A program made the translations under genes and the position numbers. From an uncultured Alistipes sp. (GTDB lineage Bacteria > Bacteroidota > Bacteroidia > Bacteroidales > Rikenellaceae), in the NCBI RefSeq assembly GCF_963931675.1, contig NZ_OZ007039.1, forward strand, positions 2,083,806-2,147,805: 64,000 bases of DNA, written 5' to 3'. How positions within the stretch are numbered: position 1 is the stretch's first letter; every line of letters starts with the position of its first letter. Positions 1-64,000 of this stretch are shown here, one piece after another. Below the pieces are notes generated by a model that made no database searches, was not told the origin of the DNA, and saw only the letters and a program-made list of their open reading frames with translations.

Positions 1-303
1 CACGGCATCAGCCACATCACGGGCGGCGGCTTCGACGAGAACATCCCGCGTATCCTGCACGAAGGGCAGGGGCTGGAGATCGAGGAGGGCTCGTGGGAGA
101 TCCTGCCGGTGTTCCGCTTCCTGGAGAAGTACGGCAAGGTGGCGCACCGCGAGATGTTCAACATCTTCAACATGGGTATCGGCATGGTCATCGCGCTGGA
201 CGCCGCGGAGGCTCCGAAAGCCATCGAGATCCTTCAGGCACAGGGCGAACGCGCCTCGGTCATCGGACGTGTCACGGACACCGGGAGTGTCGTCATCCGA
301 TAG
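1..303 (+). CDS. purM: Phosphoribosylformylglycinamidine cyclo-ligase, C-terminal part
   Basis: Partial gene cut by the window start; the last 100 codons remain, of about 340 usual for the family. PurM closes the imidazole ring, turning FGAM into AIR with ATP in de novo purine synthesis. The visible part opens with HGISHITGGGFDENIPR, the conserved glycine-rich C-domain motif, and continues with the EKYGKVAHREMFNIFNMGIG segment typical of PurM. The stop is four bases before the purN ATG, so it is the upstream member of a purine operon. Assignment is secure; the upstream part cannot be seen. Confidence 0.93.
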   Translation, partial: HGISHITGGGFDENIPRILHEGQGLEIEEGSWEILPVFRFLEKYGKVAHREMFNIFNMGIGMVIALDAAEAPKAIEILQAQGERASVIGRVTDTGSVVIR

Positions 304-307
304 GGCC

Positions 308-880
308 ATGCACCGTCTTGCAGTCTTCGCCAGCGGCAACGGCACGAACTTCGAGGCCATCGTAACGGCCTGCGAGCGGGGCGAGTTGTCCGCGGAGGTG
401 GTGCTGATGGTCTGCGACAAACCCGGGGCGCGGGTCATCGAACGGGCCCGGAACCACGGTGTCGTGACCTTCGCCTTCGCCCCGAAGGAGTACGCCTCGA
501 AGGCCGACTACGAACGGGAGATCGTCGCGCGGCTGGATGCCGCCGGGGTCGAACTGGTCTGTCTGGCCGGTTACATGCGGATCGTGGGCGATGTGCTGCT
601 GGGAGCCTATGCGGGGCGGATCATCAACATCCACCCCTCGCTGCTGCCGGCCTTCCGCGGTGCCCATGCCATCGAACAGGCCCTGGAGTACGGCGTCAAG
701 GTCTTCGGCGTGACGATCCATTACGTCGATGCCGAACTCGACGGCGGGCGGATCATCGCCCAGCGCGCCTTCCCCTACGAGGGGCACGACATCGAGGAGC
801 TGGAGCCGATGATCCATGCGGTGGAATATCCGCTTTATGTCGAAACGATTGGTAAATTATTGAACGCAAAAAAAGAATAG
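308..880 (+). CDS. purN: Phosphoribosylglycinamide formyltransferase
   Basis: A 190-residue protein of normal length. PurN transfers the formyl group of 10-formyl-THF to GAR in the third step of purine synthesis. It starts MHRLAVFASGNGTNFEAI (phosphoribosyl-binding loop GNGTN) and carries INIHPSLLPAFRG, with the catalytic Asn and His, followed by GVTIHYVDAELDGG with the catalytic Asp. The ATG at 308 is chosen because an in-frame upstream codon at 269 lies inside purM and adds non-conserved residues. It sits 4 nt after purM and 4 nt before purH, so co-translation is likely. FolD, encoded downstream, supplies its cofactor pool. Confidence 0.95.
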   Translation: MHRLAVFASGNGTNFEAIVTACERGELSAEVVLMVCDKPGARVIERARNHGVVTFAFAPKEYASKADYEREIVARLDAAGVELVCLAGYMRIVGDVLLGAYAGRIINIHPSLLPAFRGAHAIEQALEYGVKVFGVTIHYVDAELDGGRIIAQRAFPYEGHDIEELEPMIHAVEYPLYVETIGKLLNAKKE

Positions 881-884
881 CAAC

Positions 885-2414
885 ATGCGAGCATTGATCA
901 GTGTAAGCGACAAGACGGGTGTCGTGGAGTTCGCCAAGGGGCTCCGGGCACTCGGTTGGGAGGTGATCGCCACGGGCGGCACGATGAAACTGCTGCGGGA
1001 GAGCGGCGTCGAGGTCATCAACATCAGCGACGTGACGGGATTCCCGGAGATCTGCGACGGGCGGGTCAAGACCCTCCATCCGAAGGTCCACGGCGGGCTG
1101 CTGGCGCGCCGCGATGATCCCGAGCACCTGAAAGCCTTGAAGGAGAACGATATCGAGTTCATCGACATGGTGTGCGTGAACCTCTACCCGTTCCGGCAGA
1201 CGATCGCCAAACCGGACGTGAAGATGGAGGACGCCATCGAGAACATCGACATCGGCGGACCTTCGATGCTGCGTTCGGCGGCGAAGAACTGGGCCGACGT
1301 GACGGTGGTGTGCGATCCGGCGGACTACGCGCAGGTGCTGGAGGAGATCCGCACCTCGGGCAATACCGAAAAGGCCACGCGGCTGAAACTCTCGGCCAAG
1401 GCCTATACCCATACGGCGGAGTATGACGCGATGATTGCCACCTACATGCGCAAGCAGGCGGGGCTGAACGAAAAACTCTTCCTGGAATTCGACCTCGTGC
1501 AGTCGCTGCGTTACGGCGAGAACCCGCACCAGGGGGCGAAGTTCTACCGTGAGGAGCACAAGGTGCCCTACTCGCTGGCTTTTGCCCGTCAGTTGAACGG
1601 CAAGGAGCTGTCGTACAACAATATCCAGGATGCCAATGCCGCGCTGTGCATCGTGCGGGAGTTCGACCGTCCGTTCTGCGTCGGACTGAAGCACATGAAC
1701 CCCTGCGGGGCTGCCGTGGGCCGGGATGTCGTCGAGGCGTGGACCAAGGCCTATGAGGCCGACAAGGTTTCGATCTTCGGCGGTATCGTTGCCACGAACT
1801 GCACCGTGACGCGCGAGGCGGCCGAGCTGATGAAACCCATCTTCCTGGAGATCATCATGGCTCCGAAGTTCGACGAAGGGGCGCTGGAGGTGCTCTGCAC
1901 GAAGAAGAACCTGCGGCTGCTGGAGGTTGACATGACGAAGGGCGCCGTGGACCCGAAACAGTACGTAAGCGTCAACGGCGGCCTGCTGGTGCAGGACCTC
2001 GACGTGACGACCAGGGAGGTGATGCCCGACATGTGCGTCACGAAGGCTCAGCCCGCGGCGGAGCAGATGGACGACCTGAATTTCGGCTGGAGAATCGTCA
2101 AGCACGTGAAGTCGAACGCCATTGTGGCCGTGAAGGATGGCCGTACGTTAGGCGTCGGCGCCGGGCAGATGAACCGCATCGGTTCGGCTGAACTGGCTCT
2201 GAATCAAGCCCGTGCCGCCGGTGTGACGGAGGGAATCGTGCTGGCATCGGACGGCTTCTTCCCCTTCGACGACTGCGTGGCGCTGGCTGCCGAGTACGGC
2301 GTGACGGCCATCGTGCAGCCGGGCGGGTCGGTGCGTGACGAGGATTCGATCCGCAAGGCCGACGAGAAGGGCATCGCCATGTGTTTTACCGGCGAGCGCC
2401 ATTTCAAACACTGA
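885..2414 (+). CDS. purH: Bifunctional AICAR transformylase / IMP cyclohydrolase
   Basis: A 509-residue protein that carries out the last two steps to IMP: formylation of AICAR using 10-formyl-THF, then ring closure. The N-terminal MGS-like cyclohydrolase domain (about 1-150) has SDKTG near the start and KTLHPK at 62-67. The transformylase domain (about 190-509) has GENPHQ at 211-216 and the catalytic Lys269-His270 pair in KHMNPCG. Length is slightly below the E. coli enzyme but complete at both ends. It lies 4 nt after purN and 19 nt before purD in the same operon. Confidence 0.97.
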   Translation: MRALISVSDKTGVVEFAKGLRALGWEVIATGGTMKLLRESGVEVINISDVTGFPEICDGRVKTLHPKVHGGLLARRDDPEHLKALKENDIEFIDMVCVNLYPFRQTIAKPDVKMEDAIENIDIGGPSMLRSAAKNWADVTVVCDPADYAQVLEEIRTSGNTEKATRLKLSAKAYTHTAEYDAMIATYMRKQAGLNEKLFLEFDLVQSLRYGENPHQGAKFYREEHKVPYSLAFARQLNGKELSYNNIQDANAALCIVREFDRPFCVGLKHMNPCGAAVGRDVVEAWTKAYEADKVSIFGGIVATNCTVTREAAELMKPIFLEIIMAPKFDEGALEVLCTKKNLRLLEVDMTKGAVDPKQYVSVNGGLLVQDLDVTTREVMPDMCVTKAQPAAEQMDDLNFGWRIVKHVKSNAIVAVKDGRTLGVGAGQMNRIGSAELALNQARAAGVTEGIVLASDGFFPFDDCVALAAEYGVTAIVQPGGSVRDEDSIRKADEKGIAMCFTGERHFKH

Positions 2415-2433
2415 TCCGAAAAACAGAACGCCC

Positions 2434-3684
2434 ATGAAAGTACTGGTAATCGGCGGCGGAGGCCGCGAACACGCCATCGTCGATGCGCTTTCGCGCTCGG
2501 CGCAGGTGGAGAAGATCTTCTGCGCGCCCGGCAATGCGGGCATAGCGCGTCAGGCCGAGTGCGTGGCCATCCGGGAGACCGAGGTGGAGCGTCTGCGCGA
2601 CTTTGCCGCGGCGGAGGGCATCGGGCTGACGGTCGTCGGTCCCGAAGTGGCGCTGGCGGCGGGAGTCGTTGACTGCTTCAAGGCCGCGGGGCTGCGGATC
2701 TTCGGTCCCACGAAGGCGGCGGCCCGCATCGAGTCGTCGAAGGAGTTTGCCAAGGAGTTGATGGCCAAATACGAGATCCCGACGGCCGGATTCCGTGCCT
2801 TCACGGAGTATGTTGCGGCGCGCGACTATGTGGCCGGGCGTCCGTTCCCTGCGGTGCTGAAGTACGACGGACTGGCGGCCGGGAAGGGCGTGGTGATTGC
2901 CCAAACGATGGAGGAGGCCGATGCGGCCCTGAAGGAGATGCTGCTCGACGACAGGTTCGGCGAGGGCAAGGTCGTCGTCGAGGATTACCTCGAAGGCCCG
3001 GAGTTTTCGCTCCTGTGCTTCGTCTCGGGGAGCCGCGTGTGGCCCATGGTGCTCTCGCAGGACCACAAGCGGGCCTTCGATGGCGACCAGGGCCCCAACA
3101 CGGGCGGCATGGGCGCCTATTCGCCGCTGCCGTTCATCACTGCGGAGGACGAACGCTTCGCCGTGGAGCGGATCATGCGCCCGACGGCCGAGGCGATGGT
3201 TGCCGAAGGCTGTCCCTTCGAAGGGGTGCTCTACGGCGGCCTGATGAAGACGGCGCAGGGCATCAAGGTCATCGAGTTCAACGCCCGTTTCGGCGATCCC
3301 GAGACGGAGGTCGTATTGCCGCGTCTGAAGAGCGACATCGTCGACATCTTCTGCGCCGTGGCCGACGGCGGTGATGCCCGTCTGGAGTGGGATTCCCGTC
3401 CGGCACTGGGCATCGTGCTGGCCTCGAAAGGGTATCCCGGAAGCTATGAGAAGGGCCACGAGATTACGGGCCTTGAGAATGTCGAGGGAACGGTCTACCA
3501 CATGGGTACGAAGGCCGACGGAGACCGGATTGTGACGGCAGGCGGCCGGGTGCTGTTTGTCGTGGGGAGGGGTGCCACGCTGGCCGAGGCGCGCGAAGCG
3601 GCGCTGCGTGATGTGGCGCGCATCGGGTGCGACAACCTTTTCCACCGCACCGACATCGGACACTGGGCTTTGGACGAAAAATAA
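2434..3684 (+). CDS. purD: Phosphoribosylamine-glycine ligase (GAR synthetase)
   Basis: A 416-residue ATP-grasp enzyme joining glycine to phosphoribosylamine, the second step of purine synthesis. It begins MKVLVIGGGGREHAI, the PurD N-terminal signature, and contains the ATP-grasp segments GLAAGKGVVIA and DQGPNTGGMGAYSP, with NARFGDPE near the metal site. The ATG at 2434 is chosen over an in-frame upstream codon because the family begins with this signature and the extension overlaps purH. It starts 19 nt after purH and ends 8 nt before folD. Confidence 0.96.
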   Translation: MKVLVIGGGGREHAIVDALSRSAQVEKIFCAPGNAGIARQAECVAIRETEVERLRDFAAAEGIGLTVVGPEVALAAGVVDCFKAAGLRIFGPTKAAARIESSKEFAKELMAKYEIPTAGFRAFTEYVAARDYVAGRPFPAVLKYDGLAAGKGVVIAQTMEEADAALKEMLLDDRFGEGKVVVEDYLEGPEFSLLCFVSGSRVWPMVLSQDHKRAFDGDQGPNTGGMGAYSPLPFITAEDERFAVERIMRPTAEAMVAEGCPFEGVLYGGLMKTAQGIKVIEFNARFGDPETEVVLPRLKSDIVDIFCAVADGGDARLEWDSRPALGIVLASKGYPGSYEKGHEITGLENVEGTVYHMGTKADGDRIVTAGGRVLFVVGRGATLAEAREAALRDVARIGCDNLFHRTDIGHWALDEK

Positions 3685-3692
3685 CGAAAAAT

Positions 3693-4538
3693 ATGATTAT
3701 CAGCGGAAAAGAACTGTCGGCCCGACTGAAGGCCGAAATGGCCGAGCAGGTGAAGACCTTCCCGGCAAAATACGGGCGCGTGCCCCATCTGGTGGTGATT
3801 CTCGTGGGGGACAATCCGGCGAGCGTGAGTTATGTGACGGGCAAGGCGAAGGCCTCGGCCGAGGTCGGAATCCGCAACACGACGATCCGCCGCCCGGAGT
3901 CGATTCCGGAGGCGGAATTGCTGGGGCTGATTGCCGAACTGAATGCCGATCCGGAGGTGGACGGCATTCTGGTGCAGCTGCCCCTGCCGAAGCATATCGA
4001 CGAGGCGAAGGTGATTGAGGCGATCGACAAGGCGAAGGATGTGGACGGGTTCCATCCGCTGAATGTGGCGGCGCTGTGGCAGAAACAGCCCTGCACGCTG
4101 CCCTGCACGCCGAAGGGGATCCTCAAGATGCTGACGGCCGCCGGGGTGGAGATCGCCGGGAAGCGCGCCGTGGTGATCGGCCGCAGCAACATCGTGGGGC
4201 TGCCGGTCTCGAAACTGCTGCTGGATGCGAATGCCACGGTGACGATGGCCCACAGCCGCACGCGCAACCTCGCCGAGGTGACGCGCCAGGCGGAGATTCT
4301 GGTCGTGGCCATCGGGCGCCCGAAGTTCGTGACGGCCGATATGGTCTCCGAAGGGACGGTGGTGATCGACGTGGGCGTGAACCGCGACCCGGAGACGGGC
4401 AAACTGTGCGGCGATGTCGACTTTGCGGCCATCGAGCCCAAGGCTTCGGTCATCACGCCGGTGCCGGGCGGCGTCGGCCCGATGACGATCTGCTGCCTGA
4501 TGGAGAACACGATCGAGTGCTTTTTGAAAAGCCGCTGA
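3693..4538 (+). CDS. folD: Methylenetetrahydrofolate dehydrogenase / methenyl-THF cyclohydrolase
   Basis: A 281-residue bifunctional enzyme interconverting methylene-, methenyl- and 10-formyl-THF with NADP. Visible motifs are Tyr47 with Lys51 in SYVTGKAKAS (the catalytic Tyr/Lys pair), the NADP-binding VIGRSNIVGLP and the C-terminal PGGVGPMT signature. It is the last gene of the purine operon, 8 nt after purD, and is followed by a strong terminator at 4565. The placement fits a supply role, because PurN and PurH consume its 10-formyl-THF product. Assignment is secure. Confidence 0.96.
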   Translation: MIISGKELSARLKAEMAEQVKTFPAKYGRVPHLVVILVGDNPASVSYVTGKAKASAEVGIRNTTIRRPESIPEAELLGLIAELNADPEVDGILVQLPLPKHIDEAKVIEAIDKAKDVDGFHPLNVAALWQKQPCTLPCTPKGILKMLTAAGVEIAGKRAVVIGRSNIVGLPVSKLLLDANATVTMAHSRTRNLAEVTRQAEILVVAIGRPKFVTADMVSEGTVVIDVGVNRDPETGKLCGDVDFAAIEPKASVITPVPGGVGPMTICCLMENTIECFLKSR

Positions 4539-4564
4539 TGCGCTTCTTGGATGCTCCTTGGATG

Positions 4565-4599
4565 AAACCGGCCCTTTCCCTTCGGAGGGTCGGTTTTTT
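4565..4599 (+). terminator. Intrinsic terminator of the purine operon
   Basis: Inverted arms AAACCGGCCCT (4565-4575) and AGGGTCGGTTT (4586-4596) with one G-T pair form a hairpin followed by a run of T, 26 nt after the folD stop. Confidence 0.85.
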
Positions 4600-4705
4600 C
4601 TGTCTCCGGGGCCGGATCACGGGTTTGGGGCCGAATCCCGCGATGCACTGTCGGGATGGTAAGATGAGGGGAGGCGGGAGGATTGAAAATCAGTAGTTCT
4701 GGGTA

Positions 4706-4736
4706 TTGCCCGGTGTGTGCGGACAGCCTACCTTTA
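4706..4736 (+). promoter_or_regulatory. Candidate promoter of the methyltransferase gene
   Basis: TTG at 4706-4708 and TACCTTTA at 4729-4736 (seven of eight bases of TANNTTTG) are separated by 20 nt. The start codon at 4748 would leave a leader of only about 5 nt, so either the start or this promoter is uncertain. Confidence 0.4.
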
Positions 4737-4747
4737 CCGAAAAAACG

Positions 4748-5542
4748 ATGGAAAAGATCCGACCCCTTCTGGCGGAGGTTCCCGCCACGTTGCTCGTGCC
4801 GCTTTGGGCACGAGCCGAAGAACAGAAACGTCCTGATCCGCTGGTCCGCGATCCCCGATCGGCGGAGATTCTTCGGGCGCTCGATTTCGATTTTTCCCGC
4901 TTTTCGGGAGGCTGGATGTCACAACTCGGGTGTTGCATCCGCACGGTGATTCTCGATCGGGAGGTGCAGCGTTTTTTGGACGCACATCCCGGTTCGACGG
5001 TCATCAATCTCGGTTGCGGACTCGATACGCGGGTTGGGCGACTCTCCGGATATGCCCACTGGTACGATCTCGACCTTCCGGAGGTGATCGCCCTGCGGTC
5101 GCACTTTTTCACCGAGACGGAGCAGCGGCATATGATAGCCTCATCGGTACTTGACAGCGGCTGGATGGAACGCATTATGGCTCCCGGTCCGGTACTGGTC
5201 ATTGCCGAGGGGTTGTTCATGTATTTTTCGGAGGAGGAGGTGACTTCCCTGCTGGATGCGTTGGCCCGATATTTCCCCAAGGCCGTGCTGCTGGTTGAGA
5301 TGCTTGCTCCGCTGCTGGTCGGCCGGAACCGGATGCACGATGTCGTGAAGAATGCCTCTTTCAAATGGACTCTGTCCGACAGCCGCGATTTCAGCCGGCT
5401 GAATTCCCGCCTGCATTATGATTGTGAATGGTCCTATTTCGATATGGCTCGTCGACGCTGGCGTTATTTACGGCTGATTCATTGGATCGGGTGGGTACGC
5501 CGCAATATGAACAACCGTATCGTAAGGTTGCATTTCGAATGA
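4748..5542 (+). CDS. Class I SAM-dependent methyltransferase, LCM/PPM1 family
   Basis: A 264-residue cytosolic protein. The motif VINLGCGLDTR at 85-95 is the SAM-binding signature of the leucine carboxyl methyltransferase (PPM1/LCMT) family, and FVI-type acidic motif WYDLDLPEVIALR and AEGLFMYFSEEEV follow in the expected order. Family members O-methylate carboxylates of proteins, polyketides or small molecules; the substrate here cannot be read from sequence. It stands alone between the purine-operon terminator and a convergent minus-strand gene. ATG 4748 is chosen since the upstream in-frame codon at 4706 adds non-conserved residues. Confidence 0.8.
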   Translation: MEKIRPLLAEVPATLLVPLWARAEEQKRPDPLVRDPRSAEILRALDFDFSRFSGGWMSQLGCCIRTVILDREVQRFLDAHPGSTVINLGCGLDTRVGRLSGYAHWYDLDLPEVIALRSHFFTETEQRHMIASSVLDSGWMERIMAPGPVLVIAEGLFMYFSEEEVTSLLDALARYFPKAVLLVEMLAPLLVGRNRMHDVVKNASFKWTLSDSRDFSRLNSRLHYDCEWSYFDMARRRWRYLRLIHWIGWVRRNMNNRIVRLHFE

Positions 5543-5584
5543 AAGAGTGGCGGGACCGGGGCCAAAGCCCGGTCTCGCGTTTGT

Positions 5585-6970
5585 TTATCGGCGGAAAGTG
5601 GCCGTCAGCGACTCGGGCAGCGGGGCGGAGGCGTCGCGCCGCCAGACCATCGCCCGGTCGGCGGCCGCATCGCCCGTCCCGAAGTCGAACCCGTCCTCCG
5701 AATGGAAGGTCACGGGGATCCCGCCCCCGAATCCGAATTTTTCGTAAAAGGCCGGGAGCCACGGTTCGCCGGGGGTGGGGATCAGGAAGGCGGCATCGTC
5801 GCCGCGTTCGGCGATGAGCGTCATGGCCTGCCGCATGAGTTGCGAAGCCAGGCCGCGGCGGCGGGCCGATTCGGCCGTGGCGACGCCGTAGATGTAGGTC
5901 GTGCGTCCGAGTTCGGTCTCGAACGGCAGGAGGTGGAGCATCGCCACGGTGCGACCCTCCTCCGTGAGGGTCAGCACACGCCGCCGCGAGTAGTAGCGGA
6001 TCAGGAACGAGTCGACGAAATCGTCGTCATCACCGAAAGCCTCCATCCACAACCGCTTGCAGGCCAGTTCGTCGGGGTGGAGCCGGATGGCCGTGAACTT
6101 GTGCTGCAGAAAGGCCGGGTGGTAGGAGAGTTTGGCCCGCCGGAGCCCGTCGATACCGAGGTCCTCCTCGCGGTTGATGAGCGTGAAGCGCGCGGGCAGG
6201 TGTTCGGCGAAGCATTTGTTGATGATCGTGAAGGCGCCGTCGTACTCCGTGTCGGCCTTCTCGACGTGGGTGTCGAACGTGTGGTCGTTGACCGCCGAAC
6301 CGTAGGTGAAGGCCACCAGGCGGTCGCCCACATAGATACAGCCGCCCTGCAGTCCCAGTTCCGCGAAGTGTTCGAAGGCCCGCTGCATGGCCCGCTGTTC
6401 GGCACAGAGTTCCGAAGTGTGACCCTCGTGGACCTTCCGCCACTCGCGCTCCAGGGCCATGCACTCCTGAAACCGATCCGGGGTCAGCTCCTCATAGCGG
6501 AAGTCGGGGTATTCGGCCGTGAAGCGGTTGATGTGGTTGCGCTTGGGCTGGTAGCGGCGCCCCGGCAGCGTGCGCAGGTCGTCGGCGTTGTAGACGTAAT
6601 CCTCCAGCGCCCGGTCCGACTCGAAGGCGAACTCCCCGGGGTGCATCCGCCGGATCATCTCACGCCCCTCGTCCGTCAGCCCGATGATGCGCAGGCGTTG
6701 GCCGTGGGCATGGGCATCCTCGCGCAACTGCGGGATGATCGGCCCGAAATCGCCCTCGCCGACCGGCTGCATGTAGCCGATGCGCTCGCCGCCGTCGATC
6801 TGGAAACGGATCACCAGGAAACCCCCGATCTCGGCCCACGCACTGTGGTAGACCGCCTGCCAGCAGTACATGTTGGCGAAGGCCAGGTCGCAGTTGCAGA
6901 TGCCCGAGGGCATCGTATGGCGCTCGATGACGCTGCGGTCTTCGAGACGTACGGGGCGAAACTCAATCAT
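5585..6970 (-). CDS. DUF2156 (LPG-synthase C-terminal-like) and GNAT acetyltransferase fusion
   Basis: A 461-residue two-domain protein. Residues about 1-290 match DUF2156, the soluble catalytic fold of lysyl-phosphatidylglycerol synthases, which is a GNAT-like transferase usually using aminoacyl-tRNA. Residues about 300-461 are a standard GNAT acetyltransferase with the acetyl-CoA loop RRRGLASQL and FYEKFGFG at the end. There is no membrane region, unlike MprF. Its ATG overlaps the stop of the LtaS-like gene upstream by 8 nt (ATGATTGA), so translation is probably coupled. Acceptor and donor are unknown; modification of an envelope lipid or its headgroup is an inference from the neighbour. 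Confidence 0.8.
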   Translation of the reverse strand: MIEFRPVRLEDRSVIERHTMPSGICNCDLAFANMYCWQAVYHSAWAEIGGFLVIRFQIDGGERIGYMQPVGEGDFGPIIPQLREDAHAHGQRLRIIGLTDEGREMIRRMHPGEFAFESDRALEDYVYNADDLRTLPGRRYQPKRNHINRFTAEYPDFRYEELTPDRFQECMALEREWRKVHEGHTSELCAEQRAMQRAFEHFAELGLQGGCIYVGDRLVAFTYGSAVNDHTFDTHVEKADTEYDGAFTIINKCFAEHLPARFTLINREEDLGIDGLRRAKLSYHPAFLQHKFTAIRLHPDELACKRLWMEAFGDDDDFVDSFLIRYYSRRRVLTLTEEGRTVAMLHLLPFETELGRTTYIYGVATAESARRRGLASQLMRQAMTLIAERGDDAAFLIPTPGEPWLPAFYEKFGFGGGIPVTFHSEDGFDFGTGDAAADRAMVWRRDASAPLPESLTATFRR

Positions 6971-9017
6971 GGATGGTGTAATTCTTTTGCGCGATGCGTC
7001 CGTAGTATTGCTGGACGAGGGCCTGGAAACTCCGGACAAGGCTGTCGGCAGCCGGAGAGACCGCACCCGCCGGGGTGGAAATCCCGGGACTTGCCGGGGC
7101 GGGACTGTCTGCCGTTGCCGTGGTTGCCGGAGCGGAGCCTTCGGAGGTTGCCGGGGTTGCGAAGACCGCGGGCGTGAAACCGAGCGGATTCCCCGCATCG
7201 TCGAGCGTAAGGACCCCTCCGTCGGTCAGGGCCCGGAACTGCCCGTCGTAGCTTACCGACCAGCGGGGGCGCTGCGGTTCGTTCAGTACGTCGCGCCCGA
7301 AGGCGAAGTAGGGCTCGCGGTTGCCCGTGAGTCCCAGCAGCGTCGGCATCAGGTCGAGCTGCTGTGTGACTTCCGTCACTTCGCCCCGCAGGGCGCCGTC
7401 GGGCGTATGGATGAAGCCGAGAATGTGCATGTTCTCCGGGTAGGAGCGGGTTGCCTCGGCGAATTTCTCCGATGAGACGTGGTCGGCCACGAAGACGAAG
7501 ATCGTGCGCCGGAACCACTCCTCCGCGCCGAAGCGTTCGAAGAAGCGGCGGAAGGCCTGGTCGTCGTAGGCTACGCCCTTATGGATTTTGGTGTAGCCGT
7601 CGGGGAGCGTTGCGGCGTACTGCGCGGGTACGACGAAGGGGTGGTGCGACGAGAGGGTGAACAGCGTGGCGAAGAAGGGTTCGGGCATTGCCGCGAGCTC
7701 CTCGCCCATGAATTGCAGGAAGGGTTCGTCCCAGATGCCCCAGTAACCGTCGAAATCCCCCGTGCCGTGGCGCGCTTCGTACTCCTCACGGCTTACGAGC
7801 CGCTCGACGCCCGCCGAGCGGGCGTAGGCTCCGAATCCCATCGAACCGTGCTCCGAACCGCAGAAAAAGGCCGTCGTGTAGCCCCGGTCGGCCAGCATGG
7901 CGGGCAGCTGGCGGCTCTCGCCGAGCGACTGCGGCATCAGCACGAAGGGGGTGCGGAACGACGGGATGCTTCCCAGGACCGAAGGCATGGCCTGGATCGA
8001 GCGCGTGCCGTTGGCGTACATCCGGCGGAAGGTCAGCCCCTCGCGCATCAGCGAATCGAGGAATGGCGTGAAACCCTTCTGCGGAAGGCCGGCGTAGAGC
8101 TCCGGGCAGAGGTGCGCCGAGTGTTCGGCCGACATGCTCTCCAGGATGAAGAGCACGATATTGCGTTCGCCGAGGTTCAGCGCCGTGGTGTCCGCCGGTT
8201 GGTGGACGGGCGTGAAGAGCCGCGGAAGCTCCTCCTCGGAGAAGTATTTCCGGAATTTTATGCTGCTGGAGGAGCTTCCTGCCGTGCGGAGGATGCAGAA
8301 CGGGTTGCTCAGAATGAGGTTGGCCTTGCCGCTGTCCGGGGTGTAGAGCGTGGCGTTCGAGAGGGTGATCGGGCGCGTCATGCGCGTCATGCCGCCCCGC
8401 ATTCCGGCGATGCTCAGCCCTGCGGCCACGGCAAGGAGCACGCTTCCGCCGACATGGTAGGGCCAGCCGCTGCGCAGCAGGCTCTCTTCGCGCACCCGGC
8501 GGCGGTAGCCCCAGGCCAGCAGGGCCGTGAGGAGCGCCCACAGCAGGACGAGGTACCAGTTCTCGGCCATGAACTTCCCGACGAGCTGCAGCGAGTTGTC
8601 GTTGTAGGCGAAGAAGATCTCGTCGGCCGTGAAGCGTTTCTGCGTATAGCGGAAGTAGACCGTATCGGCGAGGTTCGTGGCCACGACGAGCAGGGAGTTG
8701 ATCGCCACGTAGTAGCCATAGAGGAGGCTGCGGTACCAGCGCTTTTCTCGCACGTGTAGCGGCAGCAGCGAGAGCAGGATGAACGCTCCGTCGGCGTAGA
8801 CCACCGAGGCGGTGTCGAATTTCAGCGCTCCGGCCAGCAGCGGACCGATTTCGGCGAAGGTCAGCGTTCCCAACTGGGCAGCGTTATAGAGGTAGAAGGT
8901 GATGCGGCAGAGCATCAGCACCGCATAGAGCAGAACGAGCCGCCACACCAGCATCCCCAGCGGGGTGCGGAGCAGGCGTGTCGGCAGGCTTTGATTGCGG
9001 ATCGTTCGTTCCATCAT
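6963..9017 (-). CDS. LtaS-like membrane sulfatase/phosphatase-superfamily transferase
   Basis: A 684-residue inner-membrane protein. About five membrane segments occupy residues 15-240, followed by an extracytoplasmic alkaline-phosphatase/sulfatase domain of the LtaS type. Visible are NIVLFILESMSAEHS (metal-binding Glu), YANGTRSIQAMPSVL with the probable nucleophile Thr, and FVADHVSSEK with the C-terminal metal Asp-His. Family members transfer phosphoglycerol or phosphoethanolamine to glycans or lipids; the Bacteroidetes substrate is not known. The C-terminus (about 620-660) is Ala/Thr/Pro-rich. ATG 9017 is chosen because the open frame upstream encodes only an Arg/Glu-rich run from a purine tract; ATG 9014 is also possible. 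Confidence 0.85.
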   Translation of the reverse strand: MMERTIRNQSLPTRLLRTPLGMLVWRLVLLYAVLMLCRITFYLYNAAQLGTLTFAEIGPLLAGALKFDTASVVYADGAFILLSLLPLHVREKRWYRSLLYGYYVAINSLLVVATNLADTVYFRYTQKRFTADEIFFAYNDNSLQLVGKFMAENWYLVLLWALLTALLAWGYRRRVREESLLRSGWPYHVGGSVLLAVAAGLSIAGMRGGMTRMTRPITLSNATLYTPDSGKANLILSNPFCILRTAGSSSSSIKFRKYFSEEELPRLFTPVHQPADTTALNLGERNIVLFILESMSAEHSAHLCPELYAGLPQKGFTPFLDSLMREGLTFRRMYANGTRSIQAMPSVLGSIPSFRTPFVLMPQSLGESRQLPAMLADRGYTTAFFCGSEHGSMGFGAYARSAGVERLVSREEYEARHGTGDFDGYWGIWDEPFLQFMGEELAAMPEPFFATLFTLSSHHPFVVPAQYAATLPDGYTKIHKGVAYDDQAFRRFFERFGAEEWFRRTIFVFVADHVSSEKFAEATRSYPENMHILGFIHTPDGALRGEVTEVTQQLDLMPTLLGLTGNREPYFAFGRDVLNEPQRPRWSVSYDGQFRALTDGGVLTLDDAGNPLGFTPAVFATPATSEGSAPATTATADSPAPASPGISTPAGAVSPAADSLVRSFQALVQQYYGRIAQKNYTIHD

Positions 9018-9040
9018 GTATTTTCCCCGATTCCTGTTGT

Positions 9041-9178
9041 TCTTCCTCTCCTCTCCTCTCCTCTTTCTCTCTTCTTCTCTCCCTTTTTCTCTCGACTCCT
9101 CATCCTCTCTCTGGACCATCCCTGGCCCTTCCCTTCTCTTTGGCCTCTCTCTGGTCTCTCCCTCCCTGGCCCCCTTCT
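9041..9178 (-). repeat. Purine-rich tract with (CCTCT)4 microsatellite
   Basis: The plus strand is almost all C and T from 9041 to about 9178, so the nadC-sulfatase transcript would carry a long GA-rich leader. It includes four exact CCTCT units at 9045-9064 and further CTCTCT runs. It lies between the nadC stop and the sulfatase start. Confidence 0.9.
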
Positions 9179-10031
9179 ATTCGCAGGCCTTGAGCGACAT
9201 GTCAAGCGAGCGGATCTGGTGGGTCAGCGCCCCCACGGAGATGAAGTCCACACCGCAGGCGGCATATTCGCGCAGCGTGTCGAGCGTGATGCCGCCGCTG
9301 GATTCGGTTTCACAGCGCCCGGCGACCTTTTCGACGGCCCGGCGCGTCATCTCGGGTGTGAAGTTGTCGAACATGATGCGGTCGACACCTCCTGCGGCAA
9401 ATACCTCGTCGATGTCCTCCAGCGTGCGGACCTCACACTCGATCGGCAGATCCTTGCCCTTGGCCTTCAGATACTCGCGGGCTCCGGTAATGGCCTGGCG
9501 GATGCCTCCGGCGAAGTCGATGTGGTTGTCCTTGAGCAGGATCATGTCGAAGAGGCCCATACGGTGGTTCTCGCCGCCGCCCAGCTTCACGGCCATCTTG
9601 TCCAGTACGCGCATCCCGGGCGTGGTCTTGCGCGTGTCGAGAACCTTGGTGTGGAGCCCTTCGAGCTGCTTGACGTAGACGGCGGTCTGGGTGGCCACGC
9701 CGCTCATGCGCTGCATGATGTTCAGCAGGATGCGCTCGGCCTGCAGCAGCGAGCGCAGGCGTCCCGAGACGTAGAAGGCCACGTCACCGGGTTTCACGCG
9801 GTCTCCGTCGTTGAGCACCTGCTCGAAACGCATTTCGGGATCCAGCCGGTGCAGGACGATCTGCGCGATCTCGATGCCGGCGATCACGCCCTCCTGTTTG
9901 CACAGCAGGCGCATACGGCCGTGTTCGTCGGCCGGGATGCAGCAGAGCGACGTGTGGTCGCCGTCGCCGATATCCTCCTTGATGCAGAGTTCGATCAGTT
10001 CGTCCACAAAGGGTTTGTATTCGGGTTTCAT
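9177..10031 (-). CDS. nadC: Nicotinate-nucleotide pyrophosphorylase (quinolinate phosphoribosyltransferase)
   Basis: A 284-residue enzyme making nicotinate mononucleotide from quinolinate and PRPP in de novo NAD synthesis. Landmarks are IKEDIGDGDHTS near the N-terminus, ERILLNIMQRMSGVAT, the PRPP/quinolinate-binding DTRKTTPGMR, GGGENHRMGLFDMILLKDNH and the C-terminal SSGGITLD and ISVGALTH. Length is normal. A TAACTTTG element lies upstream inside a perfect 9-bp inverted repeat. It is followed at a distance of 159 nt by the LtaS-like gene on the same strand. nadE, encoded at 21092, acts two steps later. Confidence 0.95.
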   Translation of the reverse strand: MKPEYKPFVDELIELCIKEDIGDGDHTSLCCIPADEHGRMRLLCKQEGVIAGIEIAQIVLHRLDPEMRFEQVLNDGDRVKPGDVAFYVSGRLRSLLQAERILLNIMQRMSGVATQTAVYVKQLEGLHTKVLDTRKTTPGMRVLDKMAVKLGGGENHRMGLFDMILLKDNHIDFAGGIRQAITGAREYLKAKGKDLPIECEVRTLEDIDEVFAAGGVDRIMFDNFTPEMTRRAVEKVAGRCETESSGGITLDTLREYAACGVDFISVGALTHQIRSLDMSLKACE

Positions 10032-10052
10032 CTTTCGTGCTTGTTTAATGGT

Positions 10053-10084
10053 TTTGCCTGCAAAGTTAACACTTCGCAGGCAAA
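10053..10084 (-). promoter_or_regulatory. nadC promoter -7 element within an inverted repeat
   Basis: TAACTTTG on the minus strand (10061-10068) is the Bacteroidetes -7 consensus. It is framed by TTTGCCTGC (10053-10061) and GCAGGCAAA (10076-10084), perfect 9-bp arms with a 14-nt loop, which could be an operator. No clear -33 element sits at the usual distance. Confidence 0.5.
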
Positions 10085-10101
10085 CTCCATCCCCGTGAGG
10101 A

Positions 10102-10641
10102 CTATTTTTTTACCAGCAGCCGCCCCTCGTACTCCATGCGGTAGGTTCCCAGCTTCGGGACGTCGCACGTGAAGCTCATCCGGCAGACAATCTCGTCGAT
10201 CGCCCCCTCGACCTCGGTCAGCGTGTACGAAGGCATGTCCTGGTAGCTGTAACCGCCGCCCACCTGATTCGGGAGCCGGACCTGCGGTATGAGGCTCTCC
10301 GACGAGAAGGAGAGCGAAGCTCCCTCGCCTCCGGTGTAGGGGATGCGGTAGATGCGCATGTCCAGTTGGGGCATCTTTTCGGCAAAACGCGTCTGGTGCA
10401 TGTAGATGACCAGCGTTTCGCGGTCGCCGGCAAACTCGAACCAGGCTTCCGGGTCTGTGAAGACGTTGCCCTCCGAATCGGTCACCTTGGCCGTTCCGTA
10501 GAAGTGCATGTTGTCGCTTGTGAAGACCCCGTCGACGATCGAGGGGTTGCTCGTCGCGTACTGGATGCCTTCGTCGGCATCGTCGTTGCAGGCAGCCAGC
10601 GCAAGGGCCGCCAGGCTCATCATCAGCAGTTTTTTCAGCAT
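10102..10641 (-). CDS. Small exported lipoprotein, partner of the TonB-dependent receptor
   Basis: A 179-residue protein with a lipoprotein signal ending LALAAC (lipid Cys18). The mature part is predicted rich in beta strands (YGTAKV, LVIYMHQ, YRMEYEGRLLVK), reminiscent of calycin-like barrels in Bacteroidales, but I cannot assign a family. The ATG lies 1 nt after the stop of the upstream TonB-dependent receptor gene, so the two are co-expressed. That pairing suggests a surface or periplasmic binding partner for the receptor's ligand. This is context, not homology. ATTTTTTTACCAGC lies at its 3' end, with no clear hairpin. Confidence 0.7.
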   Translation of the reverse strand: MLKKLLMMSLAALALAACNDDADEGIQYATSNPSIVDGVFTSDNMHFYGTAKVTDSEGNVFTDPEAWFEFAGDRETLVIYMHQTRFAEKMPQLDMRIYRIPYTGGEGASLSFSSESLIPQVRLPNQVGGGYSYQDMPSYTLTEVEGAIDEIVCRMSFTCDVPKLGTYRMEYEGRLLVKK

Positions 10642-10642
10642 G

Positions 10643-12910
10643 TCATTGAAAGTTTAGGGTGAATGTGACGCCGAAGGTCCGGGGTCGTCCGCGCTGGACG
10701 AACTCGTGTTCTATCGACTTGAAATAGAATACGTTGTAGACTGATCCCGTGAGGTTGCGGCCCCACACGCCGATCGACCAGCGGCGGTGTTCCAGCCGCA
10801 CGGTGGCGTTCAGGAGGGCATAAAAGGGTTCCGTGAGGGAGTTCTCCTCGTTCCAGGCGATCGTTCCGGCGCCCTGCACCCCGGCCTGCAGGACCACGTC
10901 GCCCAGCCAGTCGACGCCCGTCGGGCGGCTCCACGTCGCCGTGGCCGCAAAGGTGTGTTCCGGAGCGTAGGGGACGCGCTTCCCGGCGTAGTCCTCCTGC
11001 CCGCTGCGGTAACGCAGGAACCTGGCATCGGTGTAGCCGTAGTTGAGGTTGAGGTCCAGGTCGCGCCAGGGCGAGAACTGCAGCGAGAGCTCGGCGCCGC
11101 GGCTTCGCGTGCGGCCCGCATTGGCCATCATGCGGCCGGTGGTCTGACCCTCGGGGAAGACGGTCAGCTGCTGGTCGCGTACCTCGATCCAGAAGAGGGC
11201 GAAATCGCCCCGTACGGCACCCTCCATGCACGAGAAGTGGCCTCCGAATTCGAAATTCCAGCTGTATTCCGGGCGGTAGGACATCCGGTCGGGATCCTCC
11301 TCGGCGACGCCCGAGATCATCATCGCCTGCAGTTTCTCCTGCAGCAGGTCCGAGAACATCTGCGTGTTGAATCCCCCGGCCTTGTATCCCCGCGAGACGG
11401 AGAGGTAGAGGTTGCGCGTTGGGTCGAAGGCGTACATCACCGAGACCTTGGGCAGCAACTCCAGGTAGGAGTGCGCCAGATCTCCCGTATCGTCGATCGA
11501 GATGCTTTGGGGGGTCGGGGCGTTGCCGTTGACGCTGAGCGTATAGTTCAGCTCTGTGCGGCTGCGGTAGCGGAGCTGCGTGCGTTCGAAGTCGGCGCGC
11601 AGCCCGGCGGTCAGGTGCCAGCGTCCCAGCCGCAGGCGCGATTCGTGGTAGAGCGCCGCGCCCCAGGCCGGCATCCGGAACCGCGACGAAAGCGGCAGCT
11701 CCTCGGCGTCGATCTCGTAGCGGAGCAGGTCGGGCATCCGGTTGGCATTGTCGAGGATCAGCCGCTCGATGCCCGTGCGTTTGAAGTTCACCGGGGCATC
11801 CATCCGCTGGTGGCGGTAGAAGGCGAAGGCCCCGAAGAGCCATCCGTAACGCTCCCTGCCCCGCGAACGGAAGACCAGATCCTCGGTCAGGGCGTGTTCG
11901 CGGATGGCCTGACGCAACGTGAAGTAGGAGAGCGGCGTAAAGTCCTGGTCGAGCGTCATCGCATCGTCGGTGTACTGGTAGCTGGTGATCGACGAGACGC
12001 TGTACCGCGCGGCGTCGTAGCGCACGGTGAGCCCGTCGCTGATCGACGTGCGGAGATAGGAGCAGGGGTCATTGTAAGCAATTTGCCCGGGACGGAGGAT
12101 CGTTTCGCCCCCCTCGACGATCGCTTCGCCGGCGTAGGCGTAGGGGTAGCCGCCCTGTTCGAGCCGCGCGAGTGCGAGCGTGTTGTCGAGGCGCAGCCCC
12201 CGACGGTTGTCCCACTGTATCTTCCAGCGACCCCCGGCCTGCCACTCCCGGTCGCAGGTCTTGTGGGTGTATTCGTTCTCGAAAAAGCCGTCCGAGCGGG
12301 TGTAGAAGCCCGTTACGGAGCATCCTACGTCGGGCAGCGGGCGGTAATAGGTCGAGGCCCTGAGGCGCAGCGTGTTGCCGCTGCCGTATTCGGCCAGTGC
12401 GCGCACCCCTTCGTAGGTGAGCGGCGAAAGGGTGTAGACATTCACCACACCGCCCATCGTGTTGCGCCCGTAGAGGGTCGATTGCGGACCGCGCAGTACC
12501 TCGATGCGTTCGATGTCGGCCAGTTCGGTGTCGAAGGCGTTCTTGTTCAGCAGCGGTACGTTGTCGACGTTCAGTCCGATGACCGGCTGGTCGATGCGCG
12601 CCCCGAGTCCCCGCACGTAGATCGACGAGGTCATGCGCGACCCGTAGTCCGGGGCGTGGAAGTTCGGCACGGCGAGCGAGATCTCCTTCAGGGCCGAGAT
12701 GCCTCCGCGCGTGACGGCCCGGCTGCCGAGGATCGTCGATGCCACGGCCGTCGACCGCAGCACCGGGCCCTGCTTGATGGCCGTCACCTGTACGCGGTCG
12801 ACCGTGATCGTCGTGTCGGCACGTTCCGCGTCCGGTTCGTCGGCGGCAATGCCCCGCCCCGGGACCGGAAGGCCCAGCAGCAACAGAAGAAGGATCGGGC
12901 GGAAGGACAT
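10643..12910 (-). CDS. TonB-dependent outer-membrane receptor
   Basis: A 755-residue outer-membrane receptor with an N-terminal signal sequence. The plug domain (about 40-165) has SIYVRGLGARIDQPV and IERIEVLRGPQSTLYGRNTMGGVVNV, and the beta-barrel extends to the terminal TFGVTFTLNF with a final aromatic residue. It has no N-terminal carboxypeptidase-like domain and no SusD partner, so it is not a SusC-type glycan importer. The layout resembles receptors for siderophores, vitamins or other small ligands. SVSRGYKAGGFNTQMF in the barrel is typical of the family. The ligand is unknown. A lipoprotein gene follows after 1 nt. Confidence 0.88.
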   Translation of the reverse strand: MSFRPILLLLLLGLPVPGRGIAADEPDAERADTTITVDRVQVTAIKQGPVLRSTAVASTILGSRAVTRGGISALKEISLAVPNFHAPDYGSRMTSSIYVRGLGARIDQPVIGLNVDNVPLLNKNAFDTELADIERIEVLRGPQSTLYGRNTMGGVVNVYTLSPLTYEGVRALAEYGSGNTLRLRASTYYRPLPDVGCSVTGFYTRSDGFFENEYTHKTCDREWQAGGRWKIQWDNRRGLRLDNTLALARLEQGGYPYAYAGEAIVEGGETILRPGQIAYNDPCSYLRTSISDGLTVRYDAARYSVSSITSYQYTDDAMTLDQDFTPLSYFTLRQAIREHALTEDLVFRSRGRERYGWLFGAFAFYRHQRMDAPVNFKRTGIERLILDNANRMPDLLRYEIDAEELPLSSRFRMPAWGAALYHESRLRLGRWHLTAGLRADFERTQLRYRSRTELNYTLSVNGNAPTPQSISIDDTGDLAHSYLELLPKVSVMYAFDPTRNLYLSVSRGYKAGGFNTQMFSDLLQEKLQAMMISGVAEEDPDRMSYRPEYSWNFEFGGHFSCMEGAVRGDFALFWIEVRDQQLTVFPEGQTTGRMMANAGRTRSRGAELSLQFSPWRDLDLNLNYGYTDARFLRYRSGQEDYAGKRVPYAPEHTFAATATWSRPTGVDWLGDVVLQAGVQGAGTIAWNEENSLTEPFYALLNATVRLEHRRWSIGVWGRNLTGSVYNVFYFKSIEHEFVQRGRPRTFGVTFTLNFQ

Positions 12911-12945
12911 CGTGTATCCGGGAGATGTTGGGTTTGTTTCGCCTG

Positions 12946-12953
12946 CAAAGATA
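12946..12953 (-). promoter_or_regulatory. Candidate -7 element for the TonB-dependent receptor operon
   Basis: TATCTTTG on the minus strand, 35 nt before the receptor ATG, matches TANNTTTG exactly. No good -33 element is seen. Confidence 0.45.
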
Positions 12954-12975
12954 GGCTTTTATTCCGAATGGCGCA

Positions 12976-13449
12976 TCATTCGTGGTGGTAGGGTTCGTTG
13001 TTGAGGATCGTGAAGGCCCGGTAGATCTGTTCGGCGAAGATGGCCCGCACGATCTGGTGCGAGAAGGTCATGCGCGAAAGCGACAACTGCGCATCGGCCC
13101 GGGCGTAGACCTCGTCGGAGAATCCGTAGGGGCCGCCGATCACCAGTACGAGGCGCTTCACGCCGCTGTTCATCCGTTTCTGCAGCCACAGCGCGAACTC
13201 CACCGAGCGGTACTCCGCGCCCCGTTCGTCGAGCAGGGTCACGTAGTCGCCTTCCGTGAGCTGGCGCAGGATGGCTTCGCCTTCGGCCGTGCGTTGTTGC
13301 TTGATGCTCAGGCTCTTCGTGTTGCGCACGTCGGGCAGGGTCGTCACGGCGAAGCGGCAGTAGCGGTTTACCCGTCGGGCGTAGAGTTCGACCAGCGAGG
13401 CGATCTCCTGCGAATCGGTTTTGCCGATGACGATCAGTTCGATGTTCAT
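12976..13449 (-). CDS. rlmH: 23S rRNA pseudouridine-1915 N3-methyltransferase
   Basis: A 157-residue SPOUT-class enzyme that methylates pseudouridine 1915 of helix 69 in the assembled ribosome. It has the RlmH start MNIELIVIGKT, the SAM-binding knot segments LVIGGPYGFSDEV and LSLSRMTFSHQIVRAIFAEQIYRAFTI, and the normal ending NNEPYHHE. Length is standard. It lies downstream of the degenerate GH2 gene on the same strand (74-nt gap) and upstream of the receptor gene. Confidence 0.96.
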   Translation of the reverse strand: MNIELIVIGKTDSQEIASLVELYARRVNRYCRFAVTTLPDVRNTKSLSIKQQRTAEGEAILRQLTEGDYVTLLDERGAEYRSVEFALWLQKRMNSGVKRLVLVIGGPYGFSDEVYARADAQLSLSRMTFSHQIVRAIFAEQIYRAFTILNNEPYHHE

Positions 13450-13523
13450 ATCACCCGTTTTTTTTGTATGCTCCTCGTTCTCATCCGCACTTCGTTCTCA
13501 TCCGCTCCTTCGGGGGCCGGGCG

Positions 13524-14873
13524 TCAGAGGTCGCTGTTCCACTCCCCGGCGGCGTCGCCGTAGATCACCGGACGCGACTTCTCTACCGACTTGAGCCACT
13601 CGTAGGCCTTGTACATGTTGTATCCGTTGCCCGAGGGGGATCCCAGTTCGTAGGCGATGACGCAGGTGAAGTTCCGCGAACGGTAGTACATCGACTTCAC
13701 CCGTTCGAGATATTCGTCGACCAGGGCCGGGTCGTTCGAAGGGGTGCCGCCCACACGTCGGTCGTCGCGCCGCTCCGGCGCCGAAATTGCCGCGCAGTCG
13801 ATGACGTAAAGGCCCAGTTCGTCGCACAGTTCGTAGAACCAGGCTGGTTGCGGGCAGCTCGGACAGATCGTATTTTTGCCCTTGGACTTCAGGGACTTGA
13901 GCTCCGAAAGGGTGGTTTTGCGGTCCGCGGCGGCATTGTACTCAGCCCGGACGAGCTGCAACTCCCTGCCCAGGCGCATGAGCCGCCCGTCGACGAACTC
14001 CGTCTTTCCGAATCCGATCTTCAGCGGCATGTACTCCTTGTAGACGCCGTTGCGGCGCGTGAAGAGCATCACGCGGTAGAGCGGCGGGTTTTTGCTCCCG
14101 GCCTCCCACTTGTTCGCATAGGTGCCGTAGATGAAGGGCGTGTAGCGCACCGTATCGGTCGAGCGTCCGGGGATGGTGATCTCCGTCATGTTGAATTCGA
14201 GCAGTTTGCCCTGCGGCGAGTAGATGTCGTAGCCCACGGTGACGGGTTCGTCGTAGTTGTAGGCGTTGCAGGCGACGATCTTCAGGTCGAGCATTCCGAA
14301 GTCGCGGCCCAGCGAGTCGGGTACGAGGGCGATTTCGAAATCGGCGATCGAACGCTTGTTCTGATAATAGAGGTAGCTGTTTTCGAAGAACGGGCGTGTG
14401 GTTCCCGTTGCGTCGATCGGCAGCCGACGGGCGTGCATCAGTACCCGGAACGTGTTGACTCCCTGGTGGATGTAGGGCGTGAGATCGAATTCCGAGGGGG
14501 TCAGCGCATCGTTTACCTCGCCTACGGGCCGGTCGTTGAGCCAGAGCGAGTAGCCCGCCCCCGGATTTTCGAGATGCAGGAAGACCCGTCCATCGGTCCA
14601 CTCGAAGGGGATTTCGACCTTTGCGCCGTAAAATGCCGAAATGTCGCCCGACGATTCGGTGATCAGCTCCGGGCGGAAGGCCATCCAGTAGCCTCCGGCT
14701 TCGCGGTTGCGGGCATCGGCGTCGTGGCGGGCGTTGTAGGGGACCACTTCGGTGCGGTAGATCCGGCCGCCTTCGGCCAGCGGAACGGGTGTGGATTCCT
14801 CCAGTCCCGGGATCTGGGCCGCAGCCGTCAGCGTGCAGGCTGCCAGGGCAGCCGTCCATATCGTTCGTTTCAT
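13524..14873 (-). CDS. Degenerate, truncated GH2 (LacZ-like) protein, probably not an active glycosidase
   Basis: A 449-residue exported protein (signal MKRTIWTAALAACTLTAAAQ). It has a GH2 sugar-binding jelly-roll (about 40-190), a GH2 Ig-like domain (about 195-300) and the start of a GH2 barrel (about 305-449). YELCDELGLYVID is the LacZ-type barrel motif, but the acid/base motif LGNESG is LGSPSG here, so the catalytic Glu is lost. The DEAN motif reads DCAA and the RxSHYP motif is CPSCPQP. The half of the barrel with the nucleophile Glu is absent. No frameshift is apparent, and the frame is clean and has its own promoter, so a binding or scaffold role is more likely than decay. Confidence 0.8.
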   Translation of the reverse strand: MKRTIWTAALAACTLTAAAQIPGLEESTPVPLAEGGRIYRTEVVPYNARHDADARNREAGGYWMAFRPELITESSGDISAFYGAKVEIPFEWTDGRVFLHLENPGAGYSLWLNDRPVGEVNDALTPSEFDLTPYIHQGVNTFRVLMHARRLPIDATGTTRPFFENSYLYYQNKRSIADFEIALVPDSLGRDFGMLDLKIVACNAYNYDEPVTVGYDIYSPQGKLLEFNMTEITIPGRSTDTVRYTPFIYGTYANKWEAGSKNPPLYRVMLFTRRNGVYKEYMPLKIGFGKTEFVDGRLMRLGRELQLVRAEYNAAADRKTTLSELKSLKSKGKNTICPSCPQPAWFYELCDELGLYVIDCAAISAPERRDDRRVGGTPSNDPALVDEYLERVKSMYYRSRNFTCVIAYELGSPSGNGYNMYKAYEWLKSVEKSRPVIYGDAAGEWNSDL

Positions 14874-14898
14874 CGTGTACTGGGTTGTATAACTCGGA

Positions 14899-14928
14899 CA
14901 AAGGTACTTTTTTTTTGCCAAATCGCAA
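14899..14928 (-). promoter_or_regulatory. Promoter of the GH2-like gene
   Basis: On the minus strand TTTG (14925-14928) and TACCTTTG (14899-14906) are 18 nt apart, 25 nt before the GH2 ATG. The element is interlocked with the divergent asnS promoter. Confidence 0.6.
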
Positions 14929-14944
14929 ATTATGGCTAACTTTG
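14913..14944 (+). promoter_or_regulatory. Promoter of asnS
   Basis: TTTTG (14913-14917) and TAACTTTG (14937-14944) are 19 nt apart, an exact Bacteroidetes promoter. Transcription would begin near 14951, which favours the asnS start at 14976 over the ATG at 14958. Confidence 0.65.
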
Positions 14945-14975
14945 TCAATTCAGAAAAATGTGTGAACTGAAATCT

Positions 14976-16364
14976 ATGAAAACGCAGAGAATCGCTGAAA
15001 TCCTGAAATCGGGAGCCGTGGATACCGACATCGTCGTCAAAGGTTGGGTGCGCACCAAGCGCGGGAACAAGAATGTGGCGTTCATCGCCCTGAACGACGG
15101 GTCGTGCGTGAACAACATACAGGTCGTGGTCGACCTGGCCAAGATCGCCGAAGAGCAACTCAAACCCATCACCACGGGAGCCTGCATCCGCGTCGACGGA
15201 CGGCTGGTGGCCTCCCCGGGCGCCGGGCAGGGCGTCGAGGTGCAGGCCGGGCGGATCGAGATCTACGGCACGGCCGATCCCGAGACCTATCCCCTGCAGA
15301 AGAAGGGGCACTCGCTGGAGTTCCTGCGTGACATCGCCTACCTGCGTCCCCGGACCAATACCTTCGGAGCCGTGCTGCGCATCCGTCACGCTATGGCCTA
15401 CGCCATCCACGAGTACTTCAACAACCACGGGTTCTACTATTTCCATACGCCGATCATCACCGCCTCGGACTGCGAAGGCGCCGGGGCGATGTTCCAGGTC
15501 ACGACCCTCGACCTGAACAACCTCCCGAAGACCGAGGAGGGCAAGGTCGACTATACGCAGGATTTCTTCGGCAAGTCGTGCAACCTGACCGTCTCGGGGC
15601 AGCTCGAAGGTGAACTGGGCGCCCTCTCGCTGGGCCGCATCTACACCTTCGGCCCGACGTTCCGCGCCGAGAATTCGAACACCCCGCGCCATGCGTCGGA
15701 GTTCTGGATGATCGAGCCCGAGGCCGCGTTCTACGACCTGGAGGATAACATGGAGCTGGCCGAGGATTTCCTGAAGTACCTCATCCAGTACGCTTTGGAC
15801 CACTGCATGGAGGACCTCGAATTCATGAACAAGATGTGGGACAAGGGCCTGCTCGACCGACTCAAGTTCGTGCTGCACAACGACTTCAAACGCCTTGACT
15901 ACACCGAGGGCATCGAGATCCTCAAGGCTTCGGGCCGCAAGTTCGAATTCCCCTGCGACTGGGGCTGCGACCTGCAGTCGGAGCACGAACGCTACCTCGT
16001 GGAGGAGCACTTCAAGCGCCCGGTGATCCTGATCAACTACCCGAAGGAGATCAAGGCCTTCTACATGAAGCAGAACGACGACGGCAAGACCGTGCGTGCC
16101 ATGGACGTCCTCTTCCCGGGCATCGGCGAGATCATCGGCGGCTCGGAGCGTGAGGCCGACTACGAGAAGCTGAACCGCCGCGTCAAGGAGCTCGGCATGA
16201 ACGAACGCGAACTGTGGTGGTATCTCGATACGCGCCGCTGGGGATCGGCGCCCCACTCGGGATTCGGCCTGGGATTCGACCGCCTGCTGCTGTTCGTGAC
16301 CGGTCTGACGAACATCCGCGACGTCCAGCCCTTCCCGCGCACGCCACAGCACGCCGATTTCTAA
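14976..16364 (+). CDS. asnS: Asparaginyl-tRNA synthetase
   Basis: A 462-residue class IIb aminoacyl-tRNA synthetase that charges tRNA-Asn directly. It has the N-terminal OB-fold anticodon domain ([24 protein letters not shown]), class II motif 2 around [25 protein letters not shown] and motif 3 [12 protein letters not shown], ending in [10 protein letters not shown]. The start [13 protein letters not shown] matches the family start; an ATG six codons upstream (14958) is less likely because the promoter at 14937 would leave almost no leader. It is transcribed divergently from the GH2-like gene. Confidence 0.96.
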
Positions 16365-16504
16365 ACCGTTTGCGAACCGTGGCACCGGATGGCAGAATCC
16401 GCGCCGCCCGGCGTCGAGATTTTCGGGGTGGCGTCCGGTCGTGAGCGGACTGGTGCCTCCCGGAACGCCGGGTGGGATGGTGAGCCCCGAACGTGTGATG
16501 AACC

Positions 16505-16532
16505 GTGCGACCCGAACTTGTGCGACCCGAAC
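16505..16532. repeat. Direct repeat GTGCGACCCGAAC, two copies
   Basis: Two exact 13-bp copies at 16505-16517 and 16520-16532 (15-bp period), with a third partial copy after, in the 219-bp asnS-rpoN gap. The rest of the gap is GC-rich and holds no recognisable gene or terminator. Confidence 0.7.
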
Positions 16533-16583
16533 CCGAATGTGAAGGAACCCAAGTAAGAAGCTGATTCTTAATTTGGATTCAAT

Positions 16584-18008
16584 ATGGCAATCAATCAAAA
16601 ACAGGTACTTTCGCTTCAGCAGAAGCTCTCTCCGCAGCAGATTCAGATGATCAAGCTGCTGGAGCTGCCCACCGTGCAGCTCGAACAGCGCATCAAGCAG
16701 GAGATCGAGGACAACATCGTCCTGGAGGAAGAGGAGCGCTCGGCGGAGGACGAGGAGCAGCAGCCTCAGGAGATCTCCGTGGACGAATATCTGCGTGAGG
16801 ACGATACTCCCTCGTACAAAAGCCGGATCAACAACTTCTCGAAGGATGACAAGCAGCGCCCGGTCTATCTGACCGAAGGCCGTTCGCTGCAGGAGTACCT
16901 CGTGGAGCAACTGGGCTACCGCAACCTCTCGGAGCGCGACATGCGCCTGGCCGTCTACCTGATCGGGAGCATCGACGAGGACGGTTACCTGCGCCGCGAT
17001 CTGGAGTCCGTGGCCGACGACATTGCCTTTACGGTCGGGATCGAGACCTCGGCCGAAGAGCTGGAACGCATTCTGGGCATCATCCACGAACTCGAACCCG
17101 CGGGGATCGGGGCCCGCGACTTGCGAGAGTGCCTGCTGTTGCAGATGGCCCAGATGCCCGTCAACACCCGTGCGCGGTGCCTGGCCCGCAAGATCCTCAC
17201 CTCCTATTTCGACGAGTTCGTCAAGAAGCACTACGAGAAACTCATGGCGCGCCTGCAGGTCTCGGAGGAGGATTTCCGCGAGGCGATTGCCGAGATCCGG
17301 CGTCTGTCGCCCAAACCCGGCAACCTCTACGCCGAAGGGGGTACCGACACTACGCCCTACATCATTCCGGACTTTATCCTCGACTATCAGGACGGCCACT
17401 TCAACCTCTCGATGAACTCCTACAACGTCCCCGAAGTGCGGGTGAACCGCCGCTACGTGGAGATGATCCGCGACATGGTGGGGGCCGACGGCAAGGTCAA
17501 GGAGCAGGACCGGGAGGCGCTGCAGTTCGTGAAGAGCAAGATCGACTCCGCGAAGTGGTTCATCTCGGCCATCAAGCAGCGTCACGACACGCTGATGCGC
17601 ACGATGCAGACCATCCTGGACTACCAGCAGGAGTACTTCAAGGACGGCGACCGTTCGAAACTCCGCCCGATGATCCTCAAGGACATCGCCGACCGCACGG
17701 GACTCGACGTCTCGACGATTTCGCGCGTGGTCAACAGCAAGTACGTCCAGACGCAGTTCGGGATCATTCTCCTCAAGTCCCTCTTCTCGGAGGCCATGCA
17801 GACCGATTCGGGCGAGGAGGTGTCGAGCTACGAGATCAAGAACATTCTCCAGCAGTGCATCGACGGCGAGGACAAGCGCCACCCGCTGACCGACGAAACG
17901 CTGATGGATATCCTCAATTCGAAGGGCTACCGCATCGCCCGGCGCACGGTGGCCAAATACCGCGAGATGCTCGGCATCCCGGTGGCGCGTCTGCGCAGGC
18001 AGATCTGA
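16584..18008 (+). CDS. rpoN: RNA polymerase sigma-54 factor
   Basis: A 474-residue alternative sigma factor that needs an ATP-driven enhancer-binding activator. The Gln/Leu-rich region I (QKQVLSLQQKLSPQQIQMIKLLELP) is at the N-terminus, an acidic stretch follows (about 45-65), then the core-binding region and a helix-turn-helix (RTGLDVSTISRVVNSKYVQT). The C-terminal RpoN box ARRTVAKYREMLGI is intact. The ATG is clear because the family starts at region I. No sigma-54 activator gene lies in this window, so its targets are unknown. Confidence 0.96.
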   Translation: MAINQKQVLSLQQKLSPQQIQMIKLLELPTVQLEQRIKQEIEDNIVLEEEERSAEDEEQQPQEISVDEYLREDDTPSYKSRINNFSKDDKQRPVYLTEGRSLQEYLVEQLGYRNLSERDMRLAVYLIGSIDEDGYLRRDLESVADDIAFTVGIETSAEELERILGIIHELEPAGIGARDLRECLLLQMAQMPVNTRARCLARKILTSYFDEFVKKHYEKLMARLQVSEEDFREAIAEIRRLSPKPGNLYAEGGTDTTPYIIPDFILDYQDGHFNLSMNSYNVPEVRVNRRYVEMIRDMVGADGKVKEQDREALQFVKSKIDSAKWFISAIKQRHDTLMRTMQTILDYQQEYFKDGDRSKLRPMILKDIADRTGLDVSTISRVVNSKYVQTQFGIILLKSLFSEAMQTDSGEEVSSYEIKNILQQCIDGEDKRHPLTDETLMDILNSKGYRIARRTVAKYREMLGIPVARLRRQI

Positions 18009-18052
18009 ACCCCGGCCGCCGGACCACTGCCCCGAATCCCGATAAACCCCTA

Positions 18053-18664
18053 ATGATGAACTACCGAAAAATAGCCAATACGCTCTCCTGGGTCCTGCAC
18101 CCGTTTCTGCTGCCGGTCTATCTGATGGTGGTGCTGCTTACGATGACCACCTTTGCGCTCTTCTCCCCCGGGGTGAAGTTCTATTTCCTGTGGGTCGTGA
18201 TGCTCTATGCGATCATTATCCCGTTCCTGACGCTCGGCATCCTGCATTCGCTGGGCCGGATCTCCGATTTCAGAATCGACAACCGCCGCGAACGCCTGCT
18301 GCCCCTGCTGATCGGGACCGTCTGCTACGTGCTGTGCGCCCTCACCTTCTCGAAGATTCCTTCGGCGATCTTCCTGCGCAAGTTCATGCTGGCGGCAGCC
18401 TGCTGCGAGGCGATGTGTTTCGTGGTGTCGCTCCGCTGGAAGATCAGCCTCCACCTGACCGGCATGGGGGCCATTGTGGCGCTGCTTGTGGTGATGAACA
18501 TCGTCGGGGTGGGGAACATGCTCCTCCCCTTGTCGGTGGCGATCCTCGGGGCCGGAGCTCTTGCCTCGGCCCGCCTCTATCTGGGGTGTCACAACCCCGT
18601 ACAGATCTTTGCGGGATTTTTCGGCGGGTTTGGCGTGGCGATGCTCGCCGTGCTCTTCCTGTAA
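18053..18664 (+). CDS. PAP2-like membrane protein
   Basis: A 203-residue integral membrane protein with about five to six hydrophobic segments. It resembles the PAP2 lipid-phosphatase fold: DNRRERLLPL could be motif 1, SLHLTGMGA corresponds to motif 2 (usually PSGH), and ARLYLGCHNPVQIFAG corresponds to motif 3 (SRxxxxxHxxxD). Motif 3 keeps the Arg and His, but the final Asp is replaced by Gln. The protein may be a divergent phosphatase or an inactive relative. It starts 44 nt after rpoN and ends before a bidirectional terminator shared with gdhA. A second ATG at 18056 is possible. Confidence 0.7.
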   Translation: MMNYRKIANTLSWVLHPFLLPVYLMVVLLTMTTFALFSPGVKFYFLWVVMLYAIIIPFLTLGILHSLGRISDFRIDNRRERLLPLLIGTVCYVLCALTFSKIPSAIFLRKFMLAAACCEAMCFVVSLRWKISLHLTGMGAIVALLVVMNIVGVGNMLLPLSVAILGAGALASARLYLGCHNPVQIFAGFFGGFGVAMLAVLFL

Positions 18665-18747
18665 CGGGGCGAGCGGATGCGGCGGACTTGGGTGCGCTCC
18701 CGGCTTTCGTATTTGTTCTGCCTTTTGCCGCGTATCTTTCCGGAGAT

Positions 18748-18783
18748 GAAAAACGGCTCTCGCATGGAGAGCCGTTTCTTTCG
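18748..18783. terminator. Bidirectional terminator between the PAP2-like gene and gdhA
   Basis: Perfect 11-bp arms AAACGGCTCTC (18751-18761) and GAGAGCCGTTT (18767-18777), A-rich on the left and T-rich on the right, lie between convergent genes. Confidence 0.9.
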
Positions 18784-18815
18784 TATGGGCAGGTCCCTTG
18801 CTTCGGACCGACCCG

Positions 18816-20171
18816 TTAGACGCAACCCTGGGCGAGCATGGCGTTGGCCACCTTCATGAAACCGCCGATATTGGCACCCACCACGTAGTTGACATAACCG
18901 TCGGGCTCCGTGCCGTACTGCACGCAGACCGAGTGGATGTTCTTCATGATCGACTTCAGCCTGGCGTCGACCTCTTCGGGGGTCCAGGTGATACGCATCG
19001 AGTTCTGGGTCATCTCCAGGCCCGAGGTGGCCACACCTCCGGCATTGGCAGCCTTGCCCGGGGCGTAGAGCAGCTTGTGCTGCTGGAAGATCTTGATGGC
19101 CTCGGGGGTCGAGGGCATGTTGGCACCCTCGGCCACGCAGATGCAGCCGTTGTTTACGAGCATCTGGGCCTCGTCGCCGTTCAGCTCGTTCTGTGTGGCG
19201 CACGGCATGGCGATGTCGCACTTCACGCCCCACGGGCGCTCGCCCGGATAGTAGGTGGCCGACGGATAGTGCTCGGCGTACTCCTTGATGCGGCCGCGGA
19301 AGATGTTCTTCAACTCCATGACGTAATCCAGTTTCTCGGGGCTGATGCCTTCGGGATCGTAGATGTAGCCCGAGGAGTCGGAGAGCGTCACGACCTTGGC
19401 GCCGAGTTCGGTAGCCTTCATGCAGGCATACTGGGCCACGTTGCCCGATCCGGAAATGCAGACGGTCTTGCCCTCGAACGAGTCGCCGCGCGTGGCGAGC
19501 ATCTCCTGGGCGAAGTAGCACGTTCCGTATCCCGTAGCTTCGGGACGCAGCGGGCTGCCGCCCCAGTCGCGGCCCTTTCCGGTGAGCGTGCCGGAGAATT
19601 CGTCGCGCAGGCGCTTGTACTGTCCGAACATGTAGCCGATTTCGCGGCCCCCGACGCCGATGTCACCGGCCGGAACGTCGGTATCCTGGCCGATATGGCG
19701 CTGGAGTTCGGTCATGAACGACTGGCAGAACTTCATCACCTCGTTGTCCGACTTGCCCTTGGGGTTGAAGTCCGAACCGCCCTTTCCGCCGCCCATGGGC
19801 AGCGTGGTGAGGCTGTTCTTGAAGGTCTGTTCGAAAGCCAGGAACTTCAGGATCGAGAGGTTCACCGACGGGTGGAAGCGGATACCGCCCTTGTATGGGC
19901 CGATGGCGCTGTTCATCTGGATGCGGTAGCCGCGGTTGATCTCGATCTCGCCCTTGTCGTTGAGCCACGGCACGCGGAACATGATGACCCGTTCGGGTTC
20001 GGCGATGCGGTCGAGTATCTTCATTTTTTGGAGAATCGGGCTGGCAACGATATGGGGAGCCAGCGATTCGGCCACCTCGCGGACGGCCTGATGGAACTCC
20101 GGTTCACCCGGATTGCGGGCGATGAGCCGGGCCATGAAATCTTCGACATACTGTCGGGCTTGTTCGTTCAT
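18816..20171 (-). CDS. gdhA: NADP-type glutamate dehydrogenase
   Basis: A 451-residue hexameric-type dehydrogenase that aminates 2-oxoglutarate to glutamate. Motifs are NSAIGPYKGGIRFHPSVN, the catalytic-Lys segment PMGGGKGGSDF, DIGVGGREIGYM, the nucleotide-binding SGSGNVAQYAC and the ending VGANIGGFMKVANAM. The Ser after SGSGNVAQ is in the region that sets cofactor choice; NADP use is inferred from similarity to the S50-I bacterial group. It is the main ammonia assimilation enzyme in Bacteroidales. It is monocistronic, with a terminator on the 3' side and a candidate promoter at 20213. Confidence 0.96.
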   Translation of the reverse strand: MNEQARQYVEDFMARLIARNPGEPEFHQAVREVAESLAPHIVASPILQKMKILDRIAEPERVIMFRVPWLNDKGEIEINRGYRIQMNSAIGPYKGGIRFHPSVNLSILKFLAFEQTFKNSLTTLPMGGGKGGSDFNPKGKSDNEVMKFCQSFMTELQRHIGQDTDVPAGDIGVGGREIGYMFGQYKRLRDEFSGTLTGKGRDWGGSPLRPEATGYGTCYFAQEMLATRGDSFEGKTVCISGSGNVAQYACMKATELGAKVVTLSDSSGYIYDPEGISPEKLDYVMELKNIFRGRIKEYAEHYPSATYYPGERPWGVKCDIAMPCATQNELNGDEAQMLVNNGCICVAEGANMPSTPEAIKIFQQHKLLYAPGKAANAGGVATSGLEMTQNSMRITWTPEEVDARLKSIMKNIHSVCVQYGTEPDGYVNYVVGANIGGFMKVANAMLAQGCV

Positions 20172-20212
20172 AGCGATTCGTTTTTAGAGGTTTTGTGATG
20201 GATTTCCGGCTC

Positions 20213-20243
20213 TAAAATTAATAACTTTACAGCTATTTTGCAA
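20213..20243 (-). promoter_or_regulatory. Candidate promoter of gdhA
   Basis: On the minus strand TTG (20241-20243) and TAATTTTA (20213-20220, seven of eight consensus bases) are 20 nt apart, 41 nt before the gdhA ATG, in an AT-rich stretch that stands out from its GC-rich surroundings. Confidence 0.45.
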
Positions 20244-20344
20244 GTTCTTTAAGAAATTCGTAAAATATTTTACTATACCCGCCGCCTCATTTGCTTACGG
20301 TCCGAGCCGTAGCCTGTCCCGCAGCTGAAAATCCGTAATGAAAA

Positions 20345-20402
20345 ATGACGGATTCGCCGTGAATCCGTCATGGAAATTTTTTGAAATTTTTTTCAAAAAA
20401 AT
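20345..20402 (-). terminator. Terminator of the DUF4923 gene, with a second AT hairpin
   Basis: ATGACGGATTC (20345-20355) and GAATCCGTCAT (20361-20371) form a perfect 11-bp stem with T-rich sequence following on the minus strand. A second hairpin of T and A runs around GAAA/TTTC occupies 20377-20402. Both lie downstream of the minus-strand DUF4923 gene. Confidence 0.8.
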
Positions 20403-20436
20403 GAGCCGCTCTTTCTCCGGGGCTGCAAATCCCCGT

Positions 20437-21033
20437 TTACTTTGTGAAGGCGAATCCGAGATAGACGTTTTCGTACTTGCGCAGCAGCGTCGTGACCGTG
20501 GCGAGTGACGAGACCTTGCTGCCGAGTTCGGTCACCAGGTTCACGAGTTTCGTGACCGGGAAGACCAGTTGCAACTCCGTGCCGCTGACGTAGGCGTGGC
20601 CTTCGACCGCTCCCAGGTTGAGTTTTCCCTTGGCGAAGCGGAGTGTCACGACATGGGTCGAGGAGTCGTATTCGTAGGTTCCCGAGAGTTCGTGTTTGCC
20701 CAGAACGGCCGTAAAGGTACTGTCGGCCTTCTCGAAGGTGAAGCTCCCTGCGCCGGATTCGATACCGGCCAGTGCGTAGACCTTTTCGAGTTGCTGCACG
20801 ACGGTCGATTCGAGGGCTGCGCCGCCAAGTTCCGAGGCGATGTCCTCGCCTTCGAACTTCACGCCCGGGCCCGAGTAGTTCCATGTTCCCGCGAGGGCAT
20901 ACTGGGTGAGTTTTCCGTCGGTGGCTTCGTCGACGGCCGTGGTTGCGATCTTTTTCAGGGCATTCTTCCAGTCCTGAGCTGCGGTTGGGAGCGCAAGCAG
21001 CAGCACGACCGCCGGAATAAGGATTTTTTTCAT
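20437..21033 (-). CDS. DUF4923 family exported protein
   Basis: A 198-residue protein with a signal peptide (MKKILIPAVVLLLALPTAAQ) and no lipid Cys, so it is probably periplasmic. It matches the Bacteroidales family DUF4923 along its full length: DWKNALKKIATTAVDEATDGKLT, then LAGTWNYSGPGVKFEGED, SGTYEYDSST and the ending NVYLGFAFTK. The fold resembles small lipocalin-like barrels. Function is unknown. The ATG at 21033 is chosen because upstream in-frame sequence is not signal-like. It follows nadE on the same strand after 58 nt and ends before a strong terminator. Confidence 0.8.
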   Translation of the reverse strand: MKKILIPAVVLLLALPTAAQDWKNALKKIATTAVDEATDGKLTQYALAGTWNYSGPGVKFEGEDIASELGGAALESTVVQQLEKVYALAGIESGAGSFTFEKADSTFTAVLGKHELSGTYEYDSSTHVVTLRFAKGKLNLGAVEGHAYVSGTELQLVFPVTKLVNLVTELGSKVSSLATVTTLLRKYENVYLGFAFTK

Positions 21034-21091
21034 CTTGTAGGCGAATGGTTGAAGGTTTGCGGACGCTGCCGGGGCGTTGCGTCCGGAGTCG

Positions 21092-23017
21092 TCATAACGT
21101 GTCGAGTTCGCGGAGCCAGACTTCGGCCGAGGCATCGGAGGGCATCCGCCAGTCGCCCCGGGGCGAGAGGGCTACCGATCCGACCTTCGGGCCGTCGGGA
21201 AGCGCCGAGCGCTTGAACTGCTGCATGAAGAACCGCCGGAAGAAGATCCGCAGCCATTTGAGGATGGTTTCGCGGTCGTAGCTTCCGTCGAAGGCCACTT
21301 CGGCCAGCAGGAGGATCTTCTCCGGGCCGTATCCCAGGCGGAGGAAGTTGTAGAGGAAGAAGTCGTGGAGTTCGTAGGGGCCCACGAGGTCTTCGGTCTT
21401 CTGTGCGATCTTGCCGTCGGCATCGGCCGGGAGCAGTTCGGGGCTGACCGGCGTATCGATGATGTCGAGCAGCGTGGCGCGGGTCGTCGGGTCGTTTTCG
21501 GTGTCGGCGACCCACTTCACGAGGTGGCGCACCAGCGTCTTCGGCACCGAGGCGTTGACGCCGTACATCGACATCTGGTCGCCGTTGTAGGTGGCCCAGC
21601 CCAGGGCCAGTTCCGAGAGGTCGCCCGTGCCGACCACGAGCCCGCCCTCCATGTTGGCCACATCCATCAGGATCTGGGTCCGTTCGCGGGCCTGGGCGTT
21701 CTCGTAGGCCGCCGAACGGTCCGACGGGTCGAGCCCTATGTCGCGGAAATGCTGCAGGCAGGCGTCGCGGATCGGGATTTCGCGCACCGTGACGCCCAGT
21801 CCGCGCATCAGTTCCAGGGCATTGTGATAGGTGCGGTCGGTGGTTCCGAATCCGGGCATGGTGATGCCGATGATCCCCGCGCGGTCGAGTTCCAGCAGGT
21901 CGAACGTGCGCACCGTCACGAGCAGGGCCAGCGTCGAGTCCAGCCCGCCCGAGATGCCGATCACGGCCCGTTCGCAACGGGTGTGGCGCAGCCGCTGGGC
22001 CAGCCCGTGTGACTGGATGCGGAAGATCTCCTCGCAGCGTTCGTGGCGGTCGCCCTCCTCCTTCGGGACGAACGGCAGCGGGTCGATGTCGCGTTCCGGC
22101 ACCGCGGCCCGCAGCCCTTCGGGGATCTCCATCTCGATGACGGTGTTCTCCGAGGTGCTCTCCCGCTGGCGGAACGAGGTGTTGCGGCGGCGTTCGAACT
22201 CCAGGCGCTGGAGGTCGACGTCGGCGACGATGAGCTGTTCTTCGGTCGAGAAGCGTTCGGCTTCGCGCAGCAGCGTGCCGTTTTCGGCGATCAGGCCGTT
22301 TCCGGCAAAGGTCAGGTCCGTGGAGGATTCGCCGCTTCCGGCCGAGACGTAGACGTAGGCCGAGAGCGTGCGGGCCGATTGCTGGGCGATGAGCTGCCGC
22401 AGGTAGGCGTGTTTCCCGGCCAGTTCGGGCGAGGCCGAGAGGTTGAAGATCACCCGGGCGCCGTTCAGGGCCAGTTGTGTCGAGGGCGGGATCGGAGCCC
22501 AGAGGTCCTCGCAGATCTCCACGCCGAACTCCGCACCGTTGACCGAGAAGGTGAGGTCGGCGCCGAAGTCGGTCTGTTGGCCTGCGACGTCGATCCGCTC
22601 CTCGGAGATTCCGGCTCCGGAGGCGAACCAGCGATCCTCGTAGAATTCGCCGTAGTTGGGAATGTAACTCTTCGGCACAACCCCGAGGACCTTGCCCTGG
22701 GCCATGACCACGGCACAGTTGTAGAGGACCGAGCCGTGGCGCAGCGGCGCCCCGACGATCAGTGCCAGGGGAAGTTTGCGCGTTGCCTTGGCGAGCCGGG
22801 CCAGGGCCTCGTCGGCCGCGTCGAGCAGCGTGGGCTGCAACAACAGGTCGCCGCATGTGTAGGCCGTCATGCCCAGTTCGGGGAAGACGATGATCTCCAC
22901 GCCGCGGCGTGCGGCCTCCTCGGCCAGTGCCGCCGTGCGTTCCATATTATAGGTGCAGTCGCCGACCCGCAGGGCGGGGATCGCCGCCGCGACCTTCAGA
23001 AATCCGAAATTGTCCAT
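21092..23017 (-). CDS. nadE: Glutamine-dependent NAD+ synthase
   Basis: A 641-residue two-domain enzyme converting deamido-NAD to NAD with ammonia from glutamine. The N-terminal nitrilase-type glutaminase has the triad Glu47 ([10 protein letters not shown]), Lys116 ([12 protein letters not shown]) and Cys169 (VEICEDLW). The C-terminal synthetase (about 320-641) has the PP-loop [11 protein letters not shown], then [13 protein letters not shown] and the C-terminal [16 protein letters not shown]. Length matches the fused bacterial form. It completes the NAD pathway that includes nadC at 9177, although the two are not in one operon. Confidence 0.96.
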
Positions 23018-23033
23018 CTTTTCACATGTTTAT

Positions 23034-23053
23034 GCCCCTCCCGGGGCTTTTTT
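23034..23053 (+). repeat. GC hairpin with T run on the plus strand, in the nadE leader
   Basis: GCCCC (23034-23038) and GGGGC (23043-23047) with six following T form a short terminator-like hairpin. It points against the nadE and pepT transcripts, so it could only stop antisense RNA. Confidence 0.4.
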
Positions 23054-23099
23054 CCCGCTCTTCGCTCCTTTGCCTCGGCACCGAACCGCTCCGCCGAGC

Positions 23100-24317
23100 C
23101 TATTCGGCCCAGAGTTGCGCGAGGTTCAGGATCACCTGCTGGGCCTTGCGCATGGTGGTGAGCGAGCAGTATTCGAACTTGCCGTGGAAGTTCATGCCGC
23201 CGGTGAAGAGGTTCGGGCACGGCAGCCCCATGAACGAGAGCCGGGCGCCGTCCGTCCCGCCGCGGATCGGCCGCACGAGGGGTTTCACCCCGGCCATCTC
23301 CATCGCCTGGAGGGCCTTGTCGATCACCTGCGGGTGGGGTTCGACCATCTTGCGCATGTTGAAATACTGGTCCTTGACCGTGAGGGTCAGCACATCGCCG
23401 CCGTATTTCTGCTTCAGCAGGTCGACGCACGCCCACAGGAAGACCTTCTTCTTCTCGAAACGGTCGGCGTCGTGGTCGCGGATGATGTAGCTCAGCGAGG
23501 CCCGCTCGACCGAGCCGTTCACGCCTACGCAGTGGTAGAAACCCTCGTAGCCTTCGGTGAACTGCGGGCGCTCGGCCGCCGGAAGCAGCGTCTGCAACTC
23601 GCACGCCACGTCGATGGCGTTGATCATCTTCGCCTTGGCGTAGCCCGGGTGGACGTTGCGGCCCTGGATCTCGATCTTCGCACTGGCGGCGTTGAAGTTT
23701 TCATACTCCAGCTCGCCCTCCATGCCGCCGTCGACCGTGTAGGCGAAGTCCGCGCCGAAGGCCTTCACGTCGAAGTAGTCGACGCCGCGCCCCACCTCCT
23801 CGTCGGGCGTGAAGCCGATGCGGATCTTTCCGTGCTTCACCTCCGGGTGGGCCATCAGGTACTCGGCTGCGGTCATGATCTCCGCTACGCCGGCCTTGTC
23901 GTCGGCCCCGAGCAGCGTCGTGCCGTCGGTGTGGATCAGCGTGTGGCCCTTGAAGAAGGCCAGTTCGGGGAACTCCTCGACGCGCATCGTCAGGTGGCCG
24001 TTCAGCACCAGGTCGCCGCCGTCGTAATCCTCCACTACGCGCGGCTTGACATCCTTGCCGCTCATGTCGGGCGAGGTGTCCACGTGGGCGATGAACCCGA
24101 TCACCGGGGCCTGTTCATACCCCTTCGAGGCGGGCACCGTACCCATGACGTACCCATATTGGTCCATCGTGACCTCGGTCATGCCGAGCATCTGCATCTC
24201 GTCGCGCAGGGCTTCGAGCAGCACCTTCTGCTTCTCGGTCGAGGGGAACGAGGTGCTCTCCTCCGACGACTGGGTGTCGTAGGAGACATATTTCAGAAAA
24301 CGTTCTTTGAGATCCAT
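23100..24317 (-). CDS. pepT: Peptidase T (tripeptide aminopeptidase)
   Basis: A 405-residue M20-family zinc aminopeptidase that removes the N-terminal residue of tripeptides in the cytoplasm. Zinc-site segments are FIAHVDTSPDMSG (His), LLGADDKAGVAEI (bridging Asp) and GFTPDEEVGRG (catalytic and metal Glu); PIRGGTDGARLSFMGLPCPNLFTGG is the PepT C-terminal signature. ATG 24317 (MDLKERFLKYV) is the family start; an in-frame ATG three codons upstream is possible. An OPT peptide transporter is encoded 0.6 kb upstream on the same strand, which fits uptake followed by hydrolysis. Confidence 0.95.
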   Translation of the reverse strand: MDLKERFLKYVSYDTQSSEESTSFPSTEKQKVLLEALRDEMQMLGMTEVTMDQYGYVMGTVPASKGYEQAPVIGFIAHVDTSPDMSGKDVKPRVVEDYDGGDLVLNGHLTMRVEEFPELAFFKGHTLIHTDGTTLLGADDKAGVAEIMTAAEYLMAHPEVKHGKIRIGFTPDEEVGRGVDYFDVKAFGADFAYTVDGGMEGELEYENFNAASAKIEIQGRNVHPGYAKAKMINAIDVACELQTLLPAAERPQFTEGYEGFYHCVGVNGSVERASLSYIIRDHDADRFEKKKVFLWACVDLLKQKYGGDVLTLTVKDQYFNMRKMVEPHPQVIDKALQAMEMAGVKPLVRPIRGGTDGARLSFMGLPCPNLFTGGMNFHGKFEYCSLTTMRKAQQVILNLAQLWAE

Positions 24318-24421
24318 GATCTGCAACTGTTTTTGTCGGTCGTTTGTTAGAATGTCTTTCCGGGGCCGAATCTCGTTTTCACGGCGTCCCGCCGTGTTTG
24401 CAGTTCTGACCCCACCCCAAA

Positions 24422-24439
24422 CCCCTCCCTCGGGAGGGG
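24422..24439. repeat. CCCCTCCC / GGGAGGGG hairpin in the pepT upstream gap
   Basis: A perfect 8-bp inverted repeat with a 2-nt loop, next to GACCCCACCCC. It lies between the AT-rich membrane gene and pepT. It lacks a clear T run on either strand, so a terminator role is doubtful. Confidence 0.5.
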
Positions 24440-24466
24440 CTTGTTGCTTCGTGTAACGGGAATTTG

Positions 24467-24883
24467 CTACATGATTCTTATGACAGGTACCGTCTTGTCT
24501 ATTCCTCGATTGGTTTGATATTGGAATGTCCCGACATGCTGTGCTTGTTTGCCTTGGGGAACATCAATAATTTCATCATCGTAATAATGCTTGTCTCCGT
24601 CAATGAGTAGAACAATAGGCCCCGTAAACATATCTATGCCACCTATTTGTCTTTCTCTGCAACGGGCAAGTGCCATACTCTCCTTGATCACCTGAAAAAC
24701 TTCAAATCGAGAGGTATCCAGAGTACCTGCGGGTTTATCGAATATCGTGATACCGGGATATTCTTCTATTGTAGTGCCATTTTCATTTTCCATGTTGCTT
24801 TTTGCAAATAAAAAGGCAATCAGAATTGTCAGAATAATGCCGGTTAAGATTCCCGCAAAATAAAACAGAATATTCTTTTTCAT
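24467..24883 (-). CDS. Hypothetical small single-pass membrane protein, AT-rich gene
   Basis: A 138-residue protein with one N-terminal membrane segment (NILFYFAGILTGIILTILIAFLF) and a soluble domain of about 110 residues (EYPGITIFDKPAG, RFEVFQVIKESMALARCRE, VLLIDGDKHYYDDEIIDVPQGK). I recognise no family. The ATG at 24883 gives a proper membrane anchor, and upstream codons in the frame fall within the OPT gene. Base composition is clearly AT-richer than both neighbours and codon use differs (many AAA, ATA and TTT codons), which hints at later acquisition. It lies 29 nt after the OPT gene on the same strand. Confidence 0.7.
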   Translation of the reverse strand: MKKNILFYFAGILTGIILTILIAFLFAKSNMENENGTTIEEYPGITIFDKPAGTLDTSRFEVFQVIKESMALARCRERQIGGIDMFTGPIVLLIDGDKHYYDDEIIDVPQGKQAQHVGTFQYQTNRGIDKTVPVIRIM

Positions 24884-24912
24884 GGTAGGTAGTCTGTTGT
24901 TTTTGTCAATGT

Positions 24913-26916
24913 TTACTCCTCCTTTTTTGCGCGGAGCGTATGCCAGGCGAAGTAGCCGATCAGCACCAGATACATCACCAGTCCGGTCCATTCGGCGGCG
25001 TTCGTCGAGGCCCAGTCCGCGAGGAACCAGTCCACCTCGAAGAATTTCAGCATCGCGCTCATCACACCCATCAGGGCGCCTCCGGCGATGAATCCCGAGG
25101 CGATCAGCGTACCGCGGTCGAAGCGCGCCTTGTTCAGCGCCTCGTCCTTCGAACGATTCGAGACGAACCACGCGACCAGTCCGCCGACCACCAGCGGGGC
25201 GTTCAGCTCCATCGGGATGAACATGCCCAGCGCGAAGGCCAGCGCCGGAACGCCGATGGCCGTCAGTACCAGGGCCAGGGCCGCACCGCAGAAGTAGAGC
25301 ATCCAGGGGGTCTGGCCGCCGGTCATCAGCGGTTGGATCACCGCCGCCATGGCGTTGGCCTGCGGAGCGACGAGCGCCCCCTCGCCGACGAATCCGAACG
25401 ACTTGTTGAGGATGATCATCACGCCGGCCACCGTAGCCGCCGAGACGAACGTCCCGAGAAACTTCCAGGCCTCCTGCTTGCGGGGCGTGGTGCCGAGCCA
25501 GTAGCCGATCTTGAGGTCGGTGATGAAGCCGCCGGCCATCGAGAGCGCCGTGCAGACCACACCGCCGATGATCAGCGCGGCGGTCATGCCGGTCGTGCCG
25601 CTCAGCCCGACGCTCACCAGCACCAGCGAGGCGAGGATCAGCGTCATGAGCGTCATGCCCGAAACGGGGTTCGTGCCCACGATGGCGATGGCGTTGGCCG
25701 CCACCGTCGTGAAGAGGAAGGCGATGACGAAGACGATCAGGATGGCCGTCACGGACTGTACCCAGCCGTCGAGCAGCCCGAAGTGGAAGAAGACGAAGAC
25801 GCAGATGAGCGCGGCGATCAGGATCGAGAGGATGCGCTTCATCGGGATGTCCTGCTGCGTGCGTTCGGTCGAGGCGAGGGACGCCTTGCCGCCTCCGAAC
25901 TCCGAGACGGCGAGGCCGACGGCCTGGCGGATGATCTTCGACTGGCGCACGATGCCGATGATGCCGGCCATGGCGATGCCGCCGATACCGACGGGCTTGC
26001 CGATGTAGGCGAAGAGGTTCTCGGCCGTGAAGAGCGACGAGGGGTCGGCCAGCAGCTTTTCACTCGTCACGCCCAGCAGCGAGGCCATCGTGGCGGGGTC
26101 GATCGCCTCGGCCAGCGATCCCACGACCGGGACGATGACGAACCACACGAGGCACGATCCCGCGGTGATGATCATGGCGTATTTCAGTCCGACGATGTAG
26201 CCCAGGCCCAGTACGGCGGCCGAGGTGTTCAGTCCGAAGACGACCTTGAACTTGTCGGCTGCAACCTGTCCCCAGGTGCAGATGCGTGTCGAGACGGCGT
26301 CGGTCCACAGCCCGAAGGTCCCGACCACGAAGTCGTATATGCCGCCGATCAGTCCCGCGACGGCCAGCAGTTTGGCCTGGTTGCCGCCCTTCTCGCCCGA
26401 GACGAGCACCTCGGTCGTGGCCGTCGCTTCGGGGAAGGGGTACTTGCCGTGCATCTCCTTGACGAAGTATTTGCGGAAAGGGATCAGCAGCACGATGCCT
26501 AACAGTCCGCCGAACAATGACGAGAGGAAAACCTGCCAGAAGGCGGCGTCCAGCCCCAGGATGTAGAGCGCCGGGAGGGTGAAGATCGCCCCGGCGACGA
26601 TCACGCCCGACGAGGCGCCGATCGACTGGATGATGACGTTCTGTCCCAGCATGTTCTTTTTGCCCAGCACGGTGCCCATGCCCACGGCGATGATGGCGAT
26701 CGGGATGGCGGCCTCGAAGACCTGTCCGACGCGCAGCCCGAGGTAGGCGGCTGCGGCCGAGAAGATGATGGCCATCACCACGCCCATCGTCACCGAGTAG
26801 GGCGTAACCTCCTTCGGGTTCGATGCGGCGGGCATGACCGGCTTGTACTCTTCGCCGGGTTTGAGTTCACGGTAGGCGTTTTCGGGAAGCGAAGTTCGGG
26901 TCTGTTCCTGTTTCAT
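24913..26916 (-). CDS. OPT family oligopeptide transporter
   Basis: A 667-residue inner-membrane protein with about 15 hydrophobic segments. It starts ENAYRELKPGEEYKPVMPA, the cytoplasmic lead of the bacterial OPT subfamily, followed by SVTMGVVMAIIFSAAAAYLGLRVGQVFEAAIPIAI. PFPEATATTEVLVSGEKGG and NPVSGMTLMTLILA are further OPT landmarks. Family members couple uptake of oligopeptides or metal chelates to protons. In this context (pepT downstream), peptide import is the likely job. No periplasmic binding protein or ATPase accompanies it, as expected for a secondary carrier. Confidence 0.93.
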   Translation of the reverse strand: MKQEQTRTSLPENAYRELKPGEEYKPVMPAASNPKEVTPYSVTMGVVMAIIFSAAAAYLGLRVGQVFEAAIPIAIIAVGMGTVLGKKNMLGQNVIIQSIGASSGVIVAGAIFTLPALYILGLDAAFWQVFLSSLFGGLLGIVLLIPFRKYFVKEMHGKYPFPEATATTEVLVSGEKGGNQAKLLAVAGLIGGIYDFVVGTFGLWTDAVSTRICTWGQVAADKFKVVFGLNTSAAVLGLGYIVGLKYAMIITAGSCLVWFVIVPVVGSLAEAIDPATMASLLGVTSEKLLADPSSLFTAENLFAYIGKPVGIGGIAMAGIIGIVRQSKIIRQAVGLAVSEFGGGKASLASTERTQQDIPMKRILSILIAALICVFVFFHFGLLDGWVQSVTAILIVFVIAFLFTTVAANAIAIVGTNPVSGMTLMTLILASLVLVSVGLSGTTGMTAALIIGGVVCTALSMAGGFITDLKIGYWLGTTPRKQEAWKFLGTFVSAATVAGVMIILNKSFGFVGEGALVAPQANAMAAVIQPLMTGGQTPWMLYFCGAALALVLTAIGVPALAFALGMFIPMELNAPLVVGGLVAWFVSNRSKDEALNKARFDRGTLIASGFIAGGALMGVMSAMLKFFEVDWFLADWASTNAAEWTGLVMYLVLIGYFAWHTLRAKKEE

Positions 26917-26971
26917 GGATCGGTTGTTTTTGAGGGGTGTCGCGCGTTCGGTGTGGATCCGGAAATCTTAA

Positions 26972-27001
26972 TCCTCAATTTTCAGTTCTCAATTCTCAAT
27001 T
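26972..27001. repeat. Short AT-rich repeats of CTCAATT
   Basis: CTCAATT occurs three times (near 26974, 26988 and 26995), once with a TTCAG interruption, in the 86-nt gap between the OPT and MazG-like genes. It is simple sequence with no gene in it. Confidence 0.5.
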
Positions 27002-27002
27002 G

Positions 27003-27329
27003 CTATCGGTTGTCGCCGCTGCCGGAGATCAGGTGCCGCTGCATCCGCGAGCGGAGTTTGTCGACGTTCATCTGCGCCACCTCTTCGAGCTCGTAGCCCA
27101 GGTCGCGTGACAGCGTGGCGCAGTACCACAGCACGTCGCCGATCTCCTTGACGATTTCGAGTCTCTTCTCGTCGGTGAACTCCTTGTTGGAGTCGCGGAT
27201 CACTTTTTTGACCTTGTCGGCCACTTCGCCGGCTTCGCCCGTCAGACCGAGCGTGGGGTAGACGATGCGGCTGTCTTCGGGATAGATGGCCGTTTCAAGG
27301 GCGTGTTGCTGGTATTCGTTGAGTGTCAT
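27003..27329 (-). CDS. MazG-like nucleotide pyrophosphohydrolase
   Basis: A 108-residue all-alpha NTP-PPase. The metal site is visible as LTGEAGEVADKVKK (ExxE) and VKEIGDVLWYCATL (ExxD), the pattern of the MazG superfamily. Single-domain members hydrolyse non-canonical or excess nucleoside triphosphates, releasing pyrophosphate; full-length MazG has two such domains. Substrate is unknown. A TATTTTTG element lies 23 nt upstream of its ATG. The gene ends 86 nt before the OPT gene on the same strand. Confidence 0.85.
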   Translation of the reverse strand: MTLNEYQQHALETAIYPEDSRIVYPTLGLTGEAGEVADKVKKVIRDSNKEFTDEKRLEIVKEIGDVLWYCATLSRDLGYELEEVAQMNVDKLRSRMQRHLISGSGDNR

Positions 27330-27351
27330 CGGAAAAAAGATTTATTGATTG

Positions 27352-27359
27352 CAAAAATA
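27352..27359 (-). promoter_or_regulatory. Candidate -7 element of the MazG-like gene
   Basis: TATTTTTG on the minus strand matches TANNTTTG, 22 nt before the ATG and just downstream of the murF terminator. No clear -33 element. Confidence 0.45.
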
Positions 27360-27382
27360 CGAAAATAATCGGAAATACACAG

Positions 27383-27413
27383 AAAAAGGTCCCGGCACCA
27401 ACGTGCGGGACCT
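27383..27413 (-). terminator. Terminator after murF
   Basis: On the minus strand AGGTCCCGCAC (27403-27413) and GTGCCGGGACCT (27387-27398) pair with one bulge, followed by TTTTTC, 15 nt after the murF stop. Confidence 0.8.
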
Positions 27414-27427
27414 CTCTCGGGAAAGTC

Positions 27428-28684
27428 TTACAACAGGTCGAGCACCTTTTCCAGCCCGATCCCGTGCGAACCCTTGACCAGTACCAGCGCCTCCCGGACG
27501 GGGTCCGTCAGCAGCAGGTGACGCAACTCCTCGCGCGAGGGGCAGAGCGTCACCCGTTCCGGCTTCTCGGGAAGCGCTGCGTAGGCCCGGGCGAACTCCC
27601 CGCCGACGAGCAGCAGCTCCGCTCGGGGGTCCTGTGCTGCCCGTTCGATGGCCGCCTCGTGCTCTGCCAGCGACCACGCTCCCAGTTCGAGCATGTCGCC
27701 CAGAATCAGCACTCGACGGCGGCGGTCGCCGAGCGGTTCGCCGAGGAGGTTCTCGATGGCGGCCCGCATACTCGTCGGATTGGCGTTGTAACAATCCGCG
27801 ATGACCGTGTTGTGGGTTGTTTCGATGCGTTGCGAGCGGTGGTTGTCCGGCTCGTAGTCGGCTACGGCCCGGCGGATCTCCGGTTCCGGGACCTCGAAAT
27901 AGCGCCCGATGGCCACGGCTGCCGCAATGTTGAAGCGGTTGTATCCCCCTTCCAGACGGCTTTCGAATCCGTCGGCCAGCGAAGCCGGGTAGTACTCCGC
28001 GGCCAGCGACTCCCGTTCGGCGGCCATGGCGTGGAGCGTTTCGTCGTCCGCCAAGACGAAGGCCCGGCCTCTGTGCGCCGCCAGGTAGTCGAAGAGTTCT
28101 CCCTTGCCGCGCCGTACCCCTTCGGGACCTCCGAACCCTTCGAGATGGGCCCGTCCGATGTTGGTCAGCAATCCGTAGTCGGGTTCGGCGATCTCCGCCA
28201 GCCGTGCGATCTCGCCGCAGGCGCTCGCCCCCATCTCCACGATCCCGAACTCCGTATCGCGGTCCATGGCGAGCAGCGTCAGCGGTACGCCGATGTGGTT
28301 GTTCAGGTTGCCCCGCGTGGCGCAGACCGTAAAGCGGGCCGAGAGGACACGGCTCACCAACTCCTTGGTTGTGGTTTTGCCGCTGCTTCCCGAGATGGCG
28401 AGGATCGGGATCCCCAGGGCGCGGCGATGCTCCCGGGCCAGCTCCTGCAGGGCCGTGAGCGGGTCGCCGACCAGCCGTACCCGCGGATCCTCCAGGGCGG
28501 CGGGGTCGTCGCAGACCGCCGCCACGGCCCCTTTTTCGAGGGCTTCGCCTACGAAACGGTTGCCGTCGAAATTGGCGCCCCGCAGGGCAAAGAAGATCGA
28601 ACCCGGCTCGATGCGCCGGGTGTCGGTCGAAACGTGCGGATGCGCACGGTAGAGGTCGTACAGTTCAGATATGCTTGTCTCCAT
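27428..28684 (-). CDS. murF: UDP-MurNAc-tripeptide-D-alanyl-D-alanine ligase
   Basis: A 418-residue Mur ligase that adds D-Ala-D-Ala to the UDP-MurNAc tripeptide, the last cytoplasmic step of peptidoglycan precursor synthesis. The ATP-binding loop [14 protein letters not shown], the [13 protein letters not shown] segment, [12 protein letters not shown] and [14 protein letters not shown] follow in the usual order. Length is slightly short of the E. coli enzyme (about 450) but complete. Its ATG overlaps the end of the guanylyltransferase gene by 20 nt, so the two form an operon; MurF is not in the usual mur/fts cluster here. Confidence 0.95.
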
Positions 28685-29738
28685 TGTGGAATTTCACTTC
28701 GTCGATGAATTTCTTGATGTTCTGCTCTTCGGAGCGGGGGCAGATCATCAGCACGTCGTCCGTGTCGACGACGATGTACTCCTTCAGGCCGCTGATCACG
28801 GCAATCTTGCCCTTGGGCAGCGAGACGATCGACGAGCGCGTGTCGTAGAGGTAGCACCCCTCCTCGGGGACGGCATTGGCGTAACGGTCCTTGCGCGAGT
28901 GCTGGTAGACGGAACCCCAGGTCCCGACGTCGCTCCACCCGAAATCCCCGCAGCGGACATAGACGTTGTCGGCCTTCTCCATGATGCCGTAATCGATCGA
29001 GATGGCGCGGCATTCCGAGAAGGCGATCTCCACGACGTTGCGTTCGGTTTCGGTGCCCACGGCCTGCATTACGCCGCTGAAGAGCGCATGGTGCTCGGGG
29101 AGGTACTTCTCGAAGGCCTCGATGATCGAACGGACCTTCCAGATGAAGATGCCCGAATTCCAGAAGAACTCGCCCGACTGGAGGAATACCTGGGCCAGTT
29201 CGAGGTTCGGTTTTTCGGTGAAGCACTTCACCTTGCTGATGGGCTTCGAGTCCGAGACCTGGATATATCCGTAACCCGTATCCGGGCGGGTGGGCTTGAT
29301 GCCCACGGTCATCAGGGCGTCGTGCTGCGCGGCGAAGTCGAGGCATTCGGCGATGATGGCGCGGAAATCCTCCTCGTTGAGGATCAGGTGGTCCGAGGGG
29401 GTGACGATCATCTCCGCATCGGGATTGGCCTTCATGAGCGTGTAGGCCGCATAGGCGATGCACGGGGCGGTATTGCGTCCCACGGGTTCGCACAGCACCT
29501 GCCGTTCTTCGAGTTCGGGGATATGCTCCAGCACCAGCTGCTTGTATTTGTCGTTGGTCACCACGAGGAAATTCTCCGCGGGGACGATTTTTGCAAAGCG
29601 TTCGTAGGTGTGGCGGATGAAGGATTTTCCCGTTCCGAGGATGTCGAGGAACTGCTTGGGTTGCGACTGCCGGCTCTTGGGCCAGAACCGGGTGCCGATG
29701 CCGCCCGCCATGATGACACAATATTTATTGCTTGCCAT
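28665..29738 (-). CDS. Mannose-1-phosphate guanylyltransferase
   Basis: A 357-residue nucleotidyltransferase making GDP-mannose from mannose-1-phosphate and GTP, a precursor of GDP-fucose and envelope glycans. The signature [16 protein letters not shown] near the start, [15 protein letters not shown], and [14 protein letters not shown] followed by [11 protein letters not shown] identify the family. It lacks the C-terminal isomerase cupin of the long bifunctional ManC enzymes, so it is the monofunctional short type. It overlaps murF by 20 nt. A divergent promoter region separates it from pssA. Confidence 0.93.
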
Positions 29739-29764
29739 AAGTTATTATATGGAGTTAACTTCGA

Positions 29765-29792
29765 CAAAGATAAAAATATTTTAGTAACTTTG
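29765..29792. promoter_or_regulatory. Divergent -7 elements between the guanylyltransferase and pssA genes
   Basis: TATCTTTG on the minus strand (29765-29772) and TAACTTTG on the plus strand (29785-29792) are both exact consensus matches, 12 nt apart and facing away. Neither has a good -33 element at the standard spacing. Confidence 0.5.
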
Positions 29793-29894
29793 CCGCCTGT
29801 CGGAAGTTAAATTTCATCCGGGCACCGAAAATCCGAAGGGCCGCGCGCGCACCCCTGCGGGATGCCTGCCGGGATGATGAAAACAACATGGGAC

Positions 29895-30608
29895 ATGAAA
29901 ATCAGATTCTTCACCATCCCCAATCTGCTGACGCTCTCGAACCTGCTGTGCGGGACCTTTGCGGCGCTCTCGGCACTGGTCTACGACAATCTCGAATGGG
30001 CCTTCTGGTTCGTGGTGCTGGCCGCCGTCTTCGACTTCTTCGACGGGTTTGCGGCACGCCTGCTCCATCAGAGTTCGCCCATCGGCGTGCAGCTTGATTC
30101 GTTGGCCGACATGATCTCCTTCGGGTTTGTCCCCGCGGCGGTGGTCTACACGATGACCACCCGGTCGATGGGCGAAGGGGATACCCTCCTGCGATACGCA
30201 TTCGCCTTCATCTGCTTCGCCATGGCGGCCTTCTCGGCGCTGCGGCTGGCGAAATTCAACATCGACGAGACGCAGCACGAGGAGTTCTGTGGGCTTCCCA
30301 CCCCGGCCAATGCACTCTTTTTCACCTCCCTGGGGCTGATCTCCGCACACACGGGCTTCGACTTCGGCGGCCCGGTGCTCATCTGCATCGTCCCGGCCAT
30401 GGCCTGGCTGCTGATCTCGCCCGTGCGGATGTTCTCGCTCAAGTTCCAGGGCTTCGGCTGGCGCGGAAACGCCATCCGCTACCTCTTCCTGGCCCTCTGC
30501 GTGGTGACGATCGTCGTGCTGCGGCTCTACTCCATCCCGGCCATCGTCATCCTCTACATCCTCATTTCGGCGATCCGCTGGGGCCTGCGCCGGAATTCAA
30601 ACGATTGA
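29895..30608 (+). CDS. pssA: CDP-diacylglycerol-serine O-phosphatidyltransferase
   Basis: A 237-residue integral membrane enzyme making phosphatidylserine, the precursor of phosphatidylethanolamine. The CDP-alcohol phosphotransferase signature is complete: DFFDGFAARLL then GVQLDSLADMISFG, giving the DxxDGxxAR...GxxxDxxxD pattern. There are about six to seven membrane segments. ATG 29895 (MKIRFFTIPNLLTLSNL) is chosen because the family begins near the PNLLT motif; ATGs at 29877 and 29862 are possible. It is divergent from the guanylyltransferase gene. Confidence 0.92.
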   Translation: MKIRFFTIPNLLTLSNLLCGTFAALSALVYDNLEWAFWFVVLAAVFDFFDGFAARLLHQSSPIGVQLDSLADMISFGFVPAAVVYTMTTRSMGEGDTLLRYAFAFICFAMAAFSALRLAKFNIDETQHEEFCGLPTPANALFFTSLGLISAHTGFDFGGPVLICIVPAMAWLLISPVRMFSLKFQGFGWRGNAIRYLFLALCVVTIVVLRLYSIPAIVILYILISAIRWGLRRNSND

Positions 30609-30620
30609 AAGAAAGGTCGA

Positions 30621-30652
30621 TTTGCATAATTAAAAAATTTTAATTACCTTTG
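30621..30652 (+). promoter_or_regulatory. Promoter of the porin gene
   Basis: TTTG (30621-30624) and TACCTTTG (30645-30652) are 20 nt apart, an exact Bacteroidetes promoter 23 nt before the porin ATG. Confidence 0.65.
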
Positions 30653-30675
30653 CCGCGGTTTTCCGCTCTTTGGCT

Positions 30676-32817
30676 ATGGCGAGACGCTCGAACCGGATAT
30701 TGCAGACGCTCCTGCTGGGAATGCTCACTGTCGCTCCGCTTGTACTGCGGGCCCAGAATTTCGATGCAAGCTCCCTGCAGCGGGCCATGCAGAACGGTCA
30801 GTCCGGGACGCTCTACGGGTCGAACCCCTACGAGCAGACCGAAGACGAGGAGGGTCAGCAGCAGCCTCAGGATACAACCAAAAAGGAACGGAAAATCCGG
30901 AAACCGCTGGAGTCCTACTTCTTCAGCGATTCGATCCGCGCGCTGAACAACTTCATGTGGCACGTGAAGCGCGATTTCAACCGCGTGGAGATCGGTCCGC
31001 TGGACACCATGCTCACCGATTACCGGATCGACTATCCGTTCTATCGGGAGGATGTGGGCGACATCGCACAGGGAGCCCTCGGGCAAACGTCGCTGCCGCT
31101 GAACTATTTCCGGCGACCCCGGTTCTTTGACTTCAGTTTTGCGAGCCCCTACTACGCGTACACCTACAACATGGAGAACGTGCCCTTCTACAACACGAAG
31201 CGGCCGATGATCCGGATGAACTATACGGAGTCGGGCCAGAAGCGTTACCGGGAGGAGAATTTCGGTATCATGGTGGCGCAGAACATCTCGCCGACGACGG
31301 GTTTCAACGTCGACTACAAGTCGCGCGGCACCCGCGGGCAGTATCTCTGGTCGCGGACCAAGAACCACAACCTGTCGCTGGCCGTGAGCCATACGGGCCG
31401 CCGCTATTCGATCCATGCGGGTTACTACAACAACCACATCGAACAGCAGGAGAACGGCGGCGTGGTCGGGAAGTGGGCCATCGCCGACACGACGTTCAGC
31501 ATGGCTTCGGGTGTGCCGATGCGCCTGGCCGATGCCGAGGCCCAGAACACCTACCGCAACAACGCCTTCTTCGTGACCCAGTCCTACGGTATTCCGCTGC
31601 AGCGCCTGACCGAGAGCGACTTCTCGATGGCGGGCCTGTCGGCTGTCTATGTGGGCCATTCGTTCGAGTACAGTTCGTGGAGCAAGGTCTACACCGACCT
31701 GAACGAACCCTATACGAACGAGCGCGATCACCGCGACGAAAACGGCAATTTCGTCTCCGCGGAACACAATTACTACCAGAACTGGTTCATCAATCCGGTG
31801 GAGACGCGCGACTCGATCTACGAACGGGTCATCTCGAACCGCGTTTTCGTCCAGGCGCAGCCCTGGGACCGCAACGGGGTGGTGGGTACCATCGATGCCG
31901 GCGTCGGCCTCGACCTGCACACCTACTCGCAATTCGAACTGAACGATTATCTGACGGGCCGGTATACGAAGGTGAACAAAACCAGTTGGTTCGCCTACGG
32001 ATCCGTCAGCGGAAAGATAAAGAAGTATGTCGACTGGGACGGGAACCTGAAGTTCTACCCGTCGGGATACAGAGGCGGAGATCTCTCGATCGGTGCGCAC
32101 CTCGCACTGACGGGCTATCTCCGCGGACACCCCCTGATTCTCGAAGGTCGCTTCTCGATGGAGCGGCGCTCGCCGAACTACTGGCAGGAGAATCTATTCT
32201 CGAACCATTATATATGGGACACTCCTTTGAACAAGGAGAATGAGACTCGGTTGGAGGTCAGGTTTTCGGTTCCCGACTACGCATTCGAAGCGGGGGCCTG
32301 GCAGGGAGTCGTTACCGACAAGATCTATTATGCGTCGGACAGCAACGTCGCCCAGCACGACGGAAACGTCAGCCTCACGAGCGTGTATGCCCGCAAGGAT
32401 TTCCGCCTCGGCGGACTTCATTTGGACCACAGGGTATTGTTGCAGTGGAGCACGGATCAAGAAGTTATACCCGTTCCGCTTTTGAGCGCCTTCCTGTCGT
32501 ATTATTACGAGTTTTGGGTCGTGCGCGACGTACTGCGCCTGCAGATCGGTCTGGACGGTCGCTATAATACGCGATATTATGCGCCCGGTTACAATCCGGC
32601 ACTGTCGGTGTACTACAACCAGCGCGAAGAGGAGGTGGGGAACTATCCCTACATGGATGCCTTCGTGATGGCGAAGTGGAAGAGAATGCGGATATTCCTG
32701 AAATATCAGCATGTGAACAAGGGACTGTTCGGAAACGGAGAGTATTTTTCGGCAGCCCGCTACCCGCTCAACCCGGGGATGTTCAAGATCGGTATTTCGT
32801 GGGGATTTTATGATTAG
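30676..32817 (+). CDS. Putative outer-membrane porin (Bacteroidetes putative porin family)
   Basis: A 713-residue exported protein with a signal peptide ending VLRAQ. A low-complexity Gln/Glu linker (about 50-75) is followed by a long beta-barrel region with alternating aromatic strands (FDFSFASPYYAYTYN, QLRIGL-like repeats) and a C-terminal GMFKIGISWGFYD with a terminal aromatic pattern. It corresponds to the large Bacteroidetes putative porin family. Transport substrate is unknown. The ATG at 30676 follows a clear promoter at 30645; a TTG two codons earlier is less likely. A lytic transglycosylase gene follows after 44 nt. Confidence 0.8.
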   Translation: MARRSNRILQTLLLGMLTVAPLVLRAQNFDASSLQRAMQNGQSGTLYGSNPYEQTEDEEGQQQPQDTTKKERKIRKPLESYFFSDSIRALNNFMWHVKRDFNRVEIGPLDTMLTDYRIDYPFYREDVGDIAQGALGQTSLPLNYFRRPRFFDFSFASPYYAYTYNMENVPFYNTKRPMIRMNYTESGQKRYREENFGIMVAQNISPTTGFNVDYKSRGTRGQYLWSRTKNHNLSLAVSHTGRRYSIHAGYYNNHIEQQENGGVVGKWAIADTTFSMASGVPMRLADAEAQNTYRNNAFFVTQSYGIPLQRLTESDFSMAGLSAVYVGHSFEYSSWSKVYTDLNEPYTNERDHRDENGNFVSAEHNYYQNWFINPVETRDSIYERVISNRVFVQAQPWDRNGVVGTIDAGVGLDLHTYSQFELNDYLTGRYTKVNKTSWFAYGSVSGKIKKYVDWDGNLKFYPSGYRGGDLSIGAHLALTGYLRGHPLILEGRFSMERRSPNYWQENLFSNHYIWDTPLNKENETRLEVRFSVPDYAFEAGAWQGVVTDKIYYASDSNVAQHDGNVSLTSVYARKDFRLGGLHLDHRVLLQWSTDQEVIPVPLLSAFLSYYYEFWVVRDVLRLQIGLDGRYNTRYYAPGYNPALSVYYNQREEEVGNYPYMDAFVMAKWKRMRIFLKYQHVNKGLFGNGEYFSAARYPLNPGMFKIGISWGFYD

Positions 32818-32861
32818 CGTGCTGTTCTGCGCGGAGTAAGCTGCCCGCAAAACAACCTTTT

Positions 32862-33560
32862 ATGCTGAAAAAAACGGTTTTAACGTTTGCGTTCTTAACC
32901 ATTCTAACGACATTTTACGGCTTTAACGCCCATTTCGGCACTCCCGTGACGGATGATGTGCTGAACCAGATGGCTGAAACCGACGCCTATGCGCCCCGGA
33001 GTGAGGAACCTCGATGTGTCATTTCGGCCTACGACACCCTGATCCGCCGGGTCAGCGAGCAGGAGGGGCATGACTGGCGCCTGATGAGTGCCATCGCCTA
33101 CCACGAGTCGCGCTTCACGCCCGACATCACCTCGCGCAGCGGTGCCCGGGGGCTGATGCAAATCATGCCTTCGGTAGCCCGCCACTTCGAGGTCCCGCTC
33201 GACCGGATTTCGGACCCCGAGACCAACGTTTGGCTGGCCAACAAGCTGATGACGGAGATCATGTCGACGCTGCGGCTTCCGGAGAGCATTTCCGAGAAGG
33301 ACCGCATGAGTATCGTGCTGGCCTCGTACAACAGCGGGATCGGACATGTGACCGATGCACGTCGGCTGGCCCGCCTGCACGGAGAGAATCCCAATTCGTG
33401 GGAGGTTGTGGCCCGCTACCTGACCCTGAAGGCCCAGCCCGAGTATTATGAAAATGAAGTCGTCAGGTGCGGCCGTTTTACGGGCAGCCGTCAGACGCTC
33501 GCCTATGTGGACGACGTGATAGAACGCTACGACAAGTACTGTCGCATTGCCGGGAGGTAA
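32862..33560 (+). CDS. SLT-type lytic transglycosylase
   Basis: A 232-residue exported cell-wall enzyme that cleaves peptidoglycan glycan strands to 1,6-anhydro ends. An N-terminal hydrophobic segment (TVLTFAFLTILTTFYGF) precedes the SLT domain (about 60-190). Catalytic Glu82 is in SAIAYHESRF, followed by SRSGARGLMQIMPSVA and LASYNSGIGHV, the standard SLT motifs. It resembles the catalytic module of MltF but lacks the solute-binding domain. It lies 44 nt after the porin gene and probably shares its transcript, which ends at a strong bidirectional terminator. Confidence 0.9.
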   Translation: MLKKTVLTFAFLTILTTFYGFNAHFGTPVTDDVLNQMAETDAYAPRSEEPRCVISAYDTLIRRVSEQEGHDWRLMSAIAYHESRFTPDITSRSGARGLMQIMPSVARHFEVPLDRISDPETNVWLANKLMTEIMSTLRLPESISEKDRMSIVLASYNSGIGHVTDARRLARLHGENPNSWEVVARYLTLKAQPEYYENEVVRCGRFTGSRQTLAYVDDVIERYDKYCRIAGR

Positions 33561-33577
33561 TCCCCGACAGATAATTG

Positions 33578-33621
33578 AAAAAAGCAGCGCTTCGGATTTC
33601 TTTCCGAAGCGCTGCTTTTTT
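33578..33621. terminator. Strong bidirectional terminator
   Basis: Perfect 19-bp arms (33578-33596 and 33603-33621; core GCAGCGCTTCGGA / TCCGAAGCGCTGC) with A and T runs at the ends. It serves the lytic transglycosylase gene on the plus strand and the seven-gene lipoprotein operon on the minus strand. Confidence 0.95.
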
Positions 33622-33664
33622 GTATCCGGAGAAGGAGCGGTCCTATTCTCCGGAGGGTTGCCGT

Positions 33665-35416
33665 CTATTGGATGGGTGTGTAGAGGAGTTCGAAGTCGTC
33701 GACCCACATGATGCTCTGGGCACTGCCGATGAAGTAGTCTCCCCATCGTGAGGCCGAGCAGACCACCATAATATGGGTAGGCTTCTTATCTGTCGAGGTG
33801 TATTCGATCGGGATGGTGATTTGGGTCCACTCGCCGACGCTCTCCTTGAAGATGTACTCGCCATAGCCGATGACGTCCTCGCCCTTCGGATTGAAGAAGG
33901 TCTTCACGTCGCGCGTGTCGATGCTCACCGGGCAGGAATCCGAACCGAAGGGCTGTCCGCCATTCTTGTCATTGCCGGCTCCGTCCTTGCCCATGCCGTA
34001 CTTCTCCTTGGTCCAGGTTCCGAGTGCGATGTAGATCGAACCGTTGTCCGGATCGCCTTTCTGGAGGTTCTCCCCGGCGGGCTGTGTGGTACCTACCGAG
34101 GAGATACTGCCGCAACTGTATTTCGCCCAGACGCGCAGGGCCGTAGGCCGCAATGTGAAGGGGCGCCCGAAATTCACGATTCCGTTCGTGCCCACGGTGG
34201 CGGCGAACTCTCCCGTGAAGATGTTTCCGGCGGCCAGTTTGATTCCCAGCACGTTGGTGCTTGCGAGTTTGGCCGATTTCGTTCCCGTGGAGCCGGGCCG
34301 GACGGTCGTCTCATCGGGGGTTGTGACGTTGTCCTTGTCGCTGATGGTCGTCGAGCCGTTGTTACCCGTGGCCCAGAAGGGGGAGATCGGCAGCCCTGCT
34401 TCATCCGAGAGATAGGGCAGCCACGGCTTGCCCGGTTTGGACCACTCCTCCAAGCCGTTGTTGGGGAACTGTTGGACTCCTTCGGTGGTAACGGTCGTAG
34501 GGTCGCTCTCGTCGCTGCCGCAGTAGGACTTGAACTGGTAGGTCGTCAGGGGTTCGGCGGTGAAGGCGGCCGAGAAGGTTCCGCCGTCGATCTCCACATC
34601 GGGGACCTCCGACCATTCGCCCTCGGTGCCGACCCGGTAGCGGAAGCCCATCGCCTGCCCGGCAATGCCCGAACCGCGGAGCCAGACGACGCCCGACCAG
34701 GCATCACAGGCCTCGGTCGAGACGGTCTTGTCCGTGGGCAGGATGTAGAGCACCCAGCGTTCGGTGCGTCCGTGGCAGGTGACATCCACGAAGTGGGGGG
34801 TTCCGAGCGTGGGGTCCTCCGCATCGGGCGAACTGTAATCCATGGCCGAGAGCTCCTCCATCGTGGGGGAGTAGGTCGTGGTGACCGTCTCCGTGGAGGC
34901 GGGCCCGAGTTTGAGTTCGGAGATCGTCACCTGGCTGCGGTCGGCATCCTTGGCGACATAGGCCCTGGCGATACGGTTGTCGAGGTCGAATTCCGGGGCT
35001 CCGATCTGTCCTTCGACCTGGAAACTCAGCGGAATGGTCTGCGAGGCGACGATCTGCCAGTCGTAATCCTCGTAGAGCGTCAGGGTGACGTAGAGGGGGG
35101 TGCGCAGGTCGAACGTCCCGGTCACCTCCCGCGAGGACCGGATATTGTCGAGGAAGGTCTGCTGGTCGATGTTCGTATTGTGCGGGGTGACGGAGTAGGT
35201 CACCTCTTCGATGTGTACGTTTTGGATGTCGGTGGCTTCGTCGAGTGCGAGGGTCACCGTGCGGGTTGCCGCGTCGACGCCCTCGAGCGTGAAGCCTTCG
35301 CCCTGCACGTTGTTGATGGCGACCTCCACGGTCGGGTAGGGCAGGTCGTTGTCGATGCACGACATCCCCGGGAGCGTCGCTCCCGCGAGGAGCAGATAGG
35401 CAAGGAGTCGTTTCAT
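33665..35416 (-). CDS. PCMD-domain lipoprotein, last gene of the surface operon
   Basis: A 583-residue lipoprotein (signal ending PGMSC, Cys20). The N-terminal half has Ig-like or beta-sandwich repeats (about 25-310). The C-terminal part (about 315-583) matches the Bacteroidetes PCMD domain (putative carbohydrate metabolism domain): NGLEEWSKPGKPWLPY, SPFWATGNNGSTTI, LAAGNIFTGEF and THIMVVCSASRWGDYF...WVDDFELLY. PCMD folds as a lectin-like jelly roll, so glycan binding is plausible but untested. It follows the second barrel gene after 3 nt and is closed by the 33578 terminator. It shares PCMD with the 37252 protein. Confidence 0.8.
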   Translation of the reverse strand: MKRLLAYLLLAGATLPGMSCIDNDLPYPTVEVAINNVQGEGFTLEGVDAATRTVTLALDEATDIQNVHIEEVTYSVTPHNTNIDQQTFLDNIRSSREVTGTFDLRTPLYVTLTLYEDYDWQIVASQTIPLSFQVEGQIGAPEFDLDNRIARAYVAKDADRSQVTISELKLGPASTETVTTTYSPTMEELSAMDYSSPDAEDPTLGTPHFVDVTCHGRTERWVLYILPTDKTVSTEACDAWSGVVWLRGSGIAGQAMGFRYRVGTEGEWSEVPDVEIDGGTFSAAFTAEPLTTYQFKSYCGSDESDPTTVTTEGVQQFPNNGLEEWSKPGKPWLPYLSDEAGLPISPFWATGNNGSTTISDKDNVTTPDETTVRPGSTGTKSAKLASTNVLGIKLAAGNIFTGEFAATVGTNGIVNFGRPFTLRPTALRVWAKYSCGSISSVGTTQPAGENLQKGDPDNGSIYIALGTWTKEKYGMGKDGAGNDKNGGQPFGSDSCPVSIDTRDVKTFFNPKGEDVIGYGEYIFKESVGEWTQITIPIEYTSTDKKPTHIMVVCSASRWGDYFIGSAQSIMWVDDFELLYTPIQ

Positions 35417-35419
35417 GCG

Positions 35420-36403
35420 TTATTGCTTTTTCTTGTCCCACATATGGATCGTCATACCGATGTTGATGGCCAGGATGTTGAGTTTGAACTTCATCTTCGA
35501 GGCCTCACGGGTTCCGATCTTGTTTCCCAGTTCGTCCTTCTGGGTGACGGAGGTGTACTGTATTCCGCCGAGCCCGAACGAGAGGTTCGCGCAGACATTG
35601 GGGAAGATGTAGACCGCCGCTCCCGGATTAAACGCCAGTTTGAGCTGCGTATTGTCACTGTAGGTCTGTTTTACCTTTCCTTCGGACTCGTAGGCGAATC
35701 TCGACGAACCCTTCGATACCGAGAGCTCGAACTCGGCGAAGAGCCCGAAACGCCCTTTGGGATCGAGTCCGGCGTAGGAGCGGTGGAAGATTCCGAACGA
35801 GTAGTTGTTGCTGTTGAAGTCGAGGTAGGGGATGTTGAGTGAGACGTCGTTGTTTTCGCCCAGGTCGAAGATGGCGCCCTTGTCGAGCGTTCCGCTCATG
35901 TAGTTGTAGCCGAAGCGGACACCCAGACAGCGGTTGTCGCGGTAGAAGTATCCGATGAACGGTTTCACGGTGGCGGCCGTACCGTCGGCATTGATGTTGT
36001 CCAGGATGAGCAGGATATCCGTGTCGTCGCTCGACAGCGTGCCGTAGGAGGCCGTCAGACCCATGATCACCTCACCCTTGTAGGTGAACTTGAGTTTGTT
36101 GATTTCGCGGTCGATGCGTCGGCGGGTGGGCAGGAAGCGTTGTTTCGGGGCCGCTTTGAGCGGAGCGGCAGCAATTGATGCCGACTGCCGGGATTTCTGC
36201 AGAGTGTCCGCCTTTCCGGAAGCGGTCGGCCGGGGAATTGCGCGGTTTGCGGTCGTTGTCGGGGTCTCGTTTTTCCCGGGTTTCTCCGAGGCGGATTCAA
36301 CGGCTTGTGCCGTGACCGGTTGGGTCGGTTTCCCGGGGACGTGCTGCGCCGCTGCCGGAAGTGTCAGGCAGAGCGTAATCAGGATGAGTATGGATCGTTT
36401 CAT
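35420..36403 (-). CDS. Outer-membrane beta-barrel protein, second of a paralogous pair
   Basis: A 327-residue exported protein (signal ending TLPAAAQ). Residues 20-95 are low-complexity and rich in Pro, Ala, Thr and Lys. The rest (about 100-327) looks like a small 8- to 12-strand barrel: KGEVIMGLTASYGTLSSDD, FIGYFYRDNRCLGVRFGYNY, RFGLFAEFELSVSKGSSRFAYE and the ending KFKLNILAINIGMTIHMW. It aligns by eye with the upstream barrel gene over the whole barrel. It lies 12 nt after that gene and 3 nt before the PCMD lipoprotein. Function is unknown; anchoring or export of operon products is a guess. Confidence 0.75.
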   Translation of the reverse strand: MKRSILILITLCLTLPAAAQHVPGKPTQPVTAQAVESASEKPGKNETPTTTANRAIPRPTASGKADTLQKSRQSASIAAAPLKAAPKQRFLPTRRRIDREINKLKFTYKGEVIMGLTASYGTLSSDDTDILLILDNINADGTAATVKPFIGYFYRDNRCLGVRFGYNYMSGTLDKGAIFDLGENNDVSLNIPYLDFNSNNYSFGIFHRSYAGLDPKGRFGLFAEFELSVSKGSSRFAYESEGKVKQTYSDNTQLKLAFNPGAAVYIFPNVCANLSFGLGGIQYTSVTQKDELGNKIGTREASKMKFKLNILAINIGMTIHMWDKKKQ

Positions 36404-36415
36404 GACGTACCGGGT

Positions 36416-37234
36416 TTAGAGATAGAAGGCCATGCCGAGGCCGATCGAGAAGATGTTGACCTTGAAATTCATCTGGCTGAGGTTGCGTTCGCCCACGGTG
36501 ACCTGGTTGTGGACCTGTTCGGAGTGGTTGAACGTGATACCCATCACGCCGACATTTACTTCGACGGCCATGTTGTTCGTGGCGAAGGCGATGATTCCGG
36601 GTGAGATCCCCAGCGAGAGGGTGTATCCCGTTTCGTAGGTTCCCTTCACGGGCGAACCGTTGGCGAAACGGGCTTCGGTTCCGCCTCCTGCGAGCGACAT
36701 TTCGTTGAAGAGTGCGAATCGCTTGCTGCGGCCCAGGGGGATGTACTGCCGCCAGATGGCTGCCACCTGATAGGAGTGCTGCAGGGAGTAGTAGTCCTGG
36801 GCTGCGAGGTTTACGTTGGAGCCTTCATCCCCGAAGTTGATGGCGGCCTTGTCGAGTTTGAGCAGCGAACGCGAGTAGATGAATCTTCCTCCGAGAGCCA
36901 TGTTGTTGCGGACGGCATAGGCGATCATGGGGCTGATCTTGAAGGTATAGCCTTTGGAGTCGATGCCCTCGATGAGCAGGAACTGATAGCTTTTGTTCGA
37001 GTGGGTCGAATAGGAGGCCGTACCGCCGAATACCCACTGGCCTTTCGGGACGAAGAGGTTGTGCGTGTCGGTCAGTCCGCGCCGCTGCCGCATCTCGTTG
37101 ATGGTCAGGGGGCGGTGGACGGCGGAGCTGTCTGCGGCCTGCCGGGCCGGAGCGGGCTCCTGGGCACGTAGCGTGCCGCAGGCTGCCGTAAGGCTCGCTC
37201 CGAGGAGCAGCAGGCGGATGAGTGTTGTGCGCAT
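36416..37234 (-). CDS. Outer-membrane beta-barrel protein, first of a paralogous pair
   Basis: A 272-residue exported protein with a signal sequence (MRTTLIRLLLLGASLTAACG, then RAQEP). Barrel-like strands include QWVFGGTASYSTHSNKSYQ, ISPMIAYAVRNNMALGGRFIYSR, RFALFNEMSLAGGGTEARFANG and the end MNFKVNIFSIGLGMAFYL with terminal Leu after Tyr. The same order of elements occurs in the downstream paralogue, including SMxFKxNIxxIxxGM at the C-terminus. ATG 37234 is chosen because upstream in-frame sequence lies in the previous gene. Gap to the previous gene is 17 nt. Confidence 0.75.
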   Translation of the reverse strand: MRTTLIRLLLLGASLTAACGTLRAQEPAPARQAADSSAVHRPLTINEMRQRRGLTDTHNLFVPKGQWVFGGTASYSTHSNKSYQFLLIEGIDSKGYTFKISPMIAYAVRNNMALGGRFIYSRSLLKLDKAAINFGDEGSNVNLAAQDYYSLQHSYQVAAIWRQYIPLGRSKRFALFNEMSLAGGGTEARFANGSPVKGTYETGYTLSLGISPGIIAFATNNMAVEVNVGVMGITFNHSEQVHNQVTVGERNLSQMNFKVNIFSIGLGMAFYL

Positions 37235-37251
37235 CGTTTTGCCTTTAGTCG

Positions 37252-39399
37252 TTAGTAAACCCACTGGAAGTCGTCGATGTAGAGCCGGTTCGTACTGCAT
37301 CCGTTCATGTAGTCGCCGTACATGTTGGCCGAACACGAAATGACGATCTTACAGGGCTTCGAGGGTTTGGTCTGCTTGACGTAGTAGAAGATTTCGAGCT
37401 CTTTGTCGACCATCTCGTCGCCGGCGGTCGACTCCGTGATCACGAAGCGTCCGTAGCCGATGACCGGGCCTTCGGCCTGGCTCGTCGCCGTGGAGGGGTC
37501 CCACATGCCGCTCGGGGCGCTCATGCCCGAGGAGACGTTGTGCGGGGCGTCCCAGTCGACGATCGCCACGTAGATGATCGCCCGGTCGGGCTGTCCGGCG
37601 GCGATCGGATGGTTGCCGCTTGCGTCCGTGTATTTGGTCATGTCGACCGTCCCGATCGTCGCGTGGTATTTCAGCCGCAGAGCCCGGGGGCGGGCCTGCC
37701 AGTCGTAATCCTTTCCGAACCCGACGGTTCCCTGCGTGGAGGGCTTGACGAAGGTCCCCGAGAAGAGGTTGCCGGCCGCCAGCAGGCCGGCCGCGGTCTG
37801 CGAAGCCAGCAGGGCGCATTTCGAACCGCTTTTCACCTGCTGCGTGCAGAGGCGCGTCAATTGGTCGCCGATGATGGCGCTCATGTAGTTGTTGTTGCCG
37901 CTGCCCCAGAAGGGGGTCGTCTGGTTGTTGATCGTGAAGCAGCTCATCGTACCGTCCTCCATGTCGCCGCCGGGAATGCTCTGGCCCCCTGCGGTGGCGA
38001 ACGACGCGAGGCTCTCCCGTCCGTCGAGCAGCGCCCGGCATTCGTATTCGCCGTCGGCCCGGACGCCCGTTCCGGCCTTCGGCGTGAAGACCGTTAGGCC
38101 GCTCTCGTTGGACGACTCCGTCCATTCGGGGCTGAACGTCGCCGTCCAGGTTTCGCTGCCGGCGTTCGTGCCGGGCAGCTCCTGCCATGCACCCTCCTTG
38201 GTGCGCAGCCCGAAGGTCACCGCCGTGACCGAAGGGTCAAAGACCCGGGCCCGCAGCGTGATGGTGTTGGCCCACAGGTCGTAATCCGCCGTCGAGGGAA
38301 CCAGCACGCCCTGCAAGGCGATGATACACTCCGCGCTGCCGTTTCCGCCGCCGTTGTCCGCGGCTTCGATGTGCAGCGTATGGTCGCCGCCCGCGCATCC
38401 CGTGAAGAAGTCGTCGGAGAGCGTCACCGTGAGGGCGTTCTCGGCCGTCTTCACCACGGCAAGGCCGGCCGTAGGCGTCGAGACGGCTGCCAGCAGATCG
38501 TACGGCTTTTCGTCGAAGGTCAGCGTCGCGGCTGTCGTCGGCTTGACGGTCGTGATCAGGAAGCGCATTTCGCCGCCCTGATACTGCTGCGTTTCGGACA
38601 TCTCGAAACCGTCGCCCTCGATCGTCGGGTCGGGGCTCCAGATGATCGTGTCGTCGAAGTCGTCGGTCGAGTCTTTTACGCGGATTGCCACGGCCTCGAT
38701 GAATCCCGGCAGGTCGGGCGAGTAGCGGAACGTCAACGTATATTTCCCCGGGGTCCGGACGTCGGGAATGGAACCCGTTTTTGTCACCGTTCCGAGCGTG
38801 TTTTGCGTGCCGCTGAAGTGCCACGAAAGGGCATCGGCCCCTTCGTCGAGCGTGAAGTATCCCGTGGCGTCCTCCGTGTAGCGGAGCGTCGAGGCGTCGT
38901 CGGCCCGGCTCTCGTCATAGGCTGCGCCGGGCATCACCCGCACCTCGAAGTTCGTGCCGAAATTTTCGGGAATGGTGCCGTCGAAAACCGCGGCGACAGC
39001 CGCATTCTGCAGGGTGCACCTTACCTCGACGGGGGTATTCACCCCGGGGGTTACGGTAAAGGACTCCTCGCCTTTGTAGAGGCGCTGGGTGAACGAGGCT
39101 GCAACCTCTTCCCCGGCCTCCACCGTCACGCGGTACTCCCCGGCCAGGAGTTCCAGACGCTCCGGAAGGTCCTCCTTTGCGGTGTATTTGCGGATCGGCT
39201 CCCCGTCGCTGTTGTAGAGGTAGACGGTCAGGTGCTCCATCGGATCATAAGCGTCGTCCGCCGCATCCGAACGGGTCGAGACTGTCATCGTGAGGGTTCC
39301 CGAGGCGCCTGGGGCGTCGAGCGGCCGGGAACTCTCCGAGCATCCCGCCACGGCGAGTCCCAGCACCGGGAACAGATATCTGTACAGGCGTTTCATCAT
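37252..39399 (-). CDS. DUF4493-PCMD lipoprotein
   Basis: A 715-residue lipoprotein (signal ending AVAGC, Cys20). An N-terminal DUF4493 region (about 34-130) has GTLTMTVSTRSDAADD and LLAGEYRVTVEAGEEVAASF; a middle run of beta-sandwich repeats follows; the C-terminal PCMD domain (about 460-715) has TTPFWGSGNNNYMSA, LLAAGNLFSGTFV and KIVISCSANMYGDYMNG...LYIDDFQWVY. The TRS at 42-44 resembles a pilin processing site. Its ATG shares one base with the stop of the previous gene (TGATG), so translation is coupled. It combines the two domain types otherwise split in this operon. Confidence 0.8.
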   Translation of the reverse strand: MMKRLYRYLFPVLGLAVAGCSESSRPLDAPGASGTLTMTVSTRSDAADDAYDPMEHLTVYLYNSDGEPIRKYTAKEDLPERLELLAGEYRVTVEAGEEVAASFTQRLYKGEESFTVTPGVNTPVEVRCTLQNAAVAAVFDGTIPENFGTNFEVRVMPGAAYDESRADDASTLRYTEDATGYFTLDEGADALSWHFSGTQNTLGTVTKTGSIPDVRTPGKYTLTFRYSPDLPGFIEAVAIRVKDSTDDFDDTIIWSPDPTIEGDGFEMSETQQYQGGEMRFLITTVKPTTAATLTFDEKPYDLLAAVSTPTAGLAVVKTAENALTVTLSDDFFTGCAGGDHTLHIEAADNGGGNGSAECIIALQGVLVPSTADYDLWANTITLRARVFDPSVTAVTFGLRTKEGAWQELPGTNAGSETWTATFSPEWTESSNESGLTVFTPKAGTGVRADGEYECRALLDGRESLASFATAGGQSIPGGDMEDGTMSCFTINNQTTPFWGSGNNNYMSAIIGDQLTRLCTQQVKSGSKCALLASQTAAGLLAAGNLFSGTFVKPSTQGTVGFGKDYDWQARPRALRLKYHATIGTVDMTKYTDASGNHPIAAGQPDRAIIYVAIVDWDAPHNVSSGMSAPSGMWDPSTATSQAEGPVIGYGRFVITESTAGDEMVDKELEIFYYVKQTKPSKPCKIVISCSANMYGDYMNGCSTNRLYIDDFQWVY

Positions 39400-40766
39400 C
39401 AGTTCTTGGCGGGTTTAACCAAAGTCAGCGTTGTTATGACGTTATGTCCGGCATTGTCGGAGACATCGAGGTGAAACTTGTAAACCACTTCGTCGTTACC
39501 ACCCATTGCCAGAAGCAGTCCGACCAGTTCGGATTTGATTTCGAACTCTACCTGCGTTTGATCCTTGATTTCATCGCCGACGGGCAACAATGCGCCCAGC
39601 GTTTGTCCGAGACCCTCCTCTTTGTTGAGCGTGCAAAGATCCACTCCCGTCTTGAGCGGCTCCAGATTTCCCGTCAGGAGCTCTTCGAGGACTTCGGATT
39701 CGATCCGAACCGTCAGAGACTTGATTCCGCTTTCCGATGCGATGTTGACCAGTACGGGCTTTCCCGCAGTCCCATCGGGATTGGCTTCGAGCGTGTAGGG
39801 TTCGTTGATGTCATGGCCAGCCATCGAGACGGTCAATTCTCCTTCACCGGGCTCTTCGCCTCCGCCCTCCTCATCGAGAATCTCCTCCCAGAGTCCGTCG
39901 GTGCCGTTGACGGTGATCGTGTCGTCGAGCACGAAGTTATCGACCGAAATATCGAATTTGATTTCGCCCTGGTCGGCATAGACGATCACCAGTTCGATTT
40001 TGCGCCACTGCCCGGCCTTGACGCCCGAGATCGTCTTGCTGAAGGTCACATCGCCGCCGTCGGTAAACGAGCCGCTGAGTACGAATTTGAGATCATTGGA
40101 CTCGGCGGCGGGCAGGAAGAAGGCGGCCTGCTGTCCGTCCCAGTACTCCTTCGAGAACTCCAGCGAGGCACTTCCGAGCGAAACGGTGGCTTTCGTCTCG
40201 GCGGTGAGCTGGTCGGCCAGGTCTGCCGAGCAGAGCAGCGTCACCTTGATGTTCTGCAGCGTGCAGACGATCTCCTCTATCGGGGTGGTGGCCCCTTTCG
40301 TAATCGAGAAGGCATAGGTTGTGCCGTAGACCGGGGTGTTCCAGGCCGCAGCCTGGATCTCCTCCGTGCGGTGGGAGCTGACCGTCAGCGTATAGTTGCC
40401 GACCGGCAACTCCTTGGGACCGGCCGCGAGTTCAGCCTGCAACTCCGCATAGGTGCCGTCGAAATGCGAGCTCTGGTCGTCCGTGTTGACGATCCGGACG
40501 AGGTAACCATCCGTATCGATCACCGCACGGGTTGCGGCTTGTGTGGAGGGCGGGGTTTGGGTTTCGTCCTGCGTATCGTCGGGCTGGGTGTCGGTCTCGG
40601 TGTCGTAGATCACGCGCAGACTCATCGCTCCGCTCAGGAAGCCCGTCGTTGCGGAATCGGTCGTTCCGTTCCCCGCGTTTTTGTAGGGGGGCTCCTCGTT
40701 TACGCAGCCCGTCAGCAGGAGGGCGCCCAGACTCAAGGTCGTAAATAATCCGGTAAAGGTTTTCAT
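39399..40766 (-). CDS. DUF4493 lipoprotein
   Basis: A 455-residue lipoprotein (signal ending LLTGC, Cys21). A Thr/Asp/Gln-rich linker (about 55-78, three DTQ-type units) ends in ATRAVIDTDGY, with Arg80 at a position like the pilin processing site. The DUF4493 domain (about 84-270) has YLVRIVNTDDQSS, LPVGNYTLTVSSHRTEEI and VCTLQNIKVTL. The C-terminal part has an acidic Glu/Gly loop followed by a second beta-rich domain. Gap to the preceding gene is 14 nt. Function is unknown; a structural surface subunit is inferred. Confidence 0.75.
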   Translation of the reverse strand: MKTFTGLFTTLSLGALLLTGCVNEEPPYKNAGNGTTDSATTGFLSGAMSLRVIYDTETDTQPDDTQDETQTPPSTQAATRAVIDTDGYLVRIVNTDDQSSHFDGTYAELQAELAAGPKELPVGNYTLTVSSHRTEEIQAAAWNTPVYGTTYAFSITKGATTPIEEIVCTLQNIKVTLLCSADLADQLTAETKATVSLGSASLEFSKEYWDGQQAAFFLPAAESNDLKFVLSGSFTDGGDVTFSKTISGVKAGQWRKIELVIVYADQGEIKFDISVDNFVLDDTITVNGTDGLWEEILDEEGGGEEPGEGELTVSMAGHDINEPYTLEANPDGTAGKPVLVNIASESGIKSLTVRIESEVLEELLTGNLEPLKTGVDLCTLNKEEGLGQTLGALLPVGDEIKDQTQVEFEIKSELVGLLLAMGGNDEVVYKFHLDVSDNAGHNVITTLTLVKPAKN

Positions 40767-40780
40767 ATCTCGTGTCGTTT

Positions 40781-41581
40781 TTATGCGTTGGTTTCCTCTT
40801 CGGCGTTGTCGTTCAGTTCGATGTCGAACGTGCGTTCGTCGAGGAATCCGTCGTCGAGGTTGATCGTCAGCGTGGCGCTGCCGTTGTCGCGGGCGTCGAA
40901 GAGGAACGTGTGGCGCGTGCGTGCGACGGTCTGTTCGAGCGTCTGCTCGGGGAAGGTGTAGCTGCGGTCGAAGGCCGTGCCGGTCTGGCTCTGGATCTTG
41001 GCCGTACCCGTGAGGGTCAGCTTCGAACCGGCCTCGACGAAGACCGCTTCGTCCGCCGTCTCGGCACCGGGCGTGAAGGTAAAGCGGTTCCCGGCCGATG
41101 TCGTGACGGTGAAGGTCGCGTCATGGAAATAGTTCAGAAACGCTTCCGTGGCCGTGACGAGCACCTGTGCATTGGCAATCTGTACGGGAATGGTCTCCTC
41201 GACGCTTTGGCGGGCGACGATTTCGATGTTTTTCGTTCCGTAGTAATAGGGTTTGCCGACCCCCTCGGCCTTTGGATCCCCGTAGGTGAGGGTTGCGGTG
41301 TAGCTCCCGGCCGGAAGCGTTTCGCCCGCGTCGTTGAATGCGGCGAGGCTCTCCCAGGTTTTGGAAAACTCCGTTCCGGAGATCGTGAGGGTGAGTTCCT
41401 CGGCGGTGGGGACCGGCGTGACGGCAATCTCGGCCCGTGTGGTGATCATGGCGTCGGTGCGGCAGGCGATGCGGAGCGTTCCGTATCCGTCGCTGTCCGC
41501 GGGCGTTTCGTTTTCGGAGCATCCTCCGGCTGCTACGGCCGCCGATGCCAGGAGAAGAATCAGTCTGTTTTTCATGTTCAT
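40781..41581 (-). CDS. Small DUF4493 lipoprotein
   Basis: A 266-residue lipoprotein (signal ending AAGGC, Cys21). The N-terminal strand YGTLRIACRTD is followed by ITTRAEIAVTP (Arg49), then the DUF4493 core LTLTISGTEFSKTWESL, LPAGSYTATLTYGDPKAEG, YYYGTKNIEIVARQSVEETIPV and a second half to GSATLTINLDDGFLDERTFDIEL. It contains just the DUF4493 module, with no PCMD, so it is the simplest member of the operon and could be a repeating subunit. Gap to the previous gene is 8 nt. An in-frame ATG two codons in (41575) is also possible. Confidence 0.75.
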   Translation of the reverse strand: MNMKNRLILLLASAAVAAGGCSENETPADSDGYGTLRIACRTDAMITTRAEIAVTPVPTAEELTLTISGTEFSKTWESLAAFNDAGETLPAGSYTATLTYGDPKAEGVGKPYYYGTKNIEIVARQSVEETIPVQIANAQVLVTATEAFLNYFHDATFTVTTSAGNRFTFTPGAETADEAVFVEAGSKLTLTGTAKIQSQTGTAFDRSYTFPEQTLEQTVARTRHTFLFDARDNGSATLTINLDDGFLDERTFDIELNDNAEEETNA

Positions 41582-41589
41582 GGCGGTCG

Positions 41590-43479
41590 TTATTGGGCGA
41601 TTTGCACTTTGATATTGTCAAGGTAGAGCCAGTAGTTGCCGTTGAATCCCGAGAAGGGGGCGGTATCCGTTGTTGAGGAGACCATCCACGAGGCACGGGT
41701 CGTGTTGCTGGCAGAGGGAATGATGAACGAATCCTCGTAGGAGATGTTGTCGTAGTTCTGGTTCTGGTTGCGTTCGGCTCCCGACGTGCCGGGAATCACG
41801 ACATTGTTCTTGAGGAGGTAGGGGATGGTGGTCGATCCCGGCTGCCAGCCCTGTTCGGAGGTGTAGCCGCAACTGTAGATTGCATCGCCGTTTCCGGGGC
41901 CTGCATCGCCGCCAAAGAGTTTCCGCTCGACGGACCAGCGGCCGCCTTTGTAATTGAATGTCACTTTGACCTTAGGGTTCTTGCCCTCTTTCAGCGTGCT
42001 GAACGGGGCCGAATCGAGGCGTGCATTGTAGGTGTTCGACGCGAAGCTCTGGTTTTCGACGCGGGCGCAGATGCGGATAGCCTTTCCGGCTTCGGTGCCG
42101 ACGCGGGCTGCTGTCCAGCCCGGAGTTTTGACTCCCCAGTTGCTCAGGTCAATGGCTGTACCGTCACCATCGGCGATCGTTGTGCCGCCTACGGCCGGGT
42201 TGTCGTAGTTGCTGTTGGTTGTAACTCCCGAAAAATCCTCGTAAAGCAACCAGGGTACACTGAAAGTTTTCACCCGGTTCACGGCTCCGGCAGTTACTGC
42301 CGGCAGGGTGAAGGTTTCGCTCAGAAGGGCATGCTCCGAATCGTACGTCACCTGGAATCCGGCCATCTCCTCCGTGGGGTTCGTGTAGCCCCGGAAGCGA
42401 ACCGTATAGTCGCCCGTACCCGTGACGTCGAACGTACGGCTCTGACTGCCGTCCTCGAAGCTCCAGCCCGAGGGTGCCGTCACCGTGAAGGTGTTGATCG
42501 CCTCGCCCAGCGTGTTGACGCCCGTCTCCGCGAGGGTGAAGATCAGCTGCGTGAGTTGCACTGCCGCGGCCGGGACGTTGTAGTTGATCGGCGTGGTGTG
42601 GCCGGCGGCAAAGGTCCGGCCGGCCGGGGCGAAGGTCCGCTCCTCCGATTCAAGGGCCGAGCTCGACGCTACGATCGAAACCTCCTGACCCTCTTCGAGC
42701 GTGACGGGGGCAATCAGGGCGTAGACCACATCCTCGGCCTCCTTCGGCTCCGAAAAGCGCAGGGTCAGCGTGTTGCTCGACTCGCTCAATTCGGCTGCGG
42801 CGGCGGGGTTGGCGGCATCCACCGTCAGGCGCCCCACAACGGGTGTCGGGAAGGTCAGTTTGATCTCCGAAACCGGTTCTCCGAGGTCGTTGCGCGGGAT
42901 GGCGATTTTCAGTACGTGGATTTTGTGTGCGAATTGCAGGTCGACGACGTCCGTATTGTCGCTGATGCCGTTCGCATCCTTCTTGTCGTGTTCGCGCAGC
43001 GGCCCGGCTCCCTCGATCGGCGTGGCCACCATCACGTCCCACTCGCCGTGGAACGTACCGTCCTGCACGGCCGGGATGTCGTAGCTGGCCCGCAGCCCGT
43101 CGGTCGAGGCCGGAACGGGCGACACGGCGTAATAAGTATAGGTGTCCTCGGCCATCTGCGGGATGTTGCCGCGGAAGTTGGCCGAGTTGTAGGTCGCATT
43201 ATAATGGTAGAGGCTGAAGGCCACGGCGTCGACTACGGTTTGAGCGGCGGAGTTTACGGCCCAGAGTGCGAGTCGGTCGCCTGTCTGCCATTTGACGCTC
43301 ACGCCGTCGTCCCCGAGTTCGGTGCGGGTCGTGGATTGGGGCCGGATGTCGAGTCGCGGACCCGACCCGATGGCCACCTCAATGCTTCTTGTTGCCGGAT
43401 CGGCCGCCTCGTCCGTATTTTTCGAACAGGCGGCGCACAGCAGGGGCAGAAGAAGCAGGGTTGTCCAATGTTTCATCAT
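41590..43479 (-). CDS. Fimbrillin-like (Mfa-like) lipoprotein with C-terminal jelly roll
   Basis: A 629-residue lipoprotein (signal ending LCAAC, Cys18), first gene of the operon. The N-terminal 300 residues resemble the fimbrillin/Mfa-like family: ATRSIEVAIG (Arg31), VSVKWQTGDRLALWAV, FRGNIP, TYTYYAVSPVP and LQFAHKIHVLKIAI. A linker domain (about 310-410) precedes a C-terminal jelly-roll-like region ending FNGNYWLYLDNIKVQIAQ, similar in style to PCMD endings. The size is larger than a normal pilin, so it may be a tip or adhesin. A promoter element is at 43507. Confidence 0.75.
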   Translation of the reverse strand: MMKHWTTLLLLPLLCAACSKNTDEAADPATRSIEVAIGSGPRLDIRPQSTTRTELGDDGVSVKWQTGDRLALWAVNSAAQTVVDAVAFSLYHYNATYNSANFRGNIPQMAEDTYTYYAVSPVPASTDGLRASYDIPAVQDGTFHGEWDVMVATPIEGAGPLREHDKKDANGISDNTDVVDLQFAHKIHVLKIAIPRNDLGEPVSEIKLTFPTPVVGRLTVDAANPAAAAELSESSNTLTLRFSEPKEAEDVVYALIAPVTLEEGQEVSIVASSSALESEERTFAPAGRTFAAGHTTPINYNVPAAAVQLTQLIFTLAETGVNTLGEAINTFTVTAPSGWSFEDGSQSRTFDVTGTGDYTVRFRGYTNPTEEMAGFQVTYDSEHALLSETFTLPAVTAGAVNRVKTFSVPWLLYEDFSGVTTNSNYDNPAVGGTTIADGDGTAIDLSNWGVKTPGWTAARVGTEAGKAIRICARVENQSFASNTYNARLDSAPFSTLKEGKNPKVKVTFNYKGGRWSVERKLFGGDAGPGNGDAIYSCGYTSEQGWQPGSTTIPYLLKNNVVIPGTSGAERNQNQNYDNISYEDSFIIPSASNTTRASWMVSSTTDTAPFSGFNGNYWLYLDNIKVQIAQ

Positions 43480-43506
43480 GCACGAATTCTTTTATCTGAA
43501 TCTCCA

Positions 43507-43537
43507 CAAAAATAGGGTCGGAAGCCGATTTCCCGAA
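43507..43537 (-). promoter_or_regulatory. Promoter of the seven-gene surface operon
   Basis: On the minus strand TATTTTTG (43507-43514) is an exact -7 match, 28 nt before the first ATG; the -33 position holds a weak TTTC (43534-43537) at 19 nt. The terminator of the upstream peptidase gene lies just beyond, so this operon begins here. Confidence 0.5.
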
Positions 43538-43613
43538 ATAAATTCAACGAACGGCCTGTTTTTCATCACGAACCGAGATTTTTTCCTGTTGCGGTTTCGT
43601 CGGATTGCACGCA

Positions 43614-43651
43614 AAAAGGCCCTCCGACATACATTTGTCGGAGGGCCTTTT
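43614..43651 (-). terminator. Terminator after the S9 peptidase gene
   Basis: Perfect 16-bp arms (43614-43629 and 43636-43651; core GGCCCTCCGACA / TGTCGGAGGGCC) with A and T runs at the ends. Confidence 0.9.
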
Positions 43652-43776
43652 CGGTGGTTCCCGGGCTGTTTCCCCGGCCCGGACCCAATCCGGATTCCGG
43701 GGCCGTTGTCCGCTTTTTCCGGATGACCGGCTGCGTGCCCGGACTTTCGGTCCGGCAGGTCCGGCAGGTCCGGGCC

Positions 43777-45921
43777 CTATTCGGCCCCTTTGACGTAACG
43801 GTCGAGCCAGCCGAAGAATTCACGGTTCCAGACCATCGAGTTCTGGGGCTTGAAGACCTGGTGCGCCTCGTTCTCGAACTCCACGAGCCGGGCCGGAATA
43901 CCCCGCACGCGGGCGGCGGTGAAGGCTTCGAGCGATTGCGTGTAGGGGATGCGGAAGTCCTTCTCGCCGGTGAAGATCAGGATCGGGGTGTCCCAGCGCG
44001 TCACGAACTTGTGCGGCGAGTTGGCGTAGGAGCGTTGTGCCGTAGCGTTCTCCTTGTCCCAGTAGGGGCCACCGTAGTCGTTGTTGATGAAGAAGAGCTC
44101 CTCGGTCTCGCCGTACATCGACTCGAAGTTGAAGATCCCGCAGTGGGCGATGAAGGCCTTGAATCGCTTCTCGTGGCATCCGGCCAGGAAGAAGACCGAA
44201 TAGCCGCCGTAGGAGGCTCCGACGCATCCCATGCGCGATTCGTCGGCCCACGGTTCGCGGGCCACGTCGTCGATGGCCGAGAGGTAGTCGCGGATGTTCT
44301 GCCCGGAGTAGTCGCCCGAGATCTGGTCGAGCCACTCCTGCCCGAAGGAGGGCAGGCCGCGGCGGTTCGGGGCCACGACGACGTAGCCCTGGGCGGCCAT
44401 CAGCTGGTAGTTCCAGCGGTAGCTCCAGCCGTTCGAGACGACGTTCTGGGGACCGCCCTGGCAGTAGAGCAGCGTCGGGTACTTCTTCGCGGGGTCGAAG
44501 TCGGGCGGGAGGATCACCCACGTGAGCATCTGCTTGCCGTCGGTGGTCCGTACCCATCGCTTCTGCACCTCGCCCATGCGGATGTTTTCGTAGATGGATT
44601 TGTTGATGCCCGAAATCTGTGTCAGGGCGCCGTCGGCGGGGTTCACCTCGTAGAACTCCGGCGCCGAGGAGATCGTGCACAGTTCGGCCACCATGCGCCC
44701 GCCGCTCGTCGTGAAGGCGTTGATGTCGTGGTCGCCCCCGGTGAGGACCTCCACCTCGCCATCGACCGTCGCCACGCGGCAGATCTGGTGCGTGGCCTCG
44801 ATCGGAGCGATGAACCAGAGCCGCTCGCTGCCCTCCCAGACGACATTCATGGCGTTGTAGTCGAAATCCTCCGTCAGGTCGCGCATCTCGGCCGTCGCGC
44901 AGTCGTAGAGGAAGAGCCGTGACTTGTCCGACTCGTTCCCGGCACGGCGTTGCGAGAGGAAGGCGATCTTCGAGTCGTCGGGCGACCAGACGGGATACTT
45001 GTCATACCCCGGGAGGTTCTCCTGCAGCCGTTCGATCGGCTCTCCGGTGTTGAAATTGGTGGGCTTGCAGATGTTCTGCGTCTGTTGCGAGGCGACGTCG
45101 TAGACGAAGATGTCCGAATCGGTCGAGACGGCGTAGGCCGTACCGGTCAGCGGTTTGCAGGTGTAGGCCAGCATCGTTCCGGCATGGTTCCAGGCGATCT
45201 CGGCCATGTCGAAGTAGGGGGCCAGCGGAGCATCCCACGCAGCTTCCGGCCCGAGGATGTCCCGTCCCTCCTTCATGCCGTCGGGCCCGAAGTCGCCGAC
45301 GAAGATGTGCAGGTATTCGCCCTCGTCCCAATAGTCCCAGTGGCGGGCCATCAGGTCGTCGTAGATCCGGGCCTTCGACTTGTCCATGTCCTTGTGGATG
45401 TCGGCCGAGCGGCGGTCGGCCACCTGCACGCGCTGTACGTACCACGCCTTGTCGCCGCGGGGCGAGATGCCGAATCCCTCGACGTCGCGCCCGAAATCCG
45501 ACAGCTGACGCACGTTGCCGCCCGCGGGCCCCATCTCCCAGACCTGCATCGAGCCGCTGCGGTCCGAGAGGAAGTAGATCCGCTGCCCGTCGGCGCTCCA
45601 GCGGGGCGCGAGGCTGTTCGACGTGAGGTCAGTCAGGCGCGTGACGGCCTTCGTGTCGAGCTCCTCGACCCAGAGGGTTGTCACGCCGCGGTTTTCGGAG
45701 AGGTTGTAGTCGGTCTGCTGGTAGACGAAGCGCTTGCCGTCGGGCGAGAGTACGGCGCCGCCTGCGCGGCTCATCTTCCACATCACCTCGGGGGTGAAGC
45801 GCCCGGCGGCGATCTCTTCGGCCGTCAGGGCGTTGTCGATCTTCAGCGGCTCGGGACGCTGCCGGTCGCAGGCGCCCAGCCCCATAGCTGCAATAGCCAT
45901 CATCAGGATGATTTTTTTCAT
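43777..45921 (-). CDS. S9 prolyl oligopeptidase-family lipoprotein, DPP5-like
   Basis: A 714-residue exported serine peptidase with a lipoprotein signal ending GLGAC (Cys18). An N-terminal beta-propeller with WD40-like units (VLSPDGKRFVYQ, PRWSADGQRIYFLSD, PVWSPDDSKIAFLS) gates a C-terminal alpha/beta hydrolase. The triad is visible: Ser in GCVGASYGGYS, Asp in FTGEKDFRIP and His in EFENEAHQVF. It most resembles Bacteroidales DPP5, which removes dipeptides from peptides in the periplasm. That fits an amino-acid-using anaerobe with OPT and PepT. ATG 45921 is chosen for its signal peptide. Confidence 0.9.
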   Translation of the reverse strand: MKKIILMMAIAAMGLGACDRQRPEPLKIDNALTAEEIAAGRFTPEVMWKMSRAGGAVLSPDGKRFVYQQTDYNLSENRGVTTLWVEELDTKAVTRLTDLTSNSLAPRWSADGQRIYFLSDRSGSMQVWEMGPAGGNVRQLSDFGRDVEGFGISPRGDKAWYVQRVQVADRRSADIHKDMDKSKARIYDDLMARHWDYWDEGEYLHIFVGDFGPDGMKEGRDILGPEAAWDAPLAPYFDMAEIAWNHAGTMLAYTCKPLTGTAYAVSTDSDIFVYDVASQQTQNICKPTNFNTGEPIERLQENLPGYDKYPVWSPDDSKIAFLSQRRAGNESDKSRLFLYDCATAEMRDLTEDFDYNAMNVVWEGSERLWFIAPIEATHQICRVATVDGEVEVLTGGDHDINAFTTSGGRMVAELCTISSAPEFYEVNPADGALTQISGINKSIYENIRMGEVQKRWVRTTDGKQMLTWVILPPDFDPAKKYPTLLYCQGGPQNVVSNGWSYRWNYQLMAAQGYVVVAPNRRGLPSFGQEWLDQISGDYSGQNIRDYLSAIDDVAREPWADESRMGCVGASYGGYSVFFLAGCHEKRFKAFIAHCGIFNFESMYGETEELFFINNDYGGPYWDKENATAQRSYANSPHKFVTRWDTPILIFTGEKDFRIPYTQSLEAFTAARVRGIPARLVEFENEAHQVFKPQNSMVWNREFFGWLDRYVKGAE

Positions 45922-45948
45922 TTTTGTGGAGGTTTTCCTATTTATTCG

Positions 45949-45956
45949 TATTTTTG
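45949..45956 (+). promoter_or_regulatory. Candidate -7 element of the NUDIX gene
   Basis: TATTTTTG matches the consensus; TTTTTG at 45921-45926 is 22 nt upstream, slightly far for a -33 element. It favours the start codon at 45981. Confidence 0.45.
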
Positions 45957-45980
45957 GATTCCGAAAAAATGCTTCATACA

Positions 45981-46583
45981 ATGACCCGTACCGTCTATTT
46001 TGCCGACAAGAGCGTGGCCTTCACGACTGCGGCGCCCGGCGGAGAGTGGTTCGCCGTGGCGGCGGAGTCCGACGGCGGCGTATCGCGCCCCAAGATACTG
46101 AATTTTCTCGAATCGCACAACTCCGTAGCGGTCGTTTCGGCCGATCCCGAAGCGACGTTCCGAGCCTTTGCGTTGCAGTTCGCGTGGGTGGAGGCGGCCG
46201 GCGGGGTGGTCGTGGACGGTGCGGGGCGGTGGCTGCTGATCCACCGCAACGGGCGTTGGGACCTTCCGAAAGGGCACCTCGAAGCCGGGGAGAGTATCGA
46301 GACCTGTGCGGCCCGCGAAGTGGAGGAGGAGACGGGCGTGCGGGGCGAGGTGGTGCGCCCGCTGTGCCGGACGCTGCACGCCTACTGGTTCCCGAAGAGC
46401 GGACGCTGGGAGTTGAAGCGGACCCACTGGTTCGAACTCCGGGCAACGGAACCCTCGGCGCTGCAGCCCCAGACCGAGGAGGGGATCGAACGGGTGGTGT
46501 GGTGTACGCCCGCGGAGGCTGCGGAGCACGTGCGCGAAGCCTTCCCGACGATCCGCCGCGTGGCCGAGGCGATGAACCGATAG
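45981..46583 (+). CDS. NUDIX hydrolase
   Basis: A 200-residue protein with an N-terminal extension of about 70 residues before the NUDIX domain. The complete NUDIX box is GHLEAGESIETCAAREVEEETGV, shown here in parts: GHLEAGE, then REVEEETG; the Glu residues bind the metal that cleaves nucleoside diphosphate-X bonds. Substrate is not predictable. ATG 45981 is chosen because of the promoter element at 45949; ATG 45969 is also in frame. It is divergent from the S9 peptidase gene and convergent with the LytTR gene. Confidence 0.85.
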   Translation: MTRTVYFADKSVAFTTAAPGGEWFAVAAESDGGVSRPKILNFLESHNSVAVVSADPEATFRAFALQFAWVEAAGGVVVDGAGRWLLIHRNGRWDLPKGHLEAGESIETCAAREVEEETGVRGEVVRPLCRTLHAYWFPKSGRWELKRTHWFELRATEPSALQPQTEEGIERVVWCTPAEAAEHVREAFPTIRRVAEAMNR

Positions 46584-46666
46584 CCCGGCGGCCGGGGGCG
46601 GCCCCTTCCCGGATGATTCTCGGGACCGGGCGGTGACGCCAGCCGTGTCCGGCTCGCCGAGGCGGG

Positions 46667-47362
46667 CTACTCTTTCCCGAGGCGCTGTCTTACGGCCTCC
46701 TTGTATTTGCGCGAGATCTCGATCTCGGTCGTCCCGATCCGGATGCGGGTCGGGCGGTATTCGTCGATACGCTCCGTATTGACGATGTAGGAGCGGTGCA
46801 CGCGCAGGAACCGCCGGTCGAGTTGCGCCTCCCATTGCGAGATGCGTGTCTTCGTGCGGTAGGCTTCGCCCGAGACGGTATGGATCCACACCTCGTCGTC
46901 GTTCGATTCGACGTAGCGGATCTCCCCCGGATCGAGCGTGATCCGACGGCGCTCGGAGATGAAACTCAATGTGTCGTCATACGGCTGACTGCGTTCGAGG
47001 TAACGGGCGATCAGCCGCTCCGGGACGATGAATACCGCGATCAGCAGCAGGATGATGAGCGGATGGAAGATCGGGCCGGGCAGTGTGTCGGGCAGAGTGT
47101 CGAAAACGACGCGGAGTCCGAAGATCAGGGCGAGGTATTCGATCACGACGACGGCCGCGAGCAGATAGAGTGCGTTGAGCAGCTCCTTCGGCCGCTTCCC
47201 GAGGGTGAGTTGCGGCACGAAATAACGCAGAATCAGCAGTCCGGGCAGGAAGAGCAGGGCGAGTAGAATCGCCTGGTCATAGGCATATCCCATCGCCCCG
47301 AAAACGAGGACGATCAGCAGGGTCGAAACCAGCCACCAGAGTGCGGGCAGATTCTGTTTCAT
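46667..47362 (-). CDS. Membrane-anchored LytTR DNA-binding regulator
   Basis: A 231-residue protein. The N-terminal half has four or five membrane segments (ALWWLVSTLLIVLVFGAMGY, AILLALLFLPGLLILRYF, LLAAVVVIEYLALIFGL, PLIILLLIAVFIVP). The C-terminal LytTR DNA-binding domain (about 130-231) has IRYVESNDDEVWIHT, YRTKTRISQWEAQL and RFLRVHRSYIVNTERI. It has no receiver domain, so it is not a normal response regulator; the membrane part may sense a signal directly. It is divergent from the small membrane gene at 47571, with back-to-back promoters, which suggests that gene or its own promoter as a target. Confidence 0.85.
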   Translation of the reverse strand: MKQNLPALWWLVSTLLIVLVFGAMGYAYDQAILLALLFLPGLLILRYFVPQLTLGKRPKELLNALYLLAAVVVIEYLALIFGLRVVFDTLPDTLPGPIFHPLIILLLIAVFIVPERLIARYLERSQPYDDTLSFISERRRITLDPGEIRYVESNDDEVWIHTVSGEAYRTKTRISQWEAQLDRRFLRVHRSYIVNTERIDEYRPTRIRIGTTEIEISRKYKEAVRQRLGKE

Positions 47363-47381
47363 CGAGGCGTTGTGTGTTGTA

Positions 47382-47412
47382 CAAAGATACGCGAATTTTT
47401 CCGGGACTCCAA
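47382..47412 (-). promoter_or_regulatory. Promoter of the LytTR gene
   Basis: On the minus strand TTG (47410-47412) and TATCTTTG (47382-47389) are 20 nt apart; the LytTR ATG is 20 nt further. Confidence 0.6.
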
Positions 47413-47493
47413 TGCCGACAGCCGCCGCAGCGGCTTCAAGTGCCCTTGCAGCGGGATTTTACCGGCGAACGGCGGGTTTCGACGTCCCGGTTT

Positions 47494-47526
47494 TTTGCTT
47501 CGGCGCTCTGCTGTTGTCTATCTTTG
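47494..47526 (+). promoter_or_regulatory. Promoter of the small membrane gene at 47571
   Basis: TTTG (47494-47497) and TATCTTTG (47519-47526) are 21 nt apart. It points away from the LytTR promoter, with about 80 nt between them for regulator sites. Confidence 0.6.
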
Positions 47527-47570
47527 TATCCGGGAATAGTCCCGCATCATCCATCTTAAATTTTTCGACC

Positions 47571-47882
47571 ATGTTCTCTCTTTTTATGGAAGGCGGCCTG
47601 TGGGGCATGACCTTGCTGACGCTCGAACTGATCGGCCTGCTGCTTGCGGCCTGGAAGGCCCCGGCCTGGGTCAAGGAGATCGGCCTGCTGGCTCTGATTT
47701 CCGGCATTGTCTATACGCTGCTCGGCTTTTCGCAGGCCATGGGCTTCGTACAGCAGGCCGGCGACATCTCGTTTTCACTCCTGGCCGGTGGTCTCCGGGT
47801 GACCTGTATTCCGGTCATTTACGGCATGTTGATCTATATGCTTTCGCTGGTGATCCGCCTGGTGCAGAAACCCCGGATCTGA
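47571..47882 (+). CDS. Small membrane protein, MotA/TolQ/ExbB-like
   Basis: A 103-residue protein with about three membrane segments. MFSLFMEGGLWGMTLLTLEL at the start, LISGIVYTLLGFSQAMGFVQQAG and DISFSLLAGGLRVTCIPVIYGMLIYMLSLVIRL recall the TM2-TM4 core of the ExbB/TolQ/MotA proton-channel family, but it is under half the usual length. The match is by pattern only. The ATG at 47571 fits the promoter at 47519 with a 40-nt leader; an earlier in-frame start would precede the promoter. It is divergent from the LytTR regulator and may be its target. Confidence 0.65.
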   Translation: MFSLFMEGGLWGMTLLTLELIGLLLAAWKAPAWVKEIGLLALISGIVYTLLGFSQAMGFVQQAGDISFSLLAGGLRVTCIPVIYGMLIYMLSLVIRLVQKPRI

Positions 47883-47916
47883 CCCTCCATCCTGCTTCCT
47901 GTACCGGCCCACGACA

Positions 47917-47951
47917 AAACGGCTTCCGAAATCGTTCGGAAGCCGTTTTTG
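47917..47951. terminator. Bidirectional terminator
   Basis: Perfect 15-bp arms AAAACGGCTTCCGAA (47917-47931) and TTCGGAAGCCGTTTT (47936-47950), between the convergent small membrane gene and SRPBCC gene. Confidence 0.93.
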
Positions 47952-47994
47952 GGGTGCCTGTGCTTGCGGCGGCCCGGCCCTCCCTCCGCTGCCA

Positions 47995-48411
47995 CTAATA
48001 CATCGGGGCCTGGTTCATGGCGTTGGCGATGCCCTCGGCGATCTGGTCGATGGCTCCCTGGAGCTTGCCGCCGAGCATCATTTTCATCATCATGTTCAAC
48101 TCGATGTGCAGCACGAGGCGCATCCGGGTGTCCGAGTCGGAGACCTTGTGCAGCTGGATCCAGAAGGCGAAGTCGACCGGTACGCCGCCTTCGTCGCCCA
48201 CGATCTTCACGTGTTTGGGAGCCTCCCGCTCCTCCATGCGGAGCTTGACGGTGAAGCCCTTGGCCTTGAACGAGCAGCGCTCTTCGGTGGCCTGCCACTC
48301 CTCGACGCGGTCGGCCAGCGCCGGCGTGAGGTTGTCGAAGCGGCTGATGACCGCATAGATCTGCTCCGCGGGGCGCAGAATCTGGTGTTGTTTCGAAATA
48401 TATTCCTGCAT
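47995..48411 (-). CDS. SRPBCC-superfamily (START-like) protein
   Basis: A 138-residue protein with the SRPBCC ligand-binding fold pattern: an initial strand ISKQHQILRPAEQIYAVIS with helix, then FTVKLRMEEREAPKHVKIV, FAFWIQLHKVSDSDTRMRLVLHIELN and a long C-terminal helix GKLQGAIDQIAEGIANAM. Members bind lipids or small hydrophobic molecules; the ligand is unknown. It is the third gene of the porX-tsaE strand, but 201 bp of GC-rich repeat sequence separates it from tsaE. It ends before a strong bidirectional terminator. Confidence 0.8.
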   Translation of the reverse strand: MQEYISKQHQILRPAEQIYAVISRFDNLTPALADRVEEWQATEERCSFKAKGFTVKLRMEEREAPKHVKIVGDEGGVPVDFAFWIQLHKVSDSDTRMRLVLHIELNMMMKMMLGGKLQGAIDQIAEGIANAMNQAPMY

Positions 48412-48481
48412 TTTTCTGGTTATTTTGATGGGTCGGATGGGTCGGTTCGGTTTCGGCCGTCCGGGTCGGTCCGGTTTGTGC

Positions 48482-48561
48482 CGATCCCGGGGCGGCTTCG
48501 GTTTGTGTCGATTTCGGGGCGGTTCGGCCGGTGTCGATCCCGGGGCGGCCGGGCGTTCAGG
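48482..48561. repeat. Degenerate 26-27-bp tandem repeat
   Basis: Three units begin CGAT(CC/TT)CGGGGCGG at 48482, 48509 and 48535; sequence from about 48430 is a further decayed relative (CGGTCCGGTTTGTGCCGAT). It fills most of the SRPBCC-tsaE gap, and no gene is seen in it. Confidence 0.75.
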
Positions 48562-48612
48562 CGGTTCGGGGCGGCTCGGGAGCCTTTGCAGCCCGGCGGT
48601 CCGGCAGCCCGG

Positions 48613-49029
48613 CTACTCGATCTCGAAGGTGCGGGCCGTGTCGCTGTCGACGGTGATGCGCACCGTCACCACGTTCTCCGGCAGCAGCGACTCGATCCGC
48701 TCGGGCCACTCCACCAGGCAGAGGTCTCCCGAGTAGAAATACTCCTCGTAGCCGAAGTCGAAAGCCTCGCGCAGATCCTCGATGCGGTAGAAGTCGAAAT
48801 GGTAGATGCGGCGGTTGCCCTGGCCCTTGTACTGGTTGACGATGGCGAACGTCGGGCTGGTCACGGTGTCCGTGGCGCCCAGCTGTGCGGCGATTTCGCG
48901 GATGAGCGTCGTTTTTCCGGCGCCCATCTCGCCGCGGAAGGCCACTACGGTGCGGCGGCCCAGAAGGCTGATGATCGCCCGTGCGACCTGCGGCAGCTCC
49001 TCCTGCGAAGTGATATGGATGGTTTTCAT
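48613..49029 (-). CDS. tsaE: tRNA threonylcarbamoyladenosine biosynthesis ATPase
   Basis: A 138-residue P-loop protein. TsaE works with TsaB, TsaC and TsaD to make the t6A37 modification of ANN-decoding tRNAs. The Walker A motif GEMGAGKTTLIREI, TSPTFAIVNQY and HFDFYRIED...CLVEWPERI are the family signatures. It lies 7 nt after porX on the same strand, an arrangement seen in other Bacteroidetes, so the two are probably co-transcribed even though the functions look unrelated. Confidence 0.95.
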   Translation of the reverse strand: MKTIHITSQEELPQVARAIISLLGRRTVVAFRGEMGAGKTTLIREIAAQLGATDTVTSPTFAIVNQYKGQGNRRIYHFDFYRIEDLREAFDFGYEEYFYSGDLCLVEWPERIESLLPENVVTVRITVDSDTARTFEIE

Positions 49030-49036
49030 GGGTGGT

Positions 49037-50587
49037 TTACTGTTTCGGTTTCAGAACGATGTACGGAACGATCATCTCCTCCATCGAAATGCCTCCGTGC
49101 TGGAACGTGTTACGGTAATAGCGGATGTGCCGGTTGGCGTCGTTGTTGTAGACCAGGAAGTCCGAATTGTAGGCGAAGATGTAGCTCGACGTGAGGTTGC
49201 TCGACGGCAGCTGCACGTCCTCGGGACGCAGGATCTCGTAGACCTCGCGGGAGTTGTAGGCGAGGTTGCGGCCCGTCTTGTAGCGGAGGTTCGAGGAGGT
49301 TTCGCGGTCGCCGGTCACCTTCACGGGGTTGTCCACGCGGATCGTGCCGTGGTCCGAGGTGATGATCACCGTGTGCCCGCGCTCGGACAACAGGCGCAGG
49401 ATCGTGTAGAGGTCCGAGTGCTCGAACCACGAGCGGGTCAGCGACCGGAAGGCCGCCTCGTCCTCGGTGAGTTCGCGGATGATGTCCGTCTCGGTGCGGG
49501 CGTGCGAAAGGATGTCGAGGAAGTTGTAGACGATCACCGAGAAGTCGGCGTCGTAGATGCGCTGGATGTTGTCCACGAGCTTGCGGCCCTGCTCCGGGCG
49601 CACGAGCTTGTCGAAAGTGAATTTCCAGTTCTTGCCGTTCTGGCTCATCAGCCGCCGGAGGAACTCCTCCTCGTACTGGTTCTTGCCGCCCTCCTCGTTG
49701 TCGTTGAGCCACTTGTTGGGCATCAACTTGTCGATGGCCAGGGGCATCAGCCCGGCGAAGATCGCATTGCGGGCATACTGCGTGGCGGTGGGCAGGATCG
49801 CGCAGTAGAAGTCGTCCTGCTGAACGTCGTAGTAGCCCCGCAGGAGCGACGAGATGGCCCGCCACTGGTCGTAGCGGAAGTTGTCGATCAAGAGCAGCGT
49901 GGTCTTCGGGTTCTCGTCCACGACGGGGAAGATCTTCGTGCGCATGAGCGTGTGCGACATCACAGGGGTGTCGTCCGCGCGGCGGTTGATCCAGTTGTAG
50001 TAGTTGCGCCGCACGAACTTGCAGAACTCCTGGTTGGCCTCCGACTTCTGGTAGGTGAGCACCTCCTTGATGCTCTCGTCGGTGGATTCGCCGAGTTCGA
50101 TCTCCCAGGCTGTAAGCTTGCGGTAGAGCGTGCACCAGTCCGAGAAGTTCTCGGCCATCTGCAGCGAGGCCGAGATGCGTCCGAATTCCGAGCGGTAGTC
50201 GGCCGTGGCCTGTTCGGTGACGAGCTGCTGCTGGTGGACGTTCTTCTTGATGGAGAGGAGCACCTGGTTGGGGTTGACGGGTTTGATCAGATAGTCGGCG
50301 ATCTTCGAGCCGACGGCCTTGTCCATGATGTTCTCCTCCTCGCTTTTGGTGACCATGATCACGGGTGTCGTGGGGCGTACCTCCTTGATTTGCGGGAGGG
50401 TTTCGAGCCCCGTCATGCCAGGCATCATCTCGTCGAGGATGATCAGGTCGTAGGTGCCTTCCGCGGCCATGTCGATGGCGTCGTACCCGTTGTTGCAGGT
50501 ATCCACCTCGTATCCTTTCTGCTGGAGAAACAGAACGTGGGGCTTGAGCAGTTCGACTTCGTCGTCGACCCAGAGTATCTTGACCAT
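49037..50587 (-). CDS. porX: Type IX secretion regulator PorX (receiver plus PglZ-type domain)
   Basis: A 516-residue cytoplasmic response regulator. The receiver domain (1-120) has Asp8-Asp9, phospho-acceptor Asp52 in LIILDEMMPG and the conserved Lys in YLIKPVNPN. A helical linker is followed by an alkaline-phosphatase-superfamily (PglZ) domain (about 200-516): LLIDNFRYDQWRAI, ILPTATQYARNAIFAGL and VIITSDHGTIRV. In Porphyromonas, PorX with kinase PorY and sigma factor SigP controls type IX secretion genes. Neither partner nor any secretion-channel gene is in this window. It is followed by tsaE after 7 nt. Confidence 0.95.
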   Translation of the reverse strand: MVKILWVDDEVELLKPHVLFLQQKGYEVDTCNNGYDAIDMAAEGTYDLIILDEMMPGMTGLETLPQIKEVRPTTPVIMVTKSEEENIMDKAVGSKIADYLIKPVNPNQVLLSIKKNVHQQQLVTEQATADYRSEFGRISASLQMAENFSDWCTLYRKLTAWEIELGESTDESIKEVLTYQKSEANQEFCKFVRRNYYNWINRRADDTPVMSHTLMRTKIFPVVDENPKTTLLLIDNFRYDQWRAISSLLRGYYDVQQDDFYCAILPTATQYARNAIFAGLMPLAIDKLMPNKWLNDNEEGGKNQYEEEFLRRLMSQNGKNWKFTFDKLVRPEQGRKLVDNIQRIYDADFSVIVYNFLDILSHARTETDIIRELTEDEAAFRSLTRSWFEHSDLYTILRLLSERGHTVIITSDHGTIRVDNPVKVTGDRETSSNLRYKTGRNLAYNSREVYEILRPEDVQLPSSNLTSSYIFAYNSDFLVYNNDANRHIRYYRNTFQHGGISMEEMIVPYIVLKPKQ

Positions 50588-50609
50588 GCCGTTATCGGTT
50601 TAGGGTTTG

Positions 50610-50640
50610 CAAAAATAAGTGATTTTACCATCAAACGCAA
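50610..50640 (-). promoter_or_regulatory. Promoter of porX
   Basis: On the minus strand TTG (50638-50640, in a TTTTTTG run) and TATTTTTG (50610-50617) are 20 nt apart, 23 nt before the porX ATG. Confidence 0.65.
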
Positions 50641-50860
50641 AAAACACGCGTTTTATTGGATGAAGAGGCCGTTTTCTTGGGTTTTCGGTGCAAGGTGATG
50701 TCCTGCAGTGACTTGAGCGGCGTGGAGGAGAATTCGGACCGGATCGGGGCATCGAACGGCGATTTTGTGTCGATTCTGGCCCGGGATTTGTGATGGCCCG
50801 GGTATCATGCTGGGAGCGTGCGTTGTACGCTCCGCGACGAAAAAAGTGAAAAAAAAATTG
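50641..50860. other. Intergenic region between porX and the HU gene
   Basis: The 357-nt gap holds the porX and HU promoters at its ends. Between them is GC-rich sequence with no gene: a hairpin GGAGCGT/ACGCTCC (50813-50833), a GGCCCGGG direct repeat (near 50778 and 50795), and TTTTGTGTCGATTCTGG (near 50765), which resembles the 48482 repeat units. Confidence 0.6.
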
Positions 50861-50867
50861 CGGTTTG

Positions 50868-50898
50868 TTGGCGGAAATTCAAATAAAGCGTATATTTG
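50868..50898 (+). promoter_or_regulatory. Promoter of the HU gene
   Basis: TTG (50868-50870) and TATATTTG (50891-50898) are 20 nt apart; the ATG lies 46 nt downstream with an A-rich leader (AAACAACATAAAGAT), typical of highly expressed Bacteroidetes genes. Confidence 0.7.
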
Positions 50899-50944
50899 CA
50901 CTCCGAATCATTCGGATGAACTTAATTTTAAACAACATAAAGAT

Positions 50945-51217
50945 ATGACAAAGGCTGATATCGTAAGCGAAATCGCTAAGAGCACCGGAGTGGAGAAAGT
51001 GCAGGTGCAGGCTATCGTTGAGGCTTTCATGGAGAGCATCAAGACGTCGCTCACCGAGAAAAATAACGTGTATCTTCGCGGCTTCGGAAGTTTCATCGTG
51101 AAGAAGCGTGCCAAGAAGGTAGCCCGCAACATCTCGAAGAACACGACGATCACCATTCCCGAACACAACATCCCCGCTTTCAAGCCCGCCAAGAGCTTCG
51201 CGGCGAAGGTGAAATAA
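50945..51217 (+). CDS. HU-family DNA-binding protein
   Basis: A 90-residue nucleoid protein. MTKADIVSEIAKSTGVEKVQVQAIVEAFMESIK forms the helical dimer core; the signature GFGSFIVKKRAKKVARNISKNTTITIPEHNIPAFKPAKSF contains the DNA-bending arm with its conserved Pro after TITI. Dimers bend and compact DNA. The ATG at 50945 fits the strong promoter at 50891; earlier in-frame codons precede the promoter. It is followed 29 nt later by the 29-residue COX24-type gene, probably on the same transcript, ending at the 51364 terminator. Confidence 0.93.
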   Translation: MTKADIVSEIAKSTGVEKVQVQAIVEAFMESIKTSLTEKNNVYLRGFGSFIVKKRAKKVARNISKNTTITIPEHNIPAFKPAKSFAAKVK

Positions 51218-51246
51218 TAAATCAAGAACCTCTAAATTTAACCACT

Positions 51247-51336
51247 ATGCCAAACGGAAAGAAGCATAAGCGGCACAAGATGGCTACCCACAAGCGCAAG
51301 AAACGTCTGCGCAAGAACCGCCACAAGAAGAAGTAG
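51247..51336 (+). CDS. 29-residue basic AURKAIP1/COX24-domain protein, probably ribosomal
   Basis: A 30-codon frame, MPNGKKHKRHKMATHKRKKR and then LRKNRHKKK, with over half Lys, Arg and His. It matches the tiny Bacteroidetes proteins annotated as AURKAIP1/COX24-domain, related to mitochondrial ribosomal protein mS38 and similar to mycobacterial bS22-type peptides. A ribosomal or rRNA-binding role is likely from family knowledge; no direct evidence is in the sequence. It sits 29 nt after the HU gene with an A-rich leader (AAATTTAACCACT) and before a terminator. Too short for most gene finders. Confidence 0.85.
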   Translation: MPNGKKHKRHKMATHKRKKRLRKNRHKKK

Positions 51337-51363
51337 GGTAGCACCTTCGTGCTAACGAATAGA

Positions 51364-51409
51364 TAAAGCTAAAGGGGCCCCCGGGTTCTTTTAGCTTTAC
51401 CTATTTTTT
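51364..51409 (+). terminator. Terminator after the HU / COX24-type genes
   Basis: TAAAGCTAAA (51364-51373) and TTTAGCTTTA (51390-51399) pair around a GGGGCCCCC inner stem, followed by CTATTTTTTC. Confidence 0.85.
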
Positions 51410-51604
51410 CGGAATTCGACATTCCGGGTGTTTCCGGCACCCGTATTTTGCGGTTGGACCGCTTTCCCGGAAGCCCTTCGTTCCCCACCGTTCCGGTGCC
51501 GGACATCTCCATTGGAGTTCGCCGCCACTTCAAACCAACATGCGGCAGCAGTTACTAATTTCAGTCCATCCGTCACCGGGTCCCGGTGTGCGGAACAAGA
51601 TATA

Positions 51605-53161
51605 ATGAACAGAGAGTTAATCGTAAACGTCAACCCTACCGAGATCTCCATCGCGCTGTGCGAGGACAAGGTGCTCGTCGAGCTCAACAAGGAGCAGTGC
51701 CAGACGGGTTTTGCTGTGGGAGACATTTACCTCGGGAAGGTGCGCAAGATCATGCCGGGTCTGAATGCGGCATTCGTCAACATAGGTCACGAAAAGGACG
51801 CCTTTATACACTACCTCGATTTGGGAAGCCAGTTTCCGTCGCTGCAGAAACTCGTCACGTCGCAGCAGCCCGGCAAACGCGGAATGCGGGTCGACACCAT
51901 GAAGCTCGAAGCGCCGGTCGAGAAGACGGGCAAGATCGGTGATTACCTTCAGGTGGGGCAGCAGATCATGGTCCAGGTCGCCAAGGAGGCGATTTCGACC
52001 AAGGGCCCGCGCCTGACATCGGACATCTCGCTGGCGGGGCGCAACGTGGTGCTGGTCCCCTTCTCGTCGAAGGTGTTCCTGTCGCAGAAGATACGCTCGG
52101 CGGAGGAAAAACGGCGCCTGAAGCGGATCGCCGCGGAGGTTCTTCCGAAGAATTTCGGCGTGATCATCCGCACGGCGGCCATGGAGGCCAGGGACGAGGA
52201 TATCGGACACGACATCCAGACGCAGATCGAGCGCTGGCGCAAGACCTGCGGGGCGATCAAGAAGTGCGGGGCCCAGGCTCCGGCGCTGCTGATGAGCGAG
52301 ATGAACCGCGCCAATACGATCATCCGCGACTCGCTGAACGGCTCCTTCTCGCAGATTGCCGTCAACGACGAGGCGATGTACAACGACATCCGCAACTACA
52401 TCCGGCAGATCGACCCCGAAAAGGAGAAGATCGTGACGCTCTACAAGGGGACGGTTCCGATCTTCGACAACTTCGACATCTCGAAGCAGATCAAGTCGCT
52501 GTTTGCCAAGTACGTGTCGTTGAAGCGCGGGGCCTACCTGATCATCGAGCATACGGAGGCGATGAACGTCATCGACGTCAACTCCGGCAACCGGACCAAG
52601 GCCGAGGACAATCAGGAGCAGACGGCCATGGACGTGAACCTGGCTGCGGCGAAGGAGATTGCCCGGCAGTTGCGGCTGCGCGACCTGGGGGGCATCGTGA
52701 TCATCGACTTCATCGATCTGCACAAGGCGCAGAACAAACAGGCGCTGTACGACGAGATGGTGAAACTCATGTCGACGGACAAGGCCAAGCATACGGTGTT
52801 GCCGCTGACGAAGTTCGGGCTGATGCAGATCACGCGGCAGCGGGTTCGCCCGGTGGCCGTGGAGAGTGTCTCGGACGTCTGCCCGACGTGCAACGGCACG
52901 GGCAAGGTCGAGCCTACGGTGCTGCTGGACAAGAAGATCGAGAATCAGATCTCGTTCCTCACGGAGGACCGGGGGCACAAGTTCATCAAACTGGTCGTGA
53001 GCCCCTACGTGGCGTCGTACCTTCGGAAGGGTTTCTGGTCGCTGCGGCGCCGCTGGGAGTGGAAGTACAGGGTGCGGCTGAAGATCGTCGAGGATCAGAG
53101 CACGGGCATCATCGATGTCCACTACCACGACCGCAAGGACAACGATCTGATCGAGAAATAA
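51605..53161 (+). CDS. rng: Ribonuclease E/G family endoribonuclease
   Basis: A 518-residue catalytic core of the RNase E/G family, without the long C-terminal scaffold of E. coli RNase E. It has an N-terminal S1-type domain (VGDIYLGKVRKIMPGLNAAFVNIGHEKDAFIH), the catalytic Asp pair in NVIDVNSGNRTKA and GGIVIIDFIDLHKA, and the Zn-link CPTCNGTGK. It processes 5S/16S rRNA precursors and starts mRNA decay. ATG 51605 is the family start. A 195-nt leader with no gene precedes it after the HU-operon terminator, and mfd follows after 3 nt. Naming it rng rather than rne is by length. Confidence 0.93.
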   Translation: MNRELIVNVNPTEISIALCEDKVLVELNKEQCQTGFAVGDIYLGKVRKIMPGLNAAFVNIGHEKDAFIHYLDLGSQFPSLQKLVTSQQPGKRGMRVDTMKLEAPVEKTGKIGDYLQVGQQIMVQVAKEAISTKGPRLTSDISLAGRNVVLVPFSSKVFLSQKIRSAEEKRRLKRIAAEVLPKNFGVIIRTAAMEARDEDIGHDIQTQIERWRKTCGAIKKCGAQAPALLMSEMNRANTIIRDSLNGSFSQIAVNDEAMYNDIRNYIRQIDPEKEKIVTLYKGTVPIFDNFDISKQIKSLFAKYVSLKRGAYLIIEHTEAMNVIDVNSGNRTKAEDNQEQTAMDVNLAAAKEIARQLRLRDLGGIVIIDFIDLHKAQNKQALYDEMVKLMSTDKAKHTVLPLTKFGLMQITRQRVRPVAVESVSDVCPTCNGTGKVEPTVLLDKKIENQISFLTEDRGHKFIKLVVSPYVASYLRKGFWSLRRRWEWKYRVRLKIVEDQSTGIIDVHYHDRKDNDLIEK

Positions 53162-53164
53162 TCC

Positions 53165-56100
53165 ATGGCAAATCCCCGCGAGCAGTTGGCGCAGTTCGCC
53201 GCCGGGTCGAAGACCCTCGGGACGCTGTGCCGCGAATACCGGAACCGAAGCACGACCCTCCATCTTCGGGAGCTGGTCGGCGGGGCCTTGTCGTTCTATG
53301 CGGCGGCAGCCGTGTCGAAATGCGGCGGGGTCCACGTCTTCGTGGCCGAGGAGCGCGATGCGGCGGCCTACCTGCTCAACGATTTCTACAACCTGCTCGA
53401 CGAGAAGCGGATCTACTTCTTTCCCTCCTCCTACAAGCGTTCGGCGGCCTACGGGGCCGAGGATGCCCAGGGCGTGGTGCAGCGCACGACGGCGATGAAC
53501 GCCGTACGGGCGTTCGGGACGGGGTCGGCGGAGGGGGACTACCTGGTGGTCTGCACCTATCCCGAGGCGCTGGCCGAACGGGTGGCCGATGCCGAGGTGC
53601 TGCAACGGCGGACGATTGCCGTGCGCGTGGGCGACCGGATTTCGATCGAGGTGCTGGAGCAGGAGTTGCTCGATGCGGGCTTCACGCGGGTGGATTTCGT
53701 CTACGAGCCCGGCCAGTATTCGCTGCGCGGGGGCATCGTCGACGTCTTCTCCTACTCGGAGAGCAAGCCCTACCGCCTGGATTTCTTCGGCGACGAGGTG
53801 GATTCGATCCGGCGGTTCAACATTTCGAGCCAGCTGTCGGCCGACCGGCTCGACGGGGTGGAGATCATCCCGGACCTGAATGCCGGCGTGGCGGCTGCGG
53901 CCAAGGTTTCGCTGGCGAAATTCGCGGGCGGAGAGGCTGCGTGGTGGTTCTACGATGCGGATTTCGTGCTGCGGCGGGTGAACGACGTGCGGCGCAAGGC
54001 GCTCGGGGACCTGGAGCATCCCGAGGAGATCGACCATCTGCTCACCAGCCGCAACGGCCTGCTGGCGGACCTTGCGGAGAACCGGCTTGTGGTGCTGCGC
54101 GACAACCTTCCGGAGCGCCCCGCAACGGCGGAGGTGACCTTCTCGACGGCCCCGCAGCCGAAGTTCAACAAGAATTTCGAGATGCTGGCCGACGACATGA
54201 TCCGCAACGCGCTGCGGGGCTACGACACATGGATTCTCTCGGAGAACCGGGCGCAGGTCGAGCGTCTGGAAAACATCTTCCACCAGATCGGCCGCGGACA
54301 GGCCGTGGTGCGGTCGCTGGCGGTGACGCTGCACGAGGGCTTCGTGGACAACGACCTGAAGCTGTGCCTCTATACGGACCACCAGATCTTCGACCGCTAC
54401 CAGCGCTACCGCATCAACGGCGAGATCCGGCGCGACGAACAGATGACCGTCGCGGAGCTGAACCAGCTGCGCCCGGGCGACTACGTGGTGCATATCGACC
54501 ACGGCGTGGGCCGTTTCGACGGGCTGGTGAAGATCAACGAGGGGGGCAAGACGCATGAGGCGATCAAACTGGTCTACAAGGACGGCGACGTACTGTTCGT
54601 GAACGTGCACTCGCTGCACCGCATTTCGCGCTACAAGTCGGGGGACGGCGAGCCTCCGAAGGTCTACAAACTGGGTACGGGGGCGTGGCAGAAGCTCAAG
54701 AACGCCACGAAGAAGGCCGTCAAGGATATTTCGCGCGAGTTGATCGCGCTCTACGCCCGGCGCAAGGCCTCGAAGGGCTTCGCCTTTTCGCCGGACAGCT
54801 ACCTGCAGCACGAGCTGGAGGCTTCGTTCCGCTGGGAGGATACGCCGGACCAGCAGGCGGCCACGGCGGCCGTCAAGAAGGACATGGAGTCGGACCAGCC
54901 GATGGACCGGCTGGTGTGCGGCGACGTGGGCTTCGGGAAGACCGAGGTGGCGATCCGTGCGGCGTTCAAGGCGGCGTGCGACGGCAAGCAGGTGGCGGTG
55001 CTGGTTCCGACGACGATCCTGGCGCTGCAGCACTACCGGTCGTTTTCGGAGCGACTGCGCGACTTCCCGGTGCGGGTGGAGTATCTCAACCGCACGAAAT
55101 CCGCGAAGGAGGTGCGGGAGATCTGCGCCGACCTGGCCGCGGGAAAGATCGACATCCTGATCGGCACGCACAAGATGCTGGGCAGGCAGGTCGTTTTCCG
55201 CGATCTGGGGCTGCTGATCATCGACGAGGAGCAGAAGTTCGGCGTGGCGGCCAAAGAGAAACTCACCCGGATGAGCGTCTCGGTGGACACGCTGACGCTG
55301 ACGGCGACGCCCATCCCGCGGACGCTGCAGTTCTCGCTGATGGGTTCGCGCGACCTGTCGGTCATTTCGACGCCGCCGCCCAACCGGCAGCCGATCCTCA
55401 CCGAATCGCACGTCTTCTCGGAGGAGATCGTGCGCGATGCCATCGAGACGGAGCTGGCGCGCGGCGGTCAGGTCTACTATGTCCACAACCGCGTGGAGGA
55501 CCTGGTGACCATCCAGGGAATGATCACGCGGGTGTGCCCGAAGGCCCGCGTGGGGGTGGGACACGGCAAGATGCCGGCCGAGCAATTGGAAAAGCTTATC
55601 ATGGACTTCATCTACGGGGAGTTCGACGTGCTGCTGTCGACGACGATCGTCGAGAACGGCATCGACATCCCGAATGCCAATACGATCATCGTGGACAACG
55701 CCCAGAACTTCGGGCTGAGCGACCTGCACCAGCTGCGCGGGCGGGTGGGGCGTTCGAACCAGAAGGCCTACTGCTACCTGCTGTCGCCTCCGGACGAGCT
55801 GCTGTCGTCCGATGCGCGGCGGCGTTTGCGGGCCATCGAGGAGTTCTCGGACCTCGGGTCGGGCTTCAACATCGCCATGCAGGACCTCGACATCCGCGGT
55901 GCGGGGAACCTGCTGGGTGCCGAACAGAGCGGGTTCATCGCCGACATCGGCTTCGAGACCTACCAGAAGATCATGAACGAGGCGGTAGCCGAGCTGCGGG
56001 CCGAGGGCCTTCAGGTCCCGGGGCTCGGGGCCGGGGAGCAGGAGGTCGTGGAGCGCATGGCCTTCATCGACGACGCCCATATCGAGATCGAGGTCGAAGC

Positions 56101-56512
56101 GTCGCTGCCGGACGACTACGTGTCGCAGCAGGCCGAGCGCCTGAAACTCTACCGGGAACTCGACTCGACGAAGGACGAGGCGGCCCTGCAGGCCTTCGAG
56201 AGCCGTCTGGTGGACCGTTTCGGGCCGTTGCCGCGCGCCGCGAAGGAGCTGCTGAACGTGGTTCGGCTGCGCTGGGAGGCCATCCGCCTGGGCATGGAGC
56301 GCGTGAAGGTCAAGAACGGACTGATGATCGTGCACTTCGTGGGCGAGGAGCAGTCACCTTATTATAAAAGCGAAACCTTCATGACTTTGCTGCAGCGGGT
56401 TACGCGCCATCCCGACCGATTTGTGCTCAAACAGCACAATAATCGGCTGGCGATGACCGTTAGGAATGTCAGAGATGTGGAGGACGCCTGGAAAACGTTG
56501 CAGCAGCTTTGA
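53165..56512 (+). CDS. mfd: Transcription-repair coupling factor
   Basis: A 1115-residue ATP-driven translocase that removes RNA polymerase stalled at DNA damage and recruits UvrA. In order: a UvrB-like N-terminal module (about 1-310, YSLRGGIVDVFSYSE), the RNA-polymerase-interacting domain (about 440-510, RPGDYVVHIDHGVGRFDG), the RecG-type helicase (Walker A VCGDVGFGKTEVAIRA, DEEQ box IIDEEQKFGV, motif VI QLRGRVGRSNQKAYCYL) and the C-terminal TRCF domain. Length is near normal (E. coli 1148). Its stop overlaps the TTG start of coaX. Confidence 0.97.
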   Translation: MANPREQLAQFAAGSKTLGTLCREYRNRSTTLHLRELVGGALSFYAAAAVSKCGGVHVFVAEERDAAAYLLNDFYNLLDEKRIYFFPSSYKRSAAYGAEDAQGVVQRTTAMNAVRAFGTGSAEGDYLVVCTYPEALAERVADAEVLQRRTIAVRVGDRISIEVLEQELLDAGFTRVDFVYEPGQYSLRGGIVDVFSYSESKPYRLDFFGDEVDSIRRFNISSQLSADRLDGVEIIPDLNAGVAAAAKVSLAKFAGGEAAWWFYDADFVLRRVNDVRRKALGDLEHPEEIDHLLTSRNGLLADLAENRLVVLRDNLPERPATAEVTFSTAPQPKFNKNFEMLADDMIRNALRGYDTWILSENRAQVERLENIFHQIGRGQAVVRSLAVTLHEGFVDNDLKLCLYTDHQIFDRYQRYRINGEIRRDEQMTVAELNQLRPGDYVVHIDHGVGRFDGLVKINEGGKTHEAIKLVYKDGDVLFVNVHSLHRISRYKSGDGEPPKVYKLGTGAWQKLKNATKKAVKDISRELIALYARRKASKGFAFSPDSYLQHELEASFRWEDTPDQQAATAAVKKDMESDQPMDRLVCGDVGFGKTEVAIRAAFKAACDGKQVAVLVPTTILALQHYRSFSERLRDFPVRVEYLNRTKSAKEVREICADLAAGKIDILIGTHKMLGRQVVFRDLGLLIIDEEQKFGVAAKEKLTRMSVSVDTLTLTATPIPRTLQFSLMGSRDLSVISTPPPNRQPILTESHVFSEEIVRDAIETELARGGQVYYVHNRVEDLVTIQGMITRVCPKARVGVGHGKMPAEQLEKLIMDFIYGEFDVLLSTTIVENGIDIPNANTIIVDNAQNFGLSDLHQLRGRVGRSNQKAYCYLLSPPDELLSSDARRRLRAIEEFSDLGSGFNIAMQDLDIRGAGNLLGAEQSGFIADIGFETYQKIMNEAVAELRAEGLQVPGLGAGEQEVVERMAFIDDAHIEIEVEASLPDDYVSQQAERLKLYRELDSTKDEAALQAFESRLVDRFGPLPRAAKELLNVVRLRWEAIRLGMERVKVKNGLMIVHFVGEEQSPYYKSETFMTLLQRVTRHPDRFVLKQHNNRLAMTVRNVRDVEDAWKTLQQL

Positions 56513-57249
56513 ATCTGATTGTTGACATAGGCAACACGCTCGTGAAACTCGCCGTATTCGAACAGGGGCGGCTGGTTTCACAGCGCAGTACGCATTGTCT
56601 TGAAGTTTCGGATTTCGAGCGGCTGCTGCAGGGTCGGCGTGCCGATCGGGCCATTGTGGAGTCGACGTGCGGCGATGCGGACGAAATCGTGGAGCTGGTG
56701 CGCGAATGGGCGGACCGGGTGCTGGAGTTTACGCCGCAGACCCCCGTTCCGATCGCCAATGCCTACCGCACGCCCGAGACGCTGGGGCGTGACCGCCTGG
56801 CGGCTGCCGTGGGTGCCGCGACGCTCTATCCGGGACGGAACGTGCTGATCGTGGACTTCGGGACTGCGGTGACGGTCGACCTGGTGACGGCCGACGGCAC
56901 CTTCCGCGGAGGGTGCATCTCCCCGGGGATGCGGACGCGGTTCCGGGCGCTGCACGACTATACGGCACGGCTGCCGTTGTGCTCGGCCACCGAGCGCGAA
57001 GAGCTGCTGGGCAGCTCCACCGAAGAGGCCATCCGTTTGGGCGTGATGAACTCGCTGACCTTCGAAATCGAGGGCTATATGCAGCGCATGAGTGAAAAAA
57101 TCGACGATTTATGCGTAATTTTCACCGGTGGGGACGCGAAATACTTTGCGAAAAGAATTAAAAACACGATATTTGCAAATTGTAATCTGGTCTTTTGCGG
57201 ATTGGATCGAATTTTAGAGTACAATGCCAGTGAAGAACACCTTGATTAA
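56509..57249 (+). CDS. coaX: Type III pantothenate kinase
   Basis: A 246-residue ASKHA-fold kinase phosphorylating pantothenate, the first step of CoA synthesis. Motifs are LIVDIGNTLVKLAV (phosphate 1), TLGRDRLAAAVGA, VLIVDFGTAVTVDLV (phosphate 2) and CVIFTGGDAKYFA near the end. The start is TTG at 56509: it overlaps the mfd stop (TTGA), and the next ATG would remove the DIGNT motif, so TTG must be used. The 3' end overlaps the outer-membrane protein gene by 26 nt. Confidence 0.92.
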   Translation: MNLIVDIGNTLVKLAVFEQGRLVSQRSTHCLEVSDFERLLQGRRADRAIVESTCGDADEIVELVREWADRVLEFTPQTPVPIANAYRTPETLGRDRLAAAVGAATLYPGRNVLIVDFGTAVTVDLVTADGTFRGGCISPGMRTRFRALHDYTARLPLCSATEREELLGSSTEEAIRLGVMNSLTFEIEGYMQRMSEKIDDLCVIFTGGDAKYFAKRIKNTIFANCNLVFCGLDRILEYNASEEHLD

Positions 57250-58603
57250 ACTTCTTGTCGCAGTGGCGGCGTTGTTTCCTGTCGCCGCCTCGGCCCAGAC
57301 AAGCAGTATCAATGCCTTCTCGCCCTATACGATGTACGGAATCGGCGAAGTGAATACGCCCGGGACGCTTCCGATGCGTTCGATGGGCGGCGTGGGCGTG
57401 GCCATGCGCTCGACAGGGGTGGTGAACCTGCTCAATCCCGCAGGATTCAGCGCCGCACCGCAGAAGACCTTCCTCTTCAACTTCGGGCTCGAAGGACAGA
57501 ACTACTACAATTCGCAGAAAGTGGCCGGTGAATCGAAACATACCGCCTACAATACGTTCAATTTCCACGACATCGCCTTCCAGATGCCGGTAACCAAGCG
57601 CCTGGGCCTGGGCTTCAGCCTCACGCCCTACAGCTCGGTGGGCTACCGCACGAAGTATTACCACGAGTACGACCCGACGGATCCGGTTTACGGCAACGTG
57701 GGCAACGTGCAGTACAACTACCAGGGCGAGGGCGACGTCACGGAGGTGAAACTCGGCCTGGGCTGGGAGGTCTTCAAGAACTTCTCGATCGGCGTGGCGG
57801 CCCAATACTACTGGGGCTCGATCGACCGGACGTTCGTGATGACCCCGACGGCGATCACCGGCGAAGGAACCTATGTCTCGACGGTCGGCAGCGACGTCTA
57901 CAGCATTTCGAGCGTCAAGGGGCAGGTCGGCGTGCAGTGGAGCCCGATCCTGAACCAGAAGCGGATCCTGACCGTGGGCGCGGCGTTCGACTTCGGCGGG
58001 GACCTGAACCCCGAGGTGACCAAGCAACTCTACGTCGGCGACCTCTACAATACGACGGTCAAGGGCGACACGACGCATCTGAAACTGGTCCTGCCGCACC
58101 AACTGACCGTGGGCCTCTACTACCAGACCGCGAAGTGGTCCATGGGCGTGGATTACGTCTACCAGAACTGGGGCGGCCGCAACGCGGGCTACGAGATGAC
58201 GGGCATCAGCGGTACGGGCGAAAACCGTTCGGCCTACCGGGTCGAGTACGTAAATACGAGTACGATCAAGATGGGTGTCGAGTACACTCCCAACCGATAC
58301 GACATTCGTAACTTCCTGAAACGCTGGTCCTACCGGGCCGGATTCCGTTACGGGAGCTACAACCAGTCATTCAACGGCGACCGTCTGAGCCAGTGGGCAG
58401 TGACGGCCGGGATCGGTGTTCCGGTGAAGTTGTGGGCCGTTTCGGCCGTGGATGTGGGGATCGAGTACGGACGTCGCGGCTACAATGTCGCCGACCGGGT
58501 GGGCCTGGTGCGCCAGCAGTATTTCAAGATCGCCGTGGGCTTTACGCTCTTTGCGGGCCAGGAGAACGGGGAATACTGGTTCATGCGGCCGAAGTACGAT
58601 TAG
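57224..58603 (+). CDS. Outer-membrane beta-barrel protein, FadL-like layout
   Basis: A 459-residue exported protein (signal ending ASAQ). Residues 20-80 have SPYTMYGIGEV and MRSMGGVGVAMRSTGVVNLLNPAGFSA, the hatch-like opening shared with FadL/PorV-type barrels, followed by many barrel strands to FKIAVGFTLF and a soluble tail ENGEYWFMRPKYD. It is conserved downstream of coaX in Bacteroidetes. Function is unknown; a transport or secretion-linked barrel is possible. ATG 57224 lies inside the coaX 3' end, giving a 26-nt overlap, and is required for the signal peptide. Confidence 0.8.
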   Translation: MPVKNTLIKLLVAVAALFPVAASAQTSSINAFSPYTMYGIGEVNTPGTLPMRSMGGVGVAMRSTGVVNLLNPAGFSAAPQKTFLFNFGLEGQNYYNSQKVAGESKHTAYNTFNFHDIAFQMPVTKRLGLGFSLTPYSSVGYRTKYYHEYDPTDPVYGNVGNVQYNYQGEGDVTEVKLGLGWEVFKNFSIGVAAQYYWGSIDRTFVMTPTAITGEGTYVSTVGSDVYSISSVKGQVGVQWSPILNQKRILTVGAAFDFGGDLNPEVTKQLYVGDLYNTTVKGDTTHLKLVLPHQLTVGLYYQTAKWSMGVDYVYQNWGGRNAGYEMTGISGTGENRSAYRVEYVNTSTIKMGVEYTPNRYDIRNFLKRWSYRAGFRYGSYNQSFNGDRLSQWAVTAGIGVPVKLWAVSAVDVGIEYGRRGYNVADRVGLVRQQYFKIAVGFTLFAGQENGEYWFMRPKYD

Positions 58604-58620
58604 TCGAGGGGGCCCGGGGG

Positions 58621-58689
58621 CCGAGGGGCCTGAGCCGCACGAACCGAGGGGCCGGAGCCGCACGAACCGAAGGGCCGGGACCGCACGAA
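58621..58689. repeat. 23-bp tandem repeat, three copies
   Basis: Units at 58621, 58644 and 58667 follow CCGARGGGCC, then (T/G)GAGCCGCACGAA or GGGACCGCACGAA. They lie between the barrel gene and the TPR gene; the remaining 70 nt to 58758 hold an A-rich leader. Confidence 0.9.
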
Positions 58690-58758
58690 CTGAAACAGCA
58701 TAGTACGAAAACAACACCGATACAGGCAAACGACAATACACAAAAATTAATCTGACCG

Positions 58759-60093
58759 ATGAAAAACGTAAAATTCCTGCTTTCCGCCGCATGTGCGCTT
58801 TTTGCATGCTCGGCGCTGGCTCAAGACTTCAGTGATCCGAAGTACGCGATCTGGGGTGACACGCCCGAAGAACGCCAGCAGAACATTCTGAACAGCAACT
58901 TCCTCAAGGAGTCGTGCGACAACAAGGACTACGATGCCGCGACACACTACCTGCAGGAGCTGCTGGCCAAGTGCCCGAAGGCCTCGGAGAATACCTTCGT
59001 CCGCGGGATCACGCTCTACAAGAACAAGATCAACCGTGCCAAGACGCTGGACGAGAAGAACATGTTTATCGATTCTCTGATGCTGATCTACGATCTTCGC
59101 AACGAGTATTTCGGAGATCATGCGAAGCGCGGTACGGCCTACATTCTCGACCGCAAGGCCCGGGAGTACCTGACCTACAAGCCGAACGACCGGAAGGGAA
59201 TCCGCGAGACATTCCGCGCCGCCATCGAGGCGGGCGGTGACAATGCCGATCCGGAGACCGTGGTGGTTTATTTCTCGAACCTCTGCGACGATTACAAGAA
59301 TACGGACGAGGTGATGCCCGACGAGGTGCTTGCGGAGTACGAGCGCCTGGAGCCGTTCTTTGCGAAGCATCCCGAGGCTGCGGAGTACAAGAGCCAGTTC
59401 GACGCTGCATTCGGACTGAGCGGCGCCGCCAGCTGCGAGAACCTCGAAAAACTCTACCGTGCGAAACTGGAGGCTGCACCCGATGACGAGGCGCTGCTGG
59501 CCCAGGCCGTGGGGATGATGTCGCGTGCGAAGTGCGACGGCGACTTCTACTTCTCGATCGCCGAGAAATACTACGAGATGAAACCCTCGTCGGAGACGGC
59601 GATGTTCCTGGCGCAGGCTTTCCAGAACAAGGGCGACTATGCCAAGGCCCAGACCTATCTGAACGAGGCGCTGGCCGTTGAGCAGGATGCAGCCGAGCGT
59701 CAGAAGCTGCTGGTCCGCATTGCGCTGGTGGGTCTGGTTGCAAACGACATTCCGAATGCCGCTTCGGCCGCGCGTCAGGCCCGGGATCTGAATCCCGAGG
59801 ACGGCGTTCCCTACTTCGTGCTGGCTCAGTGCTATGCTTCGTCGGCAGCCGCTTGCGGCGGGTTTGCCGGACAGGCGACTTTCTGGGCCGCATACGACAC
59901 GATGGCCAAGGCTGTAGAGCTGCTTCCGAGCGATTCGGAGTATCTGGAGCACGCCAAGACGTCGCTGAGCGCCTTCCGCAACCGTTTCCCGAGTTCGGAG
60001 GAGTGCTTCTTCAACGAGTTGCAGGAGGGAGCCCGTTACACGGTGAACTGCGGCACGGCCGCCGGCGTTTCGACGACGGTACGCCCCCGCTAA
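58759..60093 (+). CDS. Exported TPR-repeat protein
   Basis: A 444-residue protein with a signal peptide ending CSALAQ, so it is periplasmic or outer-membrane associated. The rest is helical with TPR-like units: DYDAATHYLQELLAKCPKA (about 55-75), SETAMFLAQAFQNKGDYAKAQTYLNEALAVE (about 275-310) and an Ala-rich region to about 420. The C-terminus has four Cys residues spread over the last 90 residues. Conserved next to coaX and lptC genes in Bacteroidales; a scaffold role in envelope assembly is inferred. It lies 155 nt after the barrel gene. Confidence 0.8.
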   Translation: MKNVKFLLSAACALFACSALAQDFSDPKYAIWGDTPEERQQNILNSNFLKESCDNKDYDAATHYLQELLAKCPKASENTFVRGITLYKNKINRAKTLDEKNMFIDSLMLIYDLRNEYFGDHAKRGTAYILDRKAREYLTYKPNDRKGIRETFRAAIEAGGDNADPETVVVYFSNLCDDYKNTDEVMPDEVLAEYERLEPFFAKHPEAAEYKSQFDAAFGLSGAASCENLEKLYRAKLEAAPDDEALLAQAVGMMSRAKCDGDFYFSIAEKYYEMKPSSETAMFLAQAFQNKGDYAKAQTYLNEALAVEQDAAERQKLLVRIALVGLVANDIPNAASAARQARDLNPEDGVPYFVLAQCYASSAAACGGFAGQATFWAAYDTMAKAVELLPSDSEYLEHAKTSLSAFRNRFPSSEECFFNELQEGARYTVNCGTAAGVSTTVRPR

Positions 60094-60115
60094 CTCCTTC
60101 CCGAGCCGCTTTTCC

Positions 60116-60994
60116 ATGGGGAAATGCATGACACGATACGCCAGGGTAGCACTCTCCGTTGCGGGGAGTGCTATCTTGCTGTTCTCGTGTTCGGGGGAGC
60201 CTGAGGATGCTTCGTCGTCGGCCGAGGAGGCGATGATGACGGAGTACAGCGAGCACCTGTCGATCATCAATTCGCAGAACGGACGCCGTTCCTACCACTT
60301 CGTCACGCCGCTGCTCGAAGGCTACACGCTGGCCCGGGAACCCTATCGGGAGTTCCGCAAGGGGATCAAGATCACGACCTACCAGGACGATTCGCTTTCG
60401 TCGGTGGACGCCGTGCTGACGGCCAACTACGCCATCTATTACGAGAAGCGGGAGTTGTGGGAGGCCAAGGGCAACGTCGTGGTGGAGAAATCCGACGGCA
60501 AGACGCTCTATACGCAGCAGCTGTTCTGGAATGCCCGCACGGGGAAGATCTATTCGAACGTGGATTCGAAGATCGTGCAGAATAACGGCCGCGACGTCTT
60601 CATCGGAGAGGGCTTCGAGTCGGACGAGGAGTTCAAGGACTGGCGTTTCCGCCGCATGAAGGGGCGGATGGAGGTGGAGATGAAGCAGGCTGCGGACTCC
60701 ACGGCGGCGGATTCGACAGCCGTACGCCCGGCATCTGCAACAGCTACGGCGCCTGCGCCCACAGCGGCACCGACCCCCGTTGCAACCTCAGCCCCCGTTG
60801 CAACCTCGGCGGCCGCTGCGGTACCTGAACCTTCCGCGGCACCTGTTGCTGCCGGCCCTGCGGCTTCCCGATCCGAAGGTCTTTCTTCCCGGACGAGACC
60901 GGGTGCACAACCCGCTTCCGGGGCGCCTTCGACGGCAAAGTCCAGGCTCGCAAACCTGGAGCCGAAAAACGGCGTTCCCGAAACCAAAAAGTGA
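60116..60994 (+). CDS. lptC: LPS export protein LptC with a long Ala/Pro-rich tail
   Basis: A 292-residue protein with an N-terminal signal/anchor ending LLFSC (Cys25), typical of Bacteroidetes LptC. The LptC jelly-roll (about 45-190) has YREFRKGIKITTYQDDSLSSVDAVLTANYAIYYEKRELWEAKGNVVV. LptC passes lipopolysaccharide from the LptBFG ABC transporter to LptA in the periplasm. The last 100 residues (about 191-292) are an unusual Ala/Pro/Ser/Thr tail including two PVATSA units from an 18-bp DNA repeat near 60775. A start four codons in (60128) is also possible. Its stop overlaps a GTG (GTGA) of the next gene. Confidence 0.85.
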   Translation: MGKCMTRYARVALSVAGSAILLFSCSGEPEDASSSAEEAMMTEYSEHLSIINSQNGRRSYHFVTPLLEGYTLAREPYREFRKGIKITTYQDDSLSSVDAVLTANYAIYYEKRELWEAKGNVVVEKSDGKTLYTQQLFWNARTGKIYSNVDSKIVQNNGRDVFIGEGFESDEEFKDWRFRRMKGRMEVEMKQAADSTAADSTAVRPASATATAPAPTAAPTPVATSAPVATSAAAAVPEPSAAPVAAGPAASRSEGLSSRTRPGAQPASGAPSTAKSRLANLEPKNGVPETKK

Positions 60995-60999
60995 CAGCC

Positions 61000-62262
61000 A
61001 TGGTGACTTCCCTGATTCTGATTGTCGTCATGTTGTTGTTGTCGGCCTTCTTCTCGGGCATGGAGATCGCCTTCACGAGCAAGAATCGGCTCAAACTGGA
61101 GATCGACCGCAAGCAGAGCCGGATGTTCGACAGTATTGCGGAGGTTTTTTCACGCCATCCGGGTCAGTACATCACGACGATTCTCGTAGGCAACAACATC
61201 GCACTGGTGGTCTATTCGCTGGCAATGTCGATGCTGCTGCGCGGGATCTACGGCTCGCTGGGGTGGTCGAAATTGGCCCTCGAAGGTTCGGTGGCCATCG
61301 ACACGGCGGTTTCGACGATCATCATCATCTTCTTTGCGGAGTTTCTGCCCAAGTCGGTCTTCCGCAACGACCCCAATTTCTACTACCGGGTGCTGGCTCC
61401 GGTGATCTATTTCTTCTACATCGTGCTCTATCCCGTTGCGCGTTTCACGACGCTGCTTTCGCACGGGATCCTGCGCCTGCTGGGCCGCAAGGTCGAGGAG
61501 AAGAATATCACGCCGAGTTTCGACCGGGAGGACCTTGCGGCGCTGCTCGACACGAACGGCCCGGAGCCTCATTCGGAACCGGACAACGAGTTGAAGATCT
61601 TTCAGAACGCGCTGGATTTCGCGGATCTTCGCGTGCGGGACTGCATGGTCCCGCGCGTGGATGTCGAGGCGGTGGACATCGACGATACGACGATCGGGCA
61701 GTTGACGGCGCGTTTCGTGGATTCGAAGTATTCGCGGATCTTCGTCTGGCGGAAGTCGATCGACAACATCATCGGCTATGTCAACTCGAAGAGCCTCTTC
61801 ACGCGTCCGGCACAGATCGCCGACGTGATGATGGAGGTGAACTACGTCCCCGAGACAATGCCGCTGCAGTCGATGCTGGAGAACTTTATCAAGCACCGGT
61901 CGAACATCGCGGTGGTGATCGACGAGTTCGGCGGCACGGCGGGGATCATCTCGCTGGAGGACGTCCTGGAGCAGATTTTCGGCGAGATCGAGGATGAACA
62001 TGACGTCCCGGATCTGGTGGAGAAACAGGTGGGGCCCGACGAATATGTCTTCTCGTGCCGTCTGGAGGTGAAATACCTGAACGAACGCTACGATCTGGGA
62101 ATCGAGGAGAGCCGCGAGTACGATACGCTGGCGGGCTTCATCATTTATCATTACGAGGGAATCCCGGGCGCCGGGGAGACGGTTTCCATCGGGGATCTGC
62201 AGTTGCGGATTCTGCGCACGACGCGTTCGCGGATCGAGTTGGCTCGGGTGAAAAAAATGTAA
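61000..62262 (+). CDS. CNNM/CorC-type membrane protein with CBS pair (hemolysin family)
   Basis: A 420-residue inner-membrane protein. The CNNM transmembrane domain (about 1-190) has LSAFFSGMEIAFTSKNRLKLE and FFAEFLPKSVFRNDP. A CBS pair follows (MVPRVDVEAVDIDDT; IAVVIDEFGGTAGIISLEDVLEQIFGEIEDEHD), then the CorC/HlyC C-terminal domain ending LRTTRSRIELARVKKM. Relatives transport or sense Mg2+; the Bacteroidetes GldE protein is of this type. ATG 61000 is used; a GTG at 60991 overlapping the lptC stop would add three residues. Confidence 0.88.
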   Translation: MVTSLILIVVMLLLSAFFSGMEIAFTSKNRLKLEIDRKQSRMFDSIAEVFSRHPGQYITTILVGNNIALVVYSLAMSMLLRGIYGSLGWSKLALEGSVAIDTAVSTIIIIFFAEFLPKSVFRNDPNFYYRVLAPVIYFFYIVLYPVARFTTLLSHGILRLLGRKVEEKNITPSFDREDLAALLDTNGPEPHSEPDNELKIFQNALDFADLRVRDCMVPRVDVEAVDIDDTTIGQLTARFVDSKYSRIFVWRKSIDNIIGYVNSKSLFTRPAQIADVMMEVNYVPETMPLQSMLENFIKHRSNIAVVIDEFGGTAGIISLEDVLEQIFGEIEDEHDVPDLVEKQVGPDEYVFSCRLEVKYLNERYDLGIEESREYDTLAGFIIYHYEGIPGAGETVSIGDLQLRILRTTRSRIELARVKKM

Positions 62263-62294
62263 CGCAGACAGGAGCCTATTTGCGAATATTTTAC

Positions 62295-62302
62295 TACCTT
62301 TG
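62295..62302 (+). promoter_or_regulatory. Candidate -7 element of the PpiD-like gene
   Basis: TACCTTTG matches TANNTTTG exactly, 38 nt before the ATG. The nearest TTTG (62279-62282) is only 12 nt upstream, so the -33 element is unclear. Confidence 0.5.
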
Positions 62303-62340
62303 GCTGATCTTTCGAAACAATACGAAAAATTAACATTTAT

Positions 62341-64000
62341 ATGGCAAGTTTAAACACCTTACGTACCAAGTTCGGGGTAGTGCTTTCGATCATTATCGGA
62401 CTGGCCCTCTTGGCCTTTATTCTCTCACTGAAAACCGAAATGGGTTTTACGGGCAATGATCCTCGTGTCGGCGTGATCAACGGCGAAAAGATCAACTATT
62501 CGGAGTATTACAACGAGTACGAGCGGATCAAGACGCAGAACAACGTGCAGGAGAGCGACGAACAGCAGTCTGCAATGCTGGCCAATGCGGTCTGGCAGTC
62601 GCTGATTACCCGTTATGTGCTGACTCCGGGTTTCGACCTGATGGGCCTGCGGGTGACGGATCCCGAGCGGATGGCGATGGTCAGCGGCCAGCAGCCTTCG
62701 CAGGCGTTCTACAACGCCTTTGCGGATCCCCGGACGGGCCAGTACAACGTGGAAGCCGTGAGCCAGTTCCTGGCCCAGGCCGAGACGAATTCCCAGGCTG
62801 CACAGGTTTGGGCTCAGCTCAACGAGCAGGCTCGTTTGGAGCGTGAGGCCCAGAAGTTCTTCGGACTGGTGAAGGGCGGCGTCTATGTCAATTCGCTGGA
62901 AGTGGCTCAGGGTGTCGAGGGTGCGAACAAGACCTTCTCGGGTAAATGGGCCGGAAAGAAGTATTCGTCGGTTCCCGATTCGCTCTTTACCGTTTCGACG
63001 GGAGACCTGAAGAACTACTACAACAGCCACAAGGATCAGTTCAAGCAGATACCGTCGCGGACGCTCTCGTACGTGGTGTTCGAGGTGTCGCCCACGGATG
63101 ACGATCTGCTGGCTCTGGAGAAGAAGGCTGCGGAGGTCGGCGGGGAGTTCGCGGCTGCGGAGGATGTGAAGGCCTTCGTACGGGCCAACCGCAACGGCCG
63201 GATCGCCGAGAACTACGTAACGGCGGCCCAGCTCACCGATGAGGAGGGCAAGGCGCTGATGGCCGGGAAGATGTACGGCCCGGTTCTGAAGAACAACGAG
63301 TGGAGGATGGCCCGGGTGCTGGATACGAAGATGGCGCCCGATTCGGTGGGTATCCGCCATATCGTGCTGCCCTATACGCAGGAGACGCTGGCCGACAGCC
63401 TGCTGACGGCGCTGGAAAAGGGCGGTGATTTTGCAGCTGCAGCAGCCCGGTATTCGGTTTACGACGCGACGGCAGCCAATGGCGGCGAGGTGGGTGTGAT
63501 GCCTTTCTCGGCCTTCACGGGCGAATTTGCCGAGGCGCTGGCCGGAGCGAAGAAGGGCGATATCGTGAAGATCGCTTCGGGTGACGCCATCCAGTTGATG
63601 CAGGTCTACCGGGCCGACAAGCCCACGAAACATATCCAGGTGGCGTCGATCACCTATCCGCTGGAGGCTTCGGCCGCCACGCGCCGCGACATCCACAACC
63701 AGGCGGGATCGTTCATGGTCAATGCCAAGGGCTCTTCGGAGGCCTTTGCCGATGCCGCTTCGGAAGCAGCCGTTACGCCGCGCGTTGCGACGCTGTCTCA
63801 GGGCGACCGCACGATCCGCGGTCTGGAGGATTCGCGTGACGTGGCCCGCTGGGCCTACGGTGCCGAGACGGGCGATGTCTCGGAGATCTTCACCGTCGGT
63901 AAGGACTATGTGATCGCCATGCTGACCGAGATCGACGACAACGACTACGCTTCGCTGGAGAAGGTGGCTTCGCAGGTCCGTGCCCAGGTGCTGCGCGACA
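62341..64000 (+). CDS. PpiD-like SurA-N/parvulin peptidyl-prolyl isomerase, 5' part
   Basis: The first 553 codons of a gene cut by the window end. An N-terminal membrane anchor (FGVVLSIIIGLALLAFILSL, about 11-30) precedes a SurA-N-like chaperone region with VGVINGEKINYSEYYNEYE, then a parvulin domain near 335-430: RHIVLPYTQETLADSLL, GGDFAAAAARYSVYD, GGEVGVMPFSAFTGEFAEAL. This is the PpiD layout: periplasmic folding of secreted and outer-membrane proteins from an inner-membrane anchor. It is the last gene of the envelope group beginning at coaX. The C-terminal end is not seen. Confidence 0.9.
   Translation, partial: MASLNTLRTKFGVVLSIIIGLALLAFILSLKTEMGFTGNDPRVGVINGEKINYSEYYNEYERIKTQNNVQESDEQQSAMLANAVWQSLITRYVLTPGFDLMGLRVTDPERMAMVSGQQPSQAFYNAFADPRTGQYNVEAVSQFLAQAETNSQAAQVWAQLNEQARLEREAQKFFGLVKGGVYVNSLEVAQGVEGANKTFSGKWAGKKYSSVPDSLFTVSTGDLKNYYNSHKDQFKQIPSRTLSYVVFEVSPTDDDLLALEKKAAEVGGEFAAAEDVKAFVRANRNGRIAENYVTAAQLTDEEGKALMAGKMYGPVLKNNEWRMARVLDTKMAPDSVGIRHIVLPYTQETLADSLLTALEKGGDFAAAAARYSVYDATAANGGEVGVMPFSAFTGEFAEALAGAKKGDIVKIASGDAIQLMQVYRADKPTKHIQVASITYPLEASAATRRDIHNQAGSFMVNAKGSSEAFADAASEAAVTPRVATLSQGDRTIRGLEDSRDVARWAYGAETGDVSEIFTVGKDYVIAMLTEIDDNDYASLEKVASQVRAQVLRD

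Follow-up and report, generated by a model that had tools for sequence, protein, structure and literature searches.

What kind of surface structure is built from a compact set of seven genes for exported proteins in an uncultured Alistipes species, and is it a fibre? The genes lie in a window of 64,000 nucleotides, which is the whole stretch of DNA analysed here (bases 2083806-2147805 of a genome of 3.38 Mb in one contig) and to which the positions below refer. A sequence-only reading of this window had described seven genes that overlap by 1 nt or are separated by 3-17 nt, and all seven open reading frames, here called g1 to g7, were found tightly packed on the minus strand from 43479 to 33665. 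The gaps from g1 to g7 are 8, 14, -1, 17, 12, and 3 nt, when g5 is taken to start at the ATG at 37234. The longest reading frame of g5 begins at a GTG at 37336. Five of the products (g1, g2, g3, g4, and g7) are lipoproteins and the other two (g5 and g6) are small barrels, as had been proposed. Signal peptides and lipid cysteines were called by a sequence-pattern test rather than a trained predictor, and by this pattern the lipobox is kept in nearly all intact orthologs of the five. The two families named earlier are also found by Pfam: DUF4493 (PF14900, cut-off 27 bits) in g2, g3, and g4, and PCMD (PF13201, cut-off 28 bits) in g4 and g7, with no match over cut-off for g1, g5, and g6 of the window. 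The same type of scan, extended to three adjacent genes, gave no match to SusC or SusD there or in the operon, in line with the earlier statement, and no glycoside hydrolase among the operon products.

The ends of the unit are marked by hairpins. The strong downstream terminator reported earlier is an intrinsic terminator at 33578-33615 on the minus strand, composed of a 19-bp hairpin and a T run (-31.9 kcal/mol, z -9.4). Another strong terminator, belonging to the upstream S9-peptidase gene, is found at 43614-43651 (hairpin of -33.3 kcal/mol, z -8.8); it was not mentioned in the sequence-only reading. With strong terminators on both sides the seven genes are thus isolated and set apart from the S9-peptidase gene. 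The upstream end had been placed at a Bacteroidales -7 element, and TATTTTTG is indeed present at 43507-43514 on the minus strand, 27 nt upstream of the g1 ATG. However, TANNTTTG occurs at 1,633 sites genome-wide (3.38 Mb), compared with 1,282 sites for a reversed control, and since the motif is this common the match alone is weak evidence for a promoter. An invertible promoter was considered and ruled out, the terminator being the only inverted repeat near the promoter.

Gene order in other genomes had been suggested as a test of whether the seven genes belong together. This operon is the sole locus for DUF4493 and PCMD in its genome. Of 37 genomes searched in the genus, the window's own included, 35 have the barrel pair, nearly all of them in tandem; the two genomes without barrels are incomplete (74% and 85%). 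All seven genes are found in the same order in 25 distinct Rikenellaceae loci, while only g3 went undetected in two further ones, and intergenic gaps are at most 60 nt in 84-100% of cases. Dozens of genomes show this order, far more than chance could account for. In seven Rikenellaceae loci the barrel genes are found upstream of g1 in head-to-head orientation, and the gap between g4 and g7 is then closed to 8-26 nt. On the g7 tree these loci form one clade of six (support 1.0) and one separate lineage, and the relocation thus arose at least two times. The linkage of the barrels to the operon has accordingly been kept through at least two relocations.

Within Bacteroidales, about ten families besides Rikenellaceae have the genes in the arrangement A-B-C-barrel-(barrel)-D. 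Position A is outside the genus usually occupied by one DUF4493+PCMD fusion replacing g1 and g2, and a small DUF4493 protein standing by itself is missing from most genomes outside Rikenellaceae. The flanking genes are unrelated between families (a PLP enzyme, a UDP-sugar dehydrogenase, an OmpA lipoprotein, a phytase-like protein, and others). The barrel family matches strongly in 17 of 198 Bacteroidales genomes, and 16 of these 17 have at least three DUF4493 genes (Fisher 2e-21); outside Bacteroidales a 296-genome sample of the phylum gave one match only, below the family cut-off. One genome divides the unit, with A-B-C and barrels-D in two places (L113 and L129). Another encodes two barrels and a PCMD lipoprotein of the g7 type (L128) and has no DUF4493 gene at all, and the barrel part therefore need not have the fimbrillin part everywhere. 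The seven-gene unit is ancient, and its genes have stayed side by side in many families of Bacteroidales. Synteny and co-occurrence hence bear out the proposal of one conserved unit, and we infer that it is located at the surface. A literature search on DUF4493, PF14900, and PF13201 found no paper, though papers may exist elsewhere.

A single-copy locus that is near-universal in its genus points to a core function more than to an optional one, and small OmpA-like barrels are often structural. The operon could on these grounds be a structural or envelope unit, acting in outer-membrane organisation or vesicle formation, with surface domains that are not adhesins. This is improbable, as the fast divergence of the operon proteins (mean column identity 32-37%), their variable added domains, and the patchy occurrence in 17 of 198 genomes fit surface interaction better.

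The first four genes encode the fimbrillin-type lipoproteins. The g1 protein (41590-43479, minus strand; 629 aa) has the residues CSKN after its signal peptide, a fimbrillin-like N-terminal part, and a C-terminal domain that, judged by eye, may be a jelly roll. It had been called Mfa-like, and Mfa_like_1 (PF13149) is matched by 13 of 30 g1 orthologs (best E 9.6e-15), the copy in the window not being one of them; the label is thus right. The possibility that g1 is a relative of DUF4493 or PCMD was tried with hhalign, which gave little past similarity in the signal peptide. All three DUF4493 proteins pass the Pfam model clearly: g2 (40781-41581, minus strand; 266 aa; E 2e-39, 136 bits), g3 (39399-40766, minus strand; 455 aa; E 1e-34, 121 bits), and g4 (37252-39399, minus strand; 715 aa; E 4e-39, 135 bits), the last having a middle domain followed by PCMD (E 1e-19, 71 bits). 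The C-terminal domain of g3 is common to the middle of g4 as judged by hhalign. Most of the fimbrillin-type subunits carry such added C-terminal domains, which are Ig-like, PCMD, or jelly-roll-like; only g2 has none.

Direct profile searches of the PDB with g1, g2, and the barrels gave nothing convincing. An AlphaFold model of g2 was built with 26 DUF4493 sequences (pLDDT 76.8, pTM 0.71), and its best PDB match is the fimbrial assembly protein BDI_3522 (Z 9.1, rmsd 3.6, 194 residues aligned), followed by the tip protein Mfa3 (Z 8.4), the anchor Mfa2 (Z 8.3), and the FimA1 and FimA2 prepilins (Z 8.2). Z-scores of 8-9 are modest and unrelated folds appear near such values. The matches are, however, mostly Bacteroidota fimbrial proteins, and they align over residues 28-251, nearly the whole domain. 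Because the top matches agree and cover the full domain, it is likely, despite the modest Z, that DUF4493 belongs to the FimA superfamily and has the two-domain FimA/Mfa (type V fimbrillin) fold. The model thus points to the pilin-like fold that the sequence-only reading had expected.

Type V pilins are surface lipoproteins, and Arg-gingipains cut them after the first strand in Porphyromonas (PMC5954841), while in gut species a surface clostripain is reported to cleave them (PMC12632263). A [ST][RK] site after the first predicted strand is present in 36/37 sequences of g1, 34/37 of g2, 41/45 of g3, and 41/51 of g4, to be compared with 1-11/37, 2-9/37, and 3-26/45 for g1, g2, and g3 in windows of the same length further along; basic sites as such are not rare in lipoprotein N-termini, and g7 itself has them in 21/49. 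In g1 to g3 the site is mostly found 22-58 residues past the lipid cysteine. It is the TR at residues 48-49 in g2, and in g1 the cleavage-site-like basic residue R52 is nearly invariant. From its position and conservation the basic residue in g1-g3 resembles a pilin cleavage site. The genome encodes a lipoprotein clostripain (C11). A profile of the gingipain-type C25 family had no match in the genome, but the control was likewise without a match anywhere.

The fold and the basic site raise the possibility of a true type V pilus, in which g2 would be the repeated stalk, g4 the anchor, and g1 and g3 the tips. The predicted pilin-family fold of DUF4493 agrees with this, as does g2, which alone lacks an extra C-terminal domain and has the cleavage-site analogue in 34/37 sequences. 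The site is moreover absent from g4 in one clade, as would be expected of an anchor that is not cut. On the other hand, g2 is the only single-domain stalk candidate in the operon, and it has no equivalent in most other families, where the unit starts with the DUF4493+PCMD fusion. The Mfa2/FimB-type anchor family (PF08842) has no operon match over cut-off, g4 reaching only E 0.0064, and the two matches in the genome lie outside the operon. DUF3575 and DUF3868 are likewise not matched by any of the seven products. Both are present in a complete canonical type V fim locus elsewhere in the genome (C1:1.76 Mb), which encodes a DUF3575 barrel, a DUF3868-OmpA protein, a stalk-like protein, an Mfa2 anchor, and tips. 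A pilus is for these reasons unlikely. The long surface fibre that had been proposed is not upheld: there is no recognisable stalk or anchor among the operon proteins, the stand-alone DUF4493 protein is absent from most genomes outside Rikenellaceae, and the L128 genome does without DUF4493.

The subunits are nevertheless tip-pilin-like, with a fimbrillin domain, a basic site, and a C-terminal binding domain, and with a canonical locus in the same genome they could be a store of alternative tip adhesins for that pilus. The canonical locus, however, has its own tips and adjoins recombinase- and relaxase-like genes, so that, judged by eye, it may have been acquired recently; the operon is old and genus-wide, and its dedicated barrels would be left without a role. 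A tip store is thus very improbable. The tip-pilin plan, the lack of a recognisable stalk or anchor, and the presence of the canonical locus elsewhere together favour a fixed adhesin complex over a fibre.

The last gene, g7 (33665-35416, minus strand), encodes a PCMD lipoprotein of 583 aa (PF13201 E 9e-43, 147 bits). Structures of the BT2081 type align with the whole of its PCMD domain (E 4e-30 to 4e-25). In BT2081, Asp259 and Asp338 were proposed to be the catalytic pair (PMC2954218). The equivalent of Asp338 is an aspartate in 51/52 sequences for g7 and in 51/52 for g4. That of Asp259 is variable, being serine in 22/52 and glutamine in 10/52 for g7, and arginine, threonine, lysine, or asparagine in g4. 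As one residue varies and the other is kept, the hydrolysis scheme of BT2081 is unlikely to apply here and binding is the favoured role; most likely the PCMD domains bind glycan rather than cut it. Of the earlier suggestion of glycan-binding tips, the glycan-binding module thus fits, and the binding itself is a prediction. The N-terminal region of g7 matches, at the profile level, the chain named DUF4960 in PDB 8a9y (E 9e-6), which is the component of the levan utilisome that binds glycan at the cell surface. Directly past the lipid cysteine, 49 of 54 relatives have the motif C-x-N-[DT]-x-P-Y-P. This motif is kept in loci without linked DUF4493 genes and changed in a few distant relatives, and the segment may serve to dock g7 on the barrels.

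The barrels are encoded by g5 (36416-37234, minus strand) and g6 (35420-36403, minus strand). The g5 protein has a Sec signal and is not a lipoprotein; g6 is a paralogue with an N-terminal extension, about 29% identical to g5 (hhalign probability 100%). Neither copy in the window has a significant sequence family match, and OMP_b-brl (PF13505) is found in 10 of 39 members of the barrel family (best E 1e-4). An AlphaFold model of g5, of moderate quality (pLDDT 66.6, pTM 0.58) and including two extra N-terminal residues, matches OprF (Z 14.0, rmsd 2.7, 134 residues aligned), OmpA (13.0), NspA (12.9), and OmpW (11.7). The barrels thus appear to be of the outer-membrane type, as had been suggested, and the g5 model is closer to small closed barrels than to transporters. 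A barrel partner is in itself not unusual, as a small barrel (DUF3575) also belongs to canonical type V loci, including the one in this genome. The barrel profile gave no alignment with the single DUF3575 sequence of the canonical locus.

The PCMD family was linked to PULs when it was defined (PMC2954218). Together with the DUF4960 match of g7 and the distant barrel+PCMD pairs at L130 and L131, this would agree with glycan capture or uptake outside the Sus paradigm, where glycan would be collected by the PCMD lipoproteins and held or passed on by the barrels. Such a role is rather unlikely in view of the missing SusC/SusD and glycoside hydrolase, the likeness of the barrel model to closed barrels, and the loss of the proposed catalytic Asp259. 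A TonB plug protein beside L113 is also the only PUL-like gene among the flanking genes scanned.

For the fixed adhesin complex, the chances that the operon encodes a short, tip-like structure of fixed composition on the outer surface, standing on a barrel base, are judged to be about even. Since most subunits carry a C-terminal domain, a short structure with several binding domains would be expected instead of a long polymer. The lipoproteins g1-g4 and g7 would be flipped to the cell surface, where g7 would dock on the g5/g6 pair by its post-cysteine segment and so form the base. A surface protease of the clostripain type could then cut the fimbrillin-fold subunits past the conserved basic residue, and the FimA groove would thereby become open to a complementing strand, exchanged with a partner subunit. 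The complex would probably serve to hold on to extracellular sugars or partners. A more far-reaching reading, which we hold only tentatively and regard as doubtful, is that of a distinct Bacteroidales surface organelle, where a base of barrel pair and PCMD lipoprotein mounts hetero-oligomeric fimbrillin-fold adhesins, as a lineage of the FimA superfamily beside type V pili.

The analysis gives DUF4493 a probable fold-level home in the FimA superfamily and defines a single-copy surface locus that is found in nearly all Alistipes and whose genes have remained linked in one Bacteroidales family after another. Should the complex exist, fimbrillin folds would be put to use in a second way, and it would be a tractable model of how such surface lipoproteins dock at outer-membrane barrels. 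It would also be a candidate colonisation factor in Alistipes, a gut genus with few characterised ones.

The operon encodes a so far undescribed variation on the FimA-superfamily adhesins, with a mechanism that we infer, and it shares parts with several known systems. The g7 protein resembles the Sus-type surface glycan-binding proteins in being a predicted surface lipoprotein with an N-terminal profile match to the 8a9y DUF4960 chain, but it differs in its C-terminal domain and the operon has no SusC/SusD partner. That C-terminal domain is homologous over the whole jelly roll to the PCMD family (BT2081, PDB 3hbz; 4jrl, 3s30, and 4het), and g4 bears the same domain. The operon proteins keep the Asp338 equivalent, while the proposed nucleophile Asp259 is replaced by serine, glutamine, or others, and their PCMD domains are fused to DUF4493 or found beside small barrels, not SusC. 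The predicted fold of g5 is like that of NspA, OmpW, and the N-terminal domain of OprF/OmpA (Z 11.7-14), whereas the operon barrels have no peptidoglycan-binding domain and are two adjacent paralogues. With the type V (FimA/Mfa) loci the operon shares lipoproteins with a predicted two-domain FimA fold and a basic site after the first strand, C-terminal domains added to the subunits as in type V tips, and a small outer-membrane barrel gene, as in the canonical locus of this genome (DUF3575). Unlike these loci it has no recognisable stalk, Mfa2/FimB anchor, or DUF3868/OmpA gene, and it is instead distinguished by another barrel family in tandem, by PCMD domains, and by a single conserved copy per genome.

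The genes for the small outer-membrane barrels and the PCMD lipoprotein of the operon (g5, g6 and g7) make up a core that is also found without linked DUF4493 genes. Barrel-barrel-PCMD lipoprotein triads are encoded at loci L128 (9191-12614) and L129 (7503-10858), and the genome containing L129 has DUF4493 genes elsewhere, at L113. Distant pairs, where a small barrel is followed by a PCMD lipoprotein, are found at L130 (7067-9052) and L131 (6661-8572), and may represent an earlier version of this core. In the Rikenellaceae relatives L043, L047, L050, L051, L056, L064, and L066 the barrel gene pair is placed head to head upstream of g1, the Mfa-like lipoprotein gene, and not between g4 and g7; this arrangement has at least two origins.

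Directly after its lipid Cys, g7 carries a near-invariant segment of the type CI[ED]NDIPYP (residues 20-28; 35333-35359 in the window). By eye, the DUF4493 lipoprotein g3 has a similar start, C-x-[ND]-[ED]-x-x-x-Y.

The genome that carries this operon encodes a clostripain family C11 lipoprotein on the minus strand (L137, 1204-2469; about G000:C1:2594336-2595601), a candidate surface protease for processing of pilins and lipoproteins. It also contains a canonical type V fimbrial locus (G000:C1:1761358-1772884; L135, 3359-14885), comprising a DUF3575 barrel, a DUF3868-OmpA-TPR protein, a FimA-like stalk candidate, an Mfa2 anchor, and three large tips. Recombinase- and relaxase-like genes adjoin this locus, which suggests that it is mobile.
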